Below, one piece after another: positions 1-64,000 of a stretch of 64,000 nucleotides of DNA. The DNA comes from Symbiodinium sp. CCMP2592. Its lineage: Eukaryota; Sar; Dinophyceae; Suessiales; Symbiodiniaceae. The notes below the pieces were generated by a model. The model searched no databases. It was given only the letters and a program-made list of their open reading frames with translations, and was not told where the DNA came from. A program made the position numbers and the translations under genes. Numbering within the stretch: position 1 is the stretch's first letter; each line of letters starts with the position of its first letter. The stretch spans positions 671,501-735,500 of the forward strand of contig CAJNDT010001868.1 in NCBI GenBank assembly GCA_905221615.1. The letters run 5' to 3'.

Positions 1-1
1 C

Positions 2-3000
2 GAGGATGTGGACGTCTTAGATTCTGGCAAGTTGGTGCTGAGTGAGACAGATGCCTCCCTTCTGGAAGCGCGCTCAGAACAGTGCTTTGGCTTCCCGGTT
101 TCGGGAGAGGCAGTCGTGGACCAGAGCACACCTGTGGAGAGCAACTGCACATGGCGCGGAGAGCGTGGGCTGAAAGTGGTTCTCAGAGCGCCGTTGACTT
201 TCAAAGGCAGCCTGCTCCTGAACGGCGAGTTGCACATCACGGCTGAAGCGGAGATGAATGAACCCTGCATTACCGTGCTTGGGGAGCTGGTGGTGGACGG
301 GCATGTCAGCTTCTCTTCCTGCGTCAACAAACAACCGTGGAACAAAGGTGGGGCCATCCACACAAGTGGCGACCTGTCGATTTCTGCTGGCAGCACCCTC
401 GAGTTTGACAACTGTTACGCGTGGGACGGTGGCGGCTTCAGTGTTTCCGGAAGCTTACATCAAGGCGACCGCAGTCTTGTGCGTCTCCATAGCTGCCGGG
501 CCAGGTATAGCGGCGGTAGCTTGCAGGTTCTGAACGATTTCAACCAAGGCTTGGGTGCTGTTCTCCATGTGGAGAACAGCACAGCACTGGACGGCGGGTG
601 CGCATGGATTTCCGGACATTTGCGTCAAGACGACGATAGCTCTGCGTACTTCAGGAGCTGCCAAGCCGGAGAAAACGGGGGTGGTCTGTATGTGGGCTCA
701 GTGACCCAAAGCGTGAACGCCCAGCTTCAGGCAAAAGACTGCGCGGCAGGATCAGGTGGCGGCCTGCGCATTCGCAACAACTTCGCACAAGGCTTTAATG
801 CCACGCTCCATGTGGAAGACTGCACAGCTCGACAGACGGGTGGCGGGGTCTCTGTTCTAGGAGGGTTTTATCAAGGCGTGCACAGCTCGGCGCGGTTGAC
901 GAACTGCAGGGCGTTGAAGGCCGGAGGTGGTGTGTCCGTCGAACAAGAATTTCTTCAAGGTATGCATAGTTCCGTGCAGTTTGCGAATTGCACAGCAGGG
1001 GAGACTGGTGGTGGCCTTAATGTTCTCGGAGATCTCATCCAGGTTTTCGATTCTTCCCTTCATGCGGAGAACTGCCTAGCAGGAACGAGTGGCGGCGGCG
1101 TCGCCGTCAAAGGAGATTTTTTTCAAAACGTGCATAGCTCGGCGAGGTTTGTGAGCTGCACTGCAGAGGAGACTGGTGGAGGACTCTACGTCACCAACTT
1201 TTCTCAAGAGAACGAAAGCTACGTTGAGTTTAAGAATTGCACCGCTGTTCGACATGGTGGTGGCCTCTATGCTCGGGACACCTTTGCTCAGAGAGCCGGT
1301 GGTCGGAGTCACTTCACGGGATGCACATCGTTGCAGCAAGGTGGCGGAGGCCTCGCAACACTTATGCTAGCCTCGAGCGGCTCCATGCATTTTAGTTCGT
1401 GCTATGCTGAAGCAGGAGGCGGGCTCTACATCGCAGAAGGTGGACGCATTCAGTGCGCAGGTTCTCTGCTTTTGCAGGACTGCTCAGCCAAAACATTTGC
1501 CGGTGGAATGCTAAGTCACGCTCCTGGAGAAGGAGCCATTGCAAGTCTGCGCGTTGAGGGCTGCAGGGCCTTAAAAGCTTCGGCGCTTCTGATGACCGTC
1601 ATCGCATCAGACCTGCATCTCAAGGAACTGTACCTGATGGATAACACGGCAAGCGATCACATTGATATTAGCACGCTGGGCGGCCTGACAGTTGGGGCCG
1701 CGCAGCTTCATTCTCGACAGGGTCGTGGTGTCCAAATCGTCGCGGAACAGTCTTTGCATCTTGAAGATGTGATGGACTGCACCAGCGTCGCTCGATGCAG
1801 CTTCTCCTCAAAGGAATTCGATGTCACTGGATTTCGGTGCCCCATCGGCACGGGAGCGAGGGCCATCTTGAATGCAGCTGTTCGAGGATGCTTGGATTGC
1901 ACCGAGGGCTACACACAGGTCATCCAGGGCAACAACGGGTCGTGTCAGCGATGTCCTGACCAAGCAAGCCAGTGCTTCGCCAGCCACTTTAGGATGGACA
2001 ATGGTGCGATGGTGCAAACGACGAATATCAGCCGCAGCTTCCGTTGCCCAAACGAGGCCGCATGCCCCGGTGGTGACATGCCGCATGGAGCCCTGATGTG
2101 TGCAGAAGGCTACGATGGCACAGGCTGCGCTATGTGCGGGGAGGGTCATGCGATGGCAGACCGCAGCGTCCTCTCGTGTTCCCGCTGCAGCGACGAGAGA
2201 CACGTCCGGGCAATTCAGTGGATGCTCTTCCTCTCCCAGCGTGCGATTCTCTTCGCTGTCACGTCCATGAGCGCGATGCGTGCCAAAAGCACTGGCGACT
2301 TGAAGAACAGCAGCATCTGGTTGAACCAGATGATGGCCTTTGCGACCATCTCCAGCATGATTTTGACGGCGGTTATGCAGACTGAAACGGCAAAGGATAT
2401 GAAGAGCACAGCAATCACTTTCTTGGTTGGCGCTGCCAGGGGCGTGGCAGAATTTGGGTCAGGTGAGGGTTCCCTGGGGACCGCCTCACAGTGTCTGCTG
2501 GTGTACATTGGCTTGGAGCCGACCCTGTGGGGTTCTCACCTGTTGGACGTCGCAGTGGCGACGCTTTTCACGGCAGTGGTATCATTGGCAACAGACAGCC
2601 GCCTTGCTCTCATAGCTGGAATGAACTGCTTCTTGCCCGGCATCATAGCGGACTTCGGCAAGTACATGGTCTGCTACCGCTTAGAGCCAGCGCCTGAACT
2701 GCCCGTTTCTACCAGATGGTGCCAAAGGCATCGGATTTGGCCAGGTGTCTGCTGCTCTCCTCCTCTTTGTAGCCGCCGCCATTTGGGGATGGATCCGACT
2801 CTCCAGCTCAACGGAGGATCCTCCCCCACGTCATGTGGTCTTCCTGAGGAGCAAGTACAAAGAGACGTATGCCCTGTTTGAGACGGAGCGCTTGGTGAGG
2901 AAGGCGCTCTTCAGGTATATCGGAGCTGTGCTTCCCATCGCAGCGTCCCCAGCTCTTCAGATGGGCTGCCTAGGTGCAGTCGTCTTTACGTCGCTGATGC

Positions 3001-3260
3001 TCTACTGTGCCGCCCGCCCATATCGTACACCGGAATGGAATCGGAGCGAGATCGCCTTGTTAGCCACCACTATGTACATGGTCCTGATGGTGTCCAGTTT
3101 GCTTGCCAACGAGTTTCATTGGGGCCACTCCGTGGCCACACAGCAAGTCATCATCGTCTCCACCTTGATCACTGGAGCAGTGGTGGGCTCCTGCATGAGC
3201 TTCCGAGTGTTCCAGGAGCTGGCTCAAGAGCAGATTCGGACCGCAAGTCAAGTTGCCTAG
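2..3260 (+). CDS. Pmp-like beta-helix protein with C-terminal multi-TM region (5' partial, frameshifted)
   Basis: The reading frame is open from base 2, so the gene starts before the window. Residues up to about 520 form roughly 16 repeats of 25-30 residues with a GGG(L/V/F) turn, an F-x-Q strand and a C-x-A strand. This pattern is typical of chlamydial polymorphic-outer-membrane-protein-like right-handed beta-helices, which are expanded in dinoflagellates. A cysteine-rich stretch follows (nt ~1840-2200, pairs such as CLDC, CQRC, CAMC). Hydrophobic segments from nt ~2215 on suggest about eight membrane spans. The first frame (from nt 8) ends at 2881 but loses sense after ~2700. The hydrophobic sequence continues in another frame (ORF 2745-3260, VSAALLLFVAAAIWGW) and stops with TAG at 3258-3260. 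A +1 frameshift near 2700-2710 (assembly error or decay) explains this better than an intron, because no plausible intron fits there. Function is probably cell-surface or adhesion; this is inferred from the family only. Confidence 0.75.
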
Positions 3261-3489
3261 GTCGGCGCCGCACCTACCAGTCTGGACTCTGGAGGTTTGG
3301 TGGGCTGTGGAGTTCGGGATTCCAGACTCCAAGCCCTGCAACAGAGCGCCGCACATGTCAAAAGGCAGCTCACCGGGCGAGGCTGGTGCGCAAAGTGAGA
3401 GTCGAAACCCTTGAATTCTTGATGTAGCCACCAGATTTTAAAGCCTAACAGGGCCTAACACCCCAACAGCCCAGCTTGCTGTCGTCCAA
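3261..3489. other. 3' flank of the Pmp-like gene
   Basis: About 230 bases between the stop of the membrane protein and the first candidate exon of the next region. I see no convincing coding sequence, RNA gene or terminator-like signal. Confidence 0.4.
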
Positions 3490-3557
3490 GGAGGACCCAA
3501 ACCCAAGAGCACTAAAGACATGCTGCTGGAGGCCTATGCCCAGCTCAGCGGCCTCCG
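3490..3557 (+). CDS. candidate exon, unknown protein
   Basis: After an AAG acceptor the frame reads GGPKPKSTKDMLLEAYAQLS, then GLR. The composition looks like a real exon rather than the surrounding low-complexity translation. It may be the first visible exon of the unrecognised gene(s) spread over 3.5-13.7 kb. Borders are approximate and no family is recognised. Confidence 0.3.
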
Positions 3558-4262
3558 TTTTCGGATCTCCTCTTTCCAGGCAATACTATGTTACTCCCCG
3601 TGATGGAACACGGCTTTAAGGGCTTGAAGTGAAAGCAATTGGAGATTCCACCCTTAGCTCGCGGCCAGAGCATGCAACAATGTAGCAGCATTAGGAACGG
3701 CATCAAGCTGTGTGGAGACGTGTTGGCCGCAGGAGGCCTGAAAAGCTCCAGAATTTAGTTGGATGAGTGGCGAACCGATGTTTGAGCCTGTTGTCTTGAG
3801 CGGAACTTATCACCACGTTTCCGATGATGGGAGCTTGTTGCTGGCTGTGTTTCGCCGGCTCGTTGGACGTTACAGGCTAGCACATACGACAGCGCAGTGC
3901 TGCAAGATGCATGGCCAGAAGGCCACTGTCGTTGCGAAACACTTGGAGAATAAAACGCCAAACCAGCCAAGCCGCCAAAGCTCTTGGATCGTCAGGGGTC
4001 GGAAGCCAGCGGCCCACCCATGGAGGTCTGGCCATCTTGTGCTTTCCATCTCCTGCAGCCCTAGGTGTTTCCAAACCTCGGAAGCTTTTCTCTGCTCAGT
4101 AGCTGAGTGGATGCACTTTACGCTTGTTGGATATACTCCACTATCAACTGTCTGTGTACACTTTTTTGAGGCTTATGAACTCAGCAACTAAGCCTGGGTC
4201 CTCATGTAGTTTCGTTTGGGATCTACACCAGCAGTGTTTCAGATCCTCGGCTCGGGTTCCAG
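3558..4262. other. presumed intron/intergenic stretch
   Basis: No repeat array, RNA gene or convincing exon is seen. Open frames here (for example 3763-4191) have random-looking composition. Confidence 0.35.
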
Positions 4263-4448
4263 GAGCTCTCCGGGGAGCGCCGCGAGCGCTTGGCAGCGCG
4301 GGAGTTGGCTGCACCACAGGCTCCAAAGCGGGGTCGAAAGCTCGGAAGGCAGAAGGCCCTTTCTGATTCTGCTTTGCAGGTAGCAACTTTTGCGGAGCGG
4401 CTCCAGAATCGGGAGCCCTGCCTCCTGGAGGACGCGCCGGGAGTGAAA
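4263..4448 (+). CDS. candidate charged exon(s), unknown protein
   Basis: A TTCCAG acceptor is followed by an E/R/A-rich frame beginning ELSGERRERLAARELAAPQA. It continues through KRGRKLGRQKALSD and FAERLQNREPCLLEDAPG to a TGA at 4449-4451. Basic and acidic residues alternate as in a helical or coiled region. It may be two exons, because CAG|G sites lie within it. No known domain is recognised; it sits in series with the other short exons up to ~13.7 kb. Confidence 0.4.
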
Positions 4449-5001
4449 TGAGCGAATTGTCGGACAGCTGGAGCTTGGAGGATTTCTTTCGTGGTGGAAG
4501 CTGTGCAAGGGTGGTCCGATTCCGGAGCCAGATAGATGGAGAGTTGTCCTTGCTCTTGTATGATCTGGTTGGTGGGTTGGTGTTGGTGTTGTTACTTCTC
4601 TTCGTGTCAGAATGCAAGCATGTATATCTGTCATGTGAGACGGCGGTAGTGTTTCGAACTTGCAGCTGCTTCTGCGCAAAAGCTCGGAGGACCATGTTGG
4701 ATTTGGCAAGACCAGATCCGTCCCTGCTAGGGTTCAGGATCTGTAGGACCCAGACATATAAACTGGTTCACGGGTGATTTGATGTTTTGGTTCGCAGCTG
4801 CCCTCGAGGTGTATTAGGTTGCATTGTGCCTCTGCGCCCGTAGCGATTCTCTTTGGGTTGGGGTTGGGAGTCAACGAACTCTATAGGAGCTCGAGCGCGC
4901 CTTCCGCATTGTCATGGTGGAAGGCCTGGCACGCAGCAGTTCCCTGTCAACCCAAATCGACGTCTTGGAAGACGGTATACGGTATATCAATATCCTCACA
5001 G

Positions 5002-5119
5002 AAGTTCGCCCTTCATCTGGACTGCTCTGATCATGGAAGGCGTGCGCAATGCAATGATCGCTGCATTTCAGCACCTCGGCTTTGCGGAGTTTCGGCCTCA
5101 CCTTGCTTGGTTCGCGGAG
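5002..5119 (+). CDS. candidate exon, unknown protein
   Basis: After a CACAG acceptor the frame reads SSPFIWTALIMEGVRNAMIA, then AFQHLGFAEFRPHLAWFAE. The composition is that of a folded globular protein and clearly unlike neighbouring frames. The exon may end at GAG before TCGAAG. No family is recognised; it probably belongs with the exons at 5960 and 6148-6488. Confidence 0.45.
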
Positions 5120-5959
5120 TCGAAGACACTGGTTGCTAGAGCAAAGCTGCGTTCTTCGAAAGCGTGGGGCCCGTGCCGTGCTCCCATGGACCTTCGATGA
5201 CCTGTGCAGGGGCAGAAGGCCATAAGGCTGCTGCAGTGTGGACATTCACGGAGCACTTCCTGCGATCCTTTCGTCCCCGCTTTGCATTAGGCGCCTGGAT
5301 TTGTGGCCACCGCAGCCGCCGCCGCCAGGCATCACCAAGGAACGTAATATGAGCTGGGAGTCGGATGTTTGCATATCTGACAGCAGTGAAGCCGTGGCTT
5401 CTTCACGGGTTCGTCTGGTAGACGGGGGGTGGCTGTGGCAGGCATTGAGGACGACGATTGCTGTTACGAGGCAGGGCAGTTTTTTGACATCAATGTGTGG
5501 TATCAAAGAAGGCGTGCTGGGCTGACTGAGTCAAGTTTGAGAGGATACAAGCTCCGAGATGCGAAGCTTTTGTGTAGCCGGGGTTCTGGTGGAGATAGCT
5601 TCAGGCTGAAAACCCCATAGCTTGGTGTGGAACCAGGTTTCATGTCAATGTGAAGGCTGTCGGAGCCACAGCTGCCTCAGTCAAGTGTCCCTGCCCTTTC
5701 ACTCTGCGCAGGATGTCAACTCTCCCGTTCCTGTCATCGCGCAACGGCTATACAACGATGATGTGCGGAGGCTGTGTGGGACTTGCGAACATGCATTTGC
5801 CAAGTCGGGCACCAATGCAGGGCAGCGAAAGCTATCTCCATTTGGCCATGCATAAATTCAGCCGTGCTGCCCATCCAGGAACAGCGTCCCAGCAGCAACA
5901 ACAACAGCTCAGGATGGAGAAGCCGTGCACCCGAAGCCTTAAGCTGTTGGACCCTACAG

Positions 5960-6047
5960 GTTGCTCGCCGTGCCCTGCGACGGCGTGCAGTCTCCCTGGC
6001 TGCAACGGGCGCTCACCGCGGCCTTCATCGTGGACTTTGCGACTGAG
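5960..6047 (+). CDS. exon, unknown protein
   Basis: A CTACAG acceptor and a GAG|GTGAGC donor bracket a frame reading LLAVPCDGVQSPWLQRALTA, then AFIVDFATE. Consensus-like splice sites on both sides and globular-protein composition make this one of the best exons in the 3.5-13.7 kb region. Function is unknown. Confidence 0.55.
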
Positions 6048-6147
6048 GTGAGCCCGGAAACTTATCAGGTGCAGGTGAGAGACCGGAAGTCGTAGACTCC
6101 TGGAGATGTAGATCCAATCGCTGGAAAGGTTGGCTTGCCCTCTCCAG

Positions 6148-6209
6148 AGATGCCACCGACGCAGCAGGTGGGAGCCTTGGCTTCGTACAAAGAGCTGTGG
6201 CCCTTGGAG
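6148..6209 (+). CDS. exon, unknown protein
   Basis: A CTCCAG acceptor is followed by MPPTQQVGALASYKELWPLE. It ends at GAG before GCTAAT, a GC-type donor. That gives a 49-base intron to the next exon with the phase preserved; using the nearby GT (CG|GTAAGG) would break the frame. Unknown function. Confidence 0.45.
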
Positions 6210-6258
6210 GCTAATCCTCGGTAAGGTTTGCCTGAACTGTTCCGTGAATGCTGCGCAG

Positions 6259-6488
6259 GAGATGATCGAAGAGTTTAGCCTCCGCATCCAGGAGCTTCAG
6301 CACCAACCGCAAGTTCACAAGAGCAAGGGGGCTATCCAGAAGTCAGCTGGAAACTCGAAGCTAGCACAGGAGGAGAAGCTTGAAGGTTCCGAGCAGGTTG
6401 ACTTTGTCCATGCTGGGATGTCGTTGAGCGAGTGCTTCAACCGGTTCATACGAGTCCGAGCGAGCAGAGAGCGCGTGCTTAATGATCT
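6259..6488 (+). CDS. exon, helical unknown protein
   Basis: A GCGCAG acceptor is followed by EMIEEFSLRIQELQHQP, later QVDFVHAGMSLSECFNRFIR and VRASRERVLNDLR. The sequence is strongly helical and charged. A nearby small frame, MLNTERKKWLDRAERRR, at ~6492-6541 (donor GTGAAG) looks like a further exon. No domain is recognised with confidence. Confidence 0.5.
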
Positions 6489-6603
6489 GAGATGCTGAAC
6501 ACAGAACGGAAGAAGTGGCTAGACCGAGCAGAGCGCAGGAGGTGAAGGTGTGGATCGAAAGCCCATCAGACATCTACCGTAAGACTTGTTCGTCTCGCTG
6601 CAG

Positions 6604-6675
6604 GAGTACGAGTCTCAGCGTGCGGCTCCTTCAGCCGCCAGTGCCGGCGGCGCCGAGCCCGAGCAGTGCCTGGGC
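6604..6675 (+). CDS. exon, unknown Ala/Ser-rich linker
   Basis: A GCTGCAG acceptor is followed by EYESQRAAPSAASAGGAEPE, then QCLG, ending at a possible GTTGAG donor. It probably encodes a flexible linker of the unknown protein assembled from the neighbouring exons. Confidence 0.4.
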
Positions 6676-6969
6676 GGTTGAGTGCTCTGCAGTGAGGGTT
6701 TTTGTGTTTAGGGTCGAGTCTGGGTTCGATTTCTGGCCCGAAGCTCAGGTGAACCTGCGGGGGCGGCACTATTTTTGTTCAGATTATGTCCATGAACCCC
6801 AGACTCCATTTCAAGCACAAGGCCCGGAACGCGACGGGATTCCAAAAGCCCAACATCAGGTAGTTCTATGCGAACTTAAACTTGTGATGGGTACGTTCTT
6901 CAAGTGCCTTTTCTGTCGTTCTGATGGTTGCCATGATACGCTTATGTTACACTTATGTTTAAGGAATAG

Positions 6970-7110
6970 GTTCCACCTACCCGTCTACCTACCTATCTAC
7001 CTACCTACCTACTATTTATCGATCTGCCTGGCAAATCTATGTAGCTATACTGCTATCTTCCTATCTATCTATCAACCAATCTACCCTTCTGCATATCTAC
7101 AGGCATACAA
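6970..7110. repeat. degenerate (CTAC/CTAT)n microsatellite
   Basis: Imperfect tetranucleotide array (CTACCTATCTACCTACC...). It translates into meaningless Y/L/S/T-rich frames and lies in presumed intron sequence. Confidence 0.9.
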
Positions 7111-7185
7111 GCATCACCCACGCATGCATACAATTTCATGTAATTTTTGGTCAAACTTGACCTAGTTCATTTCTGTGTGGCAATC

Positions 7186-7342
7186 GTTGTGTTGAGGCAC
7201 CGGCTGCGCCCAGCCCTGGAGGCCTTTGAACGAGCGCTCGCTCCGCTGAAGGCAGCGGGCCACGGGCTTCGGATGATTGTCCAAAATGTTCGGGTGTCGG
7301 TGCCGATCGTCCGTGCCCTAGCCGGGCTTGGGATGCGGGAGC
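7186..7342 (+). CDS. exon, unknown protein
   Basis: The frame reads RLRPALEAFERALAPLKAAG, then HGLRMIVQNVRVSVPIVRAL. It is alanine/leucine-rich and helical, compositionally coding, and unlike its flanks. Splice borders are uncertain. No family is recognised. Confidence 0.4.
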
Positions 7343-7459
7343 ATCATCGGGTCCAGGTTTTTTCATTGTGAGGTAGCAGGTAGCAGTTTGTGCACATTTG
7401 CAATCACGGGCGTTGGGTGGGATGGGTTCGGTGAGGGGTGATGATTCGATTGATTGGTG

Positions 7460-7534
7460 TATTCATCTCCGTCTCTGTCTCGCTCTCTCTTGTCGCTCTT
7501 ACTATCTCCAGCTGTCTCTGTCTCTGCTTCTTTG

Positions 7535-7567
<33 letters not shown>

Positions 7568-7585
7568 TTCGCTCTCTCTTGTTTC
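7460..7585. repeat. (TC)n-rich microsatellite
   Basis: A pyrimidine tract, TCTCTGTCTC grading into pure TC dinucleotides at about 7540-7566. Confidence 0.9.
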
Positions 7586-8469
7586 GTGTTTGTGTGCTTA
7601 ATGTTAGTACTGTGTGACCCTTGTGGATAGGCAGATGGGTCGAAAGTTAGATGCGGTATGCACACGGTTTTACGTTTAGATGTCTACACCAAATTGGGAG
7701 ATCAGCTGCTGCAAGCAGGCGGAGTCCCAGCGTCTACGCGAACAGGGAGGCGAGGATGCAATGTTCAGAGTTCCATGAGTGTTGGCCCATGTGGGGCTGT
7801 GGTAGTGAGTGTAGCAATGCACTAGGAATGACAAGAGAACCGGTGGAACAGTCTAAGCCGAGTCTAAGCGCAGCAGTGGTCGTGCGCAATCATCGCATGC
7901 TGAAACGCGACCAGCGGCTAAAACACAGCTGTTAAGCAGTTAAGCTGCCACGATGCCCGAAGTTCCAGTTTGTTAGAACCCTGGTAGAATTGATGTAGAA
8001 CCCTATTCAACAGAACCTGTTGGCATCCTGCTACACGTCTTTGCCTTTGAACTTCAATAGTCGGCATTTTGGCGTACCCCCTTTGGGCTACTTTGTCGAG
8101 GTCGCTGTGAATGTCGTACGAGAAGGAAGCAAAAAGTCAAAGTAGTTTTGTGTTTGTAAGTGTTCAAAAAATACATAGTAGAGTGGTCTGAAGTCGCCGA
8201 ACACCGCTGAATACTACAGTTGCGGTTTAGATTTAGAGATTAGGGCTTGTCCGGTGCCTCAAGATTCTGTGGCTTGCCTTCAGCAGCAGCCGACCGAACA
8301 CAAACTGTCACAGGTAGGGTTTCTGGTTTTTGTAGAGTCGGATTGAGGCTCAAAGGGCCTTTGGCCCCCTGCCTTTGCCATTTGAGCTTCGGACGGAGTT
8401 GCTTCCGCAAAGTGAGAGGGGGTTCTTGAGTCGGAAGCCATGCACCCCAGAAACCAGGGCTTCGCCGCG
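7586..8469. other. presumed intron
   Basis: No gene is recognised. The stretch carries repeated fragments resembling degenerate telomeric motifs and CCTAAG/TAAGTCC words, as do most introns of this window. Confidence 0.35.
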
Positions 8470-8602
8470 CTGGGTTTGGGGAGCTTGAGATCGGCATTCC
8501 GCCTTACGCAGAGATCTTGCCGTCAGGGCGCTTTGTGGCCGAGAACAAGGCAGTCCGGGCGGCTGTGGTGTCGGACGAGAGCCTTCGTTTTGCCTGTCAA
8601 AA
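8470..8602 (+). CDS. exon, possibly DUF4116-like repeat
   Basis: The frame reads GELEIGIPPYAEILPSGRFV, then AENKAVRAAVVSDESLRFAC. The second part loosely resembles DUF4116-type repeats (N-x-x-V-x-x-AV...D...L-x-x-A), which are common in dinoflagellates. This is a weak, visual resemblance. Borders are approximate. Confidence 0.4.
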
Positions 8603-8815
8603 GCTCTCCTTAGGGCTGAGGCCGAGGCTTATTGACGGCCAATGTCTGAGCTGCTTGTTTTGTGCTTTATACCTCTGGTCGGCTGTCGCTAGGGTAGTCC
8701 GACAGCCCGAAAACCATCAAACCGCCTAAACCCCTGACTCCGTGAAGCAGAGACGAAAGGGCCGATTAAACAAAACTATCAATCCTAAGTCCTATGACAT
8801 CAGTGGAGCTGTCAG

Positions 8816-8932
8816 ACGGCGATCGCCCTTGGCGCGGTGGGCGTGGTGGGCGGTGCAGTGGCGGCCGCACTGGCAGGAGGAGTCGCTGTTGGGGCTTGTT
8901 CCTGCCATGCCCTGAACACGGTCCAGCTTCAG
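8816..8932 (+). CDS. exon encoding a transmembrane segment
   Basis: A GTCAG acceptor is followed by TAIALGAVGVVGGAVAAALA, then GGVAVGACSCHALNTVQLQ, ending in CAG. It is 117 bases, phase 0 at both ends. The run of Ala/Gly/Val is a clear membrane helix or glycine-zipper-like segment. So one protein of the 3.5-13.7 kb series is probably a membrane protein. Confidence 0.5.
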
Positions 8933-10436
8933 AAATGCACATGTTTTGGTGTTTGGTTAAGTGCTCCCCAGCATCCTAGTGCATAGATTTGACTGCCTAA
9001 ACCACGCTACGTAGGCACTTGCACGGTAGCAGATGGTGGTGCTATGGCCAGTTGCGGAAGCTACACCAAGTGGCGTGCCTCTCCCATGTCAGTGGCTTCA
9101 GCGAAATTCGTGATAGAAGCTGTTAAGGCTGTTAAGGCTTTACTGACAGGCAGATAGCTCTCCCAAGCTTACATGGGGGCTTTTGCGAACAAAGCCTCCG
9201 TGATCACGAAACTTTAGCCGGGAAGCCCTTGCTTTGGTGTCAGGAATACATGTCCTTCAACGAAAATGCAGACCTTTTCGGCACATGCGTACCGTGCACT
9301 AGTATTCTGACCTGCCCACACCCCCAAAAGGAGCCATCGTTGCTGGACGATTTGTTCACAGAGGCAACCAGGACAGCGCATGTCAGCTCGTTGCTTTGCG
9401 AGCTGCAGGTGTCAGTCCCGTTCTGTTACGGACAAAAACTACAACTCAGCATCTCATCATCCAGTCGAGTGTAACCATCCTCTAGGGTAGTGTCTCTCTC
9501 CGTGTGTGTGTGTGTGTGTGTGTGCTCGGTTGAATTGTATGTATGCTTTGTCATGTAATTAAAGGATCTATTGATGCCTACGGACATGCGTGCATCTTTG
9601 TGTATAGTCTTCCTATCCAGCGCTACCCATGTATCGCGTTTCAAAAGCAAGTTGATGGCTCGGGCTGCACCCGACGATCGTGTTGTGGCAAGCAGGGCTC
9701 CAGAGTCTAAACCCACAGAGGAGAGACATGCACGGAGTTGTGAGAATTCAAGCAAGAAACAAGGGCACCGAGCCGACCTCGAGTCTCATCCGCGCAGGAG
9801 CCCCCCAGAAGCGGAGAGACCGAGCAAGCTGAAGAGTGAGAAAAGGACCCTGCAGCGCTCGGGAATCCTCAGGGCTGGTGGGATTCAGGGCGGTTGTGGG
9901 GTTTGCCGCGGTGGCCAAGTGTGGCGGGGTCTTCCTTTGCGCGCCCGATGTCTACATAGCTCCATGCATGCATCCATGCATATAATATAGATACGCACAC
10001 ATCTGAACGCATGCATGTAGATGGACGAAAAGCTTGCGTAGGGCACAAGAACTGGTAGACTTAATTACTCAGATTCGTTAGTTGCCAGTTTGTTTGGGTC
10101 TACTCTGCACAAAGGCCTGGAGCTCAAGAGCGACTCTGGGCGTTGGCTCGTCCCCTCCTCAGCCCCCGGAGCCTTTGGTTAATGCTCTAACGGTTTAGGG
10201 TTGTTAGGCGTTGAGGAGTAAGTGCTGGGCTTTGGATGTTGGAGCTTACGAATTTTTCCAGGGGCTTTGGAGGATAGGGTTCATGCAACCAGGCGGCAAC
10301 CATGCATGTATATTCATGTGCATATGTATGCGGAAGTCTACTTGTATGTATATGTGTATGCAGATGTATGCAGAGGTCTATGTGTCGATCCTGGTTCCTG
10401 TCATGTCCAGGGTCTCAGTCGGTCCTGGCGCCTCAG
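8933..10436. other. presumed introns with one weak exon candidate
   Basis: Includes a pure (GT)n tract at ~9502-9524 and TGCATGCATCCATGCAT words near 9962. A charged frame near 9750-9850 (SKKQGHRADLESHPRRSPPE) could be an exon but lacks supporting context. Confidence 0.35.
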
Positions 10437-10496
10437 GTCCGTCTGGATGCCTCGGCCGGGGAGTTTGCCTTCAAGGAGGCACTGCAGAGACAGAGG
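10437..10496 (+). CDS. candidate exon, helical
   Basis: A CTCAG acceptor is followed by VRLDASAGEFAFKEALQRQR; the frame then stays open to a TAG at 10536-10538. Composition is coding-like; the donor is not defined. Unknown function. Confidence 0.35.
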
Positions 10497-12121
10497 ACAG
10501 AGACAGAGAAGAGAGATTCAGAGAGTCTCTTGTCTTAGGGTGGCTCCTAAGCCTTGGCCTTGACTTATTGATCCTCTGCTAGGCTTCGGGGCCTTTGGAC
10601 AGGCTAGGCAGGTAGGTCGAGGCAGTGTTGTAAAGAGTTCCGTGCTTCTAGTTTCACTGTGCTGGACGCAGGACGTTGAGATCCGCTTCGTAAAGGGGAG
10701 TGTGGGGAGCGGGCGGTCGACACCCCCACGCCAAATCTTGGGCAAGCAAGCAAGAGAGAGGGAGAATCTGCTGCGTGGGCAGGGCAATCTCCAGCTTCTC
10801 TCAGCAGCGAGCCCAGCACGTCTTTATAACAACGAGCTGGGCTTTAGAGCCGAGAGTTCCAGAGCTTTGGCGCTTGAGTCCGGTAGTATGCCTTCAGAAG
10901 AAGCCGATGGCCTTGCGAGATACCAGCAAGGACCGGCAGCCGGCAGCGTCCTTCAGCACGTGACTGAATAGCTTAGCCAGTCTTGATTTCCCAACAACAG
11001 GAACGTAAGGGAATCGGATAATCTTTCTAAGGATGACGACACGTTTCCGAACCTACGCGAATGCACAACAGGAATCGGGCCTTCCGAAGCCTTCGAACAA
11101 GAGGTTCTACTCGCACTGCAAAGGTTGTCAGCCCCGAGCCGAGGCTTGCGCCGCCAGCCCCGAAGGGGTCTCGGTCCTCCAGGGCTTGGACACTCTGCTC
11201 TTGCAGGCTCCCATATTACAGCTTTGTATATTGGATCAGATCATACTATGTCCTATGTTATTATCTACATGTCCGGTAAGAGCCCCAATTGTCGATGCCA
11301 ACTCGAAAGGACGGGACGTGAGGATTCGCAACAGGCAGTCGGCCAGAGCTTGCGAAATAGCGACAGAAGCTAGATGGCATGTCATGGGATCTCAAAGGCA
11401 GAGGGTGAGCTTCAAAACAGGTTCCAGGCGGAATGTCATGCTTCAAGCTGAAGCTCCATGTTGCCCCACCAGCGCAGCCATTTCCCGGCCGTTTCAGCTG
11501 TCATCTCATCCTCCATGGCATCAGAGAATTCAATTCTTTTACCCTGACCCTGACACCGCTCCTTTGCCTGCAGATCAATCTGGAGGGCTCAGGTCGCTAC
11601 TCCGAGCCGCCTAGCTGCGTGCATCCACATGGACCGCGAGCGGACCATCGACCGAGCGAGGCCTCAAAGGGCTTGGGAAACTGGAGACTGCCCCGGCCCG
11701 CGGCGAACGTCAATGAACAGTCCGGAAGCACTGAGTGCAAACGCATGCTCTGATTGCATTGACACGGAACCAGCTCAAAGACTGAAGAAATCGAAACCCA
11801 AGGAACAAGCAGCACTGCTGCTTTCCATGACCACAAGAGTAATGGATGTGCAGGACGCCGAGCTGTCAAGCCAAGCCTGAAGCTGAGAAATTTTGGTGGT
11901 GGAGTGAGGCGTTCAGAGTGCAGGGGGCTGCACTGATGTAGGGTGTTACTAGTAGGGCTTTGGGATTGAGACTTCTGGGAGACTCGAATAAGACCAGAGC
12001 CTCGTCTGCCTAAGGCGACCTGCGAGCCCCAAGGCGACTCGCGAAGCTGGGCAGAAGATTACGGCTCGGTTTGGTATATGCTAAGACGTGCGAGCATAGC
12101 ATGGTCAGGAATCAGACGTAC
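10497..12121. other. no recognised gene
   Basis: Several open frames (for example 11033-11614, 11629-11880) show no domain and mediocre composition. Individual short exons may be hidden here, but none can be supported. Confidence 0.3.
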
Positions 12122-12183
12122 GCAGCAGCAGTAAGTAGCAAGAGTAAGCAGTAGTAGCAGTAGTAGTCGTCGTCGTCGCCGTC

Positions 12184-12218
<35 letters not shown>

Positions 12219-12262
12219 CGTAGAAGTAGGGGCAGCGGTAGCGGTAGAGGTAGGAGTCGCAG
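12122..12262. repeat. (AGT/AGC/CGT)n trinucleotide array
   Basis: AGTAGTAGT core flanked by CGTCGTCGCC and GGTAGCGGTAG variants. It produces long artefactual frames of T, S or Y runs on both strands. Confidence 0.9.
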
Positions 12263-12699
12263 TCGCGCTCGCTGTCGGCGTCGTTTGTCGAAAGCAAGCC
12301 GCAGGTGCTTTCAACAACTGTTCAGAAAATCCGGCTTCACAGACGCTTCCGGTAGTACTGCTCGCATTGGTACGAGCAGAACGACAAGAGACTACCTCGA
12401 GATCTAGTTCGCTGTAGCCCGAAACACGGCAGCCGCCGAAGGCTTGCACAAACTCCCGGGTCCGTCGTCAATACTAAGCCGTTCAGGTTCTACACAACAT
12501 GCATCACGACGTAGTAAGGCACTGTGTGCACCATGGCTTATGGCTTCTGTTTCTTCTTCAGGGGCACAGTGTTCTGATGCATGATCCGAAGGGCCTGTTC
12601 ACTGACCGCCTCACTCCTGGGATGATGAATCCGAGCTTGTTTATTAGCCTACATGCTAAGACCCTGACCCTAACCCTCTTTTGCCCTTCTCCAATCCAG
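12263..12699. other. no recognised gene
   Basis: No exon is supported. A telomere-like string, ACCCTGACCCTAACCCTC, is present at 12660-12677. Confidence 0.35.
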
Positions 12700-12795
12700 A
12701 CTCCTCCGAGCAGCCGACTTCGGCCCAGAAGCTGCCAGACACGCTCCGCTTCGCCCTCCGCCGCACGCCATGGCCTTTGCTCCGGCGACCCGTAG
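12700..12795 (+). CDS. candidate exon, unknown
   Basis: An ATCCAG acceptor is followed by SSEQPTSAQKLPDTLRFALR and RTPWPLLRRP. Basic and serine-rich; it could be part of a targeting region but is not recognised. Confidence 0.3.
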   Translation, partial: TPPSSRLRPRSCQTRSASPSAARHGLCSGDP

Positions 12796-13541
12796 AGCCC
12801 GCCCCGCCCTGGCCCTGATGATGGCCGGAGTGGGGGTGAAGAACTGAAAATACAATTTTTGCAGAAGATGTCAGGGATTCGAGACGACATGCTGCACGTA
12901 TCGAAACTCATCTGTGCGGCTGCCAGAAGTTTCTGACGTTTTTCATGGTTTTCATGACTTGCAAGACATTCCTAACTAGAGATTCAAGTCCAAATTCTTC
13001 ATGCGTAAGTGCCGAAGTCCTAAAGCCCAAAAGCGTCGAATGCTCAGCCCGATGCAGGCCCTAGCAGGGCTTTATGCCCTCTTCTGCAGGACTGCGGGAC
13101 ATAGGAAAGTGTAGTTAATTTCTTACAGGGTACTGTAGCTACCTTCTGAGATTACACAGCGCCATACATATTTGTTGTAGGATGATATAGGCATATACAG
13201 CATTGGGTGCAGCATTGTAATGCTTTCGACTCGTATGACCGATGTCGAGGGATCAGTAGATTCAGGGCTCCTGCAGTCTCTGACGAGAACCTCACAAGAT
13301 GAGCTGCAAGTGTTTGTGTTAATACAGCCCCCCCAACCCCAAACAAATGTCTGGATGTGGAGTGCATCACGTTGGGCATGAGGGCATGTGCACGGTGAAA
13401 AAAGGCATGTTCAGTTGTGGGGCTTGCGCAGTTCTGTTCGGGTCTTCGCTCGGACAAACGTATGCGATACATTGGTGTGGCGGATGCTGTGCACTCAAGT
13501 GGACAGGAGCTCGGCCTTCGTCTCTGGTACCCCATCGCTGC
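12796..13541. other. no recognised gene
   Basis: Low information content. No repeat array longer than ~20 bases, RNA gene or convincing exon is seen. Confidence 0.3.
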
Positions 13542-13647
13542 GCAGCCCAGGGCGCTCAGTGGCCGCGGCTCGGGCGCTTGTTTCTGTGGAGTCCGAGGAG
13601 TCATCTTCAGCTCTTACCGCAGTGGTTGTGCAAGAAGGGCTGGGTTG
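13542..13647 (+). CDS. candidate exon, Ala/Ser/Arg-rich
   Basis: The frame reads SLRSPGRSVAAARALVSVES, then EESSSALTAVVVQEGLG to a TGA. The basic Ala/Ser-rich start would suit an organellar targeting peptide for the L7/L12 gene downstream. The connection is speculative. Confidence 0.25.
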
Positions 13648-14058
13648 ATTGACATCCCAGGCACTGCTGTCATCCCATCTCAGGCAGATGCATAGCATAG
13701 GTTCAAAAAAAGGCGCTTTCCGAGTTGTGGAGTTGGGAGGATTTTCTGCTTGGGTTGAGGGGTTGAGGACCGCCTCAAAAGCAGACAGGTGGACCCTTGA
13801 GGGAAATCGATGTCACAACAACGTGGTGCTGAATTGAATCAGGGATTTGTACAGAGCAAGCTGAACAGAAGGCTGACACTAAAGATTATCCGGGCAAAGC
13901 AGGTGGTGACAAACAGCAGGCATCCAAGTGCAAGCAGTCAAAGTTGTGAGAAGGATGCTTTGTCACCATCGATGCGGCCACGCCACTAGACAAACATGTC
14001 AGAACATGAGCACTTGGAGTGTTGTAGGATAGGATACATGGCCACTCATTGCGCTGAG

Positions 14059-17000
14059 GTGTCCCGAGAGTCGAAGGTGGATGACATTGTGGAGGCCTGG
14101 TCAGTTGAACTGCCACTAGACCCAAGGCAGGCGGGCGGGAGAGCGGGCAGGCAGGCAGGCAGGGCAGCTGCCCATGTGCCTAGCTCCCCAACTCGCATAC
14201 CGAAGCCTGCCGCCGATGCAAAAGTTTAGGAGGTTTCAAGCAAAGTCCCGCTTCATTGTATTCAGGGTCCTTGCTTCATCATCCCAGGCCCGATGCGGAA
14301 ATTCGCACAATTTTCCAAGAAGCCAGAACTTGAAGCCCTTGGACTTATCATCATCATGCTCACAATCATAAATGTCACCCCCCCCCCCAAAAAAAAATGC
14401 TCGCAAGACTCCATCGGCTAACTGACAAAGCCAAGCCAACAAGGTATGACAACATAGGCCCAAACAGCGGAAATCAGAGAGCAGCTTTTGTTCAGCTCGA
14501 TGTTTGCCGCCAGGAGCTCAAGGGCTTGACATTGCTAGAGGCCTCGGAACTTGTCAAGGCCTGGGCCAGGGCCCGGATGGAGGGGTCAAGACACTTTGAA
14601 GGGATATGCTTCGGGGCCCATCTCCGTGGCGTCTCTGCCTGTGGCGCAAATTCCGCTTCAGCTGTCGACGTCTCCGTTTCGCAGTCTTCCTCTTGAAAGC
14701 TGGCAGCCTCAGGCCATTGAGGAAACCTTCGGAGTGGATGCCTCCGCATCCGCGGGTGCAGTGGTGATGGCTGCCCCCGGTGCGGGCGCTGGCGGTGAGG
14801 CGCGGGTTGCATCCTGTTGAGCCCAGTTTGGGAATTGAAGTGGATTTGCTCATTGCCGGCCGTGTGTGAAAGCCCATCAGGACTGTAGGGAGGTCCCAGC
14901 AACCAGAATCTGCCCGGTTGGCTCACTTGGACATGTTGGTACTTGCTGCTGCAAGTCTGTTCGATGGTATTGCTTCGACTATCCGAGGTGCGCGCACCAT
15001 TGTTTTGATGCAGCACCTTGTTGTTGATGTTGTTGAGGAGGTTGCTTACATAGGCAGCCGTAGTTCCGCGAGGCAAAAGTAAATACTGTGGTAGCTGGCA
15101 AGCTGCAGGACTCAACGACGGACTACATGGAACACGTGCCGACAAGAGCCACATAAAACAGACGATACTGTACCTTCGGCACTCCCAAACCCGCAAAACC
15201 CGAAGCCCTGAGCCCCAGAACTAAAACTCCACACTTGTAAAGTCTACAGACATGGTGCTGCTAACTTCATAGAGAGAGAGCGGCGTGCAGGCTGAGGCTG
15301 CCGCAGAGGAGAAGACGGAGTTTGACCTCATCCTCAAGGTGCGCTTTTGCAATTATTACTCTCTCTTTCTCCAGCTTTGAAGGACATGAATACCATCTAC
15401 CTATCTGCGTATCTACCTCGCGATCCATCCAATTATCTACTTATTTATACCTATCCGGCCCCAATGTGGGCTGGCATGCCTTTTGTAGTGTCGTCAGTTG
15501 TCAAACCCTCGTCTGACTTGTCGAGCACGAGTGACAAAAATACCTATCCGAGTCTTATCTAACCTAACGTATCTGAAATGTGTTTAACTTCATCTCTACG
15601 AACTATTTATCTGTCGATGCATCGGTCCATCTATCTGTCTAGCTATCTATCGATCGGTCGGCCCACCGATGCATTTATCCAACGAGCTGTCTGTTTATCC
15701 ACGTCTACGTATCTATCTATATCTATCTATCTGCCTATTTAATTACCTGTCTATCTACTTGACTATCTATCTATCTACCTTTCTGTTTGTCTTTCTATCT
15801 GACTATTTACTTGCTTGTCTATACCAATCCATCTACCTGTCTACTTACCTATCTATCTGCCTGGTTGTCTGTCCTAGCTAGCTGGCTAGCCATTTAGCTA
15901 TCTTTCTACTTATGTATCCAACCAACCTACGTGATCTATCTATCTACTTAAATCTACCTACCTGTCTATCTAGCTATCTATTTGAGTCTGTGTGTACATA
16001 CAGAAAGACATACATACACACATGCACATTCAGGCAGGATACATGGCTTTTTTGCATAGATATGTGTATCCATATCTGTTTGCGTATATCTTGCTGTCTT
16101 CTTTGTCTTTTTCGGTGTCTCTGCAGCTCTGTGTCGCTTTCGAGTCTAATGCCTGGGTTTGAAGGTGTCGATGTTCATGGTTCCGAGAAAGTCTCATCTA
16201 GTAAAGCTCCACGATCTACGACGGCCACTTTGTCTCAGGAAGTGCCCAAGGAGAAGAAGATTGCAGCCGCTTGGGTTCCATTGGCTGGTAAAAACTCGAG
16301 CTTTGCAAGTCCGGATCTAGTCCACCTCCTCAACACCGGCCACAAATTTTCAGCCGTCCATGTACGAAGTATCTACGCATGAAGTTCACATGAAGTTGCT
16401 TAAGAGATAAACATGTGCATACAGCGGCATGAGGTCAGCTCAGCATCACAGAAGCACACACTGCCTGCTGCCTCATGCGCATTAAAGGCTCCAGAACGGA
16501 TTCGGGCAAACGAGTCTGACACGTTACACCTTGGCAATTGAGCACGATAGTTGAGACCCTAAACTCTATGGACACGACAGAGCCATCATAAAACACGAAG
16601 CAGGACAGAAGCCAGCTCCGGCAAATTGCTAGGGTTGGCAGGGAGCGGACATCTCACAACTCATACGGATGGATTTGAAGCCTTTGCTTCGTCCCCTCAC
16701 AAGAGGTTGAATCGTGAAAGCCTTATACTTCTAATGCAAAAAGCGGGCTGAAATCGTAGAGCCTGAACTCCAATCGCAGAAAACAACGCACCCTGCACAT
16801 CCATTGAAGCCGCTCGGAACACTACCGATAAGAAACTTGGGCAATTCCCTAAGCCCAATAATCGACCCCAAACGCTGGACTTGTAAAGAGCCCTGCGAAA
16901 GGTCATCAAGGCAGTGCGGGCCATCACCGGTCTCGGTTTGAAGGAGCTTTGGGGCCCCTGTGTTACATGGAACCACGGACTCAGCTTTGCGTGGTCGAGT

Positions 17001-17999
17001 TCGTAGGGGAGCAGGGTGAAGAGCTTTAGGTTTTTGAGGTCGAGGCTTCGGGCTGCAGCGTGTAGGTTCTCAGTTAGCTTAGAAGGATATCTGTTTGCAA
17101 CTCAAATGATGAGATATCTCCGTTTGAATCCTTTCTACGGTGACCTCCCGAGTGCGTGACATTCAAGCTCCTCACCCTGCTGCAGATCATTTTTGGGTGA
17201 CAAAACCAGTGAAACCCTTCTTCATATGCAGCTCCACACAGGTGTGCAACATCAGATCCTACAGCATCTCTATGGAGACAGTTCTCACGCCTGAAAGGCC
17301 TATCGGAAACAAACATGAACTCGTGGACCCTAGACTTCGACCATATACTCATAAGCCCATAGCAACGAAATCGGAATCCTTGTGCTGAAATCTCTGAACC
17401 TGAAGCCCTGGCGCAAATGGTATTTTCCTGTAAGTCAAGACCCTGAAACCCCAAGTCCTGATTCCTTCAAAACCAAAAAAACCTCTATCGTCATCCTTCT
17501 AAAAAGAGACCCGCAAAGAACCCCTTACACAACACTTTCGTGGTTGTTGATACAAGGTGATCGCCCGTGCCCTTTCTTGTTGTCGTCTGCAAGCCCTTGA
17601 GACCTCGTCTGGCAAATCCGAGTTCTGAATCCCTTCCAAGCATTGTCTGCAGATCTTGCAAGGCTTTGTCCGAGTGTGAGTGTCAAAAAAATCCCTGCCA
17701 AAGGAGGCCAAGGGCTTGGCAGACAACCCGGGCAAGATCCTTGAGGCCAAGCCGAAGGACGGCGCGGGCCGGGGATTTGGAAAGGGTCAGAGGCTTTCGG
17801 GTTTTTTGCGAGGCTACATAAGTGATAAGTGGGTCCTAAACCCTGGCACAGAATAGGATCCTTCATTCCAACACTGAAACAAAACAAGTTCACCCCAACC
17901 CCCAGTCCAACACAGGAGGCGTGCGAGGATGCCTTGAAGCAGCTCGAGGCCTTGCGTTGCGGGGACTCGGAGGTTATGGGTTGGAGGGCCGGAGTCTAG
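14059..17999 (+). CDS. rpl12: organelle-type ribosomal protein L7/L12, eight exons
   Basis: Exons in order, all phase 0: 14059-14094 (VSRESKVDDIVE), 14514-14558 (ELKGLTLLEASELVK), 14713-14799 (AIEETFGVDASASAG...), 15291-15338 (AEAAAEEKTEFDLILK), 16239-16265 (EVPKEKKIA), 16902-16943 (VIKAVRAITGLGLK), 17704-17757 (EAKGLADNPGKILEAKPK), 17916-~17999 (EACEDALKQLEAL...). Joined, they match L7/L12 from the N-terminal dimerisation helix through the Ala/Gly hinge to the C-terminal domain with its VIK-VR-TGLGLKEAK core. That domain recruits translation GTPases to the ribosome stalk. Donors are GC (five introns, or four if the TATC-containing one is GT as read), GT (15339) and GA (16944, 17758); all acceptors are AG. 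The 5' targeting exons and the exact C-terminus are not resolved. Bacterial-type sequence implies a plastid or mitochondrial ribosome; which one is undetermined. Confidence 0.85.
15375..15990. repeat. long degenerate (TATC)n array inside an L7/L12 intron
   Basis: About 600 bases of imperfect CTATCTATCTACC words. The array lies entirely within the intron 15339-16238 between the exons ending FDLILK and starting EVPKEKK. Confidence 0.9.
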
Positions 18000-18651
18000 G
18001 AGGTTGCAGACCTGGACATGAGGCACTTGGCTCTTTGGGTGCGGCGGAACTTAGATCTTGCGATCAAAAAGCTTTGAAAGGCTTTGGGGTTCAATATGCG
18101 GGGTGTGGAGGTTTCTGACAGACATGACACTGCAGCTCGTGAATTGCCAGGCTTTTATCTAGTATCACTGAAGCCGACCATGCCGATCACTGATGCCGAG
18201 CTTGCCGGAACGATTTCGTCGTCTCTGAAATTTTGTTTTGGGTCCTAGGTCCTAGCTCCAGTTTTTTTTCTGAACGGCTTGCCGTGTTGACAACAGGTCC
18301 CAGATCTCTCAACCAGAGCACATGTCATTGTTTTCAAGCCATCCTGACCTGTCACTGAGCCCGTCTTGTGAGGAGGCAGGGGCCAAGGCAGCCATCGAGT
18401 AAGCTGCAGATTCTTCTTGTGCTCACGGCGATGAAAAAGCGCACCCGATCAGATGGACATCGATGAATTTTCTTTTTGACACGTTTCGGGCCACAACTCT
18501 TACTCTTAAATCGCCATGCCCTCAGCTTTAAGCCCTGGCAACATGCATACATACAGACCTGCCTGCCTACCTGCCCGTGCCGTGTGAGGTGTACAAGCAA
18601 GCCAAGCCAAGAGGAACCAAATGAAAACAAGCCGAGCCAAGCCAAGAGCTG
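18000..18651. other. 3' flank of L7/L12
   Basis: No gene is recognised. A final L7/L12 C-terminal exon could lie here if the frame read to 17999 is intronic. Confidence 0.3.
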
Positions 18652-18772
18652 CGAAGTAATCCTGCTGGGGCTGCCCGGGAGTCTCGGCTATGCGAGGAAG
18701 AGCTTGGCCGTGAGGTGATATGCCTTTGCACCGCCTGTCCGCTACAACGCTGCTCTGTCCGATGCCAGGTGT
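18652..18772 (+). CDS. candidate Cys-rich exon
   Basis: The frame reads NPAGAARESRLCEEELGREV, then ICLCTACPLQRCSVRC. The acidic helix and closely spaced cysteines look coding. No family is recognised and borders are approximate. Confidence 0.3.
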
Positions 18773-19044
18773 TGTGGTTGTTTTCCCCCTTAGTCTCCCT
18801 GTGAATCGTGGGCTGTTGATCCCGAAGCCAGCCCTTCTAGGCCAGCCAACCTTCCCGACGGAAGTTGATTGGACGCCGCATCCAACCACATTCTAAACAT
18901 GGGTTATGACGATCCGCCGTGCAAAACCCAAACCCAGAAACTCAAATCCCCTGAGCTTGTCCAAGTTGACTTCCATGCCTTGAACCCCTCACCACCCTCT
19001 AAGCCGCAAGCTTGCCATAACTCCACCGCACTTCGGCCGTCGCC

Positions 19045-19130
19045 ATGAGCGCCTCGCCTCGGCTTCGCTCGCCTCGGCTCCGCTCGGTTTCGCCGGTCTT
19101 GGATGTCGCGGCGAAGAGGTATCCAGACAT
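19045..19130 (+). CDS. candidate first exon, unknown protein
   Basis: An ATG opens MSASPRLRSPRLRSVSPVLD, then VAAKRYPDIDGFNKMCK, directly before a (TG)n tract that must be intron. RS-rich N-terminus. It may be the start of a gene that ends with the exon at ~20943. Confidence 0.4.
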
Positions 19131-19150
19131 TGATGGGTTCAACAAGATGT

Positions 19151-19430
19151 GCAAGTGTGTGTGTGTGTGTCCGTCCCTTGCACTACAGACATACATACAA
19201 ATATATATATATATATATATGTAGTAAGTATACGCGTACCCAGAGACAGGCATACATATTTTTCCGTCTCTCGGTTTGTCGATCTATCTAGCTGCCCACC
19301 TATGTATCTACCTGTGTAACTATCTACCTTCCCACCTATGTCTCTAGCTATGCAACTATCTGTGCATCCACCTGGTTATCGCTCTATCTATCGAGTTGCT
19401 TTCGTTATCTATCCATCTTTCTGCTGGCTG
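19151..19430. repeat. (GT)n, (AT)n and (TATC)n microsatellites
   Basis: GTGTGTGTGT at 19155-19170, (AT)n at 19200-19220 and degenerate CTATCTA words to ~19430. Confidence 0.9.
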
Positions 19431-19976
19431 TCTAGTGCGTATATAGCATGTATGTATATACGAAACTAGTTGCTTTTGCGATTTGTGCAGTCAGATACAT
19501 GTTTTTCCACGTCACGTGCAAAACAGTGATTGAGCATGATTGAGTCATGCAAACCATCATCAGTATACTGTTTCTGCAGCTCGAGAGTAAGAACAAAACT
19601 GACTTTGTAGTAGTGGCTGGTGTCATCAGGACCAGCATTACAAGCATTCGGTCACTAACAATAATCTTGAGTATCTCCCCTGAAGCATTCAATCCCAAAG
19701 CGTAAAGCCCCAAAGCAGCCCCCAACTAAACGGTTGCATCCTTTTTTCGTCCCAGGCTCTTTTCAGCCTCGGCAGATGACCGGCGCGCCGGCAAAGAGGG
19801 TCTGAGTAAGGTTCCAGGACTTGTATGGCTGACCTCAAGGTTTGGGTTTCGTGGTGGGTCGGTTTTGGTTCTCCACTGCGCATCACTTGCTCGAATCCGC
19901 CAGCCTCAGCTTTGCCACCAAGCTGTTAAACTTGAGCTTACGGGCAGAAGAGCGCACACTCAATCACAATTACAAA

Positions 19977-20068
19977 GGTGCCTGCGGAACCTGACCCTCA
20001 AGAACGAAAAGGACGAAGACGACCCGAGGGCACGAGCAGTGGCGTCTCGACATTGGGACGACGGCTAA
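19977..20068 (+). CDS. candidate acidic exon
   Basis: After ACAAAG the frame reads RCLRNLTLKNEKDEDDPRAR, then AVASRHWDDG and stop. Charged, coding-like composition; it probably belongs with the exon at 19045. Confidence 0.35.
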
Positions 20069-20147
20069 GAACTGATCACCAATAATGGCCGTGGTAAGTA
20101 AGCCGGGTTGATGCCACAGTTGTGGCTGCCTGGTTTTTGTTTCAGAG

Positions 20148-20190
20148 GATGACATTCTGGCAGCCAGCAAGCCCAGTGTCAAAAGGGGAT
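20148..20190 (+). CDS. candidate short exon
   Basis: A TTTCAG acceptor is followed by DDILAASKPSVKRG and TGA; the exon may end before at AAAAG. Weakly supported by composition only. Confidence 0.25.
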
Positions 20191-20942
20191 GACACGGGGG
20201 ACCAGCGTTACATCAACACACGAGAGAAACGATTTTGTCCATGTGCGGCTTGACGGACTTTTCAAACCGAGAGATGTGCGACGAAGACTCCGTGACTTCA
20301 AGGATTGATTGAATCGTGAGAGGCGGCCAACCGTTAGCCCCCAAATTCCCGAAGAATTGAAGACGAGTTCACCCCGCCTAGTTCGCGCCTCTCAGGTGCA
20401 GTCTCGCTTTGCATCCCACAGGCTGGCATTGATTTAGGGTTTTTACATGTTCTTGACGTGTCGATCGAAATTCGGGGCCTCGTCAATTCTTGGAGTCCCA
20501 CTTGCGCCGGTGGGGCTGCAGCTCCTTCTGCTGCGACTGCTACCGCTGCTACCACATACCACGGTTACTGAAAACAGAAAGCAGCACCAACAAATTTAAA
20601 GTATCTGGAATCTATTCAAGAAGCAAGACTCCATATGACAGTTCTCCTACTGATCGACACCATGAGCACCAAAGCAAGGTGCCTCACGATTTTTATTCTG
20701 ACAGCTTGTTGTTGCTGGACAGGGCCATACCAACATCCTTCATCGTTTGTCGCGGTTGACACGCGTCTGTTCTGCTGGGCCGCTTCTGAAGGCTTTCGCA
20801 GTGCAGGGGCAAGTTGGCCACGGTGGCCGGACATCTAACGGCGGCCTCCAAGGCCCAAGAAATATGGTTTCTAACGGTAGAGCTGGAATTTCGAATTTAA
20901 GCGAGGTTCCAAGATTTTGAGAGGTGAGAGGCATGGCATAAC
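20191..20942. other. no recognised gene
   Basis: No domain-bearing frame or repeat array is seen. Confidence 0.3.
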
Positions 20943-20984
20943 AAGAAGGACCAGTGCCATGAGTACATCTTGCAGGATGACTAG
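20943..20984 (+). CDS. candidate terminal exon
   Basis: The frame KKDQCHEYILQDD followed by TAG looks like the end of a protein. It is the last candidate exon before the intronless GH6 gene. Confidence 0.3.
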   Translation, partial: KKDQCHEYILQDD

Positions 20985-22351
20985 GTAGGCTTGTCTATTC
21001 TCGCCGGCTGATGGATGGGAACCCTAAAACCTCTGGCTTGTGTCAGAGCTCTCTCAGGTTCTCGTTCAGGTTTGCGTAGTAGGAGATAAGATTTCAGGAA
21101 AGAGCGCAGCATCAGAAAGCTTAAAATGTCTTGAGGGAGTGTACGCGCCTGTCGAAAACGGTCCCCTTCCCCAAGTCTTCTCAGGACTGCAGAACCTACA
21201 GGTGGCATGGGCTAGGATGCAGGGGAACTGCAGGCTGCCAAGAGACAAGAGTAGGTCCGACAGGACATGGGGATTTTGCAAGGCCCAGGGACTGAAAACT
21301 GAAGTGTTTCCAAAGAAGGGTTGTCGTAGTGGACAATGCAATATTCTTAAGATGAACTTCTAAAATTACAACTTTTCTTCGCAGGATCGAACATGTAATG
21401 TGTGGTGTGGAAGTGGCTGGGTCTTCCGTGGTTGAGGAATTCAATCGTTGTCGCAAAGATCTCAAAACCGTTACCTGATTTTGAACGACCCCCGCCTCGT
21501 GTATGTTCGAAAAGCCTGTCGTTTGCAAACCTTGTCTGGGTCGGTCCGGTATGGGAGCGTCAGGTCTGAACAATCAGTGATAGTATCCCCTGCCAGCGCC
21601 TATACAATAGAGTTAACGTAAGTAGAGGAAGCATTCAAACATGTTAAGTATCAGCAACTGTCGAAACAACAAAAAGATCAGGCGCCGATCGTATGTTCGT
21701 ACGCCTGTCTGCGCCCGACTACCAGGTGGGCACTCCCTGCCGCGTGGAGGTTGCCAGGCCATTGCTGTCTTGAGTCTTGTGCAATGGAAGGGTGGGATGG
21801 CTAACAGCAGCAGCAGAAACTGGTCGCACGACGAACGCTCTGCATGGTAATTACTGCTAGCAAAGCTCACATGTACAGTGTCCATTCAGGCTTCCTGGGC
21901 CTCCAAGCCCAAGCTTGCAGTGAAAGTACCCCCCTGCTCACAACCTGCATGAAGTCGTTGCTTCTCAATCCTCAACGCCCAGAAAAGGGCCCTCCCCACA
22001 TGCAGGCTACTCCAAGAGTTGGCGTGGCTGCTTGCGGATTACGTCTCGCTGCCCAGCCCCCGGAGCCCGCGGAGCCCCCGTAGTGCCAGGCACCATGGCT
22101 CGCTTTGGGGCGGGGTGGGGAAGCGCATCAACTTGCTTTCTTGACTGGGTGTATGTAGAGTCTGCAGGTCTAGAGGTGCTTGGGGCCTGCTTTCGAGACA
22201 GTTTGGGAGCCAGTGTTAAGGGGTCAGCATCTTCAAGTCACTGCCAGGACGGGGGTAAAGGGGCGACACCTTTGCCGAAAGTCCAATCTGCCAGCACAGT
22301 ATCAAGTTTCAATAGGGGGCGTGGCCTAGCAGCCTAGCAACTAAGCTGTCA
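20985..22351. other. upstream region of the GH6 gene
   Basis: No gene is supported. The GH6 start ATG is preceded by CTAAGCTGTCA. No TATA box or spliced-leader-like site is seen. Confidence 0.35.
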
Positions 22352-25300
22352 ATGGCGACTTCCGATGCTTTCGATGGACAGTGGCAAGGCCCTGAGGTGC
22401 ACATCGATGTGCCTGGTAGCCCGACGGATCCGAAGGACTCGACTCCAAGAAGTCATCAAAAGCTCGTTTGGTTTTCCTTGGTTGCTGGTGGCATGGCTGC
22501 CTTGATGAGCTTGGTGATCGCCGGGTTCATGGGCGGCTTTGCGGAGCAGGACGCTTCAGAACCAGACCCTTCGGTGGCACGACGCTTGGGCGTTCAAAGC
22601 AACCCCTTCGAGGACAAAGTGTTCTACGTGAACCCCTCGTACCAGGTCTCTCTGACCAGCAGCATCCAGACGGCAGAGGGTTCCGTCAAAGAGACGCTGG
22701 AGGCCATGATGGACTTGCCTTCCGCCTACTGGCTGGATAAGAGGGACAAGATCCACGGCACGTCCACGAACAGCATGGAGGGCATCCTCGAAGATGCAGC
22801 AAGCAAGCCGGTTCCAGAGCTCGTTGTTTTCATCGTGTATGACCTTCCAAATCGTGACTGCCATGCCAAAGCTTCGAATGGTGAGCTGTGCTGCAGCTAC
22901 AAGGACGACGGACGCTGTGATTACTTGGCGGTTGGGGTTGGTAGCTGCAAAGACGGCCTGAAGCAGTACAAGGAGGAGTACATCGATCAGATTGCCTCGG
23001 TGCTTCGCGAGTTTTCTGGACGTGTTCCAATCGTGCTTGTGATCGAGCCGGATTCGTTACCCAACCTGTCAACCAACCTGCAAGACCCGAGGTGCGGGAA
23101 TGCCGCAACCAAGAGTGCGTATAAGGGTGGCGTCAGCTATGCTGTGAAAGCGTTGGCTGAAGCCGACCCATATGCCGCCATCTACCTGGATGCGGGTCAT
23201 GGTGGCTGGCTGGGCTGGAGGGACAACATGAAGGACTTCGTTCAGACCATCAGAGGCCTTGGTGTTTCCGAGCACATTCGCGGCTTTGCCAGCAACGTGG
23301 CCGGCTACCAGTATGTGGGTGAGGTCTGTCCAGAGTATGACTGGTGTCTCAACAATGCTCATCCCGACGACTCCTGCTGCAACGACCCTTGTGGCCTAAC
23401 CAGCGAGTGGAACCCATCCCACAACGAGCTGCAGTATGCTTTGCACCTCCGGAAGGCCATGTCGGAGGGCATCCGTGATTTCGAGCCCCACATGATCATT
23501 GACACGGGTCGCAATGGTGTCGCAGGAATGCGTTCGGATTGCGCGAACTGGTGCAACATCAGGGGAGCCGGTGTAGGTCTCGCAGCCACGACCAACACCG
23601 CCAAGCCATCCGTTGTTGATGCCTACTTCTGGCTGAAGACCCCCGGTGAATCGGATGGCTGCTCTCAGACACTACCGGACGGATCTACATGCCCGCGGTT
23701 TGATGAGGATTGTGCTTCCGAAGACAGCATCAGCTTTCTCCCGGACGAACCTCGCGCACCTGAAGCGGGTCAGTGGTTCGACTATCAAATCAAGCAGCTG
23801 GCCGAGAATGCCAGGCTCTATGACTCTGACACTACCACAGAGGCCTCCGAAACTACGGGTGGTGAGTCCACCTCCTCAGGACCCGAGAAGCCTGACGGGA
23901 ACCCCTTCGAGGACAAAGTGTTCTATGTGAACCCCTCGTACCAGGTCTCTCTGACCAGCAGCATCCAGACGGCAGAGGGTTCCGTCAAGGAGACGCTGGA
24001 GGCCATGATGGACTTGCCTTCCGCCTACTGGCTGGATAAGAGGGACAAGATCCACGGCACGTCCACGAACAGCATGGAGGGCATCCTCGAAGATGCAGCA
24101 AGCAAGCCGGTTCCAGAGCTCGTTGTTTTCATCGTGTATGACCTTCCAAATCGTGACTGCCATGCCAAAGCTTCGAATGGTGAGCTGTGCTGCAGCTACA
24201 AGGACGACGGACGCTGTGATTACTTGGCGGTTGGGGATGGTAGCTGCAAAGACGGCTTGAAGCAGTACAAGGAGGAGTACATCGATCAGATTGCCTCGGT
24301 GCTTCGTAAGTTTTCTGGACGTGTTCCAATCGTGCTTGTGATCGAGCCGGATTCGTTACCCAACCTGTCAACCAACCTGCAAGACCCGAGGTGCGGGAAT
24401 GCCGCAACCAAGAGTGCGTATAAGGGTGGCGTCAGCTATGCTGTGAAAGCGTTGGCTGAAGCCGACCCATATGCCGCCATCTACCTGGATGCGGGTCATG
24501 GTGGCTGGCTGGGCTGGAGGGACAACATGAAGGACTTCGTTCAGACCATCAGAGGCCTTGGTGTTTCCGAGCACATCCGCGGCTTTGCCAGCAACGTGGC
24601 CGGCTACCAGTATGTGGGTGAGGTCTGTCCAGAGTATGACTGGTGTCTCAACAATGCTCATCCCGACGACTCCTGCTGCAACGACCCTTGTGGCCTAACC
24701 AGCGAGTGGAACCCATCCCACAACGAGCTGCAGTATGCTTTGCACCTCCGGAAGGCCATGTCGGAGGGCATCCGTGATTTCGAGCCCCACATGATCATTG
24801 ACACGGGTCGCAATGGTGTCGCAGGAATGCGTTCGGATTGCGCGAACTGGTGCAACATCAGGGGAGCCGGTGTAGGTCTCGCAGCCACGACCAACACCGC
24901 CAAGCCATCCGTTGTTGATGCCTACTTCTGGCTGAAGACCCCCGGTGAATCGGATGGCTGCTCTCAGACACTGCCGGACGGATCTACGTGCCCGCGGTTT
25001 GATGAGGATTGTGCTTCCGAAGACAGCATCAGCTTTCTCCCGGACGAACCTCGCGCACCTGAAGCAGGTCAGTGGTTCGACTATCAAATCAAGCAGCTGG
25101 CGCAGAATGCCATGCTCTATGACTCTGACACTACCACAGAGGCCTCCGAAACTACGGGTGGTGAGTCCACCTCCTCAGGACCCGAGAAGCCTGACGGGAA
25201 CCCCTTCGAGGACAAAGTGTTCTATGTGAACCCCTCGTACCAGGTCTCTCTGACCAGCAGCATCCAGACGGCAGAGGGTTCCGTCAAGGAGACGCTGGAG

Positions 25301-26425
25301 GCCATGATGGACTTGCCTTCCGCCTACTGGCTGGATAAGAGGGACAAGATCCACGGCACGTCCACGAACAGCATGGAGGGCATCCTCGAAGATGCAGCAA
25401 GCAAGCCGGTTCCAGAGCTCGTTGTTTTCATCGTGTATGACCTTCCAAATCGTGACTGCCATGCCAAAGCTTCGAATGGTGAGCTGTGCTGCAGCTACAA
25501 GGACGACGGACGCTGTGATTACTTGGCGGTTGGGGATGGTAGCTGCAAAGACGGCTTGAAGCAGTACAAGGAGGAGTACATCGATCAGATTGCCTCGGTG
25601 CTTCGTAAGTTTTCTGGACGTGTTCCAATCGTGCTTGTGATCGAGCCGGATTCGTTACCCAACCTGTCAACCAACCTGCAAGACCCGAGGTGCGGGAATG
25701 CCGCAACCAAGAGTGCGTATAAGGGTGGCGTCAGCTATGCTGTGAAAGCGTTGGCTGAAGCCGACCCATATGCCGCCATCTACCTGGATGCGGGTCATGG
25801 TGGCTGGCTGGGCTGGAGGGACAACATGAAGGACTTCGTTCAGACCATCAGAGGCCTTGGTGTTTCCGAGCACATTCGCGGCTTTGCCAGCAACGTGGCC
25901 GGCTACCAGTATGTGGGTGAGGTCTGTCCAGAGTATGACTGGTGTCTCAACAATGCTCATCCCGACGACTCCTGCTGCAACGACCCTTGTGGCCTAACCA
26001 GCGAGTGGAACCCATCCCACAACGAGCTGCAGTATGCTTTGCACCTCCGGAAGGCCATGTCGGAGGGCATCCGTGATTTCGAGCCCCACATGATCATTGA
26101 CACGGGTCGCAATGGTGTTCCAGGAATGCGTTCGGATTGCGCAAACTGGTGCAACATCAGGGGAGCTGGTGTAGGTCTCGCAGCCACGACCAACACCGCC
26201 AAGCCATCCGTTGTTGATGCCTACTTCTGGCTGAAGACCCCCGGTGAATCGGATGGCTGCTCTCAGATGCTACCGGACGAATCTACGTGCCCGCGGTTTG
26301 ATGAGGATTGTGCTTCCGAAGACAGCATCAGCTTTCGCCCGGATGAACCTCGCGCACCTGAAGCTGGTCAGTGGTTCGACTACCAAATCAAGCAGCTGGC
26401 CGAGAATGCCAGGCTCTATGAGTGA
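22352..26425 (+). CDS. membrane-anchored protein with three tandem GH6 cellobiohydrolase-type domains
   Basis: 1357 residues, no introns. Residues ~38-63 form a single hydrophobic segment after a short hydrophilic N-terminus, so a type II signal anchor is likely. Three GH6 units begin with NPFEDKVFYVNP at residues 84, 517 and 950. They have an exact period of 433 residues (1299 bp) and are separated by T/S/E-rich linkers (TTTEASETTGGESTSSG). Each unit carries the GH6 signatures YDLPNRDCHAKASNGE (active-site loop with Asp), VIEPDSLPN (catalytic-acid Asp), YLDAGHGGWLGW, DTGRNG and KTPGESDG. This family hydrolyses beta-1,4-glucan by inversion, releasing cellobiose. The units are almost identical even at synonymous sites; differences include GVG/GDG, REF/RKF and NGVAGM/NGVPGM. 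This implies recent duplication or gene conversion. In dinoflagellates a role in remodelling cellulosic thecal plates or in digesting algal cellulose is plausible but inferred. Confidence 0.93.
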   Translation: MATSDAFDGQWQGPEVHIDVPGSPTDPKDSTPRSHQKLVWFSLVAGGMAALMSLVIAGFMGGFAEQDASEPDPSVARRLGVQSNPFEDKVFYVNPSYQVSLTSSIQTAEGSVKETLEAMMDLPSAYWLDKRDKIHGTSTNSMEGILEDAASKPVPELVVFIVYDLPNRDCHAKASNGELCCSYKDDGRCDYLAVGVGSCKDGLKQYKEEYIDQIASVLREFSGRVPIVLVIEPDSLPNLSTNLQDPRCGNAATKSAYKGGVSYAVKALAEADPYAAIYLDAGHGGWLGWRDNMKDFVQTIRGLGVSEHIRGFASNVAGYQYVGEVCPEYDWCLNNAHPDDSCCNDPCGLTSEWNPSHNELQYALHLRKAMSEGIRDFEPHMIIDTGRNGVAGMRSDCANWCNIRGAGVGLAATTNTAKPSVVDAYFWLKTPGESDGCSQTLPDGSTCPRFDEDCASEDSISFLPDEPRAPEAGQWFDYQIKQLAENARLYDSDTTTEASETTGGESTSSGPEKPDGNPFEDKVFYVNPSYQVSLTSSIQTAEGSVKETLEAMMDLPSAYWLDKRDKIHGTSTNSMEGILEDAASKPVPELVVFIVYDLPNRDCHAKASNGELCCSYKDDGRCDYLAVGDGSCKDGLKQYKEEYIDQIASVLRKFSGRVPIVLVIEPDSLPNLSTNLQDPRCGNAATKSAYKGGVSYAVKALAEADPYAAIYLDAGHGGWLGWRDNMKDFVQTIRGLGVSEHIRGFASNVAGYQYVGEVCPEYDWCLNNAHPDDSCCNDPCGLTSEWNPSHNELQYALHLRKAMSEGIRDFEPHMIIDTGRNGVAGMRSDCANWCNIRGAGVGLAATTNTAKPSVVDAYFWLKTPGESDGCSQTLPDGSTCPRFDEDCASEDSISFLPDEPRAPEAGQWFDYQIKQLAQNAMLYDSDTTTEASETTGGESTSSGPEKPDGNPFEDKVFYVNPSYQVSLTSSIQTAEGSVKETLEAMMDLPSAYWLDKRDKIHGTSTNSMEGILEDAASKPVPELVVFIVYDLPNRDCHAKASNGELCCSYKDDGRCDYLAVGDGSCKDGLKQYKEEYIDQIASVLRKFSGRVPIVLVIEPDSLPNLSTNLQDPRCGNAATKSAYKGGVSYAVKALAEADPYAAIYLDAGHGGWLGWRDNMKDFVQTIRGLGVSEHIRGFASNVAGYQYVGEVCPEYDWCLNNAHPDDSCCNDPCGLTSEWNPSHNELQYALHLRKAMSEGIRDFEPHMIIDTGRNGVPGMRSDCANWCNIRGAGVGLAATTNTAKPSVVDAYFWLKTPGESDGCSQMLPDESTCPRFDEDCASEDSISFRPDEPRAPEAGQWFDYQIKQLAENARLYE

Positions 26426-28610
26426 AGCTCTTTCTCTCGAGTTGTATGTGGTCAATCCACCTACAGTACAGGATTGAGAACGACAAGGGACCAAAGACAG
26501 GGCAGTCACAGCCAGCTTGTGGACCGTGACTTCCGTTGATAGTTCAGCTGCAGGTTTGTAAAGCAGTTGTGCAGAATTCGCTGCTTTTTTGAGTCTCAAC
26601 TCAGCTAGACTCCGCAGAGAGCTCGCGAGCTCTTTGCGTTGCAATCTTGCATGCAGCGAACAGGGATATTCCTTGGTATTCCCTGTTATAGGGACGCCAA
26701 ATGTGGCAGCTGCACAACCTCTCCAATATCACTGTGGCATCTTACATTCTTACAAGCTGCACCTCAACGGAGGAGTGCCCGCCATCTTTGGCCGCCAGCC
26801 TGAACGCTGACGAAAGACAAACTGTAAAAGACCCTCCAGAATCTTCACATACTCACACTTGCTTTCCTGTTCACTTCGTCAGCTCACGAAGCCTTTCCTC
26901 CGGCAATATCCGGCAAGAAGGCAGTTCCTAGCACCAGCACCCGGTCAGATCCATTTTCAACATGCCAGGGCGCAATCGGCGTTCAGCCGGCTTGCTTGTA
27001 AAGAGGGTATGACCTGGGCTTTTGTCTCTGCGGGGAAGGTGATCTCGATGAGGAACAAAAGTTTCCTTGTCTGCGAGTGCCCTCTGCCATTGATGCGACA
27101 GTTCGTTCAAAAAAGACTGTGCCTAGTTTGGCATCAGAGCTGCTGTCGCGAACGTGCACCCTACCTGTGCCTCATGTGTTGGACCATAGCTGCCAAGTAT
27201 GCAAGCTGCCAGGACCCCGAGCCCGCGCCTTGCGCGAAGCCCTGCGCGCAGCCCTACGCTCTCCCTGACTCCCCGGAGGAGGGCTGCAGGGCTTCTTGGC
27301 AACCACGTTCCCTACTATCTTGAACAAGCATGCAAAGTTAGGGTTGGATTCCGATGTATCCGGTTCCTAGGCCCGGACCCTCAAAGTGTCATTGGTGGGC
27401 GTTGCGCTACTTTCATCGGTTGGATTTTGATGCTTTCCGTGGGCTTTCGATCAAGCCGGTCCTCAAGAGAACCCCACGAGCATTCCCACCTTCCTTTCCT
27501 AGCCTGGTGCGCTAGGCGAGCTGTGGGACCCCAGCGATCGTGGCTCGGATTGCAACCGTTGCAACCAATAACTATAGACTATAACCAGCCGTGCGAAGAT
27601 GTTAAGAATTCTTAAGATTCTTAAGTGCCAACTGGAACTGGGTCAAAGTTCATGACCAGGTGTTTTTGGAGGACGGCCAACCTGTAGTTCAGGGCATGTC
27701 AGAAACTCGGCCAGAGTACGACCGATGACTTGTCTCAACGTGACGCTGGAGACGAAGCTAGGGTGCGTGCGATAGAGCGTGCCAGAGATGCAGGGAAGAG
27801 CGATGAAGAGCGCCGACAGCCCCTCTCCAAGTCCTGTTGAGGCTGAGCCCACGTGCTGAGCCCTACGCACCTCGCAACGCAAGTTCGGAAGGATTGCTTC
27901 AAACCGTGAACCTAAAAACCCGGGTTTTCAGAAACAACACCAGGTGTTTGTTGCTTCAGTCCTGCTGTGCATCTCCCACCTGCTTTCCCGACGGCGAACC
28001 GTGAACCTCACCTGGCGAGTTCGGGCGTGAAAGGGTAAACCTTGGTTGCCGACTAGAGGTGCTGCTTCGCTGCATTTCATCCGTGATCGTGATCCCAGAC
28101 TTGTTGCCCTTTGCACTGTCCAGCGGTCCTTGCAGCGCAGCCCAGTCAACTAGGCGGGTGGCATAACACCCTCGACACTTGAGGTTATGACCAGCTGACT
28201 CGGCGCCACCTCAACAGAGACAAGAAATGACAAGAAGAGAGAGGGGGCATCATTGAGCAACTAGTTCTGTTCAACCGCACACACGCTTTCTAGCATCCCA
28301 CACCCGACAAATTGCAACCTCGCCAGCCCCATATGTACCCTAAGACTCCTAAGTCCTAAGAGTAAGACCTACAGAGATCCCGCAGCCTGTCAGTCCTACA
28401 TCTCGAGCTCGTTCGCACCGTCTCAGGTTGCCCCTCCCTCCTTGGAGGTGCGGTTGGTGAGGCCTCGGTGCTTTTCTGATAGTACCAGTGTTAGTGTTGT
28501 TAGATGTTGTTAGTGTGTACATAACTCTTGTTGCTGCTACGATGGCTAGCATCATCACTATTCGCTTTGCTACGAGTCGCAACTATTGCAGCCAGCCCTC
28601 GTGCAGCAGC
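26426..28610. other. no recognised gene downstream of GH6
   Basis: Several open frames without domains (for example 26859-27323 and 27199-27615). No polyadenylation or terminator motif can be assigned. Confidence 0.3.
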
Positions 28611-28757
28611 ATGACTCGCAAGCTCTCTGCGGTTCTGCTGGGGAGGCAGGCACGTGAGCTTGTGATCCAAGTGCTGCGTCACAACGGCCGGTTCCCGGAC
28701 GAGCCGTGGACATCAGAGTCGCTCGCCGTTAACAGCAGCGTTCATCTAAGCCAGTAG
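28611..28757 (+). CDS. candidate exon or small ORF, unknown
   Basis: ATG at 28611 opens MTRKLSAVLLGRQARELVIQ, then VLRHNGRFPDEPWTSES, to TAG at 28755. Coding-like composition; a CAG acceptor precedes GCACGTGAG. Not recognised. Confidence 0.3.
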   Translation: MTRKLSAVLLGRQARELVIQVLRHNGRFPDEPWTSESLAVNSSVHLSQ

Positions 28758-30397
28758 TGACATGCTCTTCCGTGCGTGGCGAGTTTTCTTGCGTATCAGC
28801 AGGCTTGCAGGCCAAGTTTCATCACATGTGTGGCAATGTGTGGCGCTGCCAGACTGCTCGACTTGAGCGGCTATCTTTGCAATTTTCAGCTGTGTTTGTC
28901 GAGCGGAATAGCCCCCGGTCGCCAGTGAGGCTGCGAAGCGCTGCGGGGCAGCTGGGGGTCAGCCCTGGCAGTGAAGCCAGCGTCTTGGGTCTTGCGAGGT
29001 GCCTCGAGGGTCGTTTGCGGGTGGTCGTGTCCAAACCGTTTGGACGAGGCTGTCTAGAGCTGGAGTCTAGGCTTGGGTTGATGGTGCTCGATGCCAGGCG
29101 GAATCGCGATGGGCGGTGCGTCAACTGTGGCGGGGACCGCATTGGTTGCATCTAGGACGTATGAGGTGCACGAGGACGCTCCGACCTGCAGAAAGCACAA
29201 GTCTACACTCACACTAATTAAATATATACATATATATATACACACACACATGCTCTGCTTCCGAGTTCAGTCTCTTAGCGCTTTCGTGATGAGGATCTGA
29301 ATCTAGCCTGAAAGAGTAGAAGTCGCAACCTTTGCCGTGAGAGTGCGGGAGAGACAATGTCTCGAGCTCACCAGGCCCGCATGCTGAGCATGGCTGCCAG
29401 ATGCAAGGGTCCCTGGCCTACATGGAGGCGTCCCTGCAACTCCGCTTCATGTGCTCTCTTATGGTCTTACATAGTATTGATGGATGCTTTTCTACTTTTT
29501 TGTGCTGGCCATTGGACTGGATTGTTGGGACGAAGTAGGCAAGATTCGATTGGTTTGGATGGGAAGTCCATCTGCATACTTGAGGTTTCGGTATGGGTAT
29601 TCACAAGCAGAGGGAGTCTCACTCACTCCCTTGCATCCCCTACTCAACTAGACCCCTGATCCTCCAAGTAGCCCTGCGAAGGCCCACGGCTTGGAGTGCG
29701 AGTACAGGCCGTGGGATCAGTGCATCGTCGCTTCTCCAGCCTGATGAGCCTGCCATGTCAAGGGATGAAGTTGAGCTTTGACTCTCGGGCTTAAGATCCA
29801 GGTGGGACCCCCGAAAAAGGGTATGACATCCCGAAAGCTTCAAGTTCGGAAACATGAGTGTGATGTTGTCGCGTTGCGACCCCGACACCTAGCCTGGAAT
29901 TGCCGGGGTGTGAGACCTGAAACCCTGAACCTTAAACTCCAGACTGCTGTTTCGTTGCCGACTGCGAACCGTGAAGCTCATCTGACGAGCCCGAGGGAGG
30001 GCTCCACAGCCTGCAGTGAGCTCCGGAGAGGCCGGTACCCTGCACCTTCCAGGGACGAGGCTGCCCGGAGCAGGCACCCGATCCAGTTTAGGGCTCCGGG
30101 CTGACAGGCTATGGGGTTCTTGAGTGTCGAGGGCTTGTAGCAATTTGGGGCTTGGGGTTGGAGGTCATTGGGTGGCACAGATCATGGCAGGGTTCACGGG
30201 CGGCATGCATGGACTCTGCGCAGTGCCGCCGTCACTGTTTTCTGTCTGTTCACTCCGACGAGGGCTGCTCACGTCTTGAAGCAACGTAGAAACGTAGAGT
30301 AAAATCTGTACAGCAATTGCAGAAGGCACGCGTAGTCATGTGGGGCTTGTTGCAGAGGCTTCTCGGGCCGAAAGGCTGCGAGGATACGGTTGTTGAT
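28758..30397. other. no recognised gene
   Basis: Scattered open frames. A small (TA)n/(CA)n tract lies at 29222-29250. Degenerate CCCTGAACCTTAAAC-type words occur. Confidence 0.3.
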
Positions 30398-30740
30398 ATA
30401 TATATATATATATATTTATTTATTTATTTATTCAATACATACATTGGGAGCCAAAAAATACATACATTGACATAAAGGAGGTTCGCGTTGGCGCTATGCC
30501 TCCTGATATTCTAGCCTGCGATTTCGTGCCCTTGCATTGCGAGACTCTTGATGATGGCACGGCAGAGAGAGAGAGAGAGATACATTGACATACCTGCACA
30601 CATAAAATTGCATTTACATGCACATACACTCGTACCAGGTATGTACACACATATAGCTGGACATATATGTCCGTGTTTATGCACACATACGCACATATAT
30701 GCTTACGTACATGCATGCATGCAGAATCTAAAGTCGTCCT
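30398..30740. repeat. mixed TA, TTTA, GA and CA microsatellites
   Basis: (TA)n at 30396-30414, (TTTA)n to ~30432, (GA)n at ~30567-30581, and ACAC/TGCATGCA words up to the palindrome. Confidence 0.85.
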
Positions 30741-30811
30741 TATGCCTCAGCCAGGTGACCTAGCTACTCACTTAATTTAAGTGAGTAGCTAGGTCACCTG
30801 GCTGAGGCATA
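30741..30811. repeat. 71-bp perfect palindrome (35-bp arms, 1-base spacer)
   Basis: Left arm 30741-30775 starts TATGCCTCAGCCAGGTGACC. Right arm 30777-30811 is its exact reverse complement, separated by a single T. The arms contain non-repetitive sequence in the middle of simple repeats. The structure could form a hairpin or cruciform and lies ~350 bp upstream of the retrotransposon. Confidence 0.97.
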
Positions 30812-30859
30812 TGCAGAAGCAGGAATCTGTGTGGACTGGACTTATATTTATACATATAT

Positions 30860-31106
30860 ACATATTTCTCATTTATGTATGTATATACACACACACACGC
30901 ATCCGCACAAATGCATACATGCACACACACACACACACACCGTACATGCACACAGATATGACCACATATATATATGTATGTATGTATGTATCTATGTTTG
31001 TATGTGTGTATATATATATGTATATGTATATATGTATATATGTATATATGTATATATGTATATATGTATATATGTATATATGTATATATGTATACATGTA
31101 AACATG

Positions 31107-31140
<34 letters not shown>

Positions 31141-31157
31141 TGTATATATGTATATAT
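30860..31157. repeat. (CA)n and (TATG/TATATG)n microsatellite, target of the retrotransposon
   Basis: ACACAC tracts at 30889-30942, then TATATGTATATATG and (TATG)n units up to the 5' LTR border at 31157. An ~80-base section (31077-31157) is repeated almost exactly beyond the 3' LTR. Confidence 0.9.
31153..31157. repeat. 5-bp target-site duplication, left copy
   Basis: TATAT immediately left of the 5' LTR matches TATAT at 41554-41558. Because the target is TA-rich, chance identity cannot be excluded. Confidence 0.6.
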
Positions 31158-31323
31158 AGTTAATCATACTCGAGCCCCAAGCACCTGCATGATGTAGCTA
31201 AGATGTCCTTGTAGAAGGTAGATGAAGAGCAGCTTGACGCACACGAACGTATTTTGGCTCAAGACACAAAACAAGCGTGATCACTACCGTGTCTTGAAAT
31301 CATTGATTGCGTTGCAATTAACT
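31158..31323 (+). repeat. 5' LTR
   Basis: 166 bp with 7-base inverted ends AGTTAAT...ATTAACT rather than the usual TG...CA. Ends may be one base shorter (GTTAAT...ATTAAC), because the outer A and T could be coincidental. Contains ATTTTGGCTCAAG at 31251-31263. Confidence 0.93.
31251..31263 (+). promoter_or_regulatory. spliced-leader-like sequence in the 5' LTR
   Basis: ATTTTGGCTCAAG is identical to the last 13 bases of the conserved 22-base dinoflagellate spliced leader. It is not followed by a GT splice donor, so it is not an SL RNA gene. The simplest reading is a relict of a trans-spliced transcript fixed into the element. Confidence 0.7.
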
Positions 31324-31340
31324 GGTTAACAGCCTCAGCT
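31323..31340 (+). promoter_or_regulatory. possible primer-binding site
   Basis: TGGTTAACAGCCTCAGC directly follows the LTR. It begins TGG as expected for pairing with a tRNA CCA end. The matching tRNA is not identified. Confidence 0.4.
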
Positions 31341-32187
31341 TAGCTTGGTGTAAGTAGTGTAGGATCCTACCGACGCCATAGCACCTTCCGTGTCGCTCCC
31401 TTAGGGTAGAGCTTTAGGTCTAGCAAAGACCTGCCCACTTCCATACTACTTTCCATATCCTGCACTGTCAATCTCCTGGGGTTAGAGCCAGAACCCTACA
31501 GTTGAGATCCCAACCAGAGCGTACATCGCAGCCTGGTTTTGCACATTATCTGTGAGGTCCAAATCCGCTGCGTGAATCGCCTGCTTGCCCAGGCATCCGC
31601 GTGGTAACCTTCTTCGGGTTTCTCAAAGCCCTGCCTTAGCACCTCTCCCGTAGTCCCGTTCACGGACGAAGGAGGCCAGGCCTTGTGGTGCAACAGGCGA
31701 TCCAGTAGAGAACAGAACACAACCGCAACGTGTCAGGAGTGCGATTGCATCCCAGCAACCCTCCTGTAAGAGTTCCGCTGAGATTGGAGGTTGATTGAGA
31801 TTTCTGGTTTGGGTTAGCGTGGGTGTTTCCCGTGCTCGGCCTTTGAACCGCTTCCTCAGTCCCTAATCACAGCTGTAGACTGCCTCGGCAGCACAGCACA
31901 ACAACCAAAAGGCAAACACAGAATCAATTCCAAATCCCTTCGGCTCTTAGTCTGCCAGCCAGGGGGTATTCCTAGTTGACAGTTGTTCATCTGGGTTGTC
32001 AGTGGGTAATCAAGGAGGTTATCCGGATTAAGCTTTCAGAGGCAAGGCATTGAGGCGTGCTTACGCAGCCAACGGGGGATAATTGGGTAAGGCCTTGAGA
32101 AGAGCCTTACGGCAGGGTTGACGAGCATCCACCGGGTTTGGGTTAGGTGTTCGTTGGCCAACAATTTTCCTCTGAAGTCGTCACTGC
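31324..32187 (+). other. long 5' leader of the retrotransposon
   Basis: About 860 bases between the LTR and the first ORF, with no supported coding sequence. It may hold packaging or translation signals; none is recognised. Confidence 0.5.
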
Positions 32188-33612
32188 ATGGGTGAGCGCG
32201 GAGGCCTCACTCCTGAGTCGCGGTTTGCATTGTACGCGGCCCTATTGCTTGGCGAGGAGAAGAGGGGAGGTGGCGGCTCTAGTGGAAGAGCAAGGCGTTC
32301 ACTTCACCTTAAGATTATTGGAGGATACGCTTCACAGTTGCGCGAGCTTGCTGTGTTGAGTGGGGCGGATAGGGAGAACCTTGGGACTGCAGACAGCTAC
32401 GTCTCTTGGTTGAAGCAGAACACGCCAGAGCGTGGCACTGCTCTTCCGTCCTTTTTGGCTTCGGAGGTTCCACTTTTCCCACGGCATACTGAATCGACGC
32501 CAATCACTCCGGGCCCTGATAATACATCCTCCAATACAATCTCCGGGGCTGTACCCGTGAGCGCTACTGCTGCGTCTTCGCCATCTAGCGTTCCTGGTAA
32601 TACAATCTCCGGGGCTGTACCCGTGAGCGCTCCTCGAGAGCCACCGTATCCACCGCCTTCGATTCGTGCCTTGGGTACTAATTCGGAAAGGGTTGCGGGA
32701 TCTTCAGGGCTAGAGGCTTCCGGGTCGCTAAGTGTTCTTCCGAGTGGGAGAAATTTGCCGCCCCAGCCTCCTGTTCCAAAAGCTAAAACAGGAGTCACGC
32801 CATCTACTGCACCAAACGTCAGACCATATCTCACGCTCGGACAGCGAGCAGCGGTTATCTCACCTAACAATCCGTTGCTTCGTGTGCGGTCGAGATCTCC
32901 ACCACGGTCCTCTTCGATCCCATCTGGATCGGCAGGTAGCGGGGTTGGACCCGAGAGGGAGCGCGAGGCAGCCGAGGAGATTCTTGAATCAGCCGAGGAG
33001 GCTGCGGAGGAGTCTCTTGATTCAGGTGCGGCTGCAAGCAGCGGGGTTGGACCCGAGCGCGCGACAACAGGCAGCGGGGCTGGACCCGAGAGGGAGTTGA
33101 GGTTCCGACCTGTGGCGCGTCAGGTGACTTCGCTTAAGGTTGCGGAGGGATTGCTTCCGCCGGGTACTTCTGTGCTGCTGTCATTGGACATTCATTTGGT
33201 CGCTGACCGCGACGAGGCGAGGACATCTGCGTGCCTTGAGAGACTCTTGCGAGAGCACTCGGACTTGGCTGTGATTTTCTGCTCGTACGCGGTGAAGCAA
33301 AAGACCATTGATAAGGCGGTCCAGTGTATCCACCGTATTTGTGATCGGACGATTGTGCGGCGCCCTTTGACCTTTCCCATTTTCTTCACGACATCCAAGA
33401 CTGCGCCGGGCACAGGCAAAGGAGCACAATTGTCTAAGTTGGCGGATATCTTTAGCCGGTCGCGCCCCGCTCCACTGACTTTTTTGTATCACGTGGACGA
33501 TCAAGATCCGATTTGCAAGAACGTGACATCCTACGGCCATCACGGTGTGCATTGGGCGGAGGAGGACCCGCGTGCTTTGGATCAGATCGTGTGGGAGCTC
33601 TGCTGGCTCTAG
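32188..33612 (+). CDS. accessory ORF of the retrotransposon with C-terminal HAD-like domain
   Basis: 474 residues from ATG to TAG, upstream of gag-pol and in a different frame. Residues ~100-310 are low-complexity P/S/E-rich with internal repeats: NTISGAVPVSA twice, and SGVGPERE/SSGVGPERA/GSGAGPERE. Residues ~318-474 look globular and have a HAD-superfamily layout: LSLDIHLVADR (motif I, with His336 in place of the second Asp), VIFCSYA (Ser366, motif II), GKGAQLSKLADIF (Lys, motif III) and YHVDDQD (Asp437-Asp438, motif IV). HAD enzymes are mostly phosphohydrolases; loss of the second Asp suggests altered or lost catalysis. Ty1/copia elements normally lack such an ORF. The HAD assignment is from motif inspection only. 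Confidence 0.7.
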   Translation: MGERGGLTPESRFALYAALLLGEEKRGGGGSSGRARRSLHLKIIGGYASQLRELAVLSGADRENLGTADSYVSWLKQNTPERGTALPSFLASEVPLFPRHTESTPITPGPDNTSSNTISGAVPVSATAASSPSSVPGNTISGAVPVSAPREPPYPPPSIRALGTNSERVAGSSGLEASGSLSVLPSGRNLPPQPPVPKAKTGVTPSTAPNVRPYLTLGQRAAVISPNNPLLRVRSRSPPRSSSIPSGSAGSGVGPEREREAAEEILESAEEAAEESLDSGAAASSGVGPERATTGSGAGPERELRFRPVARQVTSLKVAEGLLPPGTSVLLSLDIHLVADRDEARTSACLERLLREHSDLAVIFCSYAVKQKTIDKAVQCIHRICDRTIVRRPLTFPIFFTTSKTAPGTGKGAQLSKLADIFSRSRPAPLTFLYHVDDQDPICKNVTSYGHHGVHWAEEDPRALDQIVWELCWL

Positions 33613-33754
33613 CCGCCGACTGGCAAAACAGAAAGGCAGAGGAAGACTGCAAACGCAGCTCCTCGGGTTTGGGTTCGTGTTGAGGGTCAACTTTGACGGT
33701 TGGGGTGAAGTATTTTTACAACCCTTAGACCTCGGTTGAACCGCTGTTCCCATA

Positions 33755-36700
33755 ATGCCTCTAGCATCACAACTGGGATTCGAAGAATCCTCACTGGAAA
33801 TTTCATCGTCAAGCACGCCCCCTAGGGCTCAAGCACTTAGCGTGCGCCCGGAGGCAGCTAGGCAGTCGGATTCATCAAGTTCGGGGCCGATTCGGAGGAA
33901 CCGGGCTAGATCATTGTCGTATGGACCCGCATCGAGGTCTTCATCCCTGCAACCGGCACCAACCTTTGCAGCGAATGTTGGCCCTGCCCGTAGTCAGAAC
34001 CCAACCGGCCCGAACACGAGCCATCAGGAGTTGCACTTGCATCAACATGCCCATCGGCAGCAGGTCCTTCAGGTTGGGGTTGACCCGGTAGCCCATGCGA
34101 ACATGCAATCCGAAGCAACATCAGCCATCATGAACGCCAGAGCTGAGACAGCGGCCGTGTTTGGCGAAGCCGAAGCAGTGATTCAGTCTCTAAGATCAGA
34201 GAACCAACAGCTAGGTGCCCAGGCCGCTGCGATTCAGGGTGAGTCGTATGCCGCCATACAGGCGCTAAGGTCCGAAAACCAGCAGTTGGGTTCACGCGCT
34301 TCGGTGATTCAGGGTGAAGCTGAAACGGTGATCGGAAACCTCCGAACTGAGAATCAACAGTTAGGGGAGATGAACCGTGAGCTCAACCAGAGACTCGAAA
34401 AGCAAGCTAAGATGATCCTTGAGCAGCAAGAGTTATCTAAGGCTATGCATCAGCAGCTAATCGCGCTTCAGTCGCATGTGCAAGCTGCCGAACCAAAGAA
34501 CCCAAGCATCCCTTCATCGGCTATCCCCGCGAGCTCTACCCAAAATGGCGCGGATCAGGCTGCGTCTGCATTCAACGCATTGCAGGCACTCGCGGGTGAA
34601 GTTGGGGGAACAATGCGAAGGATTGAACAGGCAATTGAGGTAGCCCTTAGTCCCAAAGCCAAAGCAAAGAAGCAGAAAGCTAAAGCCGAGGCTACAGCTA
34701 GGGCCATTGCACCATCAGTTGCGTCTCCAATTCCCGCTAAGGCTTCCGGTTCTAGTGGTTCGGTTGCCCCGGGTCCGGTTGAGTTTGGATTGCCACCGTA
34801 CCAATGCGGCCGTAAGAGCATCTTCACGGGTAGATTGCATTCCGCAACACCCGCTTCTCCACCTCCTCCACCACAGAAGCTAAAGCCCCAAGTCTTCGAC
34901 ATAGCAGATGAAGATGACTTTGATGAGCATGGCGAAGATGAGGGTGATGAGGACGGAGAAGATTTCGAGGATGATCCAATCGTCCCCGTTGCGGCTCACG
35001 AGCCTGAAGATGACAGAGATTACGAGTCTAGCATTTATAAGTACAAAGACCTGAAAGACATCAAGCTTCCCCAAATTCCGGGTTCTAGCGTTGAGTTCAG
35101 GGCTTACCGCAATTCGGTGCTAACACAGATTGCGTCAATCGATTGCAGCGGCAAAGCCGTCCTGTTGAAGTGGCTTCAGAAGAGCCTTGATCCATCAGGG
35201 AGCATTGCATTGACACGGTCGCTTCAGCAGGATTGCGAGGGTTTGCCTAGACTTGATGGGTGGATCTCCGCATGTATCAGTGATGCGAAACACCTAAAAG
35301 GTGAATGGGGATTGCAAGCGCAGTCGTACTTGGAAAGGTGTCATGCGTCTGGAACGATGCCATCGGGTCGTGCACTCTTGTCCATTCTTAGCAGAAGATA
35401 CCGGATAGATAAAGTGCGCGGGCCATTGGTGACACTACAATCCTTGTTCGATTTAGAACCTGACTCATTTTCCTACCAATCGCTTGTAGCCTTCAAACAA
35501 CGCGTCGAGTACGTGTTGAATGGCTTACCGGAGCGGCAATGGCCAGATGCCGAAACAATGTTTTCCTGGATCTACTCACGGCTAAAGGGATGCAGGATGC
35601 TTTCACGCACAATTGATCGGGTCAAAGATGCCAAGCCGGGTTCCAAGCGTAGGACATTTGAGTACATTTGGAACGGGCTCGAAGAGGTTCTTGCAGAAGT
35701 GCGCGAGGATCGTAACGAGCAAGCGCTCAAGGATTCGCTCAAAGAGGATTCCAAACAGAAGCCGAAACCAGATGCAAATGCGAAAGCAGCCGCGGCCAAG
35801 GCTACGCCCGCCGCTCCTGCTGCAAAGGCAAATGCAAAGGCTAAGGCCAAAGGCCAAGGCAATGACAAGCCCCCGAAGGCCCCGAGCAAAGCAACTCCAG
35901 GAGTCACCGACGCCAATCGTGGTGCCGGTGAGGGTGCCAACAGGGACAAAGGCAAAGGTAAAGGGAAAGGCGGAGGTAAGGATGGCAAGGCTAAACCTCA
36001 GAAACCTCCAGCTGCAAAGGATTCGTCAGCTGAACAATCCGGCCAAAGGCCAGCGTGCTTCTTCTATCCAAAAGGAACATGCACTAGGGGAAAGGATTGC
36101 CCTTTTGAGCATGTAGATGCACCAAAGAAAGCTGCTCCATCAAAGGCCGCCCCAAAGGTGCCTGCCGGAGTCGCCATGTTAGCAGCCGCGTCGACGGGCG
36201 CGAGCGCATGCAACATCCCTTCATCATTTGTCCGCGGTTTCAAAGCCACATGTCGCTTGATCACCGCTCCCTTTCGTGTGTTTGCCCGCTTTGCGGCAGC
36301 ACTTTCATTTGCATTGCCCGCAACCGTGCATCATTCGCATGATCGCATTGCCGCGACAGTCAGTAGACCTAACTGTTCAGGGGGGTCGTACTTCCTTGAT
36401 TGGGTTGCTGATTCTGGGGCAGGGAGAAGCCTGCTAAGCCAATCCGCGCTTGCAGATCAGGGCATTTTGACTGATATGTTCAGCGATCACATCCGGTCAA
36501 CCAAGCCGTTGCAGTTTGAAACCGGGAATGGTGTGACGAGCAGTGGCACCTTCCTTACTACAACGAGCGATGCCTTTGGATCAGTAGAATCCTATGTTCT
36601 GCAAAGCTGCCCGGTAGTGCGGTCTTTAGGCCAACTAGTAGAGTTGCAGCGAAAACCTTTCGTTTGGCTTCCTGGTAGCATGCCGTTCTTCGGTAGTGAC

Positions 36701-39700
36701 GAAGATTGCGTCCAGATCACTTGGGATTCGGATCGTGTCATTTATGCCCATAAGGTTGATGACTATGTTCCGGTATTTCGTGAGCAGATCAGGTTTGGTG
36801 GTGATGGTTTGCACAGAGCCTTAGCCGCTGGTGAGTCTGCTCCGGCAGCCCCAGCAGAGGTTCCTGCGCCCGCTGTCCCAGCAGAGGACCCTCCTCTCCC
36901 AGCTCCCGCAGCACCCCCTCCACCTGATCCAGGGGAAGGTTCCGGTGCCGACGATGAGGGTGATGAGGATGCACCAACCAAGGCTCAGCGGCTAATCACT
37001 GAAGCCCAGAGTTTACAGCATCGCTTAACGCATATGCCAAAGAACCCCTACTGTGATGTCTGCAGTCGGAGTCGAATGCTAAAGAAGCGAACGGCGAGGA
37101 CGCGCTATGCAAAGTGTGATGATGAGTTAGATCCGGTTGAGGAGTTCGGTCAACGGATATCGGCTGATTTCATCATAGTGCACAAAGACGCTAAAAGCAC
37201 TGAAACCGTCGTCCTGACTGTGAGGGATGAGGCTACAGGGTACATAAGCGCTTTCCCGCTAGTGTCCAGGCACGAAGACGGGGTGGTACGATCATTGTTA
37301 TCCTTTCTCGGTAGGCGCGCTTCTGGACCTTGTGTATTGTTCAAGAGCGACAATGCGCGAGAGCTCCTCGCCGCATGTGCGACGTTGGGGTTTACTTCAG
37401 AACCAAGCCTTGAGCGTAGATGGCCTCACAACTCAGTTCTCGAACGGGAGATCCGTACCATCGAGGAGTGTACAAGGGCTCTCCACATTGCGGCCGGTTT
37501 TCAGTTGCATTCGGGTCTTTGGGTTCACACTGTTCGCTATGCGGCACACACCATTAACCTTTTCCACCCTGCGGTCGGGATTGAGGGTTGTCGGTATGCG
37601 AACGCGATTGGATCCGAGTTTGGTGGCATGAAATTACAACTTGGTCAACTAGTCTATTACAGACTTGACCCGGCAAACCGTGAGAAGTTTCAGGCATCAG
37701 CAGCACCTGGTGTTTTCGCAGGTTGGCGGTTCGATAGCGGTCCATCATCATTCAGAGAAGTCTACTATGTCTTGGATTATGGTAAGCTAAAGAACCGTGA
37801 GCCGGGGTACGAAAAGGCGATCTCCGTCCCTAGAGAGGAAATCCACGTTCCCCGCGGCAATCCCATCCTCCCGATGTTCACCGCTGCAGAAGCTGCTTTG
37901 TCTAGTTTCACGAAAGCTGAGTATGAAGCCATCGAATTTCTTGATGTGCCGTTCAGCACGGTAGCGCCGTCAACACCCGTTGCCAAGCGCCACGAGTACA
38001 TTACTTTGGACAGACTTATGCGACTAGGTGCAACACCTGGTTGTAAGGCCTGCAAGTTCGATGGAACAGTACACACGCCAGTATGTAAGGCAAGATTTGA
38101 TGGTTTGATTAAAGCCGAGAAGATTGCCGCGAGCAAGTCAGTCAGAGACGCTGCACCGCCTGATGTTGAGCGCCCTGATCCTTTGGCGGAGTCTGCACCC
38201 GCAGCCCCCGAAGGTGATGAGGATGCTCCAGAGCGCGCGAGCTCCTCTGCTGGCCCACGGGCTCCAGCTGGTGTTGTAGTTCAGTCTTCCGAAAGCAAAG
38301 TTCCAACAGGTGAGTTTGGTTTGAGTGCAAGGTTTCTCGCAAACGAGAGAGCGCGTAACAACACCAGAAGGGTGAAGGAACTTCCAGGGGAAAATGTTCT
38401 TATCGAGTACGGTTGTGAAGACGAGTCTGAGATAAGAGATGCTTGTGAACGTTGTACGGTTCATTGTGTTAGTCTGTCCCAGTCAACGCTGGACTTGACT
38501 TCGCAGGATGACATGCAGCAAGTTGTTTCCCAAGCAATCCCAGGTGTAGATGCTTGGTTCACCATACCATGCACACATATGTCTTCACATCAAGCCGTAC
38601 ATCGTGAGTCCCAAAGTCCCAAGTATGCGCGAAAGATTGCACAAAGGCAAGCAACATCCAAGCGAATGTTGGTTTTGGCCCTAAATGTTGCCGACCATAT
38701 CATTGAGCAGGGGGGTCGGGTTTCGTTTCAGTGGAGTTCCGATTCAGGGGTGCTTGTGCAGCCTGAGTGGATCGACTTCGCTTCGAAACACGAGCTCTCC
38801 AGTGTAGCCTGTGTCAGCGGTAACAAAGCCACCACCATTGCTTCGAACTCCAAGCGAGTACTGGAGCACTTCGCAAAGGTGTCAACAAAGGAGTCATCAG
38901 AGATCAATGCAACCAACATCAAAGCGTATGAGTTTGCGGATCTCGTGATACAATCCTTGTTTCCCCAGAGGTACTTCAAAAGTGTCCCCAATCTTGGTAA
39001 AGCTAGCGCGCTTATCACCAAGAATCTCTCTCGCCGAGAATGGCAAGCTGAGCCGAAGGCGCTTGAAGCCATCGCTCAAGAAGCTGAGGGGTTGCGCCGA
39101 AACGGCACATGGGATGACACGACGGCCATGCCTTTGCATGAGCTGAGAAGTCAGGCTAGGTCTCAGGGACGCAAGCTTCGCGTCGCAGAACTGATGACCT
39201 TGTGCGGGGTAAAGCATGCCGAACTTGCACCTGAATTTCAAAAGTTCAAAGGGAGAATTGTTTATAGAGGGGATAGGGTTTTGGATGAGTTTAACAATCT
39301 GGTTTTCTTCGAAGAGACCAGTACGACTCCAACGGGGTTAATAGCCTTGAACGCCTCCCTCTTCTGGGGTTGCTTACCAGAGCACTCTGTGTCATGCTCT
39401 GACGCAATCCAAGCATACCTCCAATCAGAGCTTAAAGAAGAGACATACGTAATCCTGCCTAGGGAGTTATGGCTCCCCGGCTGGGAGGAGCGTTTTGGAG
39501 CGCAAGCGAGAATAGTCGTTCGACTCCGCAAGAGCTTGTACGGCCACCCACAGGCCGGACGGCTCTGGCAAGAGTATTTGTCTAGGATTTTGATCTCATT
39601 AGGCGGAAAGGAGTCCCAGGAGTTTCCAAGCAACTGGTTCTTTGAGTACAAGGATGGGGTTCTCATCTTAAACATTTACGTCGATGATTTGAGTTTGTGC

Positions 39701-40045
39701 GGATTAACAAAATTGCACACGCCATTTTGGCAAGCGTTGAGGGCGAAGGTCAAACTTGATCCCGAGTGTTTCATAGGTTCTGAGGGTGTTCGGATCTTAG
39801 GTAGACTGCATTGTCGGTACGATGAACCATCGTCGACCACAATGGCTTTTAAGATGCCTGAGTATGCCGAGCAGATCGTCCAAACCTATTGCGAGATCAC
39901 CGGGACAACGCCCGACAAGCTTCGTCGAGTGACCACGCCCTGCATCGCTGAATCGTCAATGACCGACGAGGATATCTCAGCGCGAGCTCCACGATTCAGC
40001 ATCACGCATCTTGATGCGCTGTTTGTGGTTAGCTCGTCTCTGTAG
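33755..40045 (+). CDS. Gag-Pol polyprotein of the Ty1/copia element (Gag, CCCH finger, protease, integrase, RT)
   Basis: 2096 residues. Residues ~125-245 are coiled coil with three SENQQLG-type repeats. An acidic tract (~385-425) precedes a Gag-like helical region (~435-660) and a K/A/G-rich basic tract. A CCCH finger (C768-x7-C776-x5-C782-x3-H786) stands where CCHC is usual. Protease: VADSGAG at 885-890. Integrase: HHCC finger (H1089, H1093, C1100, C1103) and catalytic D1138, D1199 and E1230. Residues ~1570-1760 hold an extra domain with a PCT motif at 1605-1607. Reverse transcriptase covers ~1765-2080, with YVDD at 1975-1978. The frame ends prematurely for a copia polyprotein; RNase H continues in the overlapping frame that starts at 40011. 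The encoded enzymes reverse-transcribe and integrate the element. Confidence 0.95.
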   Translation: MPLASQLGFEESSLEISSSSTPPRAQALSVRPEAARQSDSSSSGPIRRNRARSLSYGPASRSSSLQPAPTFAANVGPARSQNPTGPNTSHQELHLHQHAHRQQVLQVGVDPVAHANMQSEATSAIMNARAETAAVFGEAEAVIQSLRSENQQLGAQAAAIQGESYAAIQALRSENQQLGSRASVIQGEAETVIGNLRTENQQLGEMNRELNQRLEKQAKMILEQQELSKAMHQQLIALQSHVQAAEPKNPSIPSSAIPASSTQNGADQAASAFNALQALAGEVGGTMRRIEQAIEVALSPKAKAKKQKAKAEATARAIAPSVASPIPAKASGSSGSVAPGPVEFGLPPYQCGRKSIFTGRLHSATPASPPPPPQKLKPQVFDIADEDDFDEHGEDEGDEDGEDFEDDPIVPVAAHEPEDDRDYESSIYKYKDLKDIKLPQIPGSSVEFRAYRNSVLTQIASIDCSGKAVLLKWLQKSLDPSGSIALTRSLQQDCEGLPRLDGWISACISDAKHLKGEWGLQAQSYLERCHASGTMPSGRALLSILSRRYRIDKVRGPLVTLQSLFDLEPDSFSYQSLVAFKQRVEYVLNGLPERQWPDAETMFSWIYSRLKGCRMLSRTIDRVKDAKPGSKRRTFEYIWNGLEEVLAEVREDRNEQALKDSLKEDSKQKPKPDANAKAAAAKATPAAPAAKANAKAKAKGQGNDKPPKAPSKATPGVTDANRGAGEGANRDKGKGKGKGGGKDGKAKPQKPPAAKDSSAEQSGQRPACFFYPKGTCTRGKDCPFEHVDAPKKAAPSKAAPKVPAGVAMLAAASTGASACNIPSSFVRGFKATCRLITAPFRVFARFAAALSFALPATVHHSHDRIAATVSRPNCSGGSYFLDWVADSGAGRSLLSQSALADQGILTDMFSDHIRSTKPLQFETGNGVTSSGTFLTTTSDAFGSVESYVLQSCPVVRSLGQLVELQRKPFVWLPGSMPFFGSDEDCVQITWDSDRVIYAHKVDDYVPVFREQIRFGGDGLHRALAAGESAPAAPAEVPAPAVPAEDPPLPAPAAPPPPDPGEGSGADDEGDEDAPTKAQRLITEAQSLQHRLTHMPKNPYCDVCSRSRMLKKRTARTRYAKCDDELDPVEEFGQRISADFIIVHKDAKSTETVVLTVRDEATGYISAFPLVSRHEDGVVRSLLSFLGRRASGPCVLFKSDNARELLAACATLGFTSEPSLERRWPHNSVLEREIRTIEECTRALHIAAGFQLHSGLWVHTVRYAAHTINLFHPAVGIEGCRYANAIGSEFGGMKLQLGQLVYYRLDPANREKFQASAAPGVFAGWRFDSGPSSFREVYYVLDYGKLKNREPGYEKAISVPREEIHVPRGNPILPMFTAAEAALSSFTKAEYEAIEFLDVPFSTVAPSTPVAKRHEYITLDRLMRLGATPGCKACKFDGTVHTPVCKARFDGLIKAEKIAASKSVRDAAPPDVERPDPLAESAPAAPEGDEDAPERASSSAGPRAPAGVVVQSSESKVPTGEFGLSARFLANERARNNTRRVKELPGENVLIEYGCEDESEIRDACERCTVHCVSLSQSTLDLTSQDDMQQVVSQAIPGVDAWFTIPCTHMSSHQAVHRESQSPKYARKIAQRQATSKRMLVLALNVADHIIEQGGRVSFQWSSDSGVLVQPEWIDFASKHELSSVACVSGNKATTIASNSKRVLEHFAKVSTKESSEINATNIKAYEFADLVIQSLFPQRYFKSVPNLGKASALITKNLSRREWQAEPKALEAIAQEAEGLRRNGTWDDTTAMPLHELRSQARSQGRKLRVAELMTLCGVKHAELAPEFQKFKGRIVYRGDRVLDEFNNLVFFEETSTTPTGLIALNASLFWGCLPEHSVSCSDAIQAYLQSELKEETYVILPRELWLPGWEERFGAQARIVVRLRKSLYGHPQAGRLWQEYLSRILISLGGKESQEFPSNWFFEYKDGVLILNIYVDDLSLCGLTKLHTPFWQALRAKVKLDPECFIGSEGVRILGRLHCRYDEPSSTTMAFKMPEYAEQIVQTYCEITGTTPDKLRRVTTPCIAESSMTDEDISARAPRFSITHLDALFVVSSSL
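36056..36112 (+). other. CCCH-type zinc finger in Gag
   Basis: The residues are ACFFYPKGTCTRGKDCPFEH. The spacing C-x7-C-x5-C-x3-H is that of RNA-binding CCCH fingers of cellular mRNA-binding proteins, not a retroviral CCHC knuckle. It probably serves RNA packaging. Confidence 0.85.
38500..38930 (+). other. PCT-motif domain between integrase and RT
   Basis: AWFTIPCTHMSS, a helix-rich stretch, then GGRVSFQWSSDSG. The arrangement (hydrophobic strand-P-C-x-x-x-S, then strand-E/Q-W) is reminiscent of a Rossmann-like methyltransferase core, in which PC is the motif IV of cytosine-5 enzymes. No SAM-binding motif was identified, so a catalytic role is unproven. Confidence 0.35.
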
Positions 40046-41309
40046 AGCTGACATCGCATTTGCTGTAACTCGCCTAGCTTCCAGGGTCACTCGGTGGACC
40101 GCCTGGGAGGACAGACAAGTGCTTAGACTTGTGTCGTATATTCATCACACCAGAGATGTTTGCATGAATGCCAGTTGCTCTTGGGATGCCGCTCCCGAGC
40201 TACGGGTGTATACAGACGCTGACTTCGCAGCCTGTCCCTACACTTCACGTAGCACGTCCGGGATTGTAGTCCACATAGGCACAGGTCAGCATGCATTCCC
40301 CGTGATGTGGCAAAGTCGCAAGCAAACGTCTGTTGCGAGGTCGACGCCAGAGGCCGAAATGATCTCAATGGCATCAGCCATGTTTTCCGAGGTCATAAAC
40401 CTGCAGACGTTCTTACAGTCAGCCTTCAAAAGCACAGTGCCGATCATCTTCTTCCAAGACAATGAAACTGTTTTGGCCATCCTGAAGTCAGGATACAGTC
40501 CAAAGCTTCGCCACTTAGGGCGCGTGCACCGCGTGAACGTGGCAAGTATGGCAGAGATCTTTGAGCAAGAAGATTTTTCGGCTACTTACGTGAACAGCAA
40601 GGAGCAATTAGCTAATGGTTTGACTAAGATCATCCCTCCTGCTGAGTGGTCTGATATGCTCACACAGTTGTGCCTTCACGAAGGTGTCCCTCACAGTGCG
40701 ACCGTCTCAAAGGTCGTAGCTGAGGAAGCAGAGCGTTTTGCAAGCTCACTGCCTAGGAAGATCACACAAGAAGACCTTGTGCAGCTTTTGTCGTACTTGC
40801 CAGGGGAGAGCGCCGTGCGCCCCTCTGCAAGTGAGGCAATGTGCTTCACCACCGGTGCGTTCGCGCACGGAGGTGGGATCGCAGGTTTAAGGCAAAATGT
40901 AACCCTCTTCCCAGTAGTCACTGCGGTTTTGTGCAGGTTCATCCGTAGGGTGTTGCCTAAGCATAAGTTTACGGCAGTGATGTTGGCCAAGAATCAAATT
41001 ACTTTGACTCATAAGGATTCTTACAACGAGCCATGCAGCAAGAACGCTGTAATCCCACTTGAAGTGTTCGAGGGGGGCCACGTGTGGGTGCAGTCACAAG
41101 ACGGTGGCTACCCATGCCCAGACCTCAGTCGAGGTGAGAAGGGCGAGATCCTTAAATGGCCAGCGATCTTCGATCCAAGACGGTTACATGCGACGACCCC
41201 TTGCACGAAGGGTGACAGAATCGTCATAATTGCCTTCACACCTAGAAACGTGAGCAGGCTGCCCGTCGACAGCCAGCTGAAGCTGCGAGAGCTTGGATTC
41301 CACTTCTAA
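40011..41309 (+). CDS. RNase H plus C-terminal 2OG-Fe(II) dioxygenase-like domain
   Basis: 432 residues from position 40011 (a TTG; the frame really continues from RT). Residues 1-230 are copia RNase H, with YTDADF at 67-72, STPEAEM at 111-117 and FFQDNE at 147-152. Residue 202 is Asn in QLANGLTK, where Asp is usual. Residues ~275-432 are an added double-stranded beta-helix-type domain: HKDSYNE (H334, D336 as HxD), FEGGHVWVQ, FDPRRLHAT (H393) and GDR (R403) before IVIIAFT. HxD...H plus a distal Arg is the iron and 2-oxoglutarate ligand set. The HxDSxN...GG...H...GxR order recalls TET/JBP DNA oxygenases. Substrate is unknown. The N-terminus overlaps the previous ORF in another frame. Confidence 0.8.
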   Translation: MMRCLWLARLCRADIAFAVTRLASRVTRWTAWEDRQVLRLVSYIHHTRDVCMNASCSWDAAPELRVYTDADFAACPYTSRSTSGIVVHIGTGQHAFPVMWQSRKQTSVARSTPEAEMISMASAMFSEVINLQTFLQSAFKSTVPIIFFQDNETVLAILKSGYSPKLRHLGRVHRVNVASMAEIFEQEDFSATYVNSKEQLANGLTKIIPPAEWSDMLTQLCLHEGVPHSATVSKVVAEEAERFASSLPRKITQEDLVQLLSYLPGESAVRPSASEAMCFTTGAFAHGGGIAGLRQNVTLFPVVTAVLCRFIRRVLPKHKFTAVMLAKNQITLTHKDSYNEPCSKNAVIPLEVFEGGHVWVQSQDGGYPCPDLSRGEKGEILKWPAIFDPRRLHATTPCTKGDRIVIIAFTPRNVSRLPVDSQLKLRELGFHF

Positions 41310-41379
41310 TCGGAGTGGCTATTCCACCAAGTAGGTAGTCTGCGTAACTAAGTTCAGTGTAGCGTTTCACGCTGTCTTC

Positions 41380-41387
41380 AAGGGGGG
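41380..41387 (+). promoter_or_regulatory. polypurine tract
   Basis: AAGGGGGG ends exactly where the 3' LTR begins, as expected of the plus-strand primer for reverse transcription. Confidence 0.9.
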
Positions 41388-41553
41388 AGTTAATCATACT
41401 CGAGCCCCAAGCACCTGCATGATGTAGCTAAGATGTCCTTGTAGAAGGTAGATGAAGAGCAGCTTGACGCACACGAACGTATTTTGGCTCAAGACACAAA
41501 ACAAGCGTGATCACTACCGTGTCTTGAAATCATTGATTGCTTTGCAATTAACT
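41388..41553 (+). repeat. 3' LTR
   Basis: 166 bp, identical to the 5' LTR except for one base. Carries the same spliced-leader-like ATTTTGGCTCAAG at 41481-41493. Followed by TATAT. Confidence 0.93.
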
Positions 41554-41735
41554 TATATGTATATATGTATACATGTAAACATGTATATATGTATGTATGT
41601 ATGTATGTACGTATGTATATATGATTTTTTGCATAATTATGTGAATCTGTCTATGTATCATTATGTATATGTTCATGTATCTTGGTTTGTTTGCTTGCTT
41701 GTTTGTTTGTTGGTTTTCCTCAAACCTATACGTAC
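41554..41735. repeat. (TATATG/TATG)n microsatellite and GTTTG-rich tract
   Basis: The first ~70 bases repeat the sequence left of the 5' LTR, including the marker words GTATACATGTAAACATG. A TTGTTTGCTTG tract follows. Confidence 0.85.
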
Positions 41736-41882
41736 GATTATTTGGATGTATCTGTCTGTCAGCCACAGAGCGTTCCAGACACACAGGTACAAGCGGAGAC
41801 TTGCACGTACATACCTGCCCAGCTTCGTACCTTGTATTTGCAAGTTGCACTGCTACAAAGTGCAGCGGCCTTTCGCCTTGCA

Positions 41883-41904
41883 TCCGTAGCCATGCTGGTT
41901 CATG
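41883..41904 (+). other. diverged spliced-leader-like 22-mer
   Basis: TCCGTAGCCAT is an exact match to the first half of the dinoflagellate spliced leader. The second half, GCTGGTTCATG, matches at 7 of 11 positions, giving 18 of 22 overall. No splice donor follows, so it is a possible relict only. Confidence 0.35.
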
Positions 41905-42054
41905 CTTCACAGTTGTCTTTGCACTCAACTTCCTATTTCGCCACCTAGTCTATCCACTCTGTAGTATGCCCGCAGCAATGCATAGCGGAGACTTGTCCTT
42001 GTAGGCAGGTCTGGAGAGGCACGTGTATCTTTGGAATCTAGAGTGTCCAAAGTA

Positions 42055-42092
42055 CTATATATATACACATACATATACATACATATGCATAT
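42055..42092. repeat. (TA)n/(CATA)n microsatellite
   Basis: TATATATATACACATACATATACATACATATG-type tract, in the presumed first visible intron region of the TRAF-finger gene. Confidence 0.85.
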
Positions 42093-42375
42093 ATGTTACG
42101 CTGTAGATCTGCTCTGCGGGCGTCGCTGCGATGCAGTATGAGTACCTTCCGAGGTTTTAGCTTTCGAGCTGGCAGAGCACGTCGAGGACTGGAGGCTACA
42201 CACGTTTTATTACGATCTCGGTCGACATGCGCATCTTCCGGGCGTCCTGTGGCCTGTGGGCCGGGGGTCGTCACATGCCAGACGCACCACACCACTTTCG
42301 GCGGCAAGCCACATCAGCGGTCTCGCCCAAGCTTCCTCGAGCCAATTGCCGCTGTGCTCATGCACTCACGCGCAG

Positions 42376-42412
42376 GAGTGTGGCTTTCGGCCTGTGCCGT
42401 GCCGACACCAGG
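42376..42412 (+). CDS. TRAF-finger exon
   Basis: A GCGCAG acceptor is followed by ECGFRPVPCRHQ. A GC donor (CAGG|GCACC) is likely. Confidence 0.65.
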
Positions 42413-45400
42413 GCACCTCGGCACTGTAGTCAACTGGTCATCGTCGAGTGAGGCTGCTTCATTCTCGTGAAGGCACTCCAAGCTCGCCGATTCTTTTGCT
42501 GTTTCCAGAGCATAGAGCTCAGCTAACAGCACAACAGATGACGAAACAGTATAGCTAGTTGTCGGAGTATACAAGTGGCGTGCTATGCAAAGAGACCTTG
42601 TCGCATGAAGTTGCATGAGAAAAGCTTGGCATGCTTTCCCGTGACGGCCTCTCGGTATATATGTGAACTTCTTGGATAGCTCCAGATGCGAGCACAGACA
42701 CGAAAGCTAACAAGAAGCCCAGCAACATATCGCTGCTTTGGCGAGGCTGCACTGCCGAGCCGTCTGCGAGAGATGAGGAGTAGTCAGGGTACCTATAAGG
42801 CAGTGGGCATCTGGTCTCGCAAGCGAGCAGGAATCCTGGCCCAGTCGCCAATTCAGAGACATTTATAATCTTACAGTCTTACAATCTTACACAGCAAGGC
42901 AAGCATGGCCGAAGCTGGAAGCCTTGCAAGCCCAAGGCCCAAGCACCCGGACCGATCCCGCACAGAGATACCCTAAACTTAAACATGCAGCGGGACTACT
43001 CCTGCACATGCTTCCAGGAGCTCCACGCCGAGGAATGTCGCTCGACTTCTGGAGTTGCTATTACTTTCTGTGAGGAGTTTGCTTTTTGGTGGTTTTGGCA
43101 ATAACAGCCAATGCTGGGCACCTTTGCCAGTGTAAGCATTGAACTTCGTTATTCCCTGAGGCTCCAACTATTGTGTTTATGTTACAGGGTTTTCGAGCTG
43201 TTTTCGGCTGGGGTTCGCAAGCCGGGGATTTCCAGGAGAGTCGACATTCGACACGAGAACAATCTCTTGCTCATTCTCAGGCCAGTATCGTCCGGTGCCT
43301 TGCCCTCACGCCGGGCGAGGATGCTCGGATACTTGGCACCTACTCGATGGCAGCAGGGAACGGAATCAAACGTCCCAACTTGGAACAGGTCTTCGGTTCG
43401 CACTTGATCGAACAGAGTTCGAACAGCCTCCCATCCTTCTCTTGCCGGATTCCGTGCCTTTCGTGAGCAACTTTCACCCCAGATGCTCCAAGGACATGGT
43501 CCGGGCGTACCGCGTAGCTTCGCATGGCAGCAGCTACTTGCAAAGACATTCCGATGTGCTGCGTTGTTTGAAGCAGTGAAATGAGCCAGGGTCGTTTACG
43601 GGTAGCTCGGTAGCCGTTTAAGGAACACTGTTTCCGGGAGGGCTGTTGAACAGAGAACCATGAGCTATGGAAGTGTCCAGCCTCAAGAAGAGAGAGAGGG
43701 TCCGGCAGGGTACCTAAACCACACTGCGAAACGTGGGGCGAGGCTGCGGATTTCGGCCGGTGCCGTGCAAATATGCCGACCGTGGATGCTGCCATCAGCC
43801 GTCGAAGAACGAGGTCGACGTGCTTGATATGGGTTCCGTGCTTCCGGTTTTAGTTGTAGTGTCGGGTTTAGGTTGAATGCTCGGAAGCTGGGCCAGCTAG
43901 GGGCGCTGTCACGAGCACAGCCCTAGCTGGCGGAAGAGCGGCAAACTACCAGGCGTCCTTGCTTGCAAGCGTGCAGCAGAAAGGTTTAAGATGGTTTAGG
44001 CTTTGGGTTTAGGATTCAGGGCCCGGGTTTTAGACTAAGGCTAGGCTTTGCGGTGCTTTAGTGGATGTTCAAGCTTTCAGATCCTGCATGCATTTCGGGT
44101 TCCGCATTTCGGTTTTGCACCTTTTGGCTGCCTTCGCCGGGACTTCGGACGAGCAGTTTTCGAGCTTCAGGTCACGCCCAAATCCCGAACCGTACCTGGA
44201 CAGGAACGGGAGCACGCGCTGTCATGCCCCTATCGGCCGAAGCGGTGCCCACACGTCACGCGGCCTTTGACTGGGCATGCTTGCAACATCTCCCAACTGT
44301 ACAGGTCACTATGTGAGGACGGTTTCGGTTTCAAAGCCATCGAGCTGAGAGGATCGCCAGCCATTGCATTGTGAGAGGATATGGAAGTGGAAGCCTGGCT
44401 CCAGGGCTGTAGAGACTCCACATTTCAGTGTTTTCGGCCGAGGCGAAGCGTGGATGCTTCCTCCTTCTGTACATTCAGGCCCTACTGGCAGACTGGGGCC
44501 TGGCGCAGGGGGTGAGGCTGCAGGCTACAGACCCAAGGCCCTAGGGTCGACAGACCATGGTCAGCTGGCATCTTTCTTGCACAGCTCTGCGTCGTGTCAT
44601 CAAGTCGCCATGTGATGCCAGTTCTGAATGGACGCACCTCCCTGTACCGTAGGCGTCGATAGACTCAGGCTAGACTTCAACGAAAGCTGAACGGTGTCGT
44701 AAGCTCACTTATGACATCAGGAAGCACTTATGCAGAAGCAGTGGGAGATCTGCATGAACAACTCGAGCATCCTCTCCGCACCTAGCTACTGTCTGGATAC
44801 CCTCGATGTAAATGCGAAGCCAGAAACTCCTCGGCTGCAATCCGACCTCAGTGCCAGGAGGTGGACAGTCACGCAGCTCGCTGCGATTTCCGGCCCGTTG
44901 CTTGTGCTGGCCTTAAGGGAGGGTGGCTTCAGAGCTCGAGGGCGACTCGAGGGCATTGGCAGTGATCGGGGCACAGGAGTCGAAGCCCGAAGATGCGCTG
45001 AGCTGACGGAGGTGTGAAAGTCGGAACACCGGGATTCCATGCCGGAAGATGTTGCAACATGACTGTGGCGGTTTTTTTTCAGGCCCATTCGAGTCAGAGG
45101 GCTGTGAGGCGTCCATCAACGCAGCAGACCTGACAGATCATGCGGAGCACTGTGACACTTGGCCTCAAGATGTGCCACTGCAGCAGCAACAACCAGCGCA
45201 AGAATTCCAGTTGCAGCAGCGCCACTGCCAACACCGTACCAGCACAAGCAACATCTCCAGCAGCAGCGGCCATCACCACCATCAACATCCGTTTCATGCG
45301 GAAACAAGGATACGCAAACAACGGCTGAATTCATTCATAGGTTTTAATCTTGCAAGTGCACTGTGACGTAGAGAGAAGAGTAACCGTACCATGCGGGCGA

Positions 45401-46974
45401 ACCTGCGAGCTGGATGAGGCCAGCGCCGATCACGCGAGGTAGTACTACTCGTTTGAAATACATATAGGTGTAATCTTATGCATTAGGAAGACCACTTCCA
45501 TTTGACCCGGTGTTTTGTGCTTCAACCCAGGAGTTCCGCCCTGTGCCATGCGCTTTCAAAGCGCTAGGCATCCGCTCAGAGTTCAGGATTCCTTTCTCGG
45601 TCTTGCTTTGTCGTGTTGTGGGCGATGTGGTTGGCCTCCCTGGAGTCTGCGAGAGAGCTAGAGATGGAGTAGTAAAAAGGCTGCTTACGGTTGACGGCCT
45701 TACTACATCAGCGGCCCTTTGAAACTGCACCATCTCTGAACAGGCTGCAAGCTTCAGCCGATGTGCAAGGATGCTGCCAGCCACGCGATGAACTGCAAGT
45801 TTCGACCTGTCTCCTGCGACTATGCTGCACCTTTCGGTGGGTTTGACCTCGCCGAATGCACTTCTGCAGTGTGTGTTGGATCGCAGCAACAAGACGAACT
45901 TAGTCTATCTTAGTCTTCGTGAATCTCTCAATCGGTTCGCCTTTGCAGCAGACAGTTGAATTTTATGAACATAGTCTCGGGGCATGCGCTTGTTGAGCTG
46001 TTGGATTCCATGTTTTGCATTCTAGACGCGGTGAGATTTGGAGTCCACGACTGTGGAAGATTTCGGCTAGCAGCCGGAAAAGGCAGCGGTGAACCAGCGC
46101 ACACCGCAGAGTCAGCAATGGCGTCACATACCGGGTTTCAAAGCACTTGGTCTGTGATCCCCGTCTGAGGCAAGTATCGCCAGCGAGGATGCAGTTTGGC
46201 TGCGCAATTTTTCGCCACCTTGCGATGCTGCTTGACCTGTCCAGCCAAGGCAAGGAGCAGCTTTGCTTCTACAATTCTTTTCGACACGCGGGTGCTTGCT
46301 TTTACCGCCCAGCCGTGGCACGGCCGAACTTGGGGCTGGGGACGTCCTGATAGGATGGAATCAGGACCTTGCTTTCAGGGGCCCTTGTAACAAGGATCCC
46401 TGTGCTTAGGATATTCTTTTTCAGAATAGTTTCTGAACTTACATGTGTTGCATGCTCAGGACAGCAAGACGAAGTCAAAAGCAGCACAATCAAGAACACA
46501 ACTGGCTGGGTCTGCATTCTTACTTTCAGATCCAGAATTTTAGGGAGCAAGCAGGCGGAAGACGAGAGCTCCTGACTACCACCACTGCCATCACTACTAC
46601 CACCACTACCACTACTACAGCTGCTACCACTGCTACCATTTACAACCTTACTGCCACCACTGGCACTACTACGTCGTACGTGAGTGGTGATGATGTAGGT
46701 GAACAGATGCGTATTCACCTCTGTTGGTGTATAAGCTGTTTTTGTTACTTGGGGAGGCCTGGTGCAGTTGCTCTTAATACCTGCTTTGAAAATGTCCTGG
46801 TCGTCGTCGTACCGGTTGAACCGCAGTGCTGCTACAAGTGTTCCATGCACTACTACCACTGCTGCCACAACCAGAAGTAGCAGTGGCGATGGCCGTTGCA
46901 GTAGTGGTTGTAGTCGTAGTTTTTGGGTGACAAAACTACGACTACAGCCGCTACTGCAAGGGCCATCGCCGCTG

Positions 46975-47007
<33 letters not shown>

Positions 47008-50000
47008 CTATTCCTGCTGCTACTGCTGCTGCTGCTGCTACTGCTGCTGCTGCTGCCGCGACTCATGATGCCGCCACTGTTACCACGACCTACTACTGCC
47101 GCAGAGCAACCCAGTATTTGATGCACCCGGAGCTCCTGCAAGGCCTGCCAGTGGGCAGAGCGGGGCTGTGACAGGCAGCTGAATGCCGGCGACGTGCCGG
47201 GGCATGCCCTAGGCGATCTGGTAGGGGATCCTTGGTTGATGACGTGCTGGGCCACTAGTAGCGACTTGCGTAAAGCAGCTGTGGATCCCCCAAGCACGCA
47301 GACTTGTCGATGTCTCCATTGCAGGTGGAGGCCCGGAAGGATCCTGAAGTTCAAGGGACCCCCCCGGCGCCGGGGGGCAAAGAAATTCCCAGATAGTCTA
47401 CCAAGGTACTTCGGTATGGCATGCTTCGGCCTACAGTTTGCACGAGATCGGAGCAGATCCTAAGCCCAAAGCGCCGGATCAGAATCCCGGAAGTCTTGGG
47501 CCAGGTTGCGGCTTCCGGCCAGTCGACTGCCGCTTCCGCTCCTCCGGCTGTAAGGCCTGGCCCACTAGTTTGGCCTTGAAGTAGTCCCTTTTTCGGCACT
47601 TTGGGCCCAAAGTATATACTTTGCAGGTACTTAGGACCCTATAGAGTCTCATAATGTTTTGTCGTTGCTACCTTCAGAAACCCATGAGTCGTGTTAACTG
47701 TTGTTCTTTGGCTTCAGTCTCAGGCATGAGCATTGCTAGCAACATGCGCCCAAACGAGGTCGAACAAGCCAGCAAGCATACATGCATATGTGCGTACAGG
47801 TCAGAAATACTGCGTCACTTAATGCGGGAATCTGAACTGTTGTCATCACCACCATGGCTGTCCTTTCTGTCGTGCTTTTCGTGGTTGTCGACTTGGGTAT
47901 GGTCATGATGTCGCTAGCACAGGTAGTAGCGGCCAGTCAACGGCCAAACAACGGCAGCCGAATTATCACGAAGAGGATTGAGCGAATGCATAGTATTCAC
48001 AGCATCCCCCCGACAGGTAGAAATGCCAAAGGCTGTCGCGGCAAATCGAAAGAAAACAAAAGCAGGAGGTAAAGGTAGTTAGAAGAGGTCGGAACGGCAT
48101 CGACAACTATGAGTCATTGCAAGTGCAACATCACTGCACGCAGCAACCAGAGAAACAACGGAATTGCAGGAGCTTCTGAAGTTAAAGAAGCCGGAGCGAC
48201 AACAGGAAATGGAACCAGAAGCGGCGTATAGTTGTTGTTTTACTCGGAACATGAAACACCAGGATTGCGATAGTTATCCGATAGTTGTAGCAGTCGAAGC
48301 ACGTGGTAGAGTCATAAGCGTCGCAAGAGTTGCTTATGCTGTTCGCACGAAGTGCAGCACGGTGAGCAATCGCAATCCCAGAGATGTTAGTTTCCCGACT
48401 TTCCAGGCCCAGCCCAATGCGGACCTCCTGAGCGCTCATCTGGCTGAATGCAGCTACCGGCCTGTGCCCTGCCCGAACGCGCAGTGGCGAGGCTGCAGTA
48501 CTTCTGACACTGAGCAGGACCTTGTCTACTGACATGTTGGCTCATGTTTGTGCAAACACCAGATTCTCCTGCTAGCCTATCCTTTGTATTTCTTGCATTT
48601 GTAGCCTATCCTTTGTATTTCTTGCATTTGTTTCAGGTGTATGTATGCATGTCGGTTTCTATGTAGGTAATGGCATACGTACGTGCCTGAACTTTGTGAT
48701 GCCATCATATGATATGCCATACTATGGTATGGCATGTATGCTGTGTCATGTTGTGTAGGCATTTGGATGTGTTGTTTTTGCACGATGTAACATAAGATAC
48801 ATAAAAGCATAGCCACAGAGTAGGCCCACAGGCCTCTCCTAGGCTCGTAGAGTGATGCATGACTTTGATTTGCAAGACGTGCACCGAGTTGTGTTACAGT
48901 TGGCCTTTGGGACTTGTTTGTCATCTCAGCCACGAAAGACAGCCCGTTGCTGATCGACTGCTTACTCTAACCGCGGAGACACAAGAGGTAGAAGTAGACG
49001 AAATAGCAGTAACAGCAGCGGTGGCATGCGGTGGCAATGGCAGCGAGAGCAGTGGTAGCAGAAGCAGGCAGTGGTGGCAGGAGGCCAGAGAATTAAGAAG
49101 CAGTTCCGCAAGTGTGTTGTTGGCAGTCGAAATCGCGCTATGAGGAGGATGGTGCACTTTCACGCTTCGCCGCAAAACCCTACTAGTCACCAGCCGCAAG
49201 GTTCGGGTGCGAGGAGTTTGTCCAAGCGCGCCACCTCAGCAACCACCTCGAGGCCGGGCGTGGGGGCTTGATATGAATAAGAAAACGAAGTCGGGGTTGG
49301 TGATTCTGCACGATTGACTTGTTTGGGCTTAGAACTGGCTTGCAGTGTTAGGGTTGCCCGAGCCACTTTGTACACGTAATCTGCGCAATCCAAGCAGTCG
49401 TGCGAGCTGGTGAGGCGGAGACAAAAAGACGTCAAATCTGCAACAACAGCACCAAGCGACCATAGCAAGCCGCGACGCCCATACCCTGAACGATATTCAT
49501 GTCCCAGAGCACTGGAAGCATAAACCATGCATGCCAAGGGCCTTCCACCCAAGAACCTGTTCGAGTACCAGAGCGAAACACCCCCCGCCTGAGGTCACCC
49601 TCAACCACAACCTACTAAATCCCAAGCCCAAAGAGTCTGCCTGAACAGCATTGAAACATGCGGCAACGACGGCAGGCAACTGAGTGTCACATCTCGCCGA
49701 CGGAAGTGTGGAACCTGGCAGGCTAGTCCTCCAGCCACTGCCAACACCGAAACCATCTTAAATCCGAAGGACGAGCCCCAGACCTACATAATTAAAATGC
49801 CCAACCCTACATCCTGAACCAGAGAAACAGAACCCTACACAAAACGCCATATTTCAGAGGAGTGCCGCTTCCGGCCGATGGACTGTCCTCACCAGTCAAG
49901 AGGCTGCTCATATCGGCCTCTCGTTAAAGTTACTATTGCCATTGATTTCTTCGTCTTTCGTCTGGGACGCTTAGCACTTGAGCCGCTGGGACTTAGAGCC

Positions 50001-52416
50001 TCCAGCGTGGGGCATTTGCCGGCTCGGGCGTGCGAGTTCAAGGCATGTCCCAGCCCGGAGATCGGAGGAAATCTGCACAAAACGATGGCGGTGACGATTT
50101 AGATTCATTGCATGTCATCGCTCAGTGTTTGTGGACCGCGGCGCAAGCGCGTCGACATGGTGTCCATATGTCCGTTTGTCACGCAAGCCCGACACCGAGT
50201 GCAATTTAATGTCACATAAAGCTGTGCCCAGCGTCCTCAGACGAGGCACCTCTCGGGCCAGATGAAGAGCCTTGCCTCGAATTAAAGGGCTCCTAGCGGG
50301 TTTAGAAGGTATTATGGGTGGCATGATAGGGTATACTTATGGGCGTATTATTTGGTATTCTGAGGTGATGACGGTGCAGATCTGTGCAGTATAGGGTTCT
50401 GTAAGTTTGACAGCTTGAATCTGAATAGCAAAGCTAAACCCCAAGACAGCTGTAGCCCAGCACAGTGGCCTTACAGCCTTACAGGTATTACGGGGAATTA
50501 GACCTTGAAGCTCGTCGGGTCGTCGGACATACATTAGACTCATGCAGTTGTCACAGAACGAAGAGGTCTATGGGCAGTACTTTGGCTGCATGATGATTGC
50601 GGGAAAGGTGCTGGGTAGTGATCAGTCCAACTGTGCTAAGGGCACACACGGATCAATGCCCGTTTCGACCAGCGACCGGGACGCATTCGTAAGGTGCGAT
50701 CAGGACAGCAGTCCAAGAGAACTCTTGGAATCCAGGGATGGGGCGCAGTCTAGGAATATAGGAGCCACCTCTCCGTCCAGGTACGGTCCGCAAGCTGTTC
50801 GTTCTACTTCCGGTTCCAAGTTTCTGTACATTCATGTTGGGCTTCGGGCCTCTTCAGCGAATGCATGGAGATCTGGTAGGTTCATTGGGTCATCGGGTTA
50901 TTGACCGTGAGCTGTCAGGTTATTGTTGCCTCATTGAACAACCTTGTCTCCCTCTGCTGTTCTGAAGCTCAGATGCCTTGCTTCCATGCCTCGCGCGGTT
51001 GCCGGGAGGCACGGTTGCTGCCGGGGTCTTTGCATAGGCGCCCTTTAAATCCATTAACCGTTAACCTGTGATTGGTGTATACATGTGATTTGCGAGAATG
51101 TCTTGCTCGCTCTCTCTCTACATCGTTTCCCGTGCACATGTGCCCATGTAGATCCCCGGGTCCTTTGCTTCCTGCCAAAGGATGCAACTCTGTGGCTTTG
51201 CCGATTCGTGTGTTTCGGTCGTGATTGCCTAACTCAGCCGGCAAGGTGCACGTTCACAAAATCATTTTAGACATGTGGCAGGTCGCACTCTGGGGGCTTA
51301 CTTCTTGCGTCAGTAGCAGCTTTGAAGGCCTGAGCCGTCTTGAATCCGAGCACAATGGAGGAACCTAATGCGCGAGACCGTGTCCGTCACGGAAATCGAT
51401 GCGGCTTCCGCCCGGTACCATGCATCCACCAGGCGGGTTCATCGGGGGAGGGAGAGCCGGGAGCCGTGTCACCTTGGGAACGTCATATGGTGAATCTTAC
51501 CAGTCTTACCATCACATTCAACAATCTCAGCAATTTTACAACAGTTCCACAGCCGACTATGTTCTAAGATTCCAGCTCAGCTTTGCGGTTGCGCTTAGCT
51601 TTTCCGACGCTCTTCGGGAGGGGATAAGCCTTGATCTTGGGCTTGGTGCACGCGAGCACAGTCCTTGACATACTAGAGGCACGGCACTTGCTTTAGTCAC
51701 TTTAGTCGCGCCAAAGGGTTTTGCATGGAGTATCTATCATCCACCCGGTCGCGTGAAATGAAATCTTTCACCCTCGCATTGTGCCGTAGGAACTGGTGAA
51801 TGGGTCAGAGCGGGCCAGTCAGAGGTTGACTGCACGCAAGCACCGTGTGTTGTGCTCGGGGCATGACAAGCTTTTGCTGCAGGACCGTGGTTGCATGGAG
51901 CATCGAAGCCGCCTGGCACGCATTCGCTCAGTTCCAAGCTCTTGGTTGTGTAGGACTTTTCACCTTGCCATGCCCACTTCAGCGAAACATCATGGGTGGT
52001 CTTGATAAGAGCTGAAACTTGCAGCGGCAAATGCTAGCATGTAGTCGTTGTAAGCAGCAAGTGCAGTTGCCAAGTTTATAGACTTTGCGCGACTTTTGAG
52101 GCATGGCCATGGTTAAGCACAGACGCACTTGGGCACGTGGGTAGGTAGGCAGGCAGGCAGGCAAAGCCAAAATGAATCAATGGATTTATTTTGTTTCTCC
52201 GAAGCATGTACATCAACCAGGATCACTACCAGAGCTAGGCGAGGAGAGTTTATTAGCGACACATGGGACAGTTCAGAAGCAACTTAGCACTGAGTGGCTG
52301 ACCCAATCGTGAATCCTGGTACTTGAAGGTTCATGGGTAGTTTTAAGTGGAGGTATAAGTCCCCTAATATGGGTTATAATTATGGTCAACTCCACTTATA
52401 TATATATATATACGGA

Positions 52417-52447
<31 letters not shown>

Positions 52448-54251
52448 ATATAATATAATATAATATAATATAATATAAGTACCCATGAACTTCCAAGTAT
52501 AGTATGCCCAAGGCCAGCGCGAGCTGCTCCAGCACTTGGCAGAGTGCCGGTACCGCCCAGTGCTTTGGTCCTTGCATGAGGTCAATTAGATTCTGGAATT
52601 TCTAATTTCTGGAAATTCTATTTACAAGATGTCAGCGTTGTGGGCCTTTGGGTTTACATCCCGAGCGGATCTCACCAATCCACTTGAAAACGAGTTGCAT
52701 TGATTAAGCCCCTAGTTTCTGACCCAACCGGTTGTCAGTCATTCTCCCGATCAGTAGTTAATGCAGGTCCTTTTTCCATGCTGAAGACGATGTGCTGTGT
52801 CTGTATGTATATCTGACAATCGTGTTTCTACGTGTGTATTGATTGATACATACACAGGTATGTATACACGTACATCACGCGCACCGCAAGCAGAAACGTA
52901 CTGTATGCGTGTAGTATGCCTGCGTGCTGTGTGCATGTATATATGCGCAATGTTTGCGCGTAAGCATGTAAGTAAGGTGATATTTGTGGATGCATGTGCA
53001 AACCTCCGCCCCTTTTTTGGCATCCATGCGTATACCCATGCTACAGCCATCTATTCTTTACACCTGCGTACATCCATACACGCACACTTGCGAGCAAACA
53101 TATACACACATCCCTCCATAAAAGCAGGTACGAGTAATTAGCCCTTTACGCGTGTTCTTATGTTGAGCGAGAAAATAAGGGCTCGTGAGAATTCAGGAGG
53201 GCCATCGCGGGGTACGTAATTGGTAATTGGATGCACTCATAATCGGTAGTTGAGTGCATAGCTGCAGAAGCAGGTGTTCCCAAACAAAGCTGGGACACCC
53301 AAGACATCCATTCCTGAAAATCGGGGTGAAGTAATTCACTGAGTATTGAACTTGTTGCCCTGCTTCGCGTACACAGCCATGCAGGAGGCAAAGAAAATCC
53401 AAGAAAGCATGCGCAGAAATCTGTCCCCTCGAAGGTGCCTTGTCCAAATGCGGCGCAGGGCTGCGAAGAGGAGCCATCGCCTCTCGGTTGTACCGACACG
53501 ACAGTTCCCAACCCGTCCACATTTGCACTCTGCGGGATCGGGCGAAGCAAAGCGTGCGCAAGCCTTGGCCGGTGGCGGTCGCCGGAAGTGGTGTCACGTA
53601 CACATAGAGTCGTGATTGAGAGATCTGGGCTATCGACTCCACCAGCCCCAGGTTCCAAGACGTGAAGAAGCACGCTGCAGTGCCTTGCTTGAATCAAGCC
53701 GAGCTGTTGTATATGCCGCAAAGACCAGGTTAGGGGAACGATGGGTAAGATGCAGAGTATCTCTTGACCGAGCTCGCAGCCAAGGAGTGTAAGTTCAGGC
53801 TCATTTCCTGTCGGTGGAAGGACTGCCGGGTGGGTTGCTGTGTGTTTGAAGATGCCATGTAGCACCTGCAACAGTGGAAGCAGGCAGCTGGTCTGCGACG
53901 ACTACTGCTGCTCCTCCGTCCTACTCCTACCGCTACTGCTTCTGCGACTGCGACTGGTGCTACTACTCCACTCCTATCCTTACTCCTACTCCTTCAGCGA
54001 TTGCTCTCGCTGCTGTTGCTACTACCACCATCACGACAAACATGATGACGGCAACTGTTGCTGCTAGTACGCTACTGCTACTACTGCTGCTACTGCTACT
54101 ACTGCTACAACTGCAACTACTGCTACTACTGCCACTACTGCTACTACTGCTACCACTACGACTACGACTACCACTACTACTGCTACTCTACTACTACTGC
54201 TACTCTACTACTACTACTACTACTACTCCTACTACTACGACAACAACAACA

Positions 54252-54284
<33 letters not shown>

Positions 54285-54448
54285 GCTACTACTCCCACTA
54301 CTCCCACTACTTCCGCTACTCCCACTACTACCTGCTGCCGCTGCTGCCGCCGCGACTGCTGCTGCTGTTAAGGCTGCTGCTACTGCTGCTCCTACTGCTG
54401 CTGCTACTGGTAATGCAACTGGAACTGCTACTACTACTACTACTACTG

Positions 54449-54489
<41 letters not shown>

Positions 54490-57400
54490 GCTACTGCTAT
54501 TGTTACTGCTATTGGTACTGCTACTGCTACTGCTACTGCTACTGCTGCTGCTCCTACTACTACAAAAACCACGACGCCGACTACTAACACTGTACTACTG
54601 CTGCTGCTGCTGCTGCTGCTACTACTACTACTACCACCACTACTACTACTCCTGCTCCCCAGCTGCAAAGGCCGTGATTTCCAATTTGGCTATTGAGCCT
54701 GAAGCACTCAAGTATCAAAGTTCAATCGCTTGCATTGGCCGTCGCTGAACAGCGGCCAGGAGCAAGGATGCGAGCTGCAGGTGCCAAGAATATTTATGCC
54801 TTGGGTTACGTTGACCACATTGAAAATCCTGTTGCTGCTTACATTGCTTCCCTGCTGGTTAGTCAGGAAATGCGAAGGAGAAACAGCATGGGAAGGCATA
54901 GGTAGGACTCTTCCGGCCCTGGACGTCCCGGGTACCGATCAAGATTGTTGAGGGAAAATTCGCAGCTTTTCTGGAGGTATGCGGTGTGGAGTGCTGCACA
55001 CAGAGAGGCCAAGCTCAACATAAAGCATGAGTAGAATCAGATCACATCGGCCTCCAATCATATCAAGAGCCGCCGTGGCCTCAGCTGTCCTCGTACTGTC
55101 GGAGTTCCCGGCAGCCTTCCAGGTGCCCTTTCGGCAGATGGCAGATCACCTTGCAACCTGCGACTTTCGCATTGTTCCGGCCTTGGAGCCGCCCCAGCAG
55201 CGCAATGTGACTGCTGCCTGCTGTTGTTGCTGCTGCTGTTGCTGTCGCTGCCGTCGCTGCTGTGGGTGTGGTTCGGTGGTTGTTGTTGTGGTTGTTGTGG
55301 CTGTCGTCGTCGTTGTCGTCGTTGTCGTTACAGCCACAGCAGTAGTGTGGCGGTAGCAAGAGGAGTAGTAGGAGAAGACGTACTGTAACGCATTTTGTAG
55401 CCCACGCTCTGCGAGCAGTAGAGAAAGACACAAATAGACAGAGAAGGAGCGCGAACAGTAACAGTAACGGCAGGTAGCTGCACAAAGCCGCAGCTTTAGG
55501 CGCTGTGGTAGCAATAGTTAGCGACAGTGGCGCCTACAGTCAGGAACATGTGCCGTCCGCTGGCGTGTCGTGTCGATGTTGCCGTCTTTGCGCTCCTAGG
55601 TTATCTTGTCATCTCGAGGTCCTGTGCTGGGAGTTTCCGAAAATTAGGGGGTACCCTTATTCTGGGGTCCTTCTAATAAGGATCCTACTATTAAGGGTAC
55701 TATATCAGGGTCCCCTATTTTCGGAAACTCCCTGCTAGTTCCAAGATGCAGTTTGTTCACCTGACAGATGTGGACATCGAGCCGCGAGATCGAACGTGGT
55801 AATGTCCATGTCCTAGTATGAGAACGAATGTTCGAAGATCCGTGACTGAGGCGCACTATTTATGATATCAGTTTAATACGAAACTATACTACTCATGCAG
55901 TCTATGTTATGTTGCATTCGTTGCCATTATTTACCCCGGCACTTTCAAAGACTGTTTGCCGCTCCAAGGTCCCTTGCCGATACGTGGCGCGGGGATGCAA
56001 GTTGCAGGTGTGCGCGAAGGCCCGGCGGCTCTGAAGTGAACGGTTAGGGTTTGGGGTTGCTACTGCAGCACTGCAGATGAGTAGGCGGCAGGCTTCCCGC
56101 AGGAATCGGTCTCATTTTCCCGTTCGAGTTGGAGCCTTGCTAGTGTTATGTCGACAGCACCGGTAGCAGCAAAATAAGTTCGGACCAGTCGACCATGTTG
56201 CCAAAACCTTGTTGAGAAGCTGAGGACCGACTAAGCCATGTTCGAACATGCAACTTTCGACCGACGAAGGTGGGCCGCGGCAGAGCAGGGTACAGGGTTT
56301 TTTTGGACCCTTGAGAAGGTCGCTCGGGCCTTGTTGGTTTCTTGCTGGCTGCATGAAACGGGTAGTGCGATGTGATTTCTGGCTGTGGTCGAGGTTATCC
56401 CCATTGAACCATATGGGTTGCGGCTTCTGAGCTCTAGGTGGCGACAGTGAGTGAAGCTGGTCAATGAATGAGCAGTTGCCGGCCGACCATTGAACGCTTG
56501 CAGTGCTTTTTTCTCATGATGGCATTACTTCTGTCAGCCGACCTGTTCATGAGTGCCGGAAGTTGTTCTCCGTCAGTCTGTGTGAGCTCCATCAGTGCCA
56601 AGGGCAACCAGCCTGCCTTAGGACGATCTGACACAAAGATACGCAAAGTTATTCAGTGCTTCAGAATAAAACCGTCCACAATCACGTTTCCCTAGCCCTA
56701 TATAGCTGCGATACACATCAGGTATAGCTTTCGAAGGAATCAACAGGGTCAAAGTCCGAATCTTGCGGCTGGTACTGTGTTTTCCGGAACCGTGGCAGCC
56801 CTCGACAGCAGCAGCACATCAGCATCGGGACCAACATCGGCGTCACCTAGTGCTATCATCACCACTTCATCGCAATCATCACGAGTTGGTATCGCCACTT
56901 TCACCACCTATCATCGCGATCAGCATCCATGTCGGTAGTTCTGATCGCAGCACAACTTGCTCGAGCGCGAGTCCTAAAAAACTGTCTTTGGCACCTCATG
57001 GTTAGCTACGATGCACTCATTCAATTACAGCTGCTTATCGACGCAGCTGCACTGCATTCTTGGCAGGAGGAGCTTGCAAGAATGTCGGTGGAGGCGTTTC
57101 AGAGCATTCAGAACAAGCAGCCGAGCAAGGTGGGGTGGCCCTAACTCGGCACTGCAGTCGCCTTGTGCACGCTTGACACAGCACACTAATTGTCGTTAAA
57201 TCAACGCTTCATGACCACCTGGCTTCCCATGATGTTCGGCGGATTTCGGCGGATTCGCGTCAAGCCCTTGAAGTAAACCCTAAACTACTCCATGGATTAC
57301 ATGCGGGTTTGAGTGAGCGATGTATGGAGACACCAACCAGGAGAGGACTGACCTTGTCTGTTATGATGGCTGAGACATATCGTGGAGCGAAGAAGCGACG

Positions 57401-60400
57401 ACTACTGGCCAGTGGGTAAGCTGCTGACTGTCGCTGCTGACTGTCGAAGGGTGACTTCGCTCCCAAACAAAAAAAGGCCCAGGGCCCAAAAGTACTTGCG
57501 AACATGACAAAAGCAGATGATGAGTGACTGAACGAAAGTTTCCCAATGAGCGAGGCTAAATTAGTGCGAGGACCATTTTGGTAGCACTTGCAAAACTGTT
57601 GAGCTGTTTTGGCATGCGTACAGAGCCACTGCATATAAAAGCCACTGCATAAGCAGTAGTGGCGATCACGAATGGGCGAAATGCCCCAGTACCACTCAGT
57701 AGCATCACGAAGGCTGATGGCTGCAATCTCAAGTATCCTTCTTGTGTCAGACCTCGCGAGCGGACATTGATTTCCAGCACATGCGAGAGGGAAAAAAAAC
57801 CCTAGAAGTGTACAGCTGATCTGAAGGCACCCTCGAAGGGATTCCGAATGTCGACGGAAGATTTGAAAAGGGCCAGTGGCAAAAGAAAGCACAGAAACTT
57901 GAGCCTAAGCTTAAAACCTGACTTCCGAGAGTCCAAGCCGGAAACCCTACGAGGAGGCGGAATCCTCCCAAGCATCGGGCAAGCGCACCGTGGCGGAGCT
58001 GGCCAGCTCATGGTGCCGCGGTCTGAATCTGAGGTTTAGTGGTTTCCTAGCGTAGGGGTTTAGGCGGTTTAGGGCTCCGAGCAGCCACAAACACAGGAGG
58101 GAACCCCACAGGCTTTGTCCCCCAGGCTTTTGAAGGCTTTTGCTCGTGTAGAGCCACATGACCTTGCCACCTAGGCGAAAGAAAAAGGATGCGGCGAAGA
58201 TGCAAGCAAGTGGTGTAGCACTTGCTGTGCAGTGAACGCGGTCACCGAACCCTAAACTTAAACTGCGCGGCAGACGTCCTGCGAATTGGGCTAGGGCAAA
58301 GTAGCAACCTAGAGTCGCGTTCTTTCTCGTGACCTGGTGGTGATGTCTAGCTGTCGTTGCGGGCACCCTTCTGGTCGTAGAGTTGGCATCGTTTGATTGG
58401 TACAACTCGAGCCAAAAAACGCTGCTAACAGCTTCCAATGAGCCGGCTTCCATCTCGAAGTTGCGTTGCTGCGTTGCATATGCTTGTGACGTGGCCGATA
58501 TTTGAAGAAAGGGTGAAGCTTCCCTGGATCTGATGTCAGCGGCCCTGAGCTTTGTTCACCTCGGCAGCCGACGCTGCTTTTGGCAGCCTTCGTAGCAGAG
58601 TGCAGGAAGCTCAAGACTTTCTGTAAGTTTCGACTTTGGGCTGAGTTGCGTGCGCCGATGCACATGCTAATGCTCGTCGCACAGACGCCAAGGAAAAGAT
58701 GGGATAATCCCATGTATTAGGCCCCTAAAACCCCCGACCCTAAATCATCAGGCTACCTGCAGTCGATTCTTGGCTTACCCTGCCTTTCGCAGAAAGTCTG
58801 AGGCTCCCTGCATCGGGAGCTTGAAGCAGAGCTCCGCTGGCCGTCCTTTCGCTTCAGGAAGTGAGAGACACCTGTACGGTTTCGGCCAGTCTAAACTCAT
58901 AAGCCCTTTGCCACCAAACCCCTAAACTATATCGTGCTCACGCTTCGCTAGCCGCCTGCATGACGCTTGATCGTCAATGCTCGCTCGGACTTGTCGTTGC
59001 AGCAGTGAGCTAACAACAAGCTTCTTTCTAAGACGAAGCGCAGGATGGCGCAGTTCTGCCGGAGGCTGCCGGGGGAGCCCTGCGGCCGGAGCTGCAAAAT
59101 AGAATAAGGAGTAGAGAGTGTATGGGGCTTCGTCCTCAGTTTCAACCTCGGACGCCAAACATTTAAGAGCATCGGCTTTCAAGTCCCCCATTTCGACGTG
59201 TAAGACCGTCGGAAGACTCAGAATGGGAGAGACCTTGATCTACTATTGCTTCTTGCACGACTCCGTTCCACACGAACATTGTTGTTACGTAATCGGTTTA
59301 CGAGCGAAAGAATGCAGACATAGACGGACTTGTATGCATGTATGATCATGTATGTATGCATTCATGCATGGATGTATGCACGCATGGATGTATTCAGGTA
59401 TGGATGCCTGGATGTATGGATGTATGCATGTATCCAGGTAGGTACGTAAGTATGTAGGTACGTAGGTATGTAGGTACGTAGGTATGTAGGTACTTACGTA
59501 AATCTTACGTATGTATGCATGCATGTATGTAAGTATGTAATGCATTGCATGTATGTAGTGTATGTATATTATGTGTATGTATGTGTTTTTGTTTATACTC
59601 GCTATTATGTATGGATAGGTATGTATGTACTGAGATCTATGGATCGCTCCTTGTTTTTTGACTCTTGATTTTCGAAGTGTCTTTGGCCTGTCTGACCTAT
59701 CTTTCAGTTCGGAGTTTCGAGGCGCAGGCCAACTCAGAGGAGGTGGTATCAGGTGTCCCAGGAGTCAAAAGTAGAGATCTTGCGACAGTGCTGCAGCGTG
59801 TGCGCGGGCTCCGGGGTTCGAGTCGTTGATCGTGCTGCCAAAACGGCAGGCATTGCAGAGAGCTGCAGGGTGCTGCAGGGTTTCAATGGTATTTAGACAT
59901 TCATCTCGCAAGCATAGCAGCCGTTCGCCGTTGCCGATGGTATTGCGGCCATATTATAGCAGTCTAAAGCAGTGCCACTGGTGATTGGACTGCATATGAG
60001 CTGCAGTCAAACAAGTTCCGACAAGCCATGTCCTTTTTGGGGTCTACTGGTAGTATTGCCCGTAGCTCCTATGCAAGCACAATGACAAACTTAGCAAGTT
60101 ATATTGATCACTGGAGGCCGTGGCTATACTACTACTACTACTACTACTACTGCTGCTACTACTACTACTACCACCACTACTACCACTACCACCACCACCA
60201 CCACCACCACTACTACTTCTTCTTCTTCACTACTCAGAAGAAGAAGTAGTAGTAGTAGTAGTAGCAGGAGCAGTAGCAGTAGCAGCAGTGGTAGTGGTGT
60301 ATGTGGTGGTGAGCTTTTTTCACAAGCTGCCGCAACCCTGCTATGCTCTTGGCTGTTGCCTAGCCATGGCACGAGTTGTGGCGGCGATTGCACGGGCTCC

Positions 60401-61671
60401 AGCATTCCAGTGACACGAGGGGCCCGCTGTAGTGAAGGGCTTGACACCATGTTCCGACTTAGCGGGAATCTGCATCATTCGGCCAGCGCAGCTGGTGCCA
60501 ACAAGTGCTTCGGGCGCCTTACCTTGCAGTCTTGAGTCTCCCACAAGTCGTGCGACGGTGGCATTAGTTCCTTGCACACCATGCTTGCGAGTCTTGCTGC
60601 CCTGGTGTAAGGATTTGGTCTGGACAAGTTAGATCGAATCCAGTCGGGAGTCGGATTGAATCATAAAGCCGGCTTGCAACCCAAAGCCCGTAAAGCCCTA
60701 CACCAGAGCAGCAGCCTCGGGAGCAAACGTGCAACAGGCGCAATCCGAGGTCCACCGCCAGTGAGCTGGGTTTCCTCAGGGCCAAATTGAATCGTCGGTA
60801 AGGCCCGACAGCGTCATCCACGAGATATCTTCACAACATGATTTGGGGTTTTGGTGGCAACAGGAACTGGACACTGGGTGTGGATTTCTGCCGGTTCTCG
60901 GCGTTTGTTTCGGCCCTGGCCGCATAGCGGGACAGTGAAACTGTCGTGATGCACCCAAAGATGGTGCGGGTGAGACGTCTAGGTTCAGAAAAGTCAGACG
61001 TGAAGGGCTCCAACCATTCGAGCACCAAATGGTTTGTTTGTTAAGGTGATGGTGCCCGAGAAGGGATCTGCCCGAAGCTAGATCACCAGTTGCTGCCCTT
61101 TCAACCTCAGCCCAACAAGAACCCTTAATTCCAGACACAAAACAACCCGTACCCCAGCACGTTGCGATCCACATCCCCGGAGCTCAGGACGGCACAGAGA
61201 AGGTCCGGACTCAAAGTCAGAATTCTGCGTGGCACGATGTCCTGGACCTGTGCAAGCGAGGCCGGATTGCCACTACTGGCAGCTTCAACTTCTTGAGTTC
61301 CAGGCTCAAGGTTCGAGACTCTCCGGTTGAGAGCAAGCTTTGATGTGAAACAAAATCACAGTAGTCCAGTCGGGCGCAATACAGAAGTACCGGGCAGCTG
61401 CGGCAGGTTTTCCAGGCTGACCAATGCATGCAGCCCCAAAATCCCGATCAAACCACACATGTTGACTGAAAGCATTATATCCTACAGTTTTTTTATGGCC
61501 GAGCCCTTGCTAGGTTTCTTGGCCAAGCTCGAGATCATGACGGGCGAGCTCAAGCAAGAGGTGAAGAACGAGCTCAGGCACACACAGTCAGACACACCTC
61601 TCAATTCTTGTACGGTGGACTAGTACTAGTACTAGTAACTAGTACTAGACTAGTACTAGTACTAGTACTAG

Positions 61672-61704
<33 letters not shown>

Positions 61705-61751
61705 TTGCTACTTACTACTTACTACTACTACTGCTACTGCTACTGCTACTG

Positions 61752-61782
<31 letters not shown>

Positions 61783-61848
61783 CACTACTAGTCGTAGTAG
61801 TACTAGTACTAGTACTAGTACTAGTACTAGTACTAGTACTAGTACTAG

Positions 61849-61891
<43 letters not shown>

Positions 61892-63541
61892 GCTACTGCT
61901 ACTACTGCTACGACTGCTACTACTGCTACTACTGCTACTACTGCTACTTCTACTGCTACTTCTACTACTTCTACTACTTCTACTACCACTACTACTACTA
62001 CTACCACTGCTACTACTACTACTACTACTGCTGCTACTGCTACTGCTACTGCTATTAGGAACTCTCGCTGCTCCTTCTCCTCGAGAATCCCTTGGATTTC
62101 AGGTCCGCCGTCGCCGCTCTCCGCACGGAGGTGTCCGAGTCTTGGCTTGACATAGAAGTTTCCGAAAATTAGGGGCTCCTTTGACTTGATCTATAAGGGT
62201 TCCTTTAAGGGTCCTTACAGGGATCTATAGGGTTTAGGGTTTGGGAGTTTCTGAAAATTAGGGGTAGCTTATGTAGGGATCTCTATAATAAGGATCCTAC
62301 TATTTAGGGGTACTATATTAGGGTCCCTCTTTTCCGAAACTCCCATATCTGGAGTTGCGTTGAGCTGGGAGTATTTGGGTTTTAGTTACGTTGGTTATAA
62401 CAACCTGAGCATTGCTTTGAGGGATGGCCCTGTGCAGGCTTCCGAATAGGGCTTATTACGGTATGTTGGGTTGCTGCTTTTTGTGTGATGTTGGGCTCAT
62501 GAGGTAGTCACGAAAGCGAGTCCGGAAGGAGGGTGGACTCAGATGGAGTTTAGGTTGACTAACACATCTCGGTGGCTTCAATGACAGGCCAATCTCTTCA
62601 GGTGTGGGGGCTCCCCTAAAAGAGTTTTTGTCCCCCCGGGTTCTTTCTCTTCCGTCTGTAACGTGTGCGTCGTTACTTCTGCACTGCGAAGGCGAACGTT
62701 CCCCATGCCGCGACTTCTAATTGCGCTGCTATTGCTAGTCGTCGCTGCCAGTGCCCCGCACTACGGTTTCAAGTACGGCACGTTACCTTGCTAGCCGCTA
62801 GCCAATCACTCATGAAGCACGCTTTAACTTCGGATTTGGGTCTTTTTGGGCATGCGTCTCCTATTCGGGGTCAAACATCAATTCCGCAGGGACTCATGGT
62901 CAATAGCAGGGACTCATGGTCAATATCAGATTAGAAAGACTTCCGTGTAGGTGGGGTATGGAGGTCAAAGCGCGAAATCCTTGAATCCAGTTTCTTCGCT
63001 GGCTCAGGAAGTCATCAGGACAGGGCATGGCTGCACTGAAAGTGCAGCCTTACAGATGAGTGGAGTCAATCGGCATACCGAAGCTCTACTATAGTCACGC
63101 CTGTGGTGCATGGATGACCTAATCTGAGTTTGGGACGTAGAGTCTAGCAGCACCTTTGCTTCGCATCCTGCTTTGAGGACGCACGAAGCCCCACTCTCCC
63201 ATCAGATGAAGGTGCTCAGCGCCTGATGCCAAGTCTGTGGTTCAGCCATGTTTCTTGCAAAACCTGATGACATAACCTGATCGAGCTTGAAGCGATGACT
63301 GTGAAGGCACAGGTGCATTCCCTCGAAGAGCCCTGTGGGAATAATTATGCATCCTTGCATGGTCAGGCTGGACACTTCTGACCCCTCCCGCCAGCAGCCT
63401 GTGACTGCCCCTGCCCGTAGTCCATGGCCGACATTGGCAACAAAAACACACGGAAACTTGACATATTCAGATGTGAAGTACTTGAGGACCAGCTGTCACG
63501 CCTCGCCGCTTTGGCCGCCGTGCCGCCACCACAGCCAGACT
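42376..63541 (+). CDS. giant multi-exon gene or cluster encoding TRAF-type zinc fingers followed by coiled coil
   Basis: About twenty short exons (24-85 bp) over 42.4-56.0 kb encode pieces of TRAF-type zinc fingers. The recurrent signatures are [L]xxH-x-x-x-C-x-[FY]-R-P-V-x-C and P-C-x-H-x-x-x-R-G-C. From 57.1 kb on, exons encode charged helices likely to be coiled coil (57067, 57954, 58567, 61503, 62104, 63276, 63484). Finger-then-coil is the order in TRAF adaptor proteins, which dock receptors or E3-ligase partners. No RING or MATH domain is seen in the window, and the ends are not defined. Introns are long (0.3-2 kb) and filled with microsatellites and small inverted-repeat elements. Many donors are GC. 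Whether this is one gene or several paralogous ones cannot be settled here; individual exons are listed separately. Confidence 0.7.
43018..43041 (+). CDS. TRAF-finger half exon
   Basis: A TTCCAG acceptor is followed by ELHAEECR, the histidine-cysteine half of a finger. It would pair with QYRPVPC of the next exon. Confidence 0.45.
43286..43327 (+). CDS. TRAF-finger exon
   Basis: The frame reads YRPVPCPHAGRGCS after an AG acceptor. It contains the PC...GC knuckle. Confidence 0.65.
43743..43813 (+). CDS. TRAF-finger exon
   Basis: CGFRPVPCKYADRGCCHQPS, then KNE before a GTCGAC donor. One of the fullest finger exons. Confidence 0.7.
44204..44262 (+). CDS. TRAF-finger exon
   Basis: A GACAG acceptor is followed by EREHALSCPYRPKRCPHVT: histidine, then CPYR, then CPH. 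Confidence 0.65.
45083..45156 (+). CDS. TRAF-finger exon
   Basis: A poly-T tract and AG acceptor precede PFESEGCEASINAADLTDHA, then EHCD: GC...LxxHxxxC. The downstream CAG-rich tract is probably intron. Confidence 0.65.
45175..45300. repeat. CAG/CAA/CCA-rich tract
   Basis: Imperfect CAGCAGCAACAACCAGC repeats. If translated they would give Q- or H-rich sequence, but they follow the likely donor of the preceding exon. Confidence 0.7.
45531..45562 (+). CDS. TRAF-finger exon
   Basis: An ACCCAG acceptor is followed by EFRPVPCAFKA. The first cysteine would come from the previous exon. Confidence 0.55.
45770..45837 (+). CDS. TRAF-finger exon
   Basis: A GCAAG acceptor is followed by DAASHAMNCKFRPVSCDYAA, then PF before a GGTGGG donor. 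Confidence 0.65.
46570..47065. repeat. (ACT/CTG/ACC)n arrays with a large inverted repeat
   Basis: ACTACCACC- and CTGCTGCTACTACT-type arrays. Between them lies an imperfect palindrome (46876-46925 against 46931-46981). Long frames here on both strands are artefacts of the array. Confidence 0.85.
47505..47554 (+). CDS. TRAF-finger exon
   Basis: A GCCAG acceptor is followed by CGFRPVDCRFRSSGCK and a GC donor (AAG|GCCTGG). Confidence 0.7.
48413..48496 (+). CDS. TRAF-finger exon (most complete)
   Basis: A GCCCAG acceptor is followed by PNADLLSAHLAECSYRPVPC, then PNAQWRGC. It holds both the HLxxC half and the PC...GC half of adjoining fingers in one exon. Confidence 0.75.
48573..48630. repeat. 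29-bp direct tandem repeat
   Basis: TAGCCTATCCTTTGTATTTC... is repeated twice without a spacer, just before a TTTCAG. Confidence 0.95.
49858..49928 (+). CDS. TRAF-finger exon
   Basis: A TTTCAG acceptor is followed by EECRFRPMDCPHQSRGCSYR, then PLVK. Confidence 0.7.
50973..51008 (+). CDS. TRAF-finger half exon
   Basis: A GCTCAG acceptor is followed by MPCFHASRGCRE and a GC donor (GAG|GCACGG). Confidence 0.65.
51391..51432 (+). CDS. TRAF-finger exon
   Basis: The frame reads NRCGFRPVPCIHQ before a GC donor (CAG|GCGGGT). The acceptor is not certain. Confidence 0.65.
51883..51915 (+). CDS. TRAF-finger half exon
   Basis: A CTGCAG acceptor is followed by DRGCMEHRSRL and a GC donor. Confidence 0.5.
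52319..52501. mobile_element. MITE-like element with ~19-bp terminal inverted repeats
   Basis: Left end ACTTGAAGGTTCATGGGTA and right end TACCCATGAACTTCCAAGT are inverted copies with two mismatches. They flank a TA/TATAA-rich core (52397-52488). It lies 17 bases upstream of a TRAF-finger exon, so it occupies the intron end. Confidence 0.6.
52518..52562 (+). CDS. TRAF-finger exon
   Basis: A GGCCAG acceptor is followed by RELLQHLAECRYRPV. The second cysteine is missing in the continuing frame (VLWSLHEVN-stop), so the exon probably ends near here. Confidence 0.65.
53435..53472 (+). CDS. TRAF-finger half exon
   Basis: A CGAAG acceptor is followed by VPCPNAAQGCEEE. Confidence 0.6.
53896..54660. 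repeat. ~760-bp (ACT/CTG)n trinucleotide array
   Basis: Mixed CTACTACTA, CTGCTGCTG and CCACTACTCC blocks. All long frames inside (T, Y or L runs) are artefacts of the array. It lies in a presumed intron of the TRAF-finger gene. Confidence 0.95.
54757..54780 (+). CDS. possible TRAF-finger fragment
   Basis: QEQGCELQ resembles the GC-containing half of the finger (compare RGCKLQ at 56000). It is very short. Confidence 0.3.
55123..55170 (+). CDS. TRAF-finger half exon
   Basis: A TTCCAG acceptor is followed by VPFRQMADHLATCDFR, the HLxxCxFR half of a finger. Confidence 0.6.
55215..55345. repeat. (TGC), (GTT) and (GTC) trinucleotide tracts
   Basis: TGTTGTTGCTGCTGCTG grading into GTTGTTGTGG and GTCGTCGTTGTC. 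Confidence 0.85.
55629..55732. mobile_element. 104-bp MITE-like inverted-repeat element, copy 1
   Basis: Terminal inverted repeats GGGAGTTTCCGAAAATTAGG and (complement) GGGAGTTTCCGAAAATAGG. Flanked by TGCT on both sides, a possible 4-base target duplication. Shares its ends and internal AAGGATCCTACTAT with the copy at 62243. Confidence 0.75.
55951..56007 (+). CDS. TRAF-finger exon
   Basis: The frame reads VCRSKVPCRYVARGCKLQ before a GTGTGC donor. The true start may be at the inner CCAAG|GTCCCT acceptor. Confidence 0.65.
56008..57066. other. presumed intron
   Basis: No exon is supported. A frame around 56763-56930 is rich in S/H/T and looks random. Confidence 0.3.
57067..57129 (+). CDS. helical (coiled-coil-like) exon
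   Basis: A TGGCAG acceptor is followed by EELARMSVEAFQSIQNKQPS, then K and a GT donor (AAG|GTGGGG). 63 bp, phase 0. It marks the change from zinc fingers to helices. Confidence 0.55.
57954..58013 (+). CDS. helical exon
   Basis: An ACGAG acceptor is followed by EAESSQASGKRTVAELASSW. Coding-like composition. Confidence 0.45.
58567..58622 (+). CDS. helical exon
   Basis: The frame reads ADAAFGSLRSRVQEAQDF, ending at a GTAAGT donor. A similar frame, SLHRELEAELRW, occurs near 58808. Confidence 0.45.
59325..59630. repeat. (TATG)n / (GTAGGTAC)n microsatellite
   Basis: GTATGTATGCATGCATGGATG- and TAGGTACGTAGG-type array of about 300 bases. Confidence 0.9.
60126..60300. repeat. self-complementary trinucleotide array
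   Basis: (CTA)n, (CCA)n and (CTT)n up to ~60228 are followed by the complementary (GAA)n, (GTA)n and (GCA/GTG)n from 60237, making a hairpin. Confidence 0.9.
61503..61577 (+). CDS. helical (coiled-coil-like) exon
   Basis: The frame reads LLGFLAKLEIMTGELKQEVK, then NELR. Heptad-like leucines. The exon ends before a GC-type site; borders are approximate. Confidence 0.5.
61620..62055. repeat. (TAGTAC)n palindromic hexamer and (CTA/CTG)n array
   Basis: Blocks of CTAGTACTAGTACTAG, self-complementary at every repeat, alternate with ACTACTACT and TGCTACTGC blocks. Confidence 0.95.
62104..62151 (+). CDS. helical exon
   Basis: A TTTCAG acceptor is followed by SAVAALRTEVSESWLD. Amphipathic helix composition. 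Confidence 0.5.
62155..62344. mobile_element. MITE-like inverted-repeat element, copy 2 (with an extra left arm)
   Basis: 62243-62344 is a 102-bp relative of the element at 55629: GGGAGTTTCTGAAAATTAGG start, AAGGATCCTACTAT core, CCGAAACTCCC end. A further left-arm copy, GAAGTTTCCGAAAATTAGGG, begins at ~62155, suggesting a nested or tandem insertion. Confidence 0.7.
62345..63275. other. presumed intron
   Basis: No exon is supported. A short tandem repeat, GGGACTCATGGTCAATA, occurs twice at ~62889-62926. Confidence 0.35.
63276..63331 (+). CDS. helical (coiled-coil-like) exon
   Basis: The frame reads IELEAMTVKAQVHSLEEP, CG. Heptad-like; borders are uncertain. Confidence 0.45.
63484..63541 (+). 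CDS. helical exon with proline-rich end
   Basis: The frame reads EDQLSRLAALAAVPPPQPDF. Last candidate exon of the TRAF-finger series in the window; any MATH domain would lie downstream. Confidence 0.4.
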
Positions 63542-64000
63542 TTTCTCCGGCGCGCGGAAGGGAGGGGGTGAGGGGGGAGGCAAAGAGGTTCGCGTTATGC
63601 TGGACGCTTGCAGAGATATTGCGGCTGACATAGGCACAGAGGCTACGTACTTCTACAAGTAGCTGCGGACCTCTGGCTTTGAGATCGCACCATGATTCAT
63701 CCTTGGCGGTGTTGGGTTCGATATCGATCGAGTTGTTGCCTCTGTCCGGATCCTTGAAAACAACATTTGCCTCATCTTCGAGCCTGCCAGAGCCGCCTAC
63801 TGTAATGACTGTAATGGTTGGCATGACACATAATTACAGCTCGAGTTTGCTTGGCTGGTGTTGGAGGTTCAAGGATTTGCCGACAGGTGCTGCAAGCAAG
63901 AATCTGACTTTCCTCTTGGAATCCCTTGAATTGAAAGTTTGGAGTCGTCTAGCAGCCTATGAACAGTAAAACCTCGCTCACTCGCTTCGTACTGCCAGGT

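Follow-up and report, generated by a model that had tools for sequence, protein, structure and literature searches.

A putative TET/JBP-like dioxygenase domain in copia and other retroelements of the dinoflagellate Symbiodinium

A copia retrotransposon in Symbiodinium sp. CCMP2592 ends its Pol polyprotein with what appears to be a TET/JBP-like Fe(II)/2-oxoglutarate (2OG) dioxygenase domain. The element lies within a window of 64,000 nucleotides, which is the whole stretch of DNA that was analysed. We consider it probable that this domain, which is maintained by selection, oxidises 5-methyl pyrimidines (probably 5-methylcytosine, 5mC) of the element's DNA and in this way counters silencing. The argument is built on the predicted fold, the iron and 2OG ligands, two TET-like positions, purifying selection and the recurrence of the domain.

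Layout of the copia element and conservation of its C-terminal domain

The element spans positions 31159-41553 (10.4 kb) and is bounded by LTRs of 165 bp (blastn of both flanks: 166 ungapped bases, 99.4% identity, 1 mismatch). LTRs, an integrase before the reverse transcriptase (RT), an RVT_2-type RT and RNase H place it in Ty1/copia (Table 1). Integrase and RNase H gave no Pfam match in the window frames and were both assigned by eye from motifs. The window copy is interrupted, since the C-terminal part is read in a different frame from the long one, which stops at 40045. By eye, a TATG microsatellite surrounds the element.

Table 1. Features of the copia element (positions in the window).
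Feature	Position	Strand	Evidence or remark
5' LTR	31159..31323	+	165 bp, GTTAAT...ATTAAC; blastn of flanks
TGG, primer-binding-site-like	directly after 5' LTR	+	sequence
Long frame: gag-like part, protease, integrase, methyltransferase-like spacer, RVT_2	33740..40045	+	ORF list
CCCH zinc finger in gag-like part	near 36056	+	Pfam, below its cut-offs
Protease motif DSG	36407	+	by eye
Pre-integrase/integrase	about 37019-37471	+	by eye
Degenerate cytosine-C5-methyltransferase-like spacer, between integrase and RT	38396..38977	+	hhalign, A9 versus A7
Reverse transcriptase RVT_2	residues 1883-1989 of long frame	+	Pfam, E 4.3e-10
Second frame: RNase H, then TET/JBP-like domain up to the stop	39963..41309	+	ORF list, 448 codons stop to stop
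RNase H motifs	TDADF 40206, EAEM 40350, DNE 40455	+	by eye
Predicted TET/JBP-like 2OG-Fe(II) dioxygenase domain, 186 residues	40749..41306	+	family alignments A2/A3, AF2 model, fold and profile searches
H-x-D iron ligands (H334 and D336 of the initial annotation)	41010..41018	+	codons 41010 and 41016
Asn at H+5, equivalent to TET2 Asn1387	41025..41027	+	N in 77/77 loci; TET position from the available text of PMC11040006
Distal iron ligand His (H393 of the initial annotation)	41187..41189	+	codon 41187
2OG-binding Arg (R403 of the initial annotation)	41217..41219	+	codon 41217
Purine run AAGGGGGGA, polypurine-tract-like, abutting 3' LTR	41380..41388	+	read from sequence
3' LTR	41389..41553	+	blastn of flanks

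The host genome assembly (1.098 Gb, 5383 contigs) was also queried with the 21-mer of the dinoflagellate spliced leader; 429 exact occurrences were obtained, and none with the reversed control, which marks the genome as that of a dinoflagellate. Within the window, the full 21-mer gave no match at up to 3 mismatches. Its last 13 bases, ATTTTGGCTCAAG, are present in both LTRs (31251-31263 and 41481-41493, + strand), which amounts to two matches in the window and none in 100 shuffles. It looks as if the end of a trans-spliced transcript had become part of the LTR.

The initial annotation had described an extra C-terminal region beyond RNase H with an H-x-D pair, a further histidine and an arginine. 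Letters and spacing were found as described, with H334, D336, H393 and R403 corresponding to residues 350, 352, 409 and 419 of the 448-codon stop-to-stop frame. The placement of the domain C-terminal to RNase H also stands, and the alignment puts its start slightly earlier than the proposed 40830, at about 40749.

A search of the host genome with the window domain gave at least 151 matches at E <= 1e-3, and all copy numbers are lower bounds because 150 of 4964 candidates were scored. The same C-terminal domain is present in 26 near-copies of the window type (L001-L026), which display 91-100% identity over at least 191 of 209 residues, the partial near-copies L027-L030 being left out of this number. 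Internal stops are absent from 25 of the 26, and in eight a single open frame of 2002-2539 codons runs through the domain. Beside one near-copy of the window element, a minus-strand frame holds a second domain match with 24% identity (L022:2988-3350).

Residue conservation was assessed in 78 loci chosen by similarity of the domain, not by motif, namely the best 30 of the domain search, 20 hand-picked diverged ones, and the best 8 and 20 hand-picked ones from a genome-wide search with the Pfam family Tet_JBP. These gave 85 profile matches; after dropping those shorter than 110 positions and keeping one row per locus, 77 of the 78 loci yielded the domain. The first iron histidine is conserved in 77/77 loci and the aspartate in 76/77, while the distal histidine is found in 74 and the 2OG-binding residue (R 66, K 9) in all of the 75 loci having a letter at the respective position. 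Among 31 representatives less than 85% alike, H and D are kept in 31/31 and the distal H in all 29 with a letter there, and the ligands are retained even where a row shares no more than 20-44% identity with the one that heads its alignment. Conservation of H334, D336 and H393 among related elements had been set beforehand as one of two refutation tests for the initial annotation, and the three residues proved near-invariant across the 77 loci. One locus, L039, has lost both D and the distal H with its frame still open, and looks like a decayed copy.

Predicted fold, family assignment and base-contact positions

The AlphaFold2 model of the domain (pLDDT 80.1, pTM 0.82) was compared with the PDB in two fold searches. 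Among the 50 rows listed for each, nearly all matches are 2OG-Fe(II) oxygenases, including NgTET1, TET2 and AlkB; the structure-prediction check put forward with the initial annotation was thereby passed, the double-stranded beta-helix being judged from these matches of the model. The fold by itself does not pick the family. AlkB, ALKBH5 and TET lie within 1 Z of each other, and Foldseek placed PHD2 first and CcTet at rank 8 of the 50 rows listed, with low TM-scores over the query (0.30-0.47); TET, AlkB and PHD2 are not separated by the fold comparison. PHROG 274, 'DNA endonuclease V', matched 2 of 12 members (best E 0.0026); the label is probably misleading, since a phage protein of the same name stands among the fold matches, at rank 45.

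Profile searches were more selective. A profile of 25 diverse rows (A3), compared with all PDB sequences, retrieved three TET2 sequences at E 9e-5, followed by an unrelated protein at E 0.65, and returned no AlkB or P4H up to E 10. The A3-TET2 alignment pairs the HRDLHN and LHATTP stretches of TET2 with the family, the own score of the LHATTP part being weak. A further profile (A4) ranked TET2 first in the PDB at E 0.14. TET2 was not found in the PDB with profiles A2 and A8, the latter being dominated by RNase H columns and matching KDM4C at E 0.39, and the window domain as a single sequence gave nothing relevant there.

In Pfam, Tet_JBP was the only 2OG family to match, all scores computed here being below its cut-off of 34.9 bits. 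It was found in 4 of the 12 members of A2 (best E 0.0032; window member alone E 0.14), in 7 of 10 scanned relatives out of 13 found (best E 8.7e-7), and in 4 of 8 element frames in one set and 3 of 6 in another, the other three frames of which are without the domain. Precomputed annotation gives PF12851.14 on 4 of the 13 relatives. The whole frame of the window member had nothing listed in Pfam up to E 10, and AlkB (PF13532) or a prolyl-hydroxylase family matched none of the 12 members at E <= 10, as seen through the HMMER filter. Two scans of viral contigs gave no relative.

The genome-wide Tet_JBP search, carried out in six frames such that an intron-split host TET gene could escape it, gave 61 matches (best 2.2e-4), none above the cut-off; E. 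coli, alone of the 14 genomes used as controls, likewise matched below the cut-off. Twenty-eight of the 61 loci were examined and all 28 match the family profile, whose iterations had taken in these very loci. A locus of the best-scoring kind, L054, is 36% identical to the window domain over 185 residues (E 2e-33). The TET/JBP-type reading of the initial annotation is supported by the match of A3 to TET2 and by Tet_JBP as the sole matching 2OG family, at scores below its cut-off. As no scan made here came up to the Pfam cut-off, we term the domain TET/JBP-like, on sequence grounds, rather than a certified member of the family.

The residues that would contact the base were compared at offsets calculated here from CcTet residue numbers. 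According to the available text of PMC11040006, TET enzymes have at H+5 TET2 Asn1387, NgTet1 Asp234, CMD1 Asp350 and CcTet Gly331, a residue that, CcTet apart, forms a bond to N4 of 5mC, and at R+6 an aromatic residue (CcTet Phe391, TET2 Tyr1902) that stacks on the base. Within the present family, H+5 is Asn in 77/77 loci and R+6 is F in 41, Y in 26 and H in 9 of 76 loci. Moreover, 72/77 loci have Asn at H+11, which corresponds to Asp337 of CcTet and Thr1393 of TET2. A third contact, the bond of CcTet Arg393 at R+8 to O2 of 5mC (same text), is not kept at its offset, where the window has Pro. Two TET base-contact positions, a polar H+5 and an aromatic R+6, are hence kept, and the residue pattern would fit that of a base-flipping pyrimidine oxidase.

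Taken with the 2OG-Fe fold, the HxD..H ligands and the 2OG Arg, these positions make up the likeness to TET/JBP enzymes (TET2, NgTet1, CMD1, CcTet; PF12851). In contrast to those enzymes, the domain here measures about 185 residues, is fused to a retroelement Pol, scores below the Pfam cut-off, has no cysteine-rich region noticed by eye and does not keep the R+8 contact of CcTet.

Selection and distribution among retroelements

The C-terminal domain is under purifying selection. Eighteen open copies from the family of the window element, compared in 153 pairs, gave a pN/pS of 0.099 for the domain, 0.063 for RT plus RNase H and 0.156 for the linker. Across several families, dN/dS was 0.03-0.18 in the 21 of 30 chosen pairs with finite dS, a few of these 21 having dS >1 and the other nine being saturated.

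The position of the domain differs between carriers. In the window type it lies at the C-terminus of copia Pol, and elsewhere it is found between a weak integrase match (E 0.15) and RVT_2 (L059), between integrase and RT (L060 and L075, by eye) or before integrase (L063). DIRS-like elements, recognised by eye, also carry it, with RVT_1 at E 0.006 in L082, below the cut-off. In L081 and L077, the domain frame comes directly after a LINE RT, past an in-frame stop (RVT_1 E 1e-20; Tet_JBP E 1.9e-4), and would seem to be part of the LINE. The arrangement there (L081:745-3000, L077:1270-2229) is a LINE with an endonuclease-like part and RVT_1, the stop, and a frame of 320 residues with the TET-like domain. 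The same domain frame stands near LINE-like RT-tail sequence in L065 and L068.

A tree of the domain was built from 26 of the 31 representatives, the truncated or frame-shifted L027, L029, L052, L070 and L073 being dropped; group labels were given by eye, and L062, L074 and L078 were labelled after their relatives. Copia elements with the domain between integrase and RT form one clade (99/99). The C-terminal copia type stands apart from it and is weakly one group (78/79). This separation, together with the different positions of the domain, suggests that it entered copia more than once, separately, a single origin in copia with later moves being a possible alternative.

Two further loci were noted. 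A divergent member at L067:852-1436, possibly a host-gene exon, has a frame that passes into simple repeats; no RT was noticed in its vicinity. At L069:885-1460, a frame of 315 residues contains the domain, no transposon domain being noticed by eye in the 2.6 kb retrieved; this may be either a host gene or a small element.

The TET-like domain has a cytosine-methyltransferase-like neighbour in the DIRS-like carriers and in several others, and the PC and ENP motifs of this neighbour are intact in L054, L071, L044 and P0013. The neighbour is not recognised by Pfam, and against the PDB up to E 10 it gave only weak matches, to DNMT2 (E 0.24) and another cytosine methyltransferase (E 1.8). In L051-L058 and L071 the TET-like domain is immediately followed by a methyltransferase-like one that has PC and ENP, a gag-like part and RT being nearby; this arrangement may possibly represent a methylate-then-oxidise pair.

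A degenerate spacer of the same kind lies in the window copia. Its alignment (A9) matched the sibling methyltransferase-like alignment (A7) in hhalign with a probability of 95% (E 3.5e-8, 172 columns), compared with 0.1% for an unrelated control, whereas the methyltransferase-like profile of the other carriers did not pick up the window element. Most motif residues are lost in the spacer, which reads IPC and has no ENP. It is present here although Copia is said to be without DNMT domains in the available text of PMC5890265, where the DNMT-bearing retrotransposons of Symbiodinium and charophytes are of LINE and DIRS type.

Candidate substrate, rival explanations and significance

Those DNMT elements resemble the present ones as dinoflagellate retroelements with a base-modifying domain under purifying selection; they differ in that the domain is a methyltransferase, and the main text of PMC5890265, as available, has no mention of dioxygenase, 2OG, TET or oxygenase. 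A TE-borne TET/JBP-type dioxygenase is known from fungal DNA transposons and Helitrons, where a role against methylation-linked suppression has been proposed (PMC12730594, available text). Here a domain of this type is instead carried by a dinoflagellate's copia, LINE-linked and DIRS-like retroelements, and the same text, a fungal survey of 2025, remarks on the absence of TET/JBP from retrotransposons. Among the open PMC papers listed, no title or abstract opening reports the domain in dinoflagellate retroelements. The TET/JBP-carrying transposons that we found in print, as far as the available texts go, are fungal DNA transposons and Helitrons.

From the pocket positions and the genomic setting we infer a substrate and a role; the initial annotation had likewise offered 5mC or thymine as possible substrates, and escape from silencing or labelling of the element's DNA as possible purposes, without claiming more than inference. 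The enzyme would reach the DNA of its own element as part of the polyprotein, or of the RT-RNase H-dioxygenase portion, and there oxidise 5-methyl pyrimidines. Its target would most likely be 5mC set either by the host or by a methyltransferase-like domain that an element encodes, and the oxidation would counter or alter methylation-based silencing of new copies. Three observations lead us to prefer 5mC, namely the pocket positions resembling those of TET2, the neighbouring methyltransferase-like domains, and the uniform hypermethylation that has been reported in two Symbiodiniaceae (PMC11071213, available text). Fresh reverse-transcribed cDNA is without 5mC, so 5mC as substrate would need a prior methylation step. 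No such step is needed in the main rival explanation, to which we give a modest chance, namely a JBP-like oxidation of thymine to 5-hydroxymethyluracil (5-hmU) on cDNA, which already holds thymine, or on integrated copies, so that new copies would gain the abundant base mark of the host. This base, described in dinoflagellates since 1973 (reference list of PMC6723414), stands in place of 12-70% of their thymine, with TET-family enzymes in general as its likely makers (PMC6723414, available text), and is enriched over most Breviolum repeats (PMC11071213); the available texts of PMC11071213 and PMC11453091 identify no dinoflagellate enzyme that makes it. In principle, the Asn at H+5 could lie opposite either N4 of cytosine or O4 of thymine. 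However, this Asn and the aromatic residue at R+6 agree with the 5mC-reading pattern of TET2, the PDB profile match is to TET2, and several carriers bear a cytosine-methyltransferase-like domain as well, all of which would argue for 5mC.

A different substrate altogether seems unlikely to us, whether the enzyme were to act in an AlkB-like way on m6A and further methyl groups of RNA or DNA, or on a protein side chain. The tie between AlkB, ALKBH5 and TET in the fold comparison and the first rank of PHD2 in Foldseek would agree with it, and a precedent exists in the AlkB-like 2-ODD of an orchid Ty3/Gypsy element, which has m6A demethylase activity on RNA (PMC9289625, available text). That element is likewise an LTR retrotransposon with a 2OG-Fe dioxygenase but belongs to a plant, its enzyme being of the AlkB family, acting on RNA and occupying an additional ORF. 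For the present domain, the AlkB and prolyl-hydroxylase families of Pfam matched 0 of the 12 members of which Tet_JBP matched 4, and AlkB and P4H were absent from the A3 search of the PDB up to E 10, both of which point away from such a substrate. Very improbable in our judgement is a pseudo-enzyme that Pol retains for structure or for DNA binding: the open frame of L039, with its missing ligands, could be read in this way, but ligand loss is confined to 1 of 77 loci, and ligands persist at the low identities given above. The interrupted frame of the window copy might even suggest a chance resemblance in meaningless C-terminal read-through, a reading that we reject as having next to no likelihood, given the eight of 26 near-copies with one frame through the domain, the purifying selection and the homologues with other retroelement types.

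Oxidation of 5mC in element DNA thus remains the reading that we favour. Within one dinoflagellate, a single TET-like family under selection occurs across copia (at different positions), LINE-adjacent and DIRS-like elements, frequently with a methyltransferase-like domain alongside. It provides concrete candidates for enzymes that oxidise bases in a lineage whose DNA is hypermethylated and rich in 5-hmU. More tentatively, and with considerable doubt, we propose that dinoflagellate retroelements repeatedly acquired a methylate-and-oxidise cassette (methyltransferase-like plus TET-like domain), and that their dioxygenases may be a source of modified chromosomal bases, possibly including 5-hmU. 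If this were true, dinoflagellate transposons would write, or would have lent to their host, a chemistry characteristic of the dinokaryon.
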